Source: Lachnospiraceae bacterium
GTDB taxonomy: Bacteria; Bacillota; Clostridia; Lachnospirales; Lachnospiraceae
Length of the DNA: 35,909 nt
Assembly (NCBI GenBank): GCA_017626325.1
Contig: JAGAIZ010000053.1
Location: 1-35,909 of the forward strand
Reading direction: 5' to 3'
Shown here: positions 1-35,909 of the stretch, piece after piece
Layout: every line of letters begins with the position of its first letter
Numbering within the stretch: position 1 is the first letter of the stretch
Made by a program: the position numbers and the translations under genes
The notes under the pieces: model-generated
Databases searched by the model: none
Told to the model about the DNA's origin: nothing
Seen by the model: only the letters and a program-made list of their open reading frames with translations

Positions 1-139
1 ACCTCTATTATACACTGGAAAGGTGATTGTGCTATAAGCACTTGCCCACCACCCGCATAGCAGGTGGTTTATTGTTTCGCACATCTCCATTTCTCCGTTG
101 GGAGAAACTCCGATGCACTCAACAGGCTAAAGCCCATAA
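1..139 (-). mobile_element. End of an IS200/IS605-type insertion element (partial)
   Basis: This stretch is packed with small hairpins and carries an outward promoter, which is typical of the end of an IS200/IS605 element. Seen on the plus strand: stem GTGC/GCAC (29-32/38-41), stem ACCACC/GGTGGT (48-53/63-68), and stem TTTCTCC/GGAGAAA (90-96/101-107). On the minus strand a TATAAT box (7-12) with upstream TG points out of the window, where a transposase gene would lie. The element interrupts the rsmH-like gene: protein similarity stops close to a TTGAT (140-144, minus strand), which is a known target motif for some members of this family. No transposase is in the window, so the family call and exact edge are inference. 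Confidence 0.5.
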
Positions 140-577
140 ATCAAAAGGGCCGTACTGCGCCCCTATCTGTCCTATGTCAGCGAAATTCTCCTGTATCGCA
201 GTAAAGATATCCTCGCCAAATCCAGCCTCCCGCAGCCGGTCTTTCGTCCTGACAATCTCAATCGGGTCTACGTCGAGCCCATAGAGATGCCCCTGTCCCT
301 GCAGACATTCCAGCATCTTCCTCGTATGGCCGCCATAGCCAAGCGTAGCGTCCAATCCCTTCTGGCCCGGCTGAATCTGCAGGAAATCCAGAATTTCCTG
401 CACACAGATCGGCAGATGCATTCCCGCCGGAGTACTGCCCTTACGAATCACCTTTTCCACCGTATCCGCATACTTCTGCGGATTATGCTCTTTATATTTT
501 TCCTCGAATTTCCGTGGATGCGTTCCCTGATAGCGTACACGGCGCTTGTGCGGAAGGTTCTGTTTCTCCTGTTCCAT
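119..577 (-). pseudogene. Truncated RsmH-like 16S rRNA (cytosine-N4)-methyltransferase
   Basis: The gene resembles a longer RsmH/MraW variant, an S-adenosylmethionine-dependent enzyme that methylates 16S rRNA cytosine 1402. A basic N-terminal extension (about residues 1-50) precedes the recognisable core: GMHLPICVQEILDFL, then the SAM-binding DATLGYGGHTRKML and the acidic GLDVDP loop. The family continues after FD with a conserved LADLGVSSMQ-like block; here it ends in WALAC and a stop at residue 152, about half the usual length, so most of the methyltransferase fold is lost. The start has an AAGGA about 10 nt upstream. The last residues are probably encoded by the inserted element. Many Clostridia carry a second, canonical rsmH in the division cluster, so loss may be tolerated (inference). 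Confidence 0.75.
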
Positions 578-687
578 CGCTTGTGAATCCTTTTCTCTTT
601 TCCTGTATAATCACAGCTTATTGCTTTGCCCTCAAAGCCACGCTTCCTACAGGCAAGCATAGCTGATGAAATGCTTTCTTGCGTGTA

Positions 688-696
688 AGTATATCA
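688..696 (-). promoter_or_regulatory. Possible extended -10 promoter of the rsmH-like gene
   Basis: The minus strand reads TGATATACT here, an extended -10 element about 110 nt upstream of the rsmH-like start. No good -35 hexamer lies 16-18 nt upstream, so support is weak. Confidence 0.3.
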
Positions 697-753
697 TGCC
701 TTCTGGTGTCTTACTATACCGAACCGGATTATTTGCGAAAAAATTTTAAAGAA

Positions 754-1206
754 TCATACCCATTTTTCAAAGGCAATATCTCCGCGCACATACGCATAAT
801 CGTCCAATTTGATTTCCTCAAAACCAAATTTTTGGTAAATGTGGATCGCCGGTTTCAGTTTACTGTTTGATATAATAAACAGTCTTTTGGCTCCATGGCC
901 GATTGCCCAGCCAACCGCCGCTCCGAATACGGCGCTTCCGCAGCCCTTATGATTTTTGTGCTTATTTGACCCTAATTTGCAGATTTCCCATGTAAATCCG
1001 TCTACAGGCTTCGCCATGCATGTAGCGAGAGGCGTCTCACCCTCAACCGCAAAATAGATCATAGCTCCCGCCGCCAGTTCTTCATCGATCTTCTCAAAGG
1101 TTTCCATATCCTCCGGTTCCAGGAAGCCGAAGTTGTCGATAATCCAGTCCGTATTGAATTGGATAAAGTCCTCCTTATACCTCGAAGTATATTCAATAAT
1201 CTCCAT
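754..1206 (-). CDS. GNAT-family N-acetyltransferase
   Basis: A 150-residue protein with the single-domain GNAT fold, which transfers an acetyl group from acetyl-CoA to an amine. The acetyl-CoA loop (motif A) is visible as NHKGCGSAVFGAAVGWAIGHGA at about residues 85-105, followed by the usual strand and NSKLKPAIHIYQKFGFEEI near the C terminus. Its substrate cannot be told from sequence. Its start overlaps the end of the upstream marR gene by 14 bp, so the two are probably translationally coupled and controlled by the same MarR operators. MarR-GNAT pairs often respond to or modify small molecules such as drugs, but that is inference here. Confidence 0.85.
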   Translation of the reverse strand: MEIIEYTSRYKEDFIQFNTDWIIDNFGFLEPEDMETFEKIDEELAAGAMIYFAVEGETPLATCMAKPVDGFTWEICKLGSNKHKNHKGCGSAVFGAAVGWAIGHGAKRLFIISNSKLKPAIHIYQKFGFEEIKLDDYAYVRGDIAFEKWV

Positions 1207-1642
1207 TTTCTTTCCCTCCCAGAATTCTGATAATTTCGGCTAAATGATACGACAGCTTATCCAGGTCACAATCAGCAATCCCTGTAAGTTCTTTCTCTAC
1301 CTGCAAATTTGATTCTGCAATAAGCTTCTTAGTAATGTTTTTCCCGCTCTCCGTCAGCAAAAGCACCGCCCGCCTGGCATCCTCCTCCGACTCTTTTCTC
1401 TCTACAATACCTCTCATCTCGAACTTTTTCAGCATTCGGCTCACGTAGCTTTTGTCGATGCGGAGATTGTTCACAATATCCCGCGCGCTGATTTTATCGT
1501 GATCATATATTTCATAAAGAATTCTTGCTTCAGCCACAGAGTAATCTGAATTTAAATATTTCTGTGTAAGAAGATGAAAGTACGGCAGATAAAAGCGGTT
1601 GAATTTCCGTATGTCCGCCGCTGTTTGCTTTGCTTTGTTCAT
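1193..1642 (-). CDS. MarR-family transcriptional regulator
   Basis: A 149-residue winged-helix regulator. The N-terminal dimerisation helices contain FYLPYFHLLTQKYL, the recognition region reads SAREILY-like YSVAEARILYEIYDHDKISARDIVNNL, and the wing contains EDARRAVLLLTESGK, typical of MarR. I chose the ATG at 1640-1642 because an AAAGGAG lies upstream (12 nt, slightly long) and the family begins about here; an in-frame ATG 51 nt further upstream would place the N terminus inside the operator. It is first in an operon with the acetyltransferase. Two palindromes overlapping its promoter suggest that it represses itself and is released by an unknown ligand. Confidence 0.88.
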   Translation of the reverse strand: MNKAKQTAADIRKFNRFYLPYFHLLTQKYLNSDYSVAEARILYEIYDHDKISARDIVNNLRIDKSYVSRMLKKFEMRGIVERKESEEDARRAVLLLTESGKNITKKLIAESNLQVEKELTGIADCDLDKLSYHLAEIIRILGGKENGDY

Positions 1643-1679
1643 CTTACAAAAAAACTCCTTTCTTTTCACATGACATATA

Positions 1680-1694
1680 GTTGATTTTATCAAC
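1680..1694. promoter_or_regulatory. MarR operator copy 1 (palindrome)
   Basis: GTTGATTTTATCAAC is a perfect dyad (GTTGAT, 3-nt centre, ATCAAC). It lies at or just after the predicted transcription start of marR, where a bound dimer would block transcription. Confidence 0.72.
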
Positions 1695-1700
1695 CAATTT

Positions 1701-1729
1701 ATTTTAGCTTTTCATGTTGATTTTGTCAA
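1701..1729 (-). promoter_or_regulatory. marR-GNAT promoter
   Basis: On the minus strand a perfect -35 TTGACA (1724-1729) is followed after 17 nt by TAAAAT (1701-1706). The -35 box is part of the second operator palindrome, so repressor and RNA polymerase would compete for it. Confidence 0.75.
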
Positions 1730-1730
1730 C
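1716..1730. promoter_or_regulatory. MarR operator copy 2 (palindrome)
   Basis: GTTGATTTTGTCAAC is a near-perfect dyad with the same half-site as the first copy, 36 bp away centre to centre. It contains the -35 hexamer of the marR promoter. Confidence 0.72.
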
Positions 1731-1795
1731 TATTCAGAAAAAGGGATATGGTATCGAAAGCGTCACCTAATAATGTGCGGCCGGGTGCAACAGAA

Positions 1796-1835
1796 AATAG
1801 CCATCGGCTTTTGTACCAAAAGTCCGGTGGCTATT
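1796..1835 (-). terminator. Terminator of the cupin transcript
   Basis: An 18-bp stem with one bulged T and a 3-nt loop (outer arms AATAGCCA/TGGCTATT, inner arms CTTTTG/CAAAAG) is followed on the minus strand by TTTTCTGTT. It lies 47 nt after the cupin stop codon and insulates the marR promoter. Confidence 0.75.
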
Positions 1836-1882
1836 GACAAAGTTCCTTTCCCATAAGATAGATTAAGAAGACAGACTCTCAT

Positions 1883-2215
1883 CTACCCCTGCTGCGGCAC
1901 TACCGCATAGAACGCAATCGCTTCATCGCTCTCATTGCGCAGGCTGTGGCTGCATCCTTTGGGGCAATAGTGACAGCTTCCCGCAGGCAGTATTTCCCTG
2001 TGGTCCTCACAGAGCACAACCCCTGTTCCTTCCAGCATGAAAATGATTTCACAATCAGTCTCATGCTTATGATAACCGATGGACGCGCCCGGTTCTAATA
2101 CGGCCCGCATAATCTTACAATGATCGTCCACATGCATATGCGTTTTGAATTCTTTCTCGCCGCCCTTGAAATTCGGAATAACCTGCTCTTCTATGTTGTC
2201 AAAATTCAGAATCAT
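1883..2215 (-). CDS. Small cupin-domain protein
   Basis: A 110-residue single-domain cupin (double-stranded beta-helix). The metal-site motifs are visible: GYHKHETDCEIIFMLEG (two His and the Glu of motif 1) and CPKGCSHSLRN (His of motif 2), so it probably binds a divalent metal. Such small cupins act as isomerases, dioxygenases or ligand sensors; nothing here decides which. The start is preceded by AAAGGGA. It lies 35 nt downstream of the DUF362 gene with no clear promoter between, so the two are probably co-transcribed and end at the terminator at 1796-1835. Confidence 0.82.
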   Translation of the reverse strand: MILNFDNIEEQVIPNFKGGEKEFKTHMHVDDHCKIMRAVLEPGASIGYHKHETDCEIIFMLEGTGVVLCEDHREILPAGSCHYCPKGCSHSLRNESDEAIAFYAVVPQQG

Positions 2216-2250
2216 ATGTACTATCCCTTTCTGTCCTGCAAATTTGCTTC

Positions 2251-3369
2251 TTATATGGTAACAAGCTCATACTGATCCGTTCCAAGCCCAATCTTCACCG
2301 CATGAGCAATGCAGGACTTCCACTCGGTGTCGGGGTGGGTCATATGGAAATGATCATGTCCCTCCTCATTGCCGTGCGCTCTTAAGTTCTCTCCCAGAAT
2401 ACTGCTCTCCACCGGCGTCATCTGATTGCACAGATCCGCACACGCCTGATCCAGAGCCACCGGGTCGAAGGACGCCAGCATTCCCACATTGGGGATGATC
2501 GGAATATCGTTCTCCGCATGGCAGTCACAGTTGGGCGATACGTCGCAGATTAACGACACATGGAAGCAGGGACGATCCTTACATACCGCAAGGCTGTACT
2601 CTGCCATCTTATAATTCAATACCGCAATCGAGTCCGCGAAATCCGCCGCAATGGCATCCTTCGGGCAGACCGCAAGGCAACGCCCGCAGCCCACGCATTT
2701 TTCATGGTCAATCGCTGCTTTGCCGTTCTCGATAACAGGCGCGCCGTGAGCGCAGATTCTGCTGCAGGCGCCGCAGCCCACACATGCCGACTGGTCTACG
2801 CTTGGTTTGCCTTCGCAGTGCTGCTCCATCTTACCCGCTCTGGAGCCGCAGCCCATACCGATATTTTTCAGCGTTCCGCCGAAGCCCGCCATCTCATGTC
2901 CCTTAAAATGGGTCAGAGAGATGAACACATCCGCATCCATAATGGCATGGCCAATCTTCGCTTCCTTCACATATTCTCCGTCAATGGGCACGATTGTCTC
3001 GTCCGTGCCTTTAAGACCGTCGCCGATGATCACATGACAGCCTGTCTGATAGGGAGAAAAGCCGTTCACGTAAGCGGTTTCCAGATGATCCAGCGCATTC
3101 TTGCGGCTTCCCACATATAAGGTATTGCAGTCTGTAAGGAATGGCTTGCCGCCAAGCTCCTTCACGTAATCCGCCACCACTCTGGCATAGTTGGGGCGTA
3201 AGAACGCCAGATTGCCGTACTCGCCGAAATGAATCTTGATCGCCGCATACTTATCTGTAAAATCAATGGTTTCAAAACCTGCCGTCTTCATGAGACGATG
3301 CAGCTTCTGTAAAAGGTTCTCATGCTCCGTCGCCTTAAAGGACGTAAAATAAACTTTTGCCTGTTCCAT
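2251..3369 (-). CDS. DUF362 protein with two 4Fe-4S clusters
   Basis: A 372-residue iron-sulfur protein. Residues about 1-180 form the DUF362 domain (KIHFGEYGN, LTDCNTLYVGSRKNALDHLETAYVNGF region, FISLTHFKGHEMAGFGGTLKN region). Two ferredoxin-type motifs follow, CVGCGACSRICAHGAP and CVGCGRCLAVCPKDAI, each able to hold a 4Fe-4S cluster; a C-terminal DUF362 part follows them. The role of the family is unsettled; an electron-transfer or redox function in an anaerobe is likely. I chose the ATG at 3367-3369 because AGGAGGG lies about 9 nt upstream; the ATG eight codons earlier has no ribosome-binding site. It is probably first in an operon with the cupin gene. Confidence 0.87.
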   Translation of the reverse strand: MEQAKVYFTSFKATEHENLLQKLHRLMKTAGFETIDFTDKYAAIKIHFGEYGNLAFLRPNYARVVADYVKELGGKPFLTDCNTLYVGSRKNALDHLETAYVNGFSPYQTGCHVIIGDGLKGTDETIVPIDGEYVKEAKIGHAIMDADVFISLTHFKGHEMAGFGGTLKNIGMGCGSRAGKMEQHCEGKPSVDQSACVGCGACSRICAHGAPVIENGKAAIDHEKCVGCGRCLAVCPKDAIAADFADSIAVLNYKMAEYSLAVCKDRPCFHVSLICDVSPNCDCHAENDIPIIPNVGMLASFDPVALDQACADLCNQMTPVESSILGENLRAHGNEEGHDHFHMTHPDTEWKSCIAHAVKIGLGTDQYELVTI

Positions 3370-3404
3370 AGTATAATACCCTCCTGACTTCATTCTCCGT
3401 AACG

Positions 3405-3439
3405 AAAGCCTTTAGACAAACACAGACTCTAAAGGCTTT
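3405..3439 (-). other. Stem-loop at the 5' end of the DUF362 transcript
   Basis: Twelve perfect base pairs (AAAGCCTTTAGA with TCTAAAGGCTTT) enclose an 11-nt loop. Given the promoter at 3445-3474, the transcript would begin at about 3438, so the stem would form the very 5' end of the mRNA, where it could protect it from decay. On the plus strand the stem is followed by TTTTTAG, so it could instead be a terminator for antisense transcription. Confidence 0.5.
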
Positions 3440-3444
3440 TTAGT

Positions 3445-3474
3445 ATTATAACACAGGTAAAGTTTTCTTCACAA
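3445..3474 (-). promoter_or_regulatory. Promoter of the DUF362-cupin operon
   Basis: The minus strand carries TATAAT (3445-3450) with an upstream TG (extended -10) and TTGTGA (3469-3474) 18 nt further upstream. Confidence 0.6.
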
Positions 3475-3592
3475 CCCTGATTTTATATCCGCACAGCTCT
3501 TTTCCGCCGTTCTTTCCCGCCCGTCTTTTCTTCCCTCCGCAGACAAGCCCGCCGCTGCCCTGCCCACAACCGCTGCCGGCATCCGGGCCGGC

Positions 3593-5092
3593 TCACGAAC
3601 CTGCCCGGCGAAACTGCACCGGTTCTACCTCTTCCGACAGCGGCAGCATTTCATACTCCGGAAACTGGTCTATAAGATCGCCAAGACACAGCGTCGTATT
3701 GCGGACTACATCGTGGGCCAGCATCACCACCTTGTTTCTGCCAAGAGTACTCTCCACCCCGTTGGCAATCAGGCTTTCCGGCGTGCTCTTCGTGACCGCA
3801 TCCTCCAGACTGGCATTCCAGTCATAATAGATATATCCTTTCTCCGTCATGGCCTCGATGATTTCCTCATACACCTCATCGTCATAGGCGTTAATGCTGC
3901 CGCCGGGGAAACGGAACAGCTTCGTCTCCACACCCGTAGCCTCATAGATAATCTGTCTGGCTTCCTCGAAATCCGCCACATAAGCCTCTGCACTGCCATA
4001 GATCGTCTCGTATTCATGCCGGTTGCAATGAATGCCTATGGTGTGTCCCTCCGCCGCAATCCGTTTCGCAATCTCCGGATGTCTTTCCACGTTCTCCCCT
4101 ACCAGGAAAAAGGTCGCCCTGATATTCCGCTCCTTCAGAATATCCAGCACAGCCTCGGTATTCTCTGCGGACGGTCCGTCGTCAAAGGTCAGATACATTG
4201 TTTTGGGATGAAAATAATAGTCTACACTGTCAGCGATTGCCTCCGCCAGCTTATCCTGATAGTCCCGGCTTGCCAGAAGCTCTCTTTCTTTCCTGTTGGA
4301 AAGGAAACCCGTTTCCACCAGACAGGCCGGCATGTCTGCCTCACGGATGACATAGAGATCTTCTCTGGCAAGCGCTGTCCTGTCGTTGGCCTGGGTATAG
4401 CTTATCATCTGCTTCTGTATCAGTTTCGCCAGTCTCCTGCTTCCATCGTCCTTCCCCGTATCACAGTAATAGGTCTCAATCCCCCGCACTTTCGCGCCAT
4501 CCTCTTCACTGAAATTCTGATGGATGCTGATATAAAGGTTTCCCTGCTTCTTATTGGCGAACAGTACCCTTTCTTCCAACGATACCTCTTCGTCCCCTTC
4601 TCTTGTCATCAGCACGTCGTAACCCAGCTTCCGAAGCTTCTTCCTGACATTCTTTGCAATCTCCAGATTGATATCCTTCTCCAGAATGTCTTCTCCCACA
4701 CAGCCGCCGTCTATGCCGCCGTGTCCCGGATCGAGAATGATAAGCGGTGTCTGCTGCGCTTCGTCCTGCGCCTGCCCGCTCTCTGATGCTGCTCCCTGCG
4801 CCTGTACGCCTTCTGACGCTGCTCCCTGCGCCTGCCCGCTCTCTGATGCTGCTCCCTGTATCTGAGATACCGCTCCGCGAGGCAGTGCCTCAGAAGATGC
4901 CGCCACCGTCAGCGCTTCTTCTTCCCGCACACCGACTCTGCCCGCCGCAGGCTCCCATTCCCGCGCCATCACAATGGTTGCGCCGCAGCTTATGGCAAAA
5001 ACCATGACGCCGATCAGGAACACTGCTGCCATCCTGCCTCTTCCTTCTCTGTGCTTCCATGCATAACGCCTGCTTCTTCTGTTTCCGTACAT
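3593..5092 (-). CDS. Bifunctional N-acetylmuramoyl-L-alanine amidase / polysaccharide deacetylase
   Basis: A 499-residue membrane-anchored cell-wall enzyme. A basic N terminus and one hydrophobic segment (about 21-43) precede a low-complexity linker holding three 10-residue repeats (80-109). Residues about 117-295 are an Amidase_3 domain with zinc ligands H124 (DPGHGG), E138 and H191 (SIHQN) and catalytic E260 (VETGFLSN). Residues about 298-480 are a NodB-type deacetylase: TFDDGP (D304/D305), HCNRH (H355/H359), RFPGG (R394) and LAHD (H460). All key residues of both domains are present, so cutting of the stem peptide from MurNAc and de-N-acetylation of glycan are both plausible. AAAGGGG lies 8 nt before the ATG. 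It appears to be transcribed alone. Confidence 0.9.
   Translation of the reverse strand: MYGNRRSRRYAWKHREGRGRMAAVFLIGVMVFAISCGATIVMAREWEPAAGRVGVREEEALTVAASSEALPRGAVSQIQGAASESGQAQGAASEGVQAQGAASESGQAQDEAQQTPLIILDPGHGGIDGGCVGEDILEKDINLEIAKNVRKKLRKLGYDVLMTREGDEEVSLEERVLFANKKQGNLYISIHQNFSEEDGAKVRGIETYYCDTGKDDGSRRLAKLIQKQMISYTQANDRTALAREDLYVIREADMPACLVETGFLSNRKERELLASRDYQDKLAEAIADSVDYYFHPKTMYLTFDDGPSAENTEAVLDILKERNIRATFFLVGENVERHPEIAKRIAAEGHTIGIHCNRHEYETIYGSAEAYVADFEEARQIIYEATGVETKLFRFPGGSINAYDDEVYEEIIEAMTEKGYIYYDWNASLEDAVTKSTPESLIANGVESTLGRNKVVMLAHDVVRNTTLCLGDLIDQFPEYEMLPLSEEVEPVQFRRAGS
4766..4855. repeat. Three 30-bp coding repeats in the amidase linker
   Basis: Three in-frame 30-bp units encode GAASESGQAQ, GAASEGVQAQ and GAASESGQAQ, a flexible Ala/Gln/Ser linker between the membrane anchor and the amidase domain. 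Copy number could vary without changing the reading frame. Confidence 0.85.
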
Positions 5093-5227
5093 AACAAAGA
5101 CCCCTTTCTTCTTAACACATCTTCTGCATTAAGAATACATAGAGGTCTCATCAAACTCACATATTTTTGCCATCATAACTGCAAGCTTTCATCATCGGAT
5201 TTTCATATTTTATGCATCAAAGCTGCA

Positions 5228-6055
5228 TCATCTTGACACCTTTAAGAACAACTCGTTGATTCCCTCATAGAAACCGATCGTCATCACAGTACTGCCCTCT
5301 TTCATGCCGGGTAACCTGTATTTCTCATAATCGTCCGTCGTTTCCAGAAGCGGATTCTCATTATCGTCCGCTTCCATACCGCTAAGCCCCAGATACGCTC
5401 CCCAGCTTGCCGCCATAGCGTCCGCATCCAGTGTCTCCCACGTACTCTCAACCGTCCGCACATAGAACTCATAGATTTTGCCGGTATCCGCATCGATATA
5501 AACGTCCAACAGACACCCTTCTCTATTGGCGTTCTGCTGCCCGGTCTGCAGACTGATTTTCCACACAGACAGATTGTTGCGCGGTTCCAACACATCGATT
5601 GCCGAATACAGCACCGCGCTGTGGGTCTCGGCACTGACACTGTGCACCTCGTCCGGCAGCACGGAAAGCTCCCTTAACACCGCAAGTTCTTCGTTACACC
5701 TTGCATAGATCTGCTCGTCCGTAATTTCCTGCCCGGAAGGTCCCTGATGGTTGACTACGAAGGCATAGTTGCCCGTCAGGCTGTCGTAATCCACTTCCTG
5801 TTCCGTCTTCGTCATGGCGCTTGCCTCGCTCTCCGGCAGCACCTGATTGGTCAGACATTTGGAGAGGATATACAGCTTCTCATTGCTGTTCAGGGCATAC
5901 CGATAGCCCTCTCCTTTGTCCTCCACCGTCTCTGCCACGATATGATTTAAGGTAGATCTGTCCCTGTATTTTACAAGCTGTTCCGGCATCCACACGGCGG
6001 CGCACAGCACAACCGCGGCGGTCACGATCAGAATATGTACTTTCCCCTTACGCAT
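5228..6055 (-). CDS. Membrane-anchored extracytoplasmic protein of unknown function
   Basis: A 275-residue protein with one N-terminal membrane segment (about residues 6-22, no lipobox) and a mostly soluble outer part. I do not recognise a catalytic domain. The segment LLDVYIDADTGKIYEFYVRT resembles the beta-hairpin of PepSY/YycI-like modules, which often modulate partner proteins, but the match is loose. Its start overlaps the end of the kinase gene by 8 bp, so it is the last gene of the secreted protein-regulator-kinase operon. Position suggests an accessory factor that modulates the kinase (inference, by analogy with YycH/YycI of the WalRK system). Confidence 0.7.
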   Translation of the reverse strand: MRKGKVHILIVTAAVVLCAAVWMPEQLVKYRDRSTLNHIVAETVEDKGEGYRYALNSNEKLYILSKCLTNQVLPESEASAMTKTEQEVDYDSLTGNYAFVVNHQGPSGQEITDEQIYARCNEELAVLRELSVLPDEVHSVSAETHSAVLYSAIDVLEPRNNLSVWKISLQTGQQNANREGCLLDVYIDADTGKIYEFYVRTVESTWETLDADAMAASWGAYLGLSGMEADDNENPLLETTDDYEKYRLPGMKEGSTVMTIGFYEGINELFLKVSR

Positions 6056-7460
6056 CTTCCTCCTCCTCCCCGTCAGGAATCAGAAAACTAAAACAGCTTC
6101 CCTCTCCGGGCACGCTCTCAATCTCCAGCCCGCTGTGATGCAGGCTCAGCACCTGGGCGCACAGGGCCAGCCCCAGCCCGGCTCCGTTTCTGCTCCGGGA
6201 ACGGGATTTGTCCACCATGTAGAATGCCTCCGTAATCCTTTTACACTCCTCTTCGCAGATCCCCACGCCATAGTCCTTCACAGCAAACCAGTAGCCGCCC
6301 GTTTTTTTCTTTCCCCGTATCTCGATCAGGCTGCCCGGCTCCGACGCCTTGCAGGCATTATCCACCAGATTAAGCAGCACTGATTTTAACAGGTTCGCTT
6401 CCCCATATACCTGTCCCGGCTCGTACTGAATATCCAGACGGTATTCCTCCGCCGTCCCGTACATCTGCCGCAGGTAGTCGAAGAATTCTCCGGCCTTTGT
6501 CCAGGTGCGCTCTAAGCTGCTTCGCTTCATCACTACAATATCTAACAGCCTGAAGGACATCGCTTCCAGACGCTTTCCCTCCGTATAAATATAGTTGGCC
6601 GACAAAAAATGCGTCTCGTCATCCAGTTTCCTGGAGCGCAGCAAATCCGCATAGCCGATAATGGAGGTCAAAGGCGTTTTCAATTCATGGGAAAAGGCCC
6701 CGATAAAGTCTTCTCTGGCACGCACCGCATCCTCAAGCTGCGCCACATTTTCCTCAAGCGCTCCCGCCATCCGGTTAAAATCCTCCGTCAACTGCCCCAT
6801 CTCGTCATGGCTGATACATTCGGCACGGTACCCGTAATCGCCCTCCGCCATCTTCTGCGTCGCTTTCTTTAAAAGTCTGACCGGTTTGGTCAACCACACC
6901 GCAATGCCCCACATAAGCACGCTGCCGCACAACAGCACAAGAACCGTCATCCGTCTGTATATATGAAAGCCTTGGGTCCGTTCCTCAAAAACCCCTGTCA
7001 CGTCGCTTAACGTCTCCAGATACAACACCCTGTCCAGCGCGTCAATCATGCTGCCCGTCTGCACATAGTACCGGTCATTCTCCCGGATAATCTGATAAAT
7101 CCTCGTCTGCCTGTCAATCTGCGACAGAAAGTCCGTCGCTTCTGCGAAACCGTCGCTTATGTACAGCGTTTCCATATCCTCGCCGGATATCCGAAGCAGC
7201 CTGCCCCCCTGGCCGCCTGCCTCTAATTTCGCACCGATTTCTTCCACCACCGCATCCTGCAGCACATCGTATTTGGATGGAACATTGAGCGCCGCCGTCT
7301 CGAAAGCGAACTGCAGAATACTGCTCTCGTCAAGCGCCTGTCCCACTTCACGCTCTAAGGAAGCGTCAAATACATAATTAACGAAAAAGTAACCGCTTGC
7401 CCCCAGCGCGATCGCCATAATAATAATGGTAGAAAATAAAATCTTATCAGAAAATTTCAA
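6048..7460 (-). CDS. Sensor histidine kinase (HAMP, HisKA, HATPase)
   Basis: A 470-residue membrane sensor. Two transmembrane segments (about 7-28 and 170-189) flank an extracytoplasmic sensor region of about 140 residues. A HAMP domain (about 190-245, TKPVRLLKKATQKMAEGDYG) leads to the dimerisation helix with phospho-acceptor H258 in FSHELKTPLTSIIGY. The ATPase domain shows the N box (LLNLVDNACKAS), G1 (VKDYGVGI) and G2 (GAGLGLAL) motifs. It should phosphorylate the response regulator encoded 23 nt upstream. The signal is unknown; neighbouring genes for a secreted and a membrane-anchored protein suggest an envelope cue (inference). Confidence 0.93.
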   Translation of the reverse strand: MKFSDKILFSTIIIMAIALGASGYFFVNYVFDASLEREVGQALDESSILQFAFETAALNVPSKYDVLQDAVVEEIGAKLEAGGQGGRLLRISGEDMETLYISDGFAEATDFLSQIDRQTRIYQIIRENDRYYVQTGSMIDALDRVLYLETLSDVTGVFEERTQGFHIYRRMTVLVLLCGSVLMWGIAVWLTKPVRLLKKATQKMAEGDYGYRAECISHDEMGQLTEDFNRMAGALEENVAQLEDAVRAREDFIGAFSHELKTPLTSIIGYADLLRSRKLDDETHFLSANYIYTEGKRLEAMSFRLLDIVVMKRSSLERTWTKAGEFFDYLRQMYGTAEEYRLDIQYEPGQVYGEANLLKSVLLNLVDNACKASEPGSLIEIRGKKKTGGYWFAVKDYGVGICEEECKRITEAFYMVDKSRSRSRNGAGLGLALCAQVLSLHHSGLEIESVPGEGSCFSFLIPDGEEEEDA

Positions 7461-7483
7461 AGAAAATCCCCTGCCTTTCTGTG

Positions 7484-8140
7484 TCAGTCTACTTCCAGAC
7501 GGTATCCCACCTTGTAGACTGCCACCAGATTCTCCTCCCAGTTCAGTTTCTTCCTCAGGCGCTGCACATGCAGTTCCAGCGTCCTGCTGTCCGGCAGGTA
7601 TTCATCGCCCCACACTTTCTCATAGAGCCGCTCCTTGAAAAGCGCTACGTTTTTGTTCTGCATGAAGAGCACCAGCAGACCATATTCCTTGTTGGTCAGG
7701 GAAACCAGCTCTCCCGCTTTCGTTACCTTATGGGCTTCCATATCCACCGTCACGTCTCCCGCAGTCAGCTTCTTGTCCGCGATGTTATAGCGCCGCAGCA
7801 CCACTTCCACTCTCGCCACAAGCTCCACCACCTCGAAGGGCTTCACCAGATAGTCTTCCGCGCCCAGTCTCAATCCCTTAACTCTGTCCTTCACCGCATC
7901 TTTGGCAGTAATGAAAATCACCGGGATTTTTAAGGGCTTTATGTACTCCATAATATCGTAGCCGTCAGCCCCCGGCAGCATGATGTCCAATAAGATCAGA
8001 TCAAAATGCTCACGCTCAATCAAATCAATGGCCTGCAGCCCGTCCTGCACCGTCTTGCAGTCATACCCCGCCGCCGACAGATTAATGTCGATCAGATCGC
8101 AAATGGTTCTCTCATCGTCTACTATCAGAATTTTAATCAT
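7484..8140 (-). CDS. OmpR/PhoB-family response regulator
   Basis: A 218-residue two-domain regulator. The receiver (1-120) has the acidic pocket VDDE, phospho-acceptor D52 in LLDIMLPGADG, the T in FITAKD and the conserved K in YLVKPFE. The C-terminal winged helix (about 125-218) includes LTNKEYGLLVLFMQN and SRTLELHVQRLRKKL, typical of OmpR-type DNA binding. Its start overlaps the preceding gene by 8 bp and the cognate kinase follows after 23 nt, so it is the second gene of a four-gene operon. Confidence 0.94.
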   Translation of the reverse strand: MIKILIVDDERTICDLIDINLSAAGYDCKTVQDGLQAIDLIEREHFDLILLDIMLPGADGYDIMEYIKPLKIPVIFITAKDAVKDRVKGLRLGAEDYLVKPFEVVELVARVEVVLRRYNIADKKLTAGDVTVDMEAHKVTKAGELVSLTNKEYGLLVLFMQNKNVALFKERLYEKVWGDEYLPDSRTLELHVQRLRKKLNWEENLVAVYKVGYRLEVD

Positions 8141-9476
8141 TTGTATTCCCCTCTTCCGCTGTCCATCCCCAGTACGCCCGGATTTCTCTTAACAGCTCTT
8201 CCATCGTCTCTTCTCCGGTAAATTCATAATGTTCCACGAAATCCACATCCGTATCAAAACCTGCGGTACGCTGGTAATAAATCGCGAGACGGTTTTCTAC
8301 CAGAAGCTCCCCCGGCTCTCCTTCTTTGCTGTACTGTGCCCAGATGACCAGATCCTTCATTCCGTCGCCGTCCATATCCTTGCCGCTCATGCCCTTAAGC
8401 GAATACAGATTGTCCATATCTCCCATGGGCTGGAAGCTCCACACAATGTCGCCCCGCTCGTTCACCATATATACCATGAAGACGTCATAGTCCGCCATGG
8501 AGAAGACCCCCGGCAACACCTTCAGCCGTCCCAGTTTCTCATATTCGCGCCAATAACTCTGCTCGCCGAACACCGTAAAGCCGCCTGCAAGCAGCTCCTC
8601 TTGCGTAGTGGCGGTATACAGAAATTCCGTGGACTGCCCGTCCCGCACAAAGGACAGGATGCATTTGGCGCTTTTGTTCATTCCGAAACGATTCAGCTTG
8701 TCATTGATCCTCCAATCCCGATAAAAGTAAGGCGCATCCTTTGTCAGATCTCTGTCCGCATCCTGAAAAAGCACCTCGCCGACCTTATACTGCTTCCCGG
8801 CATAGTCTCCCGTCTCATTGACACAGCCTGCAATGAGGATAATATCCATCCGTTCATCCCGGTTGACGTCCATAAAGGCAACAGAAACCATATCCGTAAT
8901 CGGCTGTTCAAGACTTCCCCTGATCACATAATTGCATTCCAGTTGATTCGTCTTATATATGATATTGCCGTCCGCATCCGCCAGAAAAACCGCCGCTCTG
9001 TGACAGGCTCTGTCGATGGCGGTATAGAAGCGCACGGTAGGCACGCGCCACGCGGCTGTCTCATCTGCCCGGATGCTTTCACGCCATGCAGATGTCTCAT
9101 CCGCCCGGATGCTTTCGTCCATCATCTCATAAACCGCATCGATCTGGTAGAGCTTCTCCGGCCTTACCACCTGTGTGGGAATCCGCTCTCCGTCCTCATC
9201 TGCTTCCTCCGTATAAGTCACAAGCGGTATGTCAAACACATGCTTCTCCACCACCTCATAGCCCTGCGTCCTGATATCCGCAATCGTGTGGATTTCTTCA
9301 AACCGCTCCTGATATGCCTGATAATCGGCGATCATCTTATGAGTATCTTCGGCTTCTGCTTCTGTTTCCGCTTCCGGCGCTATGCCTGCCTGGCATATTT
9401 CCCCGGTGCAGAATAAGCTTCCCGCCGCCACACATACCGCCGCGATAAGCCCTGTCAGTCGTCTGCCCCTCCTCAT
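8133..9476 (-). CDS. Secreted protein with FG-GAP/VCBS-like repeats, first gene of a two-component operon
   Basis: A 447-residue protein with an N-terminal signal peptide (basic start, hydrophobic residues about 8-23, then an acidic Glu/Ala linker). Two Asp-rich loops, MDVNRDERMDIILI and KDMDGDGMKDLVIW, resemble the calcium-binding loops of FG-GAP/VCBS repeats; the rest is not recognised. A 12-residue segment, ESIRADETSAWR, is duplicated in tandem (121-144). The gene is preceded by GGGAGATGATCTT and ends inside the response regulator start. A surface protein made together with a sensor pair could be its ligand-binding partner or its target; neither is shown by sequence. Confidence 0.75.
   Translation of the reverse strand: MRRGRRLTGLIAAVCVAAGSLFCTGEICQAGIAPEAETEAEAEDTHKMIADYQAYQERFEEIHTIADIRTQGYEVVEKHVFDIPLVTYTEEADEDGERIPTQVVRPEKLYQIDAVYEMMDESIRADETSAWRESIRADETAAWRVPTVRFYTAIDRACHRAAVFLADADGNIIYKTNQLECNYVIRGSLEQPITDMVSVAFMDVNRDERMDIILIAGCVNETGDYAGKQYKVGEVLFQDADRDLTKDAPYFYRDWRINDKLNRFGMNKSAKCILSFVRDGQSTEFLYTATTQEELLAGGFTVFGEQSYWREYEKLGRLKVLPGVFSMADYDVFMVYMVNERGDIVWSFQPMGDMDNLYSLKGMSGKDMDGDGMKDLVIWAQYSKEGEPGELLVENRLAIYYQRTAGFDTDVDFVEHYEFTGEETMEELLREIRAYWGWTAEEGNTND
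9045..9116. repeat. Two 36-bp tandem coding repeats
   Basis: Two adjacent in-frame 36-bp units encode ESIRADETSAWR and ESIRADETAAWR in the secreted protein. They differ slightly, so the duplication is recent but not brand new. Confidence 0.8.
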
Positions 9477-9586
9477 AAGATCATCTCCCTTCGCTTTCGT
9501 AATCTGCGGATCATGGCAGGACGCATCTCTGCCGTGATTTACGCATCGTCTCCAATCTGATATCAGTGTGATTTAACCCATGTACC

Positions 9587-9615
9587 AGTATAACATTCCC
9601 GGCCGGGCGGCACAA
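9587..9615 (-). promoter_or_regulatory. Promoter of the 9476-5228 operon
   Basis: The minus strand has -35 TTGTGC (9610-9615), a 17-nt spacer and -10 TATACT (9587-9592) with an extended TG. The predicted start gives a leader of roughly 100 nt before the first gene. Confidence 0.6.
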
Positions 9616-9648
9616 TTCTTTCGCTCAAAATGATGCAGATATGATGCA

Positions 9649-9694
9649 AAACCGGACACGCTTCCACGATGTTCCATCGAAGCATGTCCGGTTT
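9649..9694 (-). terminator. Terminator of the second two-component operon
   Basis: A long hairpin: outer arms AAACCGGACA/TGTCCGGTTT, middle GCTTC/GAAGC and an inner CGATG/CATCG with a TTC loop. On the minus strand it is followed by a short T run. It lies between the end of the 12823-9745 operon and the promoter of the next operon. Confidence 0.7.
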
Positions 9695-9744
9695 GTGTTT
9701 GAGCGGTTTTCAATTTATTATTATGCATCGCTCACGTTTTATCT

Positions 9745-10149
9745 TTATTTCATCAGTTCTTCCGTCAGTCTGAGAATCTCAGGCGCTATCTTCTTACGTT
9801 CTTTGATGCCGACCCGCAGATAGACAGGATACGCGCCTGCCGCAAGCGTCATGCCGATGATGCCCACCGCGATTCCCAGAAGCATACATGCCTTCTCTCC
9901 CAGCCGCAGCGTCTCTCCGATATCCGTCATGACAAGACTCATGCCCAGCCCCAGAAGCAATGCGCCAAGAATCCCCGTCACAATTCCCGCAGCCGCCGCC
10001 TTCTGTGCCGCGCCAGCGTCCATCCGGCGCACCTGCTCCATTTTATCTTCTTTCGGGGGCAGATATCTGTCCCTGATTCTCTTGATTTCTTCCTGCTGCT
10101 TTGCAGAATAAATATAGGTGAAAGTTTCCTTCTCCTGATGATTCTCCAT
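9745..10149 (-). CDS. Small two-helix membrane protein (paralogue of the protein at 12909-13277)
   Basis: A 134-residue protein: a charged N-terminal half (SAKQQEEIKRIRDRYLPPKEDKMEQV region), two membrane segments around GILGALLLGLGMSLVMTDIG and MLLGIAVGIIGMTLAAGAYPVY, and a basic tail. The family is unnamed to me and common in Clostridia. The block GMSLVMTDIG...YPVY is shared with the small protein encoded just upstream of this operon's response regulator. I chose the ATG at 10147-10149, which matches where the recognisable sequence begins; an ATG 17 codons earlier would overlap the preceding gene by 11 bp and add a very basic extension. It is the last gene of the 12823-9745 operon. Confidence 0.72.
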   Translation of the reverse strand: MENHQEKETFTYIYSAKQQEEIKRIRDRYLPPKEDKMEQVRRMDAGAAQKAAAAGIVTGILGALLLGLGMSLVMTDIGETLRLGEKACMLLGIAVGIIGMTLAAGAYPVYLRVGIKERKKIAPEILRLTEELMK

Positions 10150-10189
10150 AATGAGTCTTCCATCCCTTTCTCTCAATCTACTTGACCTT

Positions 10190-11080
10190 CTATCCCGCAT
10201 TCTTAATCCTGCGCGTTTCTCCCGTAGTATGCGCCACCATATAAACCGCCATCACAGTAACAAGCAGACTGACGCCCGCACCGGTGGCGGCAACCATAAT
10301 ACGCTGCTGCCTCTGAGACATTTCGTCCCCAAACTGCGAAAGCATAGCCGTCTCCAGCGCCAGCATGGATACAAGCGCCGCCGCCATCCTGATAACCTTC
10401 GACATCGATAGGATCGGATTTCTGTATTTGCGGTATTTCACCAGATCGACGATGGCGCAGACCGTCACATAGAAGGTATACATCGCCATCACATAAATCA
10501 GCATACCGTCATACACAAAGCCCTGATTCTGGTATAGAATCATCAGCACGACTCCGGGCAGCAGCAGATTGATCATAGTCAGTATCAAAGCGCATACGCG
10601 TGCACACCGCAGCTCTGACAGTCTCTTTTCACCCAGCTTATGCTTATGGATATACCGCACAAGCAGGAAACGCATCACCGCCAGCATCACATAATACCCT
10701 GCCAAAACACCGAACCATGCCGATCGGTACAGAAGCGCAGAGACAATATTGACTGCCGCATAGAGCAGATTGATCACAAGAGAGCGATACAGCGACACGT
10801 GATTGCGAAATTCCGGATCCGTCATATAGCGGTTTCCCAGCGGATACTCATATATCTTCTGTTTAACGGCTCTGTACCGTTTCGGAAACACCCTGCCTAA
10901 GAAAACACAGACCACCGACAGCGTATAAAAAGAGATCACATAAGAAGCATACGCTGCCGGAGACTCCTCCTGCGCTTCCTCAAAAACCATAAACAGAGAA
11001 ACGGCGCTGACCGCAATCAATATGACGATCAGCCACAGAGGCGGATAAAGTATTTTTTTACCAATCCTACTCCAACTCAT
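10190..11080 (-). CDS. Polytopic membrane protein of unknown function
   Basis: A 296-residue integral membrane protein with about seven or eight hydrophobic segments (for example WLIVILIAVSAVSLFMVF near the N terminus and VSLLVTVMAVYMVAH near the C terminus), separated by short basic loops such as FPKRYRAVKQKIYEYP. No catalytic motif or transporter signature is visible. Its start overlaps the end of the kinase gene by 14 bp, so it is made with the kinase and regulator, and may be a sensing partner or a target. The next gene in the operon is also membrane-embedded. I do not recognise a named family. Confidence 0.72.
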   Translation of the reverse strand: MSWSRIGKKILYPPLWLIVILIAVSAVSLFMVFEEAQEESPAAYASYVISFYTLSVVCVFLGRVFPKRYRAVKQKIYEYPLGNRYMTDPEFRNHVSLYRSLVINLLYAAVNIVSALLYRSAWFGVLAGYYVMLAVMRFLLVRYIHKHKLGEKRLSELRCARVCALILTMINLLLPGVVLMILYQNQGFVYDGMLIYVMAMYTFYVTVCAIVDLVKYRKYRNPILSMSKVIRMAAALVSMLALETAMLSQFGDEMSQRQQRIMVAATGAGVSLLVTVMAVYMVAHTTGETRRIKNAG

Positions 11081-12155
11081 AAGGAACCCTCCGTATCTTC
11101 ACCGTAAAAGTCGTCCCCTTGCCAGGGGCGCTCTCCACGCCGATCTCTCCCTGCAATATATCGATAACACGTTTCACAAGCGCAAGTCCTAATCCATTGC
11201 CCTGTACCGAATGGGACGTATCGCCCTGATAAAACTTCTCGAAGATATGAGCGCCCACCTCCGGCGTCATACCGCAGCCGGTATCCTGCACCCTGACAGT
11301 GGCATAGGTTTCGTCCGAAAGGAGCGCAACCGTGACCTTACCGCCCGCCTTCGTGAATTTGAAAGCATTGGAGAAGAGATTGTTCCAAACAAGACCCAGG
11401 AGTTCTTCGTCCGCTTTGACTTTCACGTTGTCCTCGATGTCCGTATCGATTTCTATCTCCGCCTTTTCCCATATGTTCTCATACTGCAGCAGGCATTCGC
11501 AGAGCTGCTCCCCCAGATCAAATTCTGCCGTCTTAGGATAAATCTGCTGATTTTCCAGACGGTTTAATTTCAGAATATTGGTCATCATATCTGCCAGACG
11601 GCGGGAAGCGTCCGTTACTCCTCTGGCATATTCCATCCGCTTTACGTCTGAGAGTTCAGGCGCCTGCAGAAGCGTGCCATAATTTTGCATGACCGCCAGA
11701 GGCGTCTTCATTTCGTGAGACACATTGGCGATGAAATCCGTGCGCAGCGTCTCCACACTGGCAAGCTCCTGCGCCATCTGATTGAAGCAATCGATAATAG
11801 TATGAAAGGTCTCGTCCGTGGCAAATCTGCCAATCGGTTCGATACGGACCGAAAAGTCGCCCTGACAGATTCTCTCCGCCGCTTCGGTAATGCGTCTGAC
11901 CGGACGGGATACCGTCCATCTGCGCCGAATCAGATCAACAATACAGAAAAGCAGGCTTAAGAATACCACATTGACAAAAGTCAGCTTCGCCGCCTCTTCC
12001 AGATTGTCTCCCGTCAGCGTCACGCCCAGCGTGCGCGACAGCGTCGATACAAACAGCATAATGCAGCAGGTAATCATAAACGATACGAAGGCAAAAAAGA
12101 TAAGATAATCGATGATTCCGCTCACAATAAGTCTCTTTCTTTTCTCCCCGTTCAT
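11067..12155 (-). CDS. Sensor histidine kinase (HAMP, HisKA, HATPase)
   Basis: A 362-residue kinase. Two membrane segments (about 10-37 and 61-77) enclose only a short outer loop, so it probably senses within the membrane or through a partner. A HAMP domain (about 80-133) leads to phospho-acceptor H147 in NVSHEMKTPLAVMQNYG; the ATPase domain has LVWNNLFSNAFKFT, VQDTGCGM and GNGLGLALVKRV. The start overlaps the response regulator stop by 4 bp, and the end overlaps the following membrane protein gene by 14 bp. This intramembrane-sensing layout with downstream membrane proteins is typical of Firmicutes systems that detect envelope stress or peptides (family knowledge; the signal here is unknown). 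Confidence 0.92.
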   Translation of the reverse strand: MNGEKRKRLIVSGIIDYLIFFAFVSFMITCCIMLFVSTLSRTLGVTLTGDNLEEAAKLTFVNVVFLSLLFCIVDLIRRRWTVSRPVRRITEAAERICQGDFSVRIEPIGRFATDETFHTIIDCFNQMAQELASVETLRTDFIANVSHEMKTPLAVMQNYGTLLQAPELSDVKRMEYARGVTDASRRLADMMTNILKLNRLENQQIYPKTAEFDLGEQLCECLLQYENIWEKAEIEIDTDIEDNVKVKADEELLGLVWNNLFSNAFKFTKAGGKVTVALLSDETYATVRVQDTGCGMTPEVGAHIFEKFYQGDTSHSVQGNGLGLALVKRVIDILQGEIGVESAPGKGTTFTVKIRRVPYELE

Positions 12156-12823
12156 CTCATCACCGCCTTATAGCCCAGTCCATGGACTGTCACAATCTCA
12201 AAATCATGACAGTCCGTCAGCTTGCTGCGAAGCTTCGTTATATAGACGTCCACGGCCCTTGGCGCTGTCTCTGTGTCCGCGTCCCAGAATTCATCCATAA
12301 GCTGTGTTCTGGTAAAGGTCTTCTTCGGATAGGACAACAGTTTATACAGAATACTGAATTCCCGGTTGGTCATGGGGATTTCCTCGCCGTTCAGATACGC
12401 GGTATGCTCGTCGGCATCCATAAGGAAGCTTCCTGTCTCCACCTTCCTGCTTGCGGCAATCTTCGCCCTGCGAAGAAGCGCGCCGATGCGCAGAGACAAT
12501 TCTTCCAGATCGATAGGCTTTACCATATAGTCGTCCACACCGATACGAAATCCTCTCTGCTTAGACGCAATATCGTCTCTGGCCGTCATAAACAGGATTG
12601 GAATCTCTTCGTTCACCTCCCGAACGCTCTGTGCGAACTCATAACCGTCCACACCGGGCATCATAATATCCGATACGATAAGGTCGAACATACCGGCATA
12701 CAGCATATCATACGCTTCTGCCCCATTCAGGCAGCCTACGGCCTCATAGCCGCTGTGATGTAAGCAGGTACAGACCGTCCGGTTTAATTCCCTGTCGTCC
12801 TCTACCACTAATATTTTTAACAT
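12152..12823 (-). CDS. OmpR/PhoB-family response regulator
   Basis: A 223-residue regulator. The receiver shows VEDD, phospho-acceptor D52 in VSDIMMPGVDG, LFMTARDD and YMVKPIDLEE. The C-terminal winged helix contains MTNREFSILYKLLSYP and RAVDVYITKLRSKL. It heads a four-gene operon with the kinase and two membrane proteins. AGGAGG-like GGAGGTAACGGCG precedes the ATG. Overlap with the kinase by 4 bp (ATGA) implies coupled translation. Confidence 0.94.
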   Translation of the reverse strand: MLKILVVEDDRELNRTVCTCLHHSGYEAVGCLNGAEAYDMLYAGMFDLIVSDIMMPGVDGYEFAQSVREVNEEIPILFMTARDDIASKQRGFRIGVDDYMVKPIDLEELSLRIGALLRRAKIAASRKVETGSFLMDADEHTAYLNGEEIPMTNREFSILYKLLSYPKKTFTRTQLMDEFWDADTETAPRAVDVYITKLRSKLTDCHDFEIVTVHGLGYKAVMR

Positions 12824-12852
12824 CGCCGTTACCTCCGCTGATTTTCCTCTTT

Positions 12853-12880
12853 ATTGTACAGCATAGCATACGAATGTTAA
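12853..12880 (-). promoter_or_regulatory. Promoter of the second two-component operon
   Basis: The minus strand has TTAACA (12875-12880), a 16-nt spacer and TACAAT (12853-12858), about 30 nt before the response regulator start. Confidence 0.55.
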
Positions 12881-12908
12881 AGTTTTGTTTCTTTTCTGCT
12901 GTTATTTG

Positions 12909-13277
12909 TCAGTGGCTGCTCATAATCCTCTCGCTCAGTTCCATCACCTGATCCGCATACTTTCTTCTGCGGGAAACAAGAATCCTCTTATAAACAGGAT
13001 AATTGACAATTGCCATCAGCATACCCACAATACCGACAGTGATACCCGGCGTCATCGGATTCTGTATTCCGACGCTGTCTCCGATATCCGTCATAATAAG
13101 GCTCATGCCGCTTCCCATAATAATAGCGCCAATACCGCCGAAAATATACGCAAATGCGTTGGCCGGGCGCTTCACCTTAGCATCCAGCCCCTTTAAGGCC
13201 TCCAACTGCGTATGTCCCTTCTCCGTGTACTGTGTGCGGATTTTCTCCACAAGGAATTCCTGATCATTTCTGTTCAT
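12909..13277 (-). CDS. Small two-helix membrane protein (paralogue of the protein at 9745-10149)
   Basis: A 122-residue protein with a charged N terminus (QEFLVEKIRTQYTEKG), two membrane segments around AYIFGGIGAIIMGSGMSLIM and GITVGIVGMLMAIVNYPVY, and a basic tail (KRILVSRRRKYADQVMEL). GMSLIMTDIG and NYPVYKR match the protein at the other end of the operon. I chose the ATG at 13275-13277 because AGGGAG lies 8 nt upstream; the longer reading frame would begin in a repetitive region without a ribosome-binding site. A promoter for the response regulator lies downstream, but read-through from this gene is possible. Confidence 0.75.
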   Translation of the reverse strand: MNRNDQEFLVEKIRTQYTEKGHTQLEALKGLDAKVKRPANAFAYIFGGIGAIIMGSGMSLIMTDIGDSVGIQNPMTPGITVGIVGMLMAIVNYPVYKRILVSRRRKYADQVMELSERIMSSH

Positions 13278-13319
13278 TTTCTTTACTCCCTTCTGTCGTC
13301 CATTTTCACACTCCGTTTG

Positions 13320-13393
13320 CGTTTCCGCTTCCTGTGTCTGCACATGCCGTTGGTGCTTCCGCTTTCTGCTTATGTCTGCACATGCCGTCTGTG
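13320..13393. repeat. Imperfect tandem duplication upstream of a small membrane protein gene
   Basis: A unit of about 38 bp occurs twice in tandem; TGTCTGCACATGCCGT is identical in both (13335-13350 and 13373-13388) and is preceded by a TTCCGCTT(T/C)CTG block in each. It lies 40-115 nt upstream of the chosen start at 13277, in the presumed leader or promoter region. Confidence 0.65.
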
Positions 13394-13493
13394 CTGTGTG
13401 AACTGTTTTTGTTTGTGCTTATGGGTATATTATATTGACCAGATATTTGAGATTGTTTTATGAAATGTTTCGATTTTATTAAAATAAACCGGA

Positions 13494-13508
13494 AAGCTGC
13501 CGCAGCTT
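13494..13508 (-). terminator. Possible terminator of the Nudix gene
   Basis: A short hairpin (AAGCTG, loop of three, CAGCTT) is followed on the minus strand by TTTCCGGTTTATTTTAAT. The stem is only 6 bp and the T-tract is interrupted, so it is weak. Confidence 0.4.
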
Positions 13509-13517
13509 ATCCGTCCC

Positions 13518-14108
13518 TTACCGGAAAAAGCGCGCCAGCCCGGCCCGCAGCATATCCAACTCCTCCATTCGGATACAATGGGGAATCTTATTCTCACTGA
13601 CATTATGGCAGCATTCTTCGAAATCCATCCACCTGACCGCTTCCACTTCCTCTGCCTGCAGCCGGAAATCCTGTTCGTCCCTGTCCAGCCAGAGCAGATA
13701 GACATTGCTGATCTGGTTATCAACAAACGGCCTCCCCCGGAAGACTTCCTCATAATGAATCGTTCTCTGTCCGCAGTAATGCAATGCCTCCGGCTCTACT
13801 ATTACCCCCAGCTCTTCCTGCAGTTCCCGCAGAGCGGAAGGGATATAATCCACTCCCGCCGGGATATGACCCGCGCTGGAGATATCATAACAGCCCGGAT
13901 AGGAATCTTTCGTCCGGCTCCGGAGCTGCAGCAGGATCTTGGGCCTCCCCGTCTGCGCATTGCGCCTGCAGATCCACACATGCGCAGTCCGGTGCCTGAT
14001 TCCCTGCGCATGAGCTATGCCCCGTTCCACAACCTGCCCGGTGGGAACGCCTTTTTCGTCCACGATATCCAGCCACTCTTTCTTTTCAAACAAAACCGCT
14101 CCAGCCAT
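13518..14108 (-). CDS. Nudix hydrolase, isopentenyl-diphosphate-isomerase-like
   Basis: A 196-residue Nudix protein of the YfcD/IPP-isomerase-like branch (FDIVDEKGVPTGQVVER-type start, here EWLDIVDEKGVPTGQV, then HRTAHVWICRR). The Nudix box is GHIPAGVDYIPSALRELQEELGV at about residues 79-101: the G, the REL..EE.G core and surrounding hydrophobics are present, but the first conserved Glu position is Val. The core Glu residues that hold the metal remain. The substrate is unknown. I chose the ATG at 14106-14108 with AGGGAG 8 nt upstream; the stop of the MFS gene is 5 nt away, so the two are probably co-transcribed. Confidence 0.83.
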   Translation of the reverse strand: MAGAVLFEKKEWLDIVDEKGVPTGQVVERGIAHAQGIRHRTAHVWICRRNAQTGRPKILLQLRSRTKDSYPGCYDISSAGHIPAGVDYIPSALRELQEELGVIVEPEALHYCGQRTIHYEEVFRGRPFVDNQISNVYLLWLDRDEQDFRLQAEEVEAVRWMDFEECCHNVSENKIPHCIRMEELDMLRAGLARFFR

Positions 14109-14113
14109 AGTCA

Positions 14114-15301
14114 TCACTCCCTGCCAGGCTTCCTGCACGCAAGTATCCCCGCTAACAGCAAAGCCGGATAAATAACGCCTGCCAGTATCCCTGTTTTCAG
14201 ATTATCGCCCAGCGCACCGGACACCATGCCGACCAGAGTGGGTCCGCCGGAACAGCCTACGTCGCCGCCCAAAGCAAGCAGCGCAAACATCGCCGTACCG
14301 CCTCTGGGCAGAGCCGCCGACGCCTTACTGAACGTACCCGGCCACATGATACCTACGGAAAGACCGCAGAGCGCGCAGCACACAAGGCTAAGCTGCGGAA
14401 CAGGCAGCAGCGATATTCCCAGATAAGACGCAATGCACAAAATGCTGCTGCAGATCATAAACTTATCTAACTGAATGCGTTCGCCATATTTGCCGTAGAA
14501 CGCCCTGGACAGCCCCATCAGAACCGCGAACGCCATAGGGCCTGCCAAATCGCCTGCCGTCTTGGAAATACCAAGCCCCTTCTCCGCAAAGGTCGAAGCC
14601 CACTGGCTCACCGCCTGCTCGCTGGCTCCCGCGCATATCATCATGATCAACAGTACCCAGAATATTTTCAAACCGAACAATTCTTTCAGGCTAAGCCCCT
14701 TCTCGCCCTCTTCCATCAGCGGCGCAATCGGGACCTTCAGAAACGCAATCGTATTACAAATCGGAATTACCGCCCATACTGCCGCCATAAGCTTCCAGTT
14801 CTCTATACCGAATATCCTGAAAAACAACGTGGACAGGAGCACTACGCCCACATGCCCCCAGCAGTAAAAGGAATGAAGCATACTCATTGCTTTTTCTTTA
14901 TTATCGGAAGGACAGGCCTCCACCACCGGACTTACCAGCACTTCCAGAAGACCGCCTCCCACCGCGTACACCATCACAGCAGACAGAATACCTAAGAAGG
15001 GCGACGGCATAACCTCAGGCAGAACCGTCAGAAGCAAAAGCCCCGCAGCAGACAGCACATGGGCAAGCGCCATGGACGCCCGATAGCCGATCCTGTCCAC
15101 GAAGCCAACCGACAGCAAATCCACCAGAAGCTGCACGCCGAAGTTAAAGGTTACCAGCAGCGTAATCTGGGAAAGCGGAATATGATACTCCCTTTGAAAT
15201 GTCAGAAATAAAAGCGGAACGAAATTATTGACAATTGCCTGTACGATATATCCCACAAAACAGGCTGTTATTGTTTTTCCATACTGATTCTTATCGTTCA
15301 T
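14114..15301 (-). CDS. Major facilitator superfamily transporter
   Basis: A 395-residue permease with about 12 hydrophobic segments, normal length for the family. The loop between segments 2 and 3 reads SVGFVDRIGYRASM, a variant of the MFS A-motif, and the central cytoplasmic loop holds KVPIAPLMEEGEKGLSLKELFG. The overall pattern resembles FucP-like sugar/proton transporters and YttB-like efflux proteins; the substrate cannot be told. It lies between an HD-GYP gene upstream and a Nudix gene immediately downstream. AAGGGGC precedes the ATG. Confidence 0.85.
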   Translation of the reverse strand: MNDKNQYGKTITACFVGYIVQAIVNNFVPLLFLTFQREYHIPLSQITLLVTFNFGVQLLVDLLSVGFVDRIGYRASMALAHVLSAAGLLLLTVLPEVMPSPFLGILSAVMVYAVGGGLLEVLVSPVVEACPSDNKEKAMSMLHSFYCWGHVGVVLLSTLFFRIFGIENWKLMAAVWAVIPICNTIAFLKVPIAPLMEEGEKGLSLKELFGLKIFWVLLIMMICAGASEQAVSQWASTFAEKGLGISKTAGDLAGPMAFAVLMGLSRAFYGKYGERIQLDKFMICSSILCIASYLGISLLPVPQLSLVCCALCGLSVGIMWPGTFSKASAALPRGGTAMFALLALGGDVGCSGGPTLVGMVSGALGDNLKTGILAGVIYPALLLAGILACRKPGRE

Positions 15302-15364
15302 TTTCTTTGCCCCTTCCTTATGGAATACAGACGTACCAAGCGTTAGAAACCGCCGCAGACCATA

Positions 15365-16636
15365 CTAATTGAAATGCTGAAACTTCTCAATCATCACGGC
15401 ATACTGCTCCTTGATCTTCAAATACAATCCGATCGTGTTCTCTTTTTCCTTCTCGAATTCATTGATTATCTTATCATAGTTGCGCTCTAAGGTCGTCACC
15501 ACGTTACGGTTAATCTTGCCGTTATCCGCATCGGAATTCATAATCTCTAAGATTTTCTCCTTGCTGAAAGGCTCTTTATAGCTCCGCTTGCCGTAGAGTG
15601 CGCTTAAAATATCCGCTACCGCAACAATCTGCTGGGGCAGCGTCAGGTCTTCGGCCTTCAGCCCCCGGTGATATCCGGTACCGTCCAGCTTCTCATGATG
15701 TCTGACGGCGATCTGCAGCACCGCGTCGTCCACAACGCCTTCCAGAATCATCTCTGTGATACGCACGTGGGCTTTCATAATCTTCATCTCATCATCGCTT
15801 AGCCGTCCGGTAGACTCCAGGATATGCAGCGGAATCGCGATCTTACCAAGATCATGCAACAGCGCGCCGTAATGCAGGTCGCGCAGATCTTTACCCGACA
15901 GCCTCGCAAGCCGTCCGAGCTGTTCCGCGAAATTCACTGTGGCAAGCGTGTGGATGACCGTATGCTCGCTTCGAAAATCGATGGTATAAACAAGCATCTC
16001 CAGGAATCCTCTCTTATACTGCTCTGAAAATGCACGCTTTGCAAGCAGTACGTCCAGCTCTTCCCTGTATTTGCCATTGATCAGATTCGCCGTAATTGCG
16101 TAGCGCTCTTCCGCTTTCTGAAACAGGTCAAGCGCCGCCCCGGAGAATTTGGTGTCACGATACCTGACGAAGTAATCCGGCTCCAGCTTCTCATCCTTCA
16201 TATGCAGAAGCGTATCCATCCTGTCCGCCACGGCAAGCAGCTCGATCACATGCCGGTATCTGGTCTGCACCATTCCCAACCGGTTGTAATCCAGATGATG
16301 ATACAGTACCACCTCCGCCTTATCGCCCATAGGCGAAAGATATTTCAAAAACAGAAATCCATAGATAGAGTGGGGCCAGAGATTCTTCGTCTCAAAGTCC
16401 GACACATTCTTGACATTATCTTCCTTATACAATCCGATATCATGCAAAATACCAATCATGGTGTAATCCACCATTTCCTGCTCCGTATAATGCTGCTCGG
16501 TATAAGCGTTCTCATATTCCATCATTTTATAGAGAATATAGCCTGTGATTTCTCCATGGTTCATAATCTTCTGATTAATGATCCCCAGCGTCTTTCTGAT
16601 AATTTCATTGACATCTTTACTGCTTATAATACTCAT
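15365..16636 (-). CDS. Tandem HD-domain protein with C-terminal HD-GYP-type phosphodiesterase domain
   Basis: A 423-residue cytoplasmic protein with two HD-like modules. The first (about 20-180) has GILHDIGLY, WPHSIYGFLF, VVLYHHLDYNRLG and VADRMD. The second (about 240-400) has SEHTVIH, LLHDLGKIAIP, MKAHVRITE, HHEKLDGTGYHRGL and VADILSAL, i.e. all metal ligands of an HD-GYP cyclic-di-GMP phosphodiesterase. The motif reads GYH instead of GYP. A charged helix closes the protein. I chose the ATG at 16634-16636 with AAGGA 9 nt upstream; the longer frame would run through an upstream 11-bp repeat array and has no ribosome-binding site. If active, it would lower c-di-GMP, which fits a motile organism (inference). 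Confidence 0.85.
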   Translation of the reverse strand: MSIISSKDVNEIIRKTLGIINQKIMNHGEITGYILYKMMEYENAYTEQHYTEQEMVDYTMIGILHDIGLYKEDNVKNVSDFETKNLWPHSIYGFLFLKYLSPMGDKAEVVLYHHLDYNRLGMVQTRYRHVIELLAVADRMDTLLHMKDEKLEPDYFVRYRDTKFSGAALDLFQKAEERYAITANLINGKYREELDVLLAKRAFSEQYKRGFLEMLVYTIDFRSEHTVIHTLATVNFAEQLGRLARLSGKDLRDLHYGALLHDLGKIAIPLHILESTGRLSDDEMKIMKAHVRITEMILEGVVDDAVLQIAVRHHEKLDGTGYHRGLKAEDLTLPQQIVAVADILSALYGKRSYKEPFSKEKILEIMNSDADNGKINRNVVTTLERNYDKIINEFEKEKENTIGLYLKIKEQYAVMIEKFQHFN

Positions 16637-16726
16637 CGCAACAATTCCTTCCGACTTTATCCGCAAATATTTCTCTGCATTACTATTTATCTTATCATTT
16701 TTTACGCTGTTTGTCCTCACTTTCTT

Positions 16727-16774
16727 CCAAACATTTACCAAACCTTTACCAAACCTTTGCCAAACAAATTTACC
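16727..16774. repeat. Array of 11-bp direct repeats upstream of the HD-GYP gene
   Basis: Consecutive units CCAAACATTTA, CCAAACCTTTA and CCAAACCTTTG plus a stretched fourth, CCAAACAAATTTA, lie about 90-140 nt upstream of the HD-GYP start, within the 204-bp gap between the divergent HD-GYP and DUF4474 genes. Regular 11-bp spacing places the same DNA face forward each turn, which suits cooperative protein binding; the binder is unknown. Confidence 0.75.
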
Positions 16775-16840
16775 AACTTGCACGGAATGGCAGAGTTCAG
16801 CATATGTTATAGTAAGAACTTTGACAGAAAGTAACATTTT

Positions 16841-17743
16841 ATGTACCTTTTTCTCTCTGTTTTACTCCTTATCCTGCTTATTCTTTCTGTAGTTACACTG
16901 ATTCGCAGACGCTGTGCCATCAAGAAGATCTGCTGCATGAGCTGCGAGGAAAAGTGTAAGCTTTTGCAGGAACTGCTCGCTCCCTTCGGCTATTACTACT
17001 GCGGCAGACAGGATGTAATCTCCACCCGCAACGACGCCTGGCAGCGCCAGGCAGGCTACACCGCGCTTTTCGATCAGGCTGCCCTTTCTCTGCATATGGT
17101 CTTCGACGCCCTTCCCATCTATTTCGATTATGGCGGCCAAACCTGGCTGATCGAACTCTGGAAAGGCCAGTACGGCATCAACACAGGCGCGGAGATAGGT
17201 ATCTACTATGCCGACAGAATCATTCCGCCGCCGGAGCGTTCTCTGGCGCATTTTGACGCGGTCACTGACCGCGACAGACTTCACGTCTCCTTTACGCTTT
17301 ATCACAATGACCGCGTACTCGCCGCCATGTCCGACAGAAGCTGGTGGCTGACCGCCTTCTTAGCAGGCACGTTTACCAGTCCTGCCCGGCTTTCCATGGA
17401 CGTCGCTATCTCTTTCCCCAATGCGGAAATGCAAAGAAGCTTCCTGAATGCGCTGCGGCAGGCTGATAATCCTCATCTGGATTACCGCTGTCATTGCCTG
17501 ACTGTTTACCTTCATTACGCAAACGGCTGCCCTTCCTCTCCCATCTGCCCGGAACAGATCAGCCTTCTGAAACGGCTGCGGATCGCCTGGGCACAGTTCT
17601 GCAACAAGCTGCTCTGCAGCCTGTACCGTCTGCTTGCCCACCCCTTCACCACCACATTGGACCGGGTGGTATTTCTCTATGAACTGCTTCCTTTCCTTCT
17701 CCGCAGAATGCTGAAGCATCTGAAAGGAGTCTTTCCGGCATGA
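16841..17743 (+). CDS. DUF4474-family membrane-anchored protein
   Basis: A 300-residue protein with an N-terminal membrane segment (about 2-22) and then a conserved block that I recognise as DUF4474: QDVISTRNDAWQRQAGYTALFD, MVFDALPIYFDYGGQTWLIELWKGQYG, NTGAEIGIYYADRIIPPPER, and SDRSWWLTAFLAGTFTSPARLSMD regions. No function is established. The stop codon overlaps the start of the following phosphoesterase (ATGA), so the two are translationally coupled and may act together. The ribosome-binding site is weak (GAAAG). It is divergent from the HD-GYP gene. Confidence 0.78.
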   Translation: MYLFLSVLLLILLILSVVTLIRRRCAIKKICCMSCEEKCKLLQELLAPFGYYYCGRQDVISTRNDAWQRQAGYTALFDQAALSLHMVFDALPIYFDYGGQTWLIELWKGQYGINTGAEIGIYYADRIIPPPERSLAHFDAVTDRDRLHVSFTLYHNDRVLAAMSDRSWWLTAFLAGTFTSPARLSMDVAISFPNAEMQRSFLNALRQADNPHLDYRCHCLTVYLHYANGCPSSPICPEQISLLKRLRIAWAQFCNKLLCSLYRLLAHPFTTTLDRVVFLYELLPFLLRRMLKHLKGVFPA

Positions 17744-18612
17744 GCTGCGAAACCCGTCTCAACAAAGCCTTTCATAATGCCCCGATCCTCCCGCTGTCTC
17801 CCCGCAGCCGTTTCTGTATCGTCAGCGACTGCCATCGGGGAGACGGCAGCTCCAACGATAACTTCCTCAAAAACCAGAACCTGTATTTTACCGCTTTGAA
17901 GCATTATTATGCGCAGGGGTATACTTACATCGAACTGGGAGACGGCGATGAGCTGTGGGAAAACCGCAAGATGAGCCGGATTATCGAAATCCACAACAAC
18001 GTATTCTGGCTGCTGTCTCTTTTCTACCGGCAGAACAGACTCTATCTTATCTATGGAAATCATGATTTGGAGAAAAAAAAATCCGGCTACTCTGACCGGG
18101 TCTGCAGTTCCTATTTCTGTACGGAAAGCCAGTGTAAGCAGCCCCTTTTCCCTTCTCTGACCTTCTACGAGGGCATCATCCTGGAGAATGCCTGCACCGG
18201 CATCCGTCTGTACCTGACCCATGGCCATCAGGCCGACTTCTTCAATTCCGTCTGCTGGAGGCAGGCCCGTTTTCTGGTACGTTACTTCTGGCAGCCGCTG
18301 GAACGCTTCGGCATTCTGGATCCCACAAGCGCCGCCAGAAATTATACGAAGAAAGACCGCGTAGAACAGCTTCTGTCCGACTATGCCGTCAAGAACAATC
18401 TCTACCTGATAACAGGCCATACGCACCGTCCCCGTCTCAATGCGGATTCGCCTAACTACATGAACACCGGAAGCTGTGTCCATCCCCGCTGCGTCACCTG
18501 CATGGAAATCGAAGGAGACCATCTCTTACTCGTCAAATGGGCCAGCGACACCAGGCGGGACGGCACTCTCTATGTACGCCGGGAGGTCCTGGCACAGATA
18601 AGCCTGCGATGA
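17740..18612 (+). CDS. Calcineurin-like metallophosphoesterase
   Basis: A 290-residue enzyme with the five metal-binding motifs of the family in order: SDCHRG (about 27-32), GDGDE (about 66-70), GNHD (about 106-109), THGHQ (about 160-164) and GHTHRPR (about 227-233). Two divalent metals would activate water for phosphoester cleavage. The substrate is not clear; UDP-2,3-diacylglucosamine hydrolase-like and nucleotide phosphodiesterase-like branches share this layout. It has no signal peptide. It overlaps the DUF4474 gene by 4 bp. Confidence 0.85.
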   Translation: MSCETRLNKAFHNAPILPLSPRSRFCIVSDCHRGDGSSNDNFLKNQNLYFTALKHYYAQGYTYIELGDGDELWENRKMSRIIEIHNNVFWLLSLFYRQNRLYLIYGNHDLEKKKSGYSDRVCSSYFCTESQCKQPLFPSLTFYEGIILENACTGIRLYLTHGHQADFFNSVCWRQARFLVRYFWQPLERFGILDPTSAARNYTKKDRVEQLLSDYAVKNNLYLITGHTHRPRLNADSPNYMNTGSCVHPRCVTCMEIEGDHLLLVKWASDTRRDGTLYVRREVLAQISLR

Positions 18613-18634
18613 CAGCATAAGTGTCAGCGCAGGC
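18602..18634. terminator. Hairpin between convergent genes
   Basis: GCCTGCG/CGCAGGC and TGACA/TGTCA arms with one internal mismatch and a 7-nt loop sit at the 3' end of the phosphoesterase gene, facing the convergent amylosucrase gene. There is no clear T-tract on either side. Confidence 0.4.
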
Positions 18635-18665
18635 AAACAAGCTAAAACAGATTAGTATTCCTTAT

Positions 18666-20504
18666 CTAACGCCGTCCTTTGATCCAGTAGAAATCATGTC
18701 CTGCAATCCGCACATCCTTTAACAGAATCTTCTCACCGGACAGCAAATCGGTATATTCGCCGTCCTCCTGCATCCATGCGGTCTGCTCGCCGTCACTGAA
18801 ATTGAAGATACCGAAGAAGCGTTCGCCTTCCTGCTCTCTCAGGATACAGAGCACGGAATCGTTATGCACGTAATAAACATGAACATCAGAAGACGCCCCA
18901 AACACCTTTTCTTCCCTGCGGATGGTTTCCAGCTTGTCAAGGGCTGCAAAAATCCTGCCCTGCATACTGGCAGCATCCTGTCTTTTCTCCGCCAGTTCCC
19001 ACCGGAACCTGCCCCGGTGTATATAACGGGAATCCTCCGCTTTGTCAGGATTCTCCTTATAAGAATAATCGTTCACCTGCCCGATTTCATCGCCGCTGTA
19101 GAGCATGGGAATCCCCGACTGCGCCAGCATATAGGCGTGCAGCATCACGTCTAATCTCACCGCCTCGTCAAGCTTCTCTTTACTGCCCTCAAATTCCGCG
19201 CTCTCCACGCCGCACATGGAAGCGGTGGTACCGCAGAATCTGGCGTCCCGGGTCACGGGATCGTCGTTGTAGAGTTCTCCCCTGCTGACACTGCCCTCCA
19301 CTCTGCCCCTGAAATAATCGTTCAGGAAACGCTTATGAGGAACTTCTTCCATGCCCCACTTCCGTAAGAACCCATAATCCAGTCCCCAGCCGATATCGTC
19401 ATGACAGCGCAGATAATTAAGAAACGTATACTGTTTCGGCAGACGGTTCACAATCTCCATCTGCTGCTGTAACAGCCGCACATCCTTCGTCGCCACGCAA
19501 TTCCAGGTGCTCGCCATAGTGGTTACATTGTAGAGCATGTGGCATTCCGGCTTCTCCACCGTCCCGAAATACGGCGCCACCTTCTCCGGTTCCATCACCA
19601 CTTCTCCAAGCAGCGCCACGCTGGGACAGACAATCTCGCCGATCATGCGCATCATACGCACGATCGTATGCACCTGGGGCAGATTCCTGCACTTAGTCCC
19701 CAGCTCCTTCCAGATATAGGGAACCGCATCGATACGGATAATATCCATACCCTGATTGGCAAAGAACAGGAAATTATACATCATTTCATTAAACACCCTC
19801 GGATTTGCATAGTTCAAATCCCACTGGTAAGGATAAAAGGTGGTCATCACATAATGTCCGATGTCCGGCAGATAAGTAAAGTTCCCCGGCGCTGTGGTAG
19901 GAAATACCTGCGGAACCGTCTGCTCGTATCTGCCCGGTATCTCATAAGAATCATAGAAGAAATACCGGCTCATGTACTCGCCCTCGCCTGCCCTGGCACG
20001 GACGGCCCATTCATGCTCCTCAGACGTATGGTTCATGACAAAATCCATACACAGGTTCATATCCCGCTTGTGACACATGTCCGCCAGCCCTGCCAGTTCC
20101 TCCATCGTACCCAGATCCGGCCTCACCTTACGGAAATCCGCCACCGCGTACCCGCCGTCGGAACGGCCTTTGGGCGTATCCAGAAACGGCATCAGATGAA
20201 TGCAGTTTACATTGCAGGAGGACAGATAAGGAAGCTTCTGTCTGACTCCCTGCAGATTTCCGGCAAAATTATCAATATAGAGCATCATGCCGAGCATATC
20301 GTTTCGCTTAAACCAGTCCGGATCCTGTTCCCGTTTCTCATCCCGCTTCTTAAGCGCCTGCCTGCGTTCCTTATAATATTGGTACAGATTCGTACAAAGC
20401 TCCGCAAACATGGAATCGTTATGGTACAGCTCCATATAAAGCCACTTTAACTCGTCATGATGCTTCTGTAATCTTCTCTGAAAAACGTCGTCTGTTTTGG
20501 ACAT
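18666..20504 (-). CDS. Amylosucrase (GH13 family)
   Basis: A 612-residue alpha-amylase-superfamily enzyme close to the usual amylosucrase length (about 630). Amylosucrase moves glucose from sucrose onto an alpha-1,4-glucan and frees fructose. Key residues: nucleophile D259 in IRIDAVPYIWKELGT, acid/base E301 in LGEVVMEPEKV, and H368-D369 in LRCHDDIGWG; the IWK.LGT and HDDIGW contexts are typical of amylosucrase rather than sucrose phosphorylase. The long helical N-terminal region (1-90) also fits. No signal peptide, so it acts on imported sucrose. It is last in the sucrose operon, 20 nt after fructokinase, which would phosphorylate the released fructose. Confidence 0.88.
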   Translation of the reverse strand: MSKTDDVFQRRLQKHHDELKWLYMELYHNDSMFAELCTNLYQYYKERRQALKKRDEKREQDPDWFKRNDMLGMMLYIDNFAGNLQGVRQKLPYLSSCNVNCIHLMPFLDTPKGRSDGGYAVADFRKVRPDLGTMEELAGLADMCHKRDMNLCMDFVMNHTSEEHEWAVRARAGEGEYMSRYFFYDSYEIPGRYEQTVPQVFPTTAPGNFTYLPDIGHYVMTTFYPYQWDLNYANPRVFNEMMYNFLFFANQGMDIIRIDAVPYIWKELGTKCRNLPQVHTIVRMMRMIGEIVCPSVALLGEVVMEPEKVAPYFGTVEKPECHMLYNVTTMASTWNCVATKDVRLLQQQMEIVNRLPKQYTFLNYLRCHDDIGWGLDYGFLRKWGMEEVPHKRFLNDYFRGRVEGSVSRGELYNDDPVTRDARFCGTTASMCGVESAEFEGSKEKLDEAVRLDVMLHAYMLAQSGIPMLYSGDEIGQVNDYSYKENPDKAEDSRYIHRGRFRWELAEKRQDAASMQGRIFAALDKLETIRREEKVFGASSDVHVYYVHNDSVLCILREQEGERFFGIFNFSDGEQTAWMQEDGEYTDLLSGEKILLKDVRIAGHDFYWIKGRR

Positions 20505-20524
20505 TGTCTCTTCCTTTCTGCTGC

Positions 20525-21493
20525 TTAGCTTCTCTCCTGAATCAGCCGCTCGATCTCCTCCGGCTCCGGCATCACCTTCAAAGCACCCTTTCTGGTGGTG
20601 ATAAGCGATGCGCCCGCATTGGCGAAGGTAAGAAGCTTCTCCAAATCCTGTTCGGATAAATCCTTAATCCCATGCTCCAGCACATAATTCAGCGCACAAC
20701 CCTCGAAGGTGTCTCCCGCTCCGGTCGTCTCGATGGTATTCTCCTGGATAAACGGCTTCGCCTCCACGATCATATCTCTGTAATACGCCCTGCTGCCGTC
20801 TCTGCCAAGGGTCACGAAGATCAGCGGAATGTCATAGCTTTGCCGCAGGATTTCCACGGCCCTTGTATAGTCCGCAGTACCTGTCATAAATTCCAGTTCA
20901 TTGTCGGAAATTTTCAAAATATCACACTTGGAAAGTCCATAAGCGATCTCTCTTCTGGCATCCTCTAAGGATTCCCACAACGGCTCTCTCAAATTCGGGT
21001 CGAAGGAAATAAGCAGCCCGTTTTCTTTGGCAACCTCAATGGCATATCTGGTGGCTTCCCGCGCACCCTCATGGGTGGAGGATAACGTTCCAAAATGGAA
21101 AATCTCTGCGTCCCTTATGACCTCTTCCATCACTTCTTCTTTCCGCAGCATCATATCCGCACCCGGATTGCGGTAGAAACTAAAATCCCGGTCGCCGCCC
21201 GGCATGGTATGCACAAAGGCAAGCGTCGTATGCACTTTCTCATCAAACAGCAGATTCGTCACGTCCGTACCGCTTTCCCTGACCGTCTCCGCCAGCATCT
21301 GCCCAAAAGAATCCCTGCCCACCTTGCCGATAAAGGCGGTCTTCTTCCCAAGCTTGTTCAGCATCGCCAGCACATTACAGGGCGCGCCGCCAGGGTTAGC
21401 CTCCAGAAGCGGATTCCCCTGCGCGCTGACGCCGTTCTCCGTAAAATCAATCAATAATTCTCCCAATGCCACTACGTCGTATTTCTTCATCAT
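20525..21493 (-). CDS. Fructokinase (PfkB family)
   Basis: A 322-residue ribokinase-family sugar kinase. The N terminus has VALGELLIDFTENG, the sugar-site NPGGAPCNVLAML, and GKVGRDSFGQMLAE; the C-terminal ATP/anion-hole signature is ETTGAGDTFEGCALNYVL with the catalytic Asp. The best reading is ATP-dependent phosphorylation of fructose at C6. It lies between the GH32 and amylosucrase genes, both of which release fructose from sucrose or fructans. A second ATG follows immediately (codon 2). AGGAG lies 6 nt upstream. Confidence 0.9.
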   Translation of the reverse strand: MMKKYDVVALGELLIDFTENGVSAQGNPLLEANPGGAPCNVLAMLNKLGKKTAFIGKVGRDSFGQMLAETVRESGTDVTNLLFDEKVHTTLAFVHTMPGGDRDFSFYRNPGADMMLRKEEVMEEVIRDAEIFHFGTLSSTHEGAREATRYAIEVAKENGLLISFDPNLREPLWESLEDARREIAYGLSKCDILKISDNELEFMTGTADYTRAVEILRQSYDIPLIFVTLGRDGSRAYYRDMIVEAKPFIQENTIETTGAGDTFEGCALNYVLEHGIKDLSEQDLEKLLTFANAGASLITTRKGALKVMPEPEEIERLIQERS

Positions 21494-21502
21494 TATATTC
21501 TC

Positions 21503-22855
21503 CTATCCATCAACAGTCTCCGCCGTCCGCGCTATCGCATGCATCTCAAGCGCCCCCGCCCGGTCTGCACTGACTTTATCAGTCAATCCATAAACCGCGC
21601 TGCTGAGCACATACTCGCCATCGTTCATGAAAATCTCAATCAGATTGGTGTCCACGTAGATATCCAGCTTAAAGCCTTCTTTCAGCTCGGGAGTCTCCGC
21701 CTGGGTTCTGAAACCGGTCTGCCCCGGGAATACCCGGCTTCTGTCGGTGCAGATACGGTTTCCTTCCCGCCGGATCCGATAGCCGCCGATCACAAGGCTG
21801 CCGCCCTCTTCTAACTCACAGCTTATCTTATAGCCCGCGCCGTCCGCCTGGGCCGGATGGGTAATGGGTCTGGTATACAGCCTCTTAACGTTGGGATGCA
21901 CTCTGAAATAAATGTGTCCCTCCTTCACTTCCACTACCCTGGGAATGCAGAACATTCCTATCCAGCTATTGTCCACCGCTTCCGGCATCCTAAGCCATGC
22001 CACCAACACCCGGCGTCCCGCTTCGTCAAGAGTCGTCTGCGGAGCATACAGGTCAAGCCCGTAATCCAGATACTGGTATTCATCGGGAAGCTCCATCGTG
22101 CACGTCTTCTCCTCGAATTCTACCGGCATACAGATCGTATGATTCTGTTCCAGCCCTTCTTCTTTGCGAAGTCCCATGGGAGAGATGACAAGCACCTTGC
22201 CCCCTTCTGTCTCGAAATAGTCCGGGCACTCCCACATCCAGCCGAAGTCCGCTTCCTTCGACGCCTTATTGACGAACTCCCAATCGATCAGATTCTCACT
22301 TCTGTAGAAAAGCAGTTCTCCCTTATTATATCTGGTTTTACTGCCGATTACCAGATACCAGGCGTCTTTTCCGCGCCACACCTTCGGATCCCTGGTATGA
22401 GTCTTATCTCCGAGCTGCCCGTCTGTGATCGCCGGAATAATTACCCTTTTTCCATGGAAAACATCAAAGGAAACGCCGTCCGGCGACGTCAGCATAAGCT
22501 GCGCGGAATCAAAATCATCATTCAGACACTGATGAATGTTATCAGGATCCGCCTGATTATAGTGAACTCCCGTATAATACAGATACAATTTCCCTTCATG
22601 TTCTATCGCGCTGCCGGAAAAACACCCGTTCTGATCTTCGGATACGGTCGGATACAGCGCCACGCCCTGATGCTCCCAATGTACCAGGTCTCTGCTCACC
22701 GCATGTCCCCAGCGCATTGTCGCCCATCTCGGCGCGTAAGGAAAATGCTGGTAAAATAAGTGATACTGTCCTTTATAATAGATAAATCCATTGGGGTCGT
22801 TAATCCATCCTCCCGGCGCTTTCAAATGTACTCTGTCCTTACGCATGACATCCAC
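21503..22855 (-). CDS. GH32 beta-fructofuranosidase (sucrose/sucrose-6-phosphate hydrolase)
   Basis: A 450-residue family 32 glycoside hydrolase. The five-bladed propeller carries nucleophile D20 in WINDPNG, the transition-state stabiliser D156 in TRDPKVW, and acid/base E209 in WMWECPDYF; a beta-sandwich forms the C terminus (ending near IEIFMNDGEYVLSSAVYG). It lacks a signal peptide, so it cleaves imported sucrose or short fructo-oligosaccharides. Because uptake here is by ABC transporter rather than PTS, unphosphorylated sucrose is the likelier substrate. AGGAGG lies 5 nt before the chosen ATG; an ATG three codons later is also possible. Confidence 0.92.
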   Translation of the reverse strand: MDVMRKDRVHLKAPGGWINDPNGFIYYKGQYHLFYQHFPYAPRWATMRWGHAVSRDLVHWEHQGVALYPTVSEDQNGCFSGSAIEHEGKLYLYYTGVHYNQADPDNIHQCLNDDFDSAQLMLTSPDGVSFDVFHGKRVIIPAITDGQLGDKTHTRDPKVWRGKDAWYLVIGSKTRYNKGELLFYRSENLIDWEFVNKASKEADFGWMWECPDYFETEGGKVLVISPMGLRKEEGLEQNHTICMPVEFEEKTCTMELPDEYQYLDYGLDLYAPQTTLDEAGRRVLVAWLRMPEAVDNSWIGMFCIPRVVEVKEGHIYFRVHPNVKRLYTRPITHPAQADGAGYKISCELEEGGSLVIGGYRIRREGNRICTDRSRVFPGQTGFRTQAETPELKEGFKLDIYVDTNLIEIFMNDGEYVLSSAVYGLTDKVSADRAGALEMHAIARTAETVDG

Positions 22856-22921
22856 ACCTCCTGTAATTACTAATCCTCCATGTCAGAGCCACAAATTTTC
22901 AATCTGGCTTCTCAAATCCCA

Positions 22922-22942
22922 GCCGCTTCCTGTCCAAGCGGC
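22922..22942 (-). other. Intercistronic hairpin between permease and GH32 genes
   Basis: GCCGCTT and AAGCGGC form a 7-bp stem with a 7-nt loop in the 105-bp gap after the second permease gene. It has no T-tract, so it is more likely an mRNA-stability or processing element than a terminator. Confidence 0.45.
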
Positions 22943-22960
22943 CAGACGATTCAGTTTCTT

Positions 22961-23821
22961 TTATTTGACAGCTCCGGCAACCACGCCGCCGATAATCTGC
23001 TTCTGCAATACGATATAGAGAATCAGAATGGGCAGTACGCAGAGCAGCAGTCCCGCCATAATCGTTCCGTAATCTGCGGAATAGGTTCCGTAGAAGCTGT
23101 AGGTCGAAAGCGGCAGCGTCAGAAGCTTCTTATCTGTCAATACCAGCGACGGCAGAAGGAAATCATTCCAGAATGCCAGGGAATTTAAAATAACCATCGT
23201 GGAAATAATCGGCTTCAACAGCGGAAGCACAATCTGGAAGAAGGTTCTCGCATGGGTACAGCCGTCGATACAGGCCGCTTCTTCCAGCGCGATCGGCACA
23301 TTGCCTTTGATAAAGCCATGGAACATGAACACGGACATCGCCATGGAGAATCCGGTGTGCATGAATACAAGCGTTGCTCTGTGGTTTAAAATGTTCAGTG
23401 TGCCGCCATATATGCTGACCAGCGGAATCATGATTGCCTGAAACGGAATAATCATGGATGCTACCATCAGGGCGAAGGTCGTCTTGGAAATCGTGTTGTT
23501 ATGCCGCACGATATAATACGCCAGCATCGCCGCAAGCAGCGTTACGAGCACGGTTGCCGAAACTGTTACAATCAGGGAATTCTTGAAAGCGTTCAGAAAA
23601 TCCATCTGGGTAAACGCCTTGACAAAGTTGTCAAAGGAAAGTCCCTTAATCGTATACAGCCAGGAGAAGGGGCTTTTGATGATATCCCGCTTCTGCTTCA
23701 AAGAATTGATTACTACCATAATAAAAGGAAACATATAGGCGGCGAAGAGAATGATCAATCCCGCCATTGCCAGAATATTCGCCGCTTTTCTTTTATTTCC
23801 GCCAACTGTTGTCTGCTTCAT
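22961..23821 (-). CDS. ABC sugar transporter permease (MalG-type)
   Basis: A 286-residue inner permease with six hydrophobic segments. The cytoplasmic coupling loop EAACIDGCTHARTFFQIVLPLLKP carries the EAA motif that contacts the ATPase. I chose the ATG at 23819-23821, with AGGAGGT 9 nt upstream; it overlaps the stop of the first permease gene by one base. The longer frame lacks such a site. Together with the first permease it forms the channel for sucrose or related sugars. No ATPase gene is in the operon, so a shared MsmK-like ATPase elsewhere is likely (inference from CUT1 systems). Confidence 0.92.
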   Translation of the reverse strand: MKQTTVGGNKRKAANILAMAGLIILFAAYMFPFIMVVINSLKQKRDIIKSPFSWLYTIKGLSFDNFVKAFTQMDFLNAFKNSLIVTVSATVLVTLLAAMLAYYIVRHNNTISKTTFALMVASMIIPFQAIMIPLVSIYGGTLNILNHRATLVFMHTGFSMAMSVFMFHGFIKGNVPIALEEAACIDGCTHARTFFQIVLPLLKPIISTMVILNSLAFWNDFLLPSLVLTDKKLLTLPLSTYSFYGTYSADYGTIMAGLLLCVLPILILYIVLQKQIIGGVVAGAVK

Positions 23822-24693
23822 TATGCTTCCACCTCCTGTTTCTTCGTCAGATATACCTGCAGACCGCTGATGCATGCCACCACGATGAATAAGATCAGCG
23901 CCTCAGCCTGGCCCACGCCGAACTGTCTGGATGTAAACGCCTTCTCGTATACGTGCATCGCCGCCATCTCTGTGGTTCCGTAAGGGCCTCCCGATGTCAG
24001 AGACAGGTTCAGATCGTAGACCATGAACGCTCTCGAAAGCGTCAGGAACAGACAGATTGTAATGGACGACATCATCAGAGGAAGCACAATGTTCTTAAGC
24101 TTCGCAAAGCCCGACGCCCCGTCGATGCTTGCCGCTTCCATGACATCCTCGCTCAGTCCCATAAAGCCCGCCACATAAATCAGGATCATGTAGCCCGACA
24201 ACTGCCATACGGATACCAGAATCAACGCCGCAAACGCCCGGTTCGGCTCCGAAAGCCACGATATCTCGAATAAGCTAAAGCCGGTCGTCTCACCGATGTT
24301 GACGAACACTCTGGAAAATACAAACTGCCAGATATAACCAAGCACGATACCGCCGATCAGGTTCGGGGTAAAAAAGCCCGCCCGGAAGAAATTCTGTCCC
24401 TTGATGCCTCTGGTCAGAAGATACGCGATCGCAAACGCCAGCACATTCACGAGAATCACAACTACGATCACATATCGGAAGGTCAGTAACAAGGAGGACC
24501 AGAACTGCTTATCGCTTATAACGCCCGCAAAATTCTTCAGACCGATGAAATTCTTCGTATCGGAAACACCGTTCCAATCCGTAAAAGTCAGATATACACC
24601 ATATAGAAACGGTATGATGACCACCGCCAAGAAACAAAACATCCCCGGCAGTGCAAACATACAGAAATCTTTTCCGCTATTCTTTGTTTTCAT
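23821..24693 (-). CDS. ABC sugar transporter permease (MalF-type)
   Basis: A 290-residue permease with six hydrophobic segments, starting with FALPGMFCFLAVVIIPFLYG. The EAA loop reads EAASIDGASGFAKLKNIVLPLM. The ATG at 24691-24693 has AAGGGAG 5 nt upstream; a GTG seven codons earlier is less likely. Four imperfect 31-bp repeats separate it from the binding protein gene. It pairs with the next permease and the lipoprotein to form a CUT1-family importer. Confidence 0.92.
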   Translation of the reverse strand: MKTKNSGKDFCMFALPGMFCFLAVVIIPFLYGVYLTFTDWNGVSDTKNFIGLKNFAGVISDKQFWSSLLLTFRYVIVVVILVNVLAFAIAYLLTRGIKGQNFFRAGFFTPNLIGGIVLGYIWQFVFSRVFVNIGETTGFSLFEISWLSEPNRAFAALILVSVWQLSGYMILIYVAGFMGLSEDVMEAASIDGASGFAKLKNIVLPLMMSSITICLFLTLSRAFMVYDLNLSLTSGGPYGTTEMAAMHVYEKAFTSRQFGVGQAEALILFIVVACISGLQVYLTKKQEVEA

Positions 24694-24720
24694 ATTTTCT
24701 CCCTTCTTCTGCACTACATA

Positions 24721-24844
24721 TTCATGTCAGGGTAATCTCTCCATCCAATCATTCACGTCAGCGTGACTTCTTCACCCAACCATGCATGTCAGTGTAATCT
24801 CTCCACCCAGGCATTCATGTCAGCGCAGCTTCTCAATCCTGCTG
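24721..24844. repeat. Four imperfect 31-bp tandem repeats between binding-protein and permease genes
   Basis: Units start at 24721, 24752, 24783 and 24814, each 31 bp, with the core CA(T/C)GTCAG(G/C/T)G near the start and TCTCCA(T/C)CCA or similar in the middle. The last unit runs into the 3' end of the binding protein gene (stop at 24833). The 31-bp length is not a multiple of three and the units carry no open frame shared between copies. They fill nearly all the intergenic space. Confidence 0.85.
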
Positions 24845-26209
24845 TGCCCAATATTCCTCAATCGCCTGCATCAGCTCTTCCCTGCTGCATCTGCCCGCCA
24901 GGTACTTCTGCATTGCCGCTCCCAGTACAGACCAGTGGTCGTTTGGTACGATGGCGGACGCATTGAAGGCTGTGCCTGACTGTACATGCTCGTAGATATC
25001 CCGGCTTAAGGGATCCTCCGGCTCGTATGGATTATTCTTAAAAGGCGGAATCAGGCTGCAGGATTTCACTAACATCTGCTGGCCGATCTCACTGTACACG
25101 ATCCAGTTCAGGAATTCCTTCGCCGCCGCTTTCTCCTGCTCGGAGGCAATCTGGCCGTCCAGCATAATCTGCTTGGAAGGAGAACCCTGAATCATCCGGT
25201 TGGCAAAATCTTCTTCGTCATTGTTCATAAAATAAGGCAGGAATCCATATTCATCCGTCGTCTCCGCTCCTGCTTCCTCCAGGTTCGGCCACGCCCAGTT
25301 GCCGTTGAACCAGAAAGCCGTCTTGCCGTCCGCCAGGTCGATAGCCATCTCGTCATAATCCGCCCCCAGAGGATCGCCCTTCGCCACGTTATATTCCTTC
25401 AAAATATCGAACATATTTAAGAACTCATTCATTCTGTCGTAAGAAGCCAGATCCAGTCTGCCGCTCTTGATCTGTTCAATAATTTCCTGCGCGCCTTCTG
25501 AAGTACCGTCATATGTCTCATATATGTACTGCAATTGATGCGCGCCCAAAGACCAGTCCTCCTTCGCCATGGAAACCGGCCTTTCGATGCCTGCGGCAGC
25601 CAGCCTGTCAAGCAGGGCTGTGAAATCCTCCTGGGTGCGAATCGAAGCAGGATCGAAGGTCTCTCCCAGCGCTTCCTCGATGACCGCCTTATTGTAAATC
25701 AGACCTCTTCCCTCGATACACAGAGGAAAGCTGTATACCTTGCCGTCTACCTTGGTCAAATACCCTTCCGCTTCCGCCGTCCAGGCTTCCTGCGTCAGAT
25801 CCTCCGCCTTCTCCTCAGCCAGCGCGATGACGTCTGTGGTATCCAGAATGGAAAGCGTGGGCGGGTTGCCGGAATTATAAAGGCTTACCACCTTCGTATA
25901 CGGAGAATCCCCGTCCGTCACAGGCATTACCTCCACATGAACGCCGGATTTCTCCTCGAACACCGCCGACATCTTCTCTAACGCCACCTGTATCTCCGCC
26001 TTGGAATTTAACAGGGTGATGCTCGTTCCTTCCAGACTGGAATCATACTGGAAGGTGTCCGTGGAAGTATCGATTTCCACTTCCTTCTTTACCTCGTTGG
26101 GATCGTCCGGGTCACTTGCGAATCCGAACGTACACCCGGTCAGCGTCCCCGCCGCAAGCGCCATCGTAAGCGCCGCGGCAATGACCTTTGCCGCTACTTT
26201 CTTTTTCAT
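24833..26209 (-). CDS. Sugar ABC transporter substrate-binding lipoprotein
   Basis: A 458-residue family 1 solute-binding protein. The signal peptide ends in a lipobox LTGC (C26), so it would be anchored to the outer face of the membrane. The body has the usual two-lobe pattern (GTSITLLNSKAEI, VSLYNSGNPPTLSILDTTD, KTAFWFNGNWAWPNLEEAG, ending EFLNWIVYSEIGQQML and a C-terminal helix). Context indicates sucrose or short fructosides. AGGAGG lies 8 nt before the ATG. It is the first gene of the operon and starts just after a LacI-type operator. Confidence 0.92.
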   Translation of the reverse strand: MKKKVAAKVIAAALTMALAAGTLTGCTFGFASDPDDPNEVKKEVEIDTSTDTFQYDSSLEGTSITLLNSKAEIQVALEKMSAVFEEKSGVHVEVMPVTDGDSPYTKVVSLYNSGNPPTLSILDTTDVIALAEEKAEDLTQEAWTAEAEGYLTKVDGKVYSFPLCIEGRGLIYNKAVIEEALGETFDPASIRTQEDFTALLDRLAAAGIERPVSMAKEDWSLGAHQLQYIYETYDGTSEGAQEIIEQIKSGRLDLASYDRMNEFLNMFDILKEYNVAKGDPLGADYDEMAIDLADGKTAFWFNGNWAWPNLEEAGAETTDEYGFLPYFMNNDEEDFANRMIQGSPSKQIMLDGQIASEQEKAAAKEFLNWIVYSEIGQQMLVKSCSLIPPFKNNPYEPEDPLSRDIYEHVQSGTAFNASAIVPNDHWSVLGAAMQKYLAGRCSREELMQAIEEYWAQQD

Positions 26210-26257
26210 GAAGCAGTCCTCCTCACATTTTTTCGTCCTCTAAATTTTTCTCTCTAG

Positions 26258-26277
26258 AACCGGTTAAGTAACCGGTT
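26258..26277. promoter_or_regulatory. LacI-type operator 1 (sucrose operon)
   Basis: AACCGGTTAAGTAACCGGTT differs from operator 2 at only two positions. It lies just downstream of the operon's transcription start (about +7 to +26), where repressor binding would block elongation or initiation. Confidence 0.8.
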
Positions 26278-26290
26278 ACTTTGTGTATTT

Positions 26291-26319
26291 ATTATAGCAT
26301 GATGCACAATACACGTCAA
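26291..26319 (-). promoter_or_regulatory. Sucrose operon promoter
   Basis: The minus strand has TTGACG (26314-26319), a 17-nt spacer and a perfect TATAAT (26291-26296) with an extended TG. The predicted start is near 26284. Confidence 0.8.
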
Positions 26320-26384
26320 CAGGAAATCTAAAGTTTGTGAATGCTGTACGATTTTGCCTCCGCCAATTTATACACATTCTACAA

Positions 26385-26404
26385 AACCGGTTACGTAACC
26401 GATT
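26385..26404. promoter_or_regulatory. LacI-type operator 2 (regulator gene side)
   Basis: AACCGGTTACGTAACCGATT, centred on a perfect 14-bp dyad (26388-26401). It sits just upstream of the -35 box of the regulator gene, 127 bp from operator 1, so looping and autoregulation are both possible. Confidence 0.8.
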
Positions 26405-26409
26405 CCTCA

Positions 26410-26438
26410 TTGTGTTTCAAAAGTACTTTTGTTATAAT
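26410..26438 (+). promoter_or_regulatory. Promoter of the LacI-type regulator gene
   Basis: TTGTGT (26410-26415), a 17-nt spacer and TATAAT (26433-26438) with TG upstream. It is divergent from the sucrose operon promoter. Confidence 0.7.
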
Positions 26439-26491
26439 TAATTGGGAAAACAGAACGGAAAATCTCTTATTTTATAAGGAACAGACAGACT

Positions 26492-27529
26492 ATGAGCAAA
26501 AAGAAAAACGTAACCTTCAACGATATCGCAGCCTATACAGGCTTCTCCAAAACGACCATTTCCCGGTATTTTAACAATCCCGACTCTCTGACGCTTGAAA
26601 ATCAGGAAATTATCGCCAGGGCGCTAAGAGAACTGGATTATAAAGAAAATAAAGTAGCGCGGATTCTGGCGAACGGCAAGACAGAGTTTATCGGCGTCAT
26701 CATTCCCAATCTGATGAATCACTATTATTCCGAGATGCTCAACCAGATTTTGCTTACCTATGAGCATTTCGGCTATAAATTCCTTGTCTTTATCGGCAAT
26801 GAGAATGAAGATTCCGAGCGCCGGTATATTCAGGAGCTTATGTCCTATCATATTGAAGGACTGATCATCTTAAGCTTCACCATTCCTTCCAGGGAGCTTG
26901 CCGCGCTGCAGATTCCCATCGTGACAATCGAGCGGGAGGACGAATATGTGTGCAGCGTCAATACCGACAACTATATGGGCGGCGTCCAGGCTACCAGCCT
27001 GCTCGCCAGACACAACTGCGACGTACTCATACACGTCAATTCTCCCACTGCCCCCGAGATCCCTGCCTACGGGCGTATTCAGGGGTTCCTCGACGTATGC
27101 GCGGAGCGGAAGCTCAAGCACCGCGTTATTTATAAGATTATGGGGAATACCTTTGAACAGATGCAGGAGAACCTAAGCGAACTGCTGGAACAACTGGACG
27201 CCGAGTACGCCGGGCTAAAGAAGGGGCTCTTCATTTCCAACGATACCCATGCCAATATCTTCATCAATCTTCTGATCAAAAAATACGGCAGGCTGCCGGA
27301 GGATTACCTGATCATCGGCTTCGATGACTCTCCCATTGCCAGACAGGCCGCCATCCCCATCAGCACGGTTGGCCAGCAGATTGACAAGATTGCCTACGAA
27401 GCGGTCAGTCTGTTGGTGGAGCAGATGAACGAGCAGAAGAAACGCAGACCGGAACCGCTAAAGGAACCGGTCCATAAAGTAATTACGCCGATTCTGCTGC
27501 GGCGGGACACGACGGAGAAGACGTTTTAG
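26492..27529 (+). CDS. LacI-family repressor of the sucrose operon
   Basis: A 345-residue regulator. The N-terminal helix-turn-helix is VTFNDIAAYTGFSKTTISRYFN, followed by the hinge helix region (NKVARILANGKT) and a periplasmic-binding-protein-like effector domain (FIGVIIPNLMNHYYSEML, GVQATSLLARHNCDVLIHV, YLIIGFDDSPIARQAAIPISTVGQ). The divergent position and two matching operators indicate control of the sucrose operon and of itself; the inducer is probably sucrose, fructose or a phosphate of it (inference). The AAGGA is 11 nt from the ATG. Confidence 0.9.
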   Translation: MSKKKNVTFNDIAAYTGFSKTTISRYFNNPDSLTLENQEIIARALRELDYKENKVARILANGKTEFIGVIIPNLMNHYYSEMLNQILLTYEHFGYKFLVFIGNENEDSERRYIQELMSYHIEGLIILSFTIPSRELAALQIPIVTIEREDEYVCSVNTDNYMGGVQATSLLARHNCDVLIHVNSPTAPEIPAYGRIQGFLDVCAERKLKHRVIYKIMGNTFEQMQENLSELLEQLDAEYAGLKKGLFISNDTHANIFINLLIKKYGRLPEDYLIIGFDDSPIARQAAIPISTVGQQIDKIAYEAVSLLVEQMNEQKKRRPEPLKEPVHKVITPILLRRDTTEKTF

Positions 27530-27613
27530 GCCGAAAGCTGAACTGTTACGCATATTGTATATCCTGCAGATCATACTGTATATAAGAGAGGGTGACTGAA
27601 AGGACAGCAAGGA

Positions 27614-28978
27614 TTGGCTAAGGTAACAGATAAAACATTTCTTTTTGAACAAATGCCTGTAAGAAAGGCTGTCTTAAAGCAGGTGATCCCTTCTGTAATC
27701 AGTCAGATGATTGTGCTGTTTTATAATCTGGCGGACACCTATTTCGTGGGTATGCTCAACGAACCCCGCCAGACGGCGGCGATCACGGTCGTTTCCTCCG
27801 CCTTTATCATGCTGACAGCCGTTTCCAACCTTTTTGCCATAGGCGGCGCAAGCCTTGTGGCTCGCTCCCTGGGCGAGCATAAGGAAGAACAGGCGCAAAT
27901 AATTTCCTCCATCGCTTTCTGGTGCGGTCTGGGCGGCGCCTTCCTGTTTTCCGCCCTGTTCTATGTTCTGGCTTCTCCGATTCTGCATCTGTGCGGCGCA
28001 ACAGAGGCCACCTATGATCTTGCCTACGGCTATGCCAAATGGGTCATCATCATAGGCGGTGCGGGAACTATCTTAAACATACTGCTGGCGAATCTGCTCC
28101 GGTCGGAGGGAGATGCCATGGCTGCCGCTCTGGGCGTTTCCTCAGGCGGCATTACTAATCTTATCCTGGATCCCATTTTCATACTGCCCCGGCATGGCGG
28201 CATGGGCGCGGCAGGCGCCGGGGCCGCCACCGCTCTGTCCAACGGGCTGGCTGCCTTGTTTTTCCTGATTTATATCATTGCCAGGCACAAAACTATGACT
28301 ATCAGCATTCATCCGAAGCATTTGAAGCATCTTGCCGACTACCTGGGAAGCATCGTGTCCATCGGCATTCCGTCCGCGGTTCAGTATGCTCTCACCGTAG
28401 TGGCTGCAGCGGCGCTCTCCAAATTCGTATCGGGATACGCGACGGAAGCCGTCGCCGCTCTCGGCATCGTCAAGAAATTAGACCATCTCCCGCTCTATTT
28501 TTCCATCGGCGTAGCCAACAGCCTTCTGCCTCTGTTAGCCTACAATTTTTCATCGGGCAACCAGAGGCGCAGGCATGACGCCTTCGTATTCGGATGCGGC
28601 ATATCTCTGGGCTTTGCGCTGCTGTGCCTTATTGTCTATGAAATCTTCGCGCCCGGTCTGACAGGTCTGTTTATAGACGACAAAATAACCATCTCCTACA
28701 GCGCCCGCTTCCTGCGGATTATGGTCGTGGCGATGCCCATGATGTCCGTCTGCCACCCCATGATTATTCAGTTTCAGGCGATGGGAAGACTGAAGGAATC
28801 GTTAATCTGCTCTGTCCTGAGAAAAGGAGCGCTGGATATTCCGCTGTTATTCCTGATGGACCGCCTGCTGCCGCTGTACGGCTGCATGATGGTACAGCCC
28901 ATCGTCGATACCCTTTCCCTGATTACGGCGTTCTTCTTTTATCGGAGCATCATGACCCGGACGACAGTCACCCGCTAA
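27614..28978 (+). CDS. MATE-family efflux transporter
   Basis: A 454-residue multidrug and toxic compound extrusion protein with 12 hydrophobic segments in two homologous halves. Family signatures include PSVISQMIVLFYNLADTYFVG at the start, SLVARSLGEHKEEQAQ, NLLRSEGDAMAAALGV and GMGAAGAGAATALSN. It should export cationic compounds using a Na+ or H+ gradient. The start is TTG at 27614, supported by AAAGGA 9 nt upstream; the first ATG, 14 codons later, has no ribosome-binding site. It follows the LacI gene in the same direction by 84 bp. Confidence 0.88.
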   Translation: MAKVTDKTFLFEQMPVRKAVLKQVIPSVISQMIVLFYNLADTYFVGMLNEPRQTAAITVVSSAFIMLTAVSNLFAIGGASLVARSLGEHKEEQAQIISSIAFWCGLGGAFLFSALFYVLASPILHLCGATEATYDLAYGYAKWVIIIGGAGTILNILLANLLRSEGDAMAAALGVSSGGITNLILDPIFILPRHGGMGAAGAGAATALSNGLAALFFLIYIIARHKTMTISIHPKHLKHLADYLGSIVSIGIPSAVQYALTVVAAAALSKFVSGYATEAVAALGIVKKLDHLPLYFSIGVANSLLPLLAYNFSSGNQRRRHDAFVFGCGISLGFALLCLIVYEIFAPGLTGLFIDDKITISYSARFLRIMVVAMPMMSVCHPMIIQFQAMGRLKESLICSVLRKGALDIPLLFLMDRLLPLYGCMMVQPIVDTLSLITAFFFYRSIMTRTTVTR

Positions 28979-28979
28979 T

Positions 28980-29014
28980 TGATATCTGACGCCGCAGACA
29001 GGTGTCAGATATCA
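28980..29014. terminator. Hairpin between convergent MATE and AraC genes
   Basis: TGATATCTGAC and GTCAGATATCA form a perfect 11-bp stem with a 13-nt loop. It overlaps the end of the AraC-type gene. No T-tract follows on either strand, so it may be a weak bidirectional terminator. Confidence 0.45.
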
Positions 29015-29769
29015 TTCCGCTTCCGGTATCTGCCCGGCGTCGTATCCGTATAGTCCTTAAACTGCCTGATAAAATGCTCCGTATTATTATAGCCGCACAG
29101 CTCCGCGATCTTGACAACCGGCAGATTGGTGGTAGTCAGCAGTTCCCGCGCCAGCTCTATCCTGCCGGCAATCACGTCATTCATACAAGTAGTATGAAAG
29201 TACTGCTGATAAGCGGCATGCAGATATCCGGCGCTGATATTGAGCCGCTGCGCCATATCGGGCACCGTCCATTTTCCGGCCGGGTTCTGGTAGATATCCT
29301 TGCGCAGCGAGACGAGCTGATAATAGATTTCGGGATACCGCGCCGTCTGATTCTCATCGGCAATCATATGTACCAGCGATTCCACCAGATGATTCAAAAT
29401 ACTGTCCCGGTGGGCGGCAACGCCATAATACTGCGTACAGATGATATGGAAAAGCTGATAAAACTCCGCCGACCGGCGCATGATAATCGGCGTCCCGAAG
29501 GGAAAATGGTCGTCTGTAATCAATCTGTCAGAAGTAAAATGCATCCAGCAGTCTGTGTAGAATTCCTCAATCGCAGTATACCTCTGCTTCTGGTATGGCT
29601 TGAAAATGACTGCACAGTCCGCCGGGTATTCCTTCCACGCCCGTTCCACCAGAAATCTGCCGGAAGTCTTCGTCAGAAGAAGCAGATATTCAGGAAATCC
29701 ATTGGGACGATCCACCTCGAAATCCGAACCGTGAACCTCATCCTCTCCCATTTTCACAATCTTAATCAT
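29005..29769 (-). CDS. AraC-family transcriptional regulator
   Basis: A 254-residue regulator: an N-terminal cupin-like sensor domain (about 1-150) and a C-terminal pair of helix-turn-helix motifs, MAQRLNISAGYLHAAYQQYF and VKIAELCGYNNTEHFIRQFK, ending in the family's TPGRYRK signature. I chose the ATG at 29767-29769 with GAGG 6 nt upstream; the longer frame starts at TTG with no good site. It is divergent from the GH53 galactanase gene, and a 7-bp-arm palindrome lies between them, so it probably activates that gene in response to galactan-derived sugars (inference). Confidence 0.88.
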   Translation of the reverse strand: MIKIVKMGEDEVHGSDFEVDRPNGFPEYLLLLTKTSGRFLVERAWKEYPADCAVIFKPYQKQRYTAIEEFYTDCWMHFTSDRLITDDHFPFGTPIIMRRSAEFYQLFHIICTQYYGVAAHRDSILNHLVESLVHMIADENQTARYPEIYYQLVSLRKDIYQNPAGKWTVPDMAQRLNISAGYLHAAYQQYFHTTCMNDVIAGRIELARELLTTTNLPVVKIAELCGYNNTEHFIRQFKDYTDTTPGRYRKRNDI

Positions 29770-29855
29770 CCTACACCTCGCAAGAACCGATTTTAACCGA
29801 TGAATCAGCCGCGCCACCGCCAACGCTTCACATGATAATACATCAATTTTCCATG

Positions 29856-29884
29856 AGTATAATTCATTGTAAAATGCGTGTCAA
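29856..29884 (-). promoter_or_regulatory. Promoter of the AraC-type gene
   Basis: The minus strand has a perfect TTGACA (29879-29884), 17-nt spacer and TATACT (29856-29861), about 80 nt before the chosen start. Confidence 0.72.
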
Positions 29885-29903
29885 TATACTATTGTAGTAA
29901 AAG

Positions 29904-29924
29904 GAACATGCATGGCACATGTTC
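29904..29924. promoter_or_regulatory. Palindrome in the AraC-galactanase divergent region
   Basis: GAACATG and CATGTTC flank a 7-nt centre. It sits 20 nt upstream of the AraC -35 box and about 160 nt before the galactanase gene. It is a candidate regulator-binding site; the binder is unproven. The remaining part of this 312-bp region (to 30081) holds a GC-rich hairpin near 29995-30015 and no clear galactanase promoter. Confidence 0.45.
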
Positions 29925-30081
29925 TATATATTTTAGCGTTTGCGCAACCGATTGTCCATATGGCTGTCACAGGCTTACGGACATTCCCTTCACACGCCGC
30001 CCGCAGGGCGGTGTCCGGCGCTTGGCTAAATCCATGCACCATATTTTGGGGTAAACAAATGTAAACGAGGAGGAATACAAG

Positions 30082-32154
30082 ATGAAGCATTCTCATGCAA
30101 AACTGCTGTCATTATGTATCAGCGCGGGACTGTGCCTGAGCGCTCTTACCGGCTGCGGTGCGGACAGCCAGACGACTGCATCCACAGACCAGACAGCAGA
30201 GACACAGGACACAACACAGACAGACGATTCACAGACAGAGGTCTCTCCGGCTGTGATCGAAGCAACTACTTTCCCGCTGCCGGACGGACCGGAAGAATCG
30301 GATATCTACGTAGAGCCGATCGCTGACATTTCAGACGATTTCATCCGCGGCATGGACGCGTCCGCGGTGCTTTCTCTGGAAAACAGCGGTGTTACCTATT
30401 ATAACTATGAGGGCGAAGAGCAGGACGTCTTCATGACACTGGCACAGTCCGGCGTCAATTACATACGTCTTCGTGTCTGGAACGACCCTTACGACGAGAA
30501 CGGCAACGGATACGGCGGCGGCAATAACGACATGGCGACTGCGATAGAGCTTGGCAGGCGCGCCACCCAGTACGGCATGAAGGTATCCATCGACTTCCAC
30601 TATTCCGATTTCTGGGCCGATCCCAAGAGACAGAACGCACCGAAAGCCTGGGAAGGCATGAGCGGCGAGGAGAAAGCCGACGCGCTCTATACTTTTACCA
30701 AGGAAAGTCTTGCACAGATTCTGGATGCGGGTGTAGACGTAGGCATGGTGCAAATCGGTAACGAAATCAACAACGGTATGTCCGGCGAGACGGATGTACC
30801 CACCGTCATGAACCTGCTCAGCTCCGGAAGCAAAGCAGTCCGTGAAACGGCAGAGACTTACGGCAAAGACATTCAGGTCGTGGTGCATTACACCAATATC
30901 GAGGATAATGACGGCATCGATACCATCGCTTCCAACCTGCAGGAATACGGCGTTGATTATGATATCTTCGGCTTATCCTACTATCCCTTCTGGGACGGCA
31001 CCAATGAAAATATGCAGACTGTTGCCTCTAACATTCAGAATAAATTCGGTAAACAGGTCATTATTGCGGAGACCTCCTACTGCTATACTTCCGAGGACGG
31101 CGACGGTTTCGGCAACAGCTTCGACGGTATCGAAGACCTTGTAGACGGCTACGCCGCTACCGTTCAAAGCCAGGCATCCATCATCCGCGATATCTGCGCG
31201 GCAGCAAACGAAGTTGGCGTACTCGGCGTATTCTACTGGGAAGGCACATGGATTCCCGTAGGCGATGCCTCACAGGATAATTCCGCTGTCTGGGAAGAGT
31301 ACGGAAGCGGCTGGGCAAGCAGTTACTCCGCAGACTACGACCCGGACGACGCCGGATTATATTACGGCGGCTGTTCCTGGGATAATCAGGCGATGTTTGA
31401 TTTCGACGGTCATCCGCTGGCATCCCTAAACGTATGGAAATACTTAAAATACGGTTCTACCGCACCTCTGGCTGTAGATTATATTCCCGAAGTTTCCCTG
31501 ACCTGCGACGTAGGCGCGGCATTAGAGCTTCCTGAAATGGTTGATGTAATCTACAATGACCGTTCCGCCAACACACAGGCGGCGGTTACATGGGATGAAG
31601 CGCAGCTTGATGCCATCGACACCAACGTCAGCGGTACTTATGAAGTGACCGGCGCTCTGGAGGATGGCTCCGCAGTCAAATGCACCATCGAAGTTGTGAT
31701 GATGAATTATGTGCTGAATCCAAGCTTCGAGGACGCCGATACTTCCATGTGGAACGTTACTTACGAAGGCAGCGCCAATCCGACTGACTTCCAGAACAAA
31801 GCGGATGACGCTTACACCGGAGAAGTCGCTTTCCATTTCTGGTCTGCTGATTCTGATATGGAATTTGCCATTGAGCAGGAAATCACTAATCTGGAACCGG
31901 GAACCTATCAGCTTACCGCTTATGCGCAGGGCGGCGATATGTCCGAGGATTCTGATCTGGAATTATACGCTGTCTCCGGCGGTGAGGAACAGACCGCATC
32001 CTTCATGGTAGCAGGCTGGGCCAACTGGCAGGATCCTTCCATCCCCGAAATCACAGTGACGGACGGTACGCTTACCATCGGCGTACGGATGAAGTGCAAC
32101 GCGAAGAGCTGGGGTACAGTGGATGATTTCACTTTGAATAAGGTTGCTGACTAA
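30082..32154 (+). CDS. GH53 endo-beta-1,4-galactanase lipoprotein with Ig-like and carbohydrate-binding domains
   Basis: A 690-residue surface enzyme that cuts beta-1,4-galactan, as in pectin arabinogalactan. The signal peptide ends in lipobox LTGC (C25), followed by a Thr/Gln/Asp-rich linker. The GH53 barrel (about 85-440) has GMDASAVLSLE, LRVWNDPYD, DFHYSDFWADP, acid/base E228 in QIGNEINNG and nucleophile E330 in IIAETSY. An Ig-like domain (about 475-562) is followed by a jelly-roll carbohydrate-binding module (about 563-690, starting NYVLNPSFEDADTSMWNV), which resembles the galactan-binding CBM61. AGGAGG lies 8 nt before the ATG. The AraC gene opposite is the likely regulator. Confidence 0.92.
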   Translation: MKHSHAKLLSLCISAGLCLSALTGCGADSQTTASTDQTAETQDTTQTDDSQTEVSPAVIEATTFPLPDGPEESDIYVEPIADISDDFIRGMDASAVLSLENSGVTYYNYEGEEQDVFMTLAQSGVNYIRLRVWNDPYDENGNGYGGGNNDMATAIELGRRATQYGMKVSIDFHYSDFWADPKRQNAPKAWEGMSGEEKADALYTFTKESLAQILDAGVDVGMVQIGNEINNGMSGETDVPTVMNLLSSGSKAVRETAETYGKDIQVVVHYTNIEDNDGIDTIASNLQEYGVDYDIFGLSYYPFWDGTNENMQTVASNIQNKFGKQVIIAETSYCYTSEDGDGFGNSFDGIEDLVDGYAATVQSQASIIRDICAAANEVGVLGVFYWEGTWIPVGDASQDNSAVWEEYGSGWASSYSADYDPDDAGLYYGGCSWDNQAMFDFDGHPLASLNVWKYLKYGSTAPLAVDYIPEVSLTCDVGAALELPEMVDVIYNDRSANTQAAVTWDEAQLDAIDTNVSGTYEVTGALEDGSAVKCTIEVVMMNYVLNPSFEDADTSMWNVTYEGSANPTDFQNKADDAYTGEVAFHFWSADSDMEFAIEQEITNLEPGTYQLTAYAQGGDMSEDSDLELYAVSGGEEQTASFMVAGWANWQDPSIPEITVTDGTLTIGVRMKCNAKSWGTVDDFTLNKVAD

Positions 32155-32198
32155 TGCTGGCCGGCATATAGATTGGATACGCTTATAAAAAGACGCCA

Positions 32199-32237
32199 AA
32201 GAAGTCTCCGGTATTTTCACAATACCGGAGACTTCTT
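32199..32237. terminator. Bidirectional terminator between galactanase and flagellin genes
   Basis: A perfect 17-bp stem (arms AAGAAGTCTCCGGTATT and its complement) with a 5-nt loop. T-rich tails follow on both strands (CTATTACTTATTT on plus; GTCTTTTTATAA a few nt on for minus). Confidence 0.85.
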
Positions 32238-32276
32238 CTATTACTTATTTACTATTGAATGTTATGCCGCATCCTG

Positions 32277-33335
32277 TTAGCCAAGTAAGGACAACGCTAA
32301 CTGATTGGTCTGATTTGCCTGCGACAGCATGGATGTACCAGCCTGCTGCAAAATGTTATTGTTAGAGTATTTAACCATCTCAGTAGCAATATCCGTATCT
32401 CTGATGGACGCCTCTGCTGATGTGGTGTTCTCAACAATGTTGTCCAGATTGCTGATCGTATGCTCCAAACGGTTCTGAACCGCACCCAGATCACTTCTCT
32501 GCTCGGACACATCCTGAATCGCGCTCTTGGCAAACGCATTCAATGCGGCGAATTCCTGAGAAGTCGGAGGAACATCAATTAATTCCGTATACTTCTTGTA
32601 AGAATCAGTCGGCTGCGTCCAGGTTGTTGCCGTATAATCACTCGCATCAGCGCCCGTTGTATCATCGGCATATTCCGCATCAATGTCATCTTTGTTATAG
32701 GTATAGAATTTTTCGAGCATATTTGCAGTCAGCTTGTTGTTTCCTTCTGCAATACCTGCCTTCTCATAATTCTTTGTCGCGTCATCCATATGATCGACAC
32801 CAAATGACATTTCCTTATGCACCGCGCTTGCAATCAGATTGTTGGTATTCATATTCTTAATGGTAACCGCAATGTGCTGTCCGGATTCCGCGCCTACCTG
32901 AAGCCCTTTGCCTACAAAAGAGCCGTCCAGAAGCTTCTGCTCATTGAATGTTGTTGTGCTCTGTACACGATCAATTTCAGACATTAACTGCTTAACCTCG
33001 GACTGGATGTAGCTGCGGTCTGTGGATGTAAGCGTGCCGTTCTCACCCTTTACAGCCAGTTCATTGATACGCTGCAGCATATCTTCCACTTCATTCAGCG
33101 CGCCCTCTGCCGTCTGTACACATGAAATACCATCCTGCGCATTAGCGGACGCCTGTGTCAGTCCTCTGATCTGTCTTCTCATTTTCTCACTGATAGACAG
33201 GCCTGCCGCATCATCCGCCGCACGGTTAATCTTATAACCGGAAGACAGCTTCTCCGTAGACTTAGCCTGTGAGCTTGTTGTAAGACCAAGCATTCTGTTG
33301 GAATTCATTGCTGAAATGTTGTGTTTTACTACCAT
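32277..33335 (-). CDS. hag: Flagellin
   Basis: A 352-residue flagellar filament subunit, exported by the flagellar secretion system. N-terminal D0/D1 (about 1-165: NISAMNSNRMLG, LSSGYKINRAADDAAGLSISE, ANAQDGISCVQTAEGALNEV) and C-terminal D0/D1 (about 265-352: RSDLGAVQNRLEHTISNLDN, ending LSQANQTNQLALSLLG) are intact; the variable middle is short, so the exposed face is small. The LQR..EL and SEIDRV positions that TLR5 contacts in other flagellins are kept (inference). AAGGAGG lies 5 nt before the ATG. csrA is immediately upstream and I found no sigma-28 or strong sigma-A promoter between them, so hag probably depends on transcription from upstream of csrA. Confidence 0.95.
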   Translation of the reverse strand: MVVKHNISAMNSNRMLGLTTSSQAKSTEKLSSGYKINRAADDAAGLSISEKMRRQIRGLTQASANAQDGISCVQTAEGALNEVEDMLQRINELAVKGENGTLTSTDRSYIQSEVKQLMSEIDRVQSTTTFNEQKLLDGSFVGKGLQVGAESGQHIAVTIKNMNTNNLIASAVHKEMSFGVDHMDDATKNYEKAGIAEGNNKLTANMLEKFYTYNKDDIDAEYADDTTGADASDYTATTWTQPTDSYKKYTELIDVPPTSQEFAALNAFAKSAIQDVSEQRSDLGAVQNRLEHTISNLDNIVENTTSAEASIRDTDIATEMVKYSNNNILQQAGTSMLSQANQTNQLALSLLG

Positions 33336-33340
33336 AAATT

Positions 33341-33381
33341 AACCTCCTTGTGTCTGCACGGCGGTAACTCCTTTTACCACC
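33341..33381 (-). promoter_or_regulatory. Putative CsrA-binding leader of hag
   Basis: On the minus strand an 8-bp stem GGTGGTAA/TTACCGCC (one G-U pair) presents a 6-nt loop AAGGAG (loop at 33368-33373), and the ribosome-binding site AAGGAGG (33341-33349) follows 18 nt downstream. A GGA in a hairpin loop plus a GGA in the ribosome-binding site is the classical CsrA target; in Bacillus subtilis CsrA represses hag translation this way. Confidence 0.7.
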
Positions 33382-33415
33382 GACTTCTTAATTAACAGTT
33401 GCTTTCTATAATAAA

Positions 33416-33441
33416 CCCGAAACCCCCAGGATCGTTCCGGG
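33416..33441 (-). terminator. Possible attenuator hairpin between csrA and hag
   Basis: CCCG.AAC pairs with GTT.CGGG (one mismatch) around a 10-nt loop, followed on the minus strand by TTTATTATAG. It is a weak terminator at most and could set the csrA to hag ratio. Confidence 0.4.
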
Positions 33442-33459
33442 CTATTACCCTTTCCCGTA

Positions 33460-33735
33460 TTATCTTACGGTATCCTTCTTTGTGTTATCGCTTACAGCCG
33501 CTCTTTTCTTCTTCCTGTATCTCTCGGGCAGTTCCGGTTCCGCATAGTAATGAGAAGTTTCCCTGCCATCGCCTGACGCCGCTCGTTTCTCAAGCGCTTT
33601 GCTTCTGACTACATTGACTTCTTTGGGAATATCCAGCATTACGCGCGTATGGTTCCTGCTCCCGCCTAAGAATACAATCCGTATATCATCCCCGATCTGT
33701 AAATATTCCTCCGTATTCACCGTCATCCTTAACAT
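33460..33735 (-). CDS. csrA: CsrA-type RNA-binding translational regulator with extended tail
   Basis: A 91-residue protein. Residues about 1-50 match CsrA (QIGDDIRIVFLGGSRNHTRV, DIPKEVNVVRSKALEKR) with the RNA-contacting R44 kept. The first strand differs from classical CsrA (MLRMTVNTEE instead of MLxLTRKxGE), lacking Arg at position 6. The tail of about 40 residues is longer than usual and very basic in part (RYRKKKR). GGGAGG lies 5 nt before the ATG; the leader also holds GCGGAA and CCGGAAG, possible self-binding sites. The gene directly precedes hag, its expected target, and follows the left repeat of the invertible segment by about 50 nt. The usual antagonist FliW is not in the window. 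Confidence 0.83.
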   Translation of the reverse strand: MLRMTVNTEEYLQIGDDIRIVFLGGSRNHTRVMLDIPKEVNVVRSKALEKRAASGDGRETSHYYAEPELPERYRKKKRAAVSDNTKKDTVR

Positions 33736-33784
33736 AGAAACCTCCCTGCTTCCGGCATTCCGCTGCCGCCAGCGTGCCTGTATG

Positions 33785-33813
33785 GATGTAACTTTTGTCT
33801 TAATAATGTTGCA
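33785..33813 (-). repeat. Left inverted repeat of the invertible segment
   Basis: Read on the minus strand this 29-bp site matches the right repeat at 27 of 29 positions, including 20 identical bases in a row beginning TGCAACATT. Its own dyad is imperfect: the outer arm GTTACATC pairs poorly with GATGCAAC-type bases. It lies between csrA and the recombinase gene. The arms-plus-central-spacer form fits a tyrosine recombinase core site. Confidence 0.88.
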
Positions 33814-33869
33814 AACAGTGAAATAATGAATTCGCCAAACGTTAAATCAGTCCAAAGGAGGAAATGTAA

Positions 33870-34451
33870 ATGAGTGTCACTTATCCAATCAAGAACAGAA
33901 AAACCCTGGAACGCTTCAAGGGCTACTATGCCGTCGTTAAACCAAATCCCCGCAATTACACAATGATCATCATGGGGCTTAACACGGCTTTTCGTATCGG
34001 AGACCTGCTGCAGCTTCGATGGAAGGATGTCCGCGACTCATCCGACGGCAGACTGCATACCCATATCTGCATCCGGGAACAGAAAACAGGAAAGCAGCGC
34101 GTAGTACCTATTAACCCTGCCGAAAAACAAGTCCTGACTGACTACTATGCCGTCTGCCAATATAATTCTCCCGGGGATTATCTGTTTCCCAGTACCCGCA
34201 CCAATACGCTTCCTATTTCCCGCTATCAGGCATACCGGATTGTAAAAGAAGCCGCAATCCACAGCGGCCTTGACGAACATATAAGCTGTCATTCTCTGCG
34301 CAAAACATTCGGGTATCATGCATGGAAGCAGGGAACTCCGCCCGCTATGCTGATGGATCTGTACAATCATTCATCTTACCGGGTCACCAAACGTTATCTG
34401 GGAATTGAACAGGATGAAAGAGACGATGTATATATGCGCATTGATTTATAG
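33870..34451 (+). CDS. Small tyrosine recombinase (FimB/FimE-size DNA invertase)
   Basis: A 193-residue protein consisting of the catalytic domain only, without the N-terminal core-binding domain of phage integrases; FimB and FimE, which invert the fim promoter in E. coli, have the same size. Catalytic residues: R42 (FRIGDLLQLRW), K72 or K75 (EQKTGKQR), H141 and R144 (HSLRKT), H167 (YNHSS) and nucleophile Y176 (KRYLGI). AAAGGAGG lies 8 nt before the ATG. The gene sits between the two 29-bp inverted repeats, so these are its likely substrates. Nothing indicates a prophage or larger integrative element. Confidence 0.92.
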   Translation: MSVTYPIKNRKTLERFKGYYAVVKPNPRNYTMIIMGLNTAFRIGDLLQLRWKDVRDSSDGRLHTHICIREQKTGKQRVVPINPAEKQVLTDYYAVCQYNSPGDYLFPSTRTNTLPISRYQAYRIVKEAAIHSGLDEHISCHSLRKTFGYHAWKQGTPPAMLMDLYNHSSYRVTKRYLGIEQDERDDVYMRIDL

Positions 34452-34520
34452 AAAGAAGGTGGAATTTAATTTGACAATTTAGAGGATCCAAGAACTTACA
34501 TCTTTTTTAGAAAAAGGGGT

Positions 34521-34547
34521 TAAGTATTTGAAGGATGTTCCGATATA
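34521..34547 (+). promoter_or_regulatory. Sigma-28 (SigD/FliA)-type flagellar promoter inside the invertible segment
   Basis: TAAG (34521-34524), 15 nt, then CCGATATA (34540-34547). The SigD consensus is TAAA, 14-16 nt, CCGATAT, so the -10 is perfect and the -35 matches three of four. It points right, with a predicted start near 34553, only about 14 nt before the right repeat. No flagellar gene lies downstream in this orientation. Confidence 0.75.
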
Positions 34548-34564
34548 TAGTATGTAATCAAAAA

Positions 34565-34600
34565 GATGCAACATTATTAAGACAAATGTTGCATCTTTTA
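34565..34600 (+). terminator. Intrinsic terminator formed by the right inverted repeat
   Basis: GATGCAACATT and AATGTTGCATC form a perfect 11-bp stem around a 9-nt loop, followed by TTTTATTAT. It would stop transcripts from the recombinase gene and from the sigma-28-type promoter just upstream. Confidence 0.8.
34567..34595 (+). repeat. Right inverted repeat of the invertible segment
   Basis: The plus-strand copy of the 29-bp site, in inverted orientation to 33785-33813. Its dyad is perfect, unlike the left copy, so it doubles as a terminator stem. Confidence 0.88.
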
Positions 34601-34646
34601 TTATGTCCGCCGGTTAGGGAAATATACCGGTTTGCTTGAGACAATT

Positions 34647-34699
34647 TCAGGATGGTTTCGCTTTACCCTCTCTGATACGCTGTCCAATTCTAAGTTCAG
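34647..34699 (-). pseudogene. Remnant of an RloB-like gene
   Basis: On the minus strand a short stretch reads ELRIGQRIREGKAKPS and a stop. It matches LGQCIREGKTKPSEM of the RloB-family gene at 35335 in both protein and DNA. The rest of the gene is absent, so this is a relic of a second copy. Confidence 0.55.
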
Positions 34700-34719
34700 G
34701 AATCACTTCAAAGCATTAT

Positions 34720-34806
34720 TCAGCGCCGCAAAAACAGTTCTGCCAATTCCTCTTGAGACAGACCAGCCTCTTTTCTTCCTTTTTGTATTCTTTGTCCTAA
34801 TGTCAT
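34720..34806 (-). pseudogene. Truncated XRE-type regulator remnant
   Basis: A 28-codon frame with AAGGA upstream encodes MTLGQRIQKGRKEAGLSQEE, the first helices of an XRE/Cro helix-turn-helix, and stops soon after LAELF. The remainder of the family (recognition helix, SRQAVSKWE-like) is missing. Together with the RloB scrap it fills the 34600-34900 gap, which holds no intact gene. Confidence 0.6.
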
Positions 34807-34902
34807 ATATCACCAATCCTTTCCCTCTCAGCATACCATTTTTATCTTGTGAGGACTATCAAAATACAGTTGCATCTAAGCAATTTTAGGTTGCAATACC
34901 TG

Positions 34903-34931
34903 TTGCGCCGTTAAAGAACGGGTGATAATAT
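34903..34931 (+). promoter_or_regulatory. Promoter of the small membrane protein gene
   Basis: TTGCGC (34903-34908), a 17-nt spacer and TAATAT (34926-34931), about 47 nt before the chosen start. Confidence 0.5.
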
Positions 34932-34977
34932 AATGGTAGATAAAAAAGCGATAAACTGGAATTGTGGAGGTATTACT

Positions 34978-35301
34978 ATGGTTGGAAGAATAATCGGTTT
35001 TATATCCTGCGTTATGTGTGCGATTCCATTTTTAATTATTGCTATCTACAATGGAAACAGTAAAGAGCCAATCCATTTTTGGAGTGGAGATACAACATTA
35101 AAAGAGAAAGTCAGAAATGTCAAAGATTATAACAGGGAGATGGCTTTATTGTATAAAAGATGTTCCATTGTATTTCTTATTACCGGAATTAGCTTTATTG
35201 CTGCACCTGTTGCCGGAGTAATACTGATATGTTTTGAATGTACTCTGGGAATTTATCTTATGTACAAAAATTATAAAAGAATTTTAAGTATGTATTCATA
35301 A
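34978..35301 (+). CDS. Small membrane protein of unknown function
   Basis: A 107-residue protein with three hydrophobic segments: near the start (IIGFISCVMCAIPFLIIAIY) and two in the second half (VFLITGISFIAAPVAGVILI and CTLGIYLMY). Between them lies a charged soluble loop with HFWSGDTTLKEKVRNVKDYN. I recognise it only as a conserved hypothetical seen in Clostridia. I chose the ATG at 34978 because GGAGG lies 7 nt upstream; an ATG 15 codons earlier has no such site. Base composition is more AT-rich than the rest of the window, as in the neighbouring RloB region. Confidence 0.7.
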   Translation: MVGRIIGFISCVMCAIPFLIIAIYNGNSKEPIHFWSGDTTLKEKVRNVKDYNREMALLYKRCSIVFLITGISFIAAPVAGVILICFECTLGIYLMYKNYKRILSMYS

Positions 35302-35334
35302 ATTCCAGTATTCACAACTGGATAAATCATTCAA

Positions 35335-35909
35335 TTAATCCTCTATCTTATTATGCCTTTTTTGTATCTCATCCACCAACTCATGCACCGTCGTACACGG
35401 GCACATCTCTGATGGCTTTGTTTTACCTTCTCTAATACACTGCCCCAGCTTCTGCTGTGCTATCTGAATTGCTTTTTCTTCATCTCCGGCTTTGCAGAGT
35501 TTTCCGTATATCTGCTCATCAGCTTTGGAATATTTCTGACCTGTTTTGTTTTCATATACTCGTCCAAAATCTGAGCAGCAAGTCCAAGAATCCTGAATTG
35601 CCGGCATGAAACAGAAATAGGTATACATCCATATTTCAAAGCATGGATTGGACCAGCCCACCTGTATTCCTTTACTCACTGCTTCCGCAATAATCTCGTC
35701 AAACCCTTGCACTTGGTCTCTGTCAAATACAACCCACGGGATAAGATACTTTGCATCATAAGCTGTGAGTTCCAGACATTTATCAATCATGGTACGAGTC
35801 TTTGTCTCAACAACCTTGATAACAAGCTTATTTCTGATATCCTCCGACAAAGCCTGATGAAGTCCTGTAAAGTAACAACGCTCTGTAGCTTCTGTATCAG
35901 TAACAATCA
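35335..35909 (-). CDS. RloB-family protein (5' end beyond the window)
   Basis: The frame stays open to the right edge, so the start is outside. The visible 191 residues begin VTDTEATERCYFTGLHQAL, a form of the RloB N-terminal VTEGEKTE.NYF-like motif, then VVFDRDQVQGFDEIIAEA with paired acidic residues, then VGWSNPCFEIW. RloB proteins usually pair with the AAA ATPase RloA and are linked to phage defence near restriction loci; the fold is thought to be nuclease-like (family knowledge). No rloA is visible; it would be expected upstream, outside the window. It ends at 35335 with a basic tail (QKRHNKIED). Confidence 0.78.
   Translation of the reverse strand, partial: IVTDTEATERCYFTGLHQALSEDIRNKLVIKVVETKTRTMIDKCLELTAYDAKYLIPWVVFDRDQVQGFDEIIAEAVSKGIQVGWSNPCFEIWMYTYFCFMPAIQDSWTCCSDFGRVYENKTGQKYSKADEQIYGKLCKAGDEEKAIQIAQQKLGQCIREGKTKPSEMCPCTTVHELVDEIQKRHNKIED

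Follow-up and report, generated by a model that had tools for sequence, protein, structure and literature searches.

Does the recombinase gene that lies between inverted repeats upstream of a flagellin operon in this Lachnospiraceae genome turn its own segment over and so switch flagellin synthesis on and off? The DNA considered here, which we call the window, is a single contig of 35,909 nt (C36) from a genome of 3.11 Mb in 88 contigs. Taken together, the layout of the locus and its comparison with relatives make it very probable that the window carries a self-encoded flagellin phase switch, predicted to stand in its OFF state. The original prediction, made from the window's letters, had pointed out the recombinase, the repeats and the neighbouring genes; it did not include the sigma-D-type promoter, the hairpin that contains the distal repeat or the two paralogous cassettes elsewhere in the genome, all of which bear on the answer.

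The segment, its recombinase and its promoter

The proposed enclosure of the recombinase by 29-bp inverted repeats proved exact to the base (Table 1): the two copies of 29 nt lie 753 nt apart and match at 27 of 29 positions (93% complementary), 20 of them consecutive. This 20-bp identical part, TGCAACATTATTAAGACAAA, occurs in the window only in these two copies when up to three mismatches are allowed, against a chance expectation of 0.00 (mean of 100 dinucleotide shuffles of the window). As predicted, the segment lies directly upstream of csrA-hag, two adjoining minus-strand genes recognised by their Pfam matches, with 49 bp between the proximal repeat and the operon. It carries the recombinase gene, whose start codon is 56 bp from the proximal site, and the promoter, and no other cargo. 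An Rfam scan of the window gave no match at the gathering threshold. Two features outside the segment may be mentioned. On the distal side of the switch, an RloB-like gene (PF13707, 2.2e-34; 35335-35907) is truncated by the contig end. Between csrA and hag, on the minus strand, there is a terminator-like hairpin (~33405-33445; 33430-33416 by computation), similar to one seen by eye between csrA and flagellin in a second cassette of this genome (L002, ~2577-2625); such an intergenic hairpin is possibly an attenuator or a CsrA target.

Table 1. Features of the putative switch and its target operon, in window positions
Feature	Position	Strand	Basis and remarks
Predicted invertible segment, 811 bp	33785..34595	.	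Inverted-repeat search; outer repeat edges
csrA-proximal recombination site (putative)	33785..33813	+	Outer half imperfect; outside flank without T-run
Tyrosine recombinase, 193 aa, catalytic domain only	33870..34451	+	ORF, Pfam, alignment, model
Sigma-D/sigma-28-type promoter motif, TAAG-N15-CCGATATA	34521..34547	+	Motif match; faces outwards at the distal end and away from csrA-hag
Terminator-like hairpin	34561..34599	+	Perfect 15-bp stem, 9-nt loop, 3' arm ends TTTT, then ATTATG
Distal recombination site (putative)	34567..34595	-	Shares 20 bp, centre included, with the proximal site
csrA, 91 aa; leads the operon presumed to be switched	33460..33735	-	CsrA match, E 1.5e-13
hag, flagellin, 352 aa	32277..33335	-	Flagellin_N 3.1e-42, Flagellin_C 2.1e-25

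The enzyme had been described as a tyrosine recombinase reduced to its catalytic domain, and its open reading frame bears this out. Residues 28-177 match Phage_integrase (PF00589; E 4.5e-29, 101.8 bits against a cut-off of 27.1), which is the sole recombinase match in Pfam; the serine recombinase catalytic domain of Hin and Gin was not found. Six residues (R42, K75, H141, R144, H167 and Y176) are invariant in 35 aligned sequences, the window's included, and we take them, from general knowledge of the family, to be the catalytic R-K-H-x-x-R-H-Y residues. The NCBIfam models XerA, FimE, XerD and FimB are among the matches, all far below their cut-offs, with FimB (PRK09870, residues 27-176) at 33.6 of 221 bits and FimE (PRK09871, residues 27-177) at 58 of 222. 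The best AlphaFold model has a mean pLDDT of 86.8 (71.7-77.4 for the other four), and its best PDB fold matches are phage and Xer tyrosine recombinases, with TM-scores to the query of at most 0.72 among the best 50 of 147. Tyrosine recombinases are also among the matches of a PDB sequence search; short matches to pentatricopeptide repeat proteins in the same search, including the top two, were taken as spurious. Judged by these comparisons, the enzyme is a minimal tyrosine recombinase, Fim-like in size and outside the Fim family.

Just 3' of the recombinase gene, in the window as in the two other cassettes of the genome, stands TAA(A/G)-N15/16-CCGATATA, the sigma-D/sigma-28 promoter pattern. 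On contig C64 the same pattern precedes an unswitched flagellin, about 140 bp before its Flagellin_N match, and a FliA-type sigma factor is encoded in the genome (268.9 bits, cut-off 189.6). Since the motif is hardly commoner in this genome than its reversed control (25 matches vs 21), it is its position and not its mere presence that carries the argument for a promoter. A sigma-70 scan of the window found seven matches vs a mean of 6.1, which is chance level, and was therefore not used.

Relatives, recombination sites and a split hairpin

In collections with one genome per species, the recombinase family is present within the genus in 40 of 77 genomes (E 1e-30, own genome counted), in 31 of 397 at the level of the family (E 1e-40) and in 52 of 392 at that of the order (wider profile, E 1e-40); from a pattern-based scan of a genome collection, the best 80 of 333 relatives were kept. 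The 171 recombinase matches gave 134 genes distinct in DNA, a sample that leans to close relatives of the window. Most of these genes (108) adjoin csrA or flagellin, and 26 do not, several of the latter lying at contig ends or having short flanks. Flanking repeats scoring at least 14 were found at 91 of the 108 linked loci, and no repeat above this cut at the other 17; the cut lies above all shuffles of the linkage scan (five per locus, maximum 13), and other shuffles reached 14. A further 28 loci include seven with repeat scores of at least 14, namely the three re-fetched loci with a promoter towards csrA-hag that are discussed below, L209 and L211 from the same family and beside csrA, L219 from another family and beside csrA-flagellin, and L226 without such a neighbour. 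One locus, L068, is included in the 91 counted for repeats and the strict promoter pattern and, its repeat being of another kind (see below), left out of the site, leader and direction counts; L111 is left out of the leader calculation, and the other omissions are loci lacking a flank. The segment has a median length of 784.5 bp (706-1359) across 90 repeat-flanked loci.

Among the relatives, the recombinase of L068 lies between two divergent flagellin genes, within an 84-bp inverted repeat of another kind (4814-4897 and 5700-5783, 82/84). L025 and L114, which belong to the 17 linked loci below the repeat cut, have a recombinase beside flagellin, with no csrA found between them and a single left-over site by eye; they are apparently decayed switches. 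In L031, L037 and L049, tandem csrA-flagellin pairs stand beside the switch, and one pair adjoins the invertible segment. Finally, the recombinases of L190-L194, from the same genus (~2501-3073), are sisters that form one group (support 99, quick tree) and lie between close inverted repeats (scores 23-37 vs 10-11 for the null); they adjoin genes of surface-polysaccharide type, as read by eye, and lack the sigma-D motif. There, the cassette plan seems to serve other surface structures.

The strict promoter pattern occurs on the recombinase strand, 3' of the gene, in 80 of the 91 repeat-flanked loci, vs 1, 0 and 2 of 91 for the other combinations of strand and side. A relaxed pattern and a division into class A and class B loci, both devised after inspecting the misses of the strict one, raise this to 85 of 86 class A loci vs 1, 0 and 0 elsewhere, the four class B loci being set apart (L122, L131, L132 and L196). 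In class B the promoter lies on the opposite side of the recombinase gene; where the motif was found (three of four), it points away from csrA-hag. The three members placed in the tree are a single clade (support 94). Because of this opposite placement, the direction of the recombinase gene was dropped as a measure of switch state, and states are counted by promoter direction. By one pattern or the other, 88 of 90 repeat-flanked loci have the motif within the segment, directed outwards. This comparison bears out the layout first proposed for the window, with recombinase and flagellin promoter in one invertible segment. Neither pattern finds a promoter in L082 and L132; by eye, L082 has a -10-like CCGATA only, and L132 exceeds the spacing of the strict pattern by one base.

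The arm-spacer-arm form that had been read from the window's two repeats recurs in 88 repeat pairs of the family. When 88 of the 91 repeat-flanked loci are aligned on the dyad, conserved arms (CAAC ... GTTG) enclose a centre of about seven bases, which is identical within the locus in 87 of 88 cases vs 196 of 5584 comparisons between loci (49 kinds of centre); in the single odd pair, L111, the distal site is shorter by one base. Arm positions vary in the outer half (24-38% at -7, -6 and -4) and little in the inner half near the centre, and beyond 14 bp from the centre mismatches reach 62-86%. Conserved arms around a centre that is identical within each locus are the signature of tyrosine recombinase core sites. 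Since the 88 pairs had been picked by their likeness, the comparison was repeated with each side searched separately for the arms: sites turned up on both sides at 83 of 108 loci, and the centres are identical in 80 of these 83 vs 153 of 6806 comparisons between loci, the exceptions being L003, L028 and L111. Centres that are shared within loci and seldom between them lead us to predict that cassettes in one cell seldom cross-react. In L028 (Roseburia faecis M72, ~4850-5720), the promoter and the distal hairpin are kept and the site centres differ, and this switch may be locked.

As the window is now oriented, its promoter is closely followed by a terminator-like hairpin, which encloses the distal site. 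At loci whose promoter points away from csrA-hag, this hairpin pairs the outer half-site at the distal end with the inner half-site on the promoter side, and the promoter lies a median of 21 bp from the distal site (15-76, all motif-bearing loci). Leaders were calculated for 87 of the 91 repeat-flanked loci, with the crossover made on paper at the site centre. All 80 OFF leaders have a T-run, and their median perfect stem is 14 bp, vs 10 of 80 and 4 bp for the computed ON leaders; the stem is longer in ON than in OFF at six of 80 loci. The three loci with the promoter towards csrA-hag mirror this: as deposited, their half-sites are parted, with stems of 3-4 bp and a T-run still present in two of three, and flipped on paper they have stems of 16-18 bp and a T-run in all three. 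Complementarity between half-sites that lie apart in the deposited sequence would be difficult to account for if they did not stand side by side for some of the time. The csrA-side copy, for its part, mostly comes without a T-run in the computed ON leaders, which argues that it is not kept as a terminator.

Promoter direction and alternative readings

The genome holds two close paralogues of the window recombinase, on contigs C78 (L002, 79% identical) and C87 (L003, 66%), as well as a fourth match of 26% within a longer frame. Both paralogues are divergent from a csrA-flagellin pair of their own and lie between inverted repeats of their own, which match at 22 of 23 positions in L002 and at 77% over 31 in L003, with a mismatched centre in the latter. 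L003, whose repeats are at 1410-1440 and 2249-2279 of the locus, may be a locked switch; the repeats of its sister L014 match at 21 of 23 positions. Aligned with one another, the three switched flagellins agree closely at their ends (80-97% identity over the first 150 columns, 86-95% over the last 100) and much less in the middle (15-43%), the part exposed on filaments. Eight proteins of the genome have a Flagellin_N match, five of them away from the three cassettes.

In all three cassettes the promoter points away from csrA-flagellin. Together with the mismatched centre of L003, this would fit a formerly working switch that is now locked OFF in this lineage, with the promoter kept and inversion lost. 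We think this unlikely, as the window recombinase is intact, with its conserved residues present, and the window sites agree over 20 consecutive base pairs including the centre.

Related genomes had been named as the place to look for both orientations, and both occur there. Among 88 motif-bearing loci, the promoter points away from csrA-hag in 85 and towards it in three (L024, L040 and L049), which lie on separate branches of the recombinase tree and force three changes (quick tree). Compared with L031, L033, L036 and L037, the recombinase part of L049 is reversed and csrA-hag collinear; in the comparison with L033 only, the reversal also covers the promoter end up to the repeat, and it reaches both repeats. 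L024 vs L059 and L040 vs L064 are likewise reversed over parts of the segment, at ~76-79% identity. No pair of conspecific genomes with opposite orientations was found in these collections of one genome per species. The distal flanks did not align in these comparisons, so that collinearity is that of the csrA side only, and the repeat score of L040, 14, is just at the cut, a value that shuffles in other analyses reached. The skew of 85 to three could reflect rare or regulated flipping, three cases being few; it may stem from an enzyme bias towards OFF, from selection against exposed flagellin or from rare flipping. FimE of E. coli is biased towards OFF, according to the available text of one study (PMC2784873).

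These comparisons also bear on whether the arrangement is a fixed regulatory one, in which the repeats would form a terminator or bidirectional structure, the recombinase would act elsewhere and csrA-hag would be read from another promoter. The shared direction of 85 of the 88 promoters is what such an arrangement would give, and a weak sigma-A-like match in the csrA end (33488-33459, 9/12, chance level) could drive hag in either orientation. Yet three lineages on separate branches have the promoter towards csrA-hag, the reversal between L049 and L033 reaches both repeats, and the csrA-side copy mostly lacks the T-run; moreover, recombination demands the identity of centres found in the arms-only search, and a terminator does not. 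We hold a fixed arrangement to be quite improbable. A mobile element (a tyrosine-recombinase transposon or integrated cassette near flagellin genes by chance) would account for a recombinase gene enclosed by inverted repeats and for the up to seven related recombinases per genome elsewhere in the order (G586, G649), but it was rejected as extremely improbable on the csrA/flagellin context of 108 of the 134 genes and on a viral-contig scan, limited to two peptide patterns, that gave one distant relative (28%), and it fits poorly with a segment without further cargo and with a promoter direction and terminator halves fitted to csrA-hag.

The proposed switch and known systems

We therefore return to the self-encoded phase switch. 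Sites, gene, promoter motif, split hairpins, their conservation and both promoter directions among species are all present in the DNA, and they amount to an inverton at the level of sequence, that is, a promoter between repeats of recombination-site type with both orientations among relatives. The recombinase would bind the two 29-bp sites and turn the 811-bp segment that carries its own gene and the sigma-D promoter. As the window is oriented, the promoter would read away from csrA-hag and its transcript would run straight into an intrinsic terminator over the distal site, the OFF state. Inverted, the segment would have this promoter reading into csrA-hag (ON). A crossover in the central spacer would part the halves of the terminator stem, and, the csrA-side flank being without a T-run, transcription would continue. 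We infer from the sequence the enzymatic inversion, the activity of the promoter and its dependence on sigma-D, termination, read-through to csrA-hag, and the resulting ON and OFF expression. Three such cassettes stand before three flagellins with different middle domains, in a genome that also has flagellin-domain genes without a cassette.

More broadly, we lean towards the view that this is a module of many Lachnospiraceae, in which a private recombinase and site centre for each cassette would allow several flagellins of a cell to be switched independently; with the site doubling as half of a split terminator, a single flip would turn the promoter and dismantle the terminator. Judging by isolated cases such as L219, the module would also reach further families of the order. 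Its role would be to vary the filament towards immunity or phages. Lachnospiraceae flagellins are major targets of intestinal immunity, and a common, heritable and reversible switch before them would help explain variable motility and flagellin exposure. If this view holds, the great predominance of OFF among the genomes examined would mean that these commensals leave their variable flagellins unexpressed in the majority of cells, with exposure limited to a minority. Such cassettes may also be a source of many recombinase/site pairs that are mutually insulated. Orientation counts in existing long-read and metagenome data could test the switch.

In the parts of the literature that were searched, we found no inversion switch before a Lachnospiraceae flagellin, though gut inverton surveys may hold instances; nor did those parts contain the combination of a private tyrosine recombinase, an internal sigma-D promoter, a split terminator and a flagellin target, with several cassettes per cell and many relatives. 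By word search, the accessible text of a 2013 paper on Eubacterium and Roseburia flagellins (PMC3720852) is without the words recombinase and integrase.

Of known systems, Salmonella hin/fljBA likewise places a recombinase gene and a flagellin promoter in one segment bounded by inverted repeats, and its orientation sets whether a downstream flagellin operon is transcribed; alternative flagellins are common to both. The Salmonella operon includes fljA, a repressor of the other flagellin, whereas the operon of the window has csrA. The window further differs in its distal site, which lies within a terminator-like hairpin, and in the three cassettes of one genome. Hin is a serine recombinase and the window enzyme a tyrosine recombinase; the Salmonella invertible promoter and its serine invertase are described in the available portions of two reports (PMC11868660, PMC7241687).

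The fimB/fimE-fimS system of E. coli shares with the window a small tyrosine recombinase that lacks the N-terminal domain, and an invertible segment with a promoter in it. The Fim recombinases are encoded outside their switch, and the fim target is fimbriae; the window recombinase, as described above, is far below the FimB and FimE cut-offs. In Clostridioides difficile, a tyrosine recombinase, RecV, also inverts DNA upstream of flagellar genes, between 21-bp repeats (PMC5386303, PMC7446863, in the portions available), and acts on several sites (PMC7241687, likewise in part). Going by the same excerpts, its segment of 154 bp is without a promoter and too short for a recombinase gene, control is exerted after initiation through Rho, and the target is the early flgB operon and not flagellin, whereas the window segment holds a recombinase and a promoter motif next to csrA-flagellin. 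A parallel to the split terminator is C. difficile cwpV, for which the available text proposes an intrinsic terminator at the repeat in the OFF transcript that is lost by inversion (PMC2784873); there, again as far as that text goes, the promoter is outside the segment, the recombinase elsewhere and the target a cell-wall protein. Each of these four systems has one part in common with the window. Judged by its parts, the putative switch works like hin/fljBA and fim and is a member of neither family; it would be a natural hin-like switch made from a different class of enzyme.
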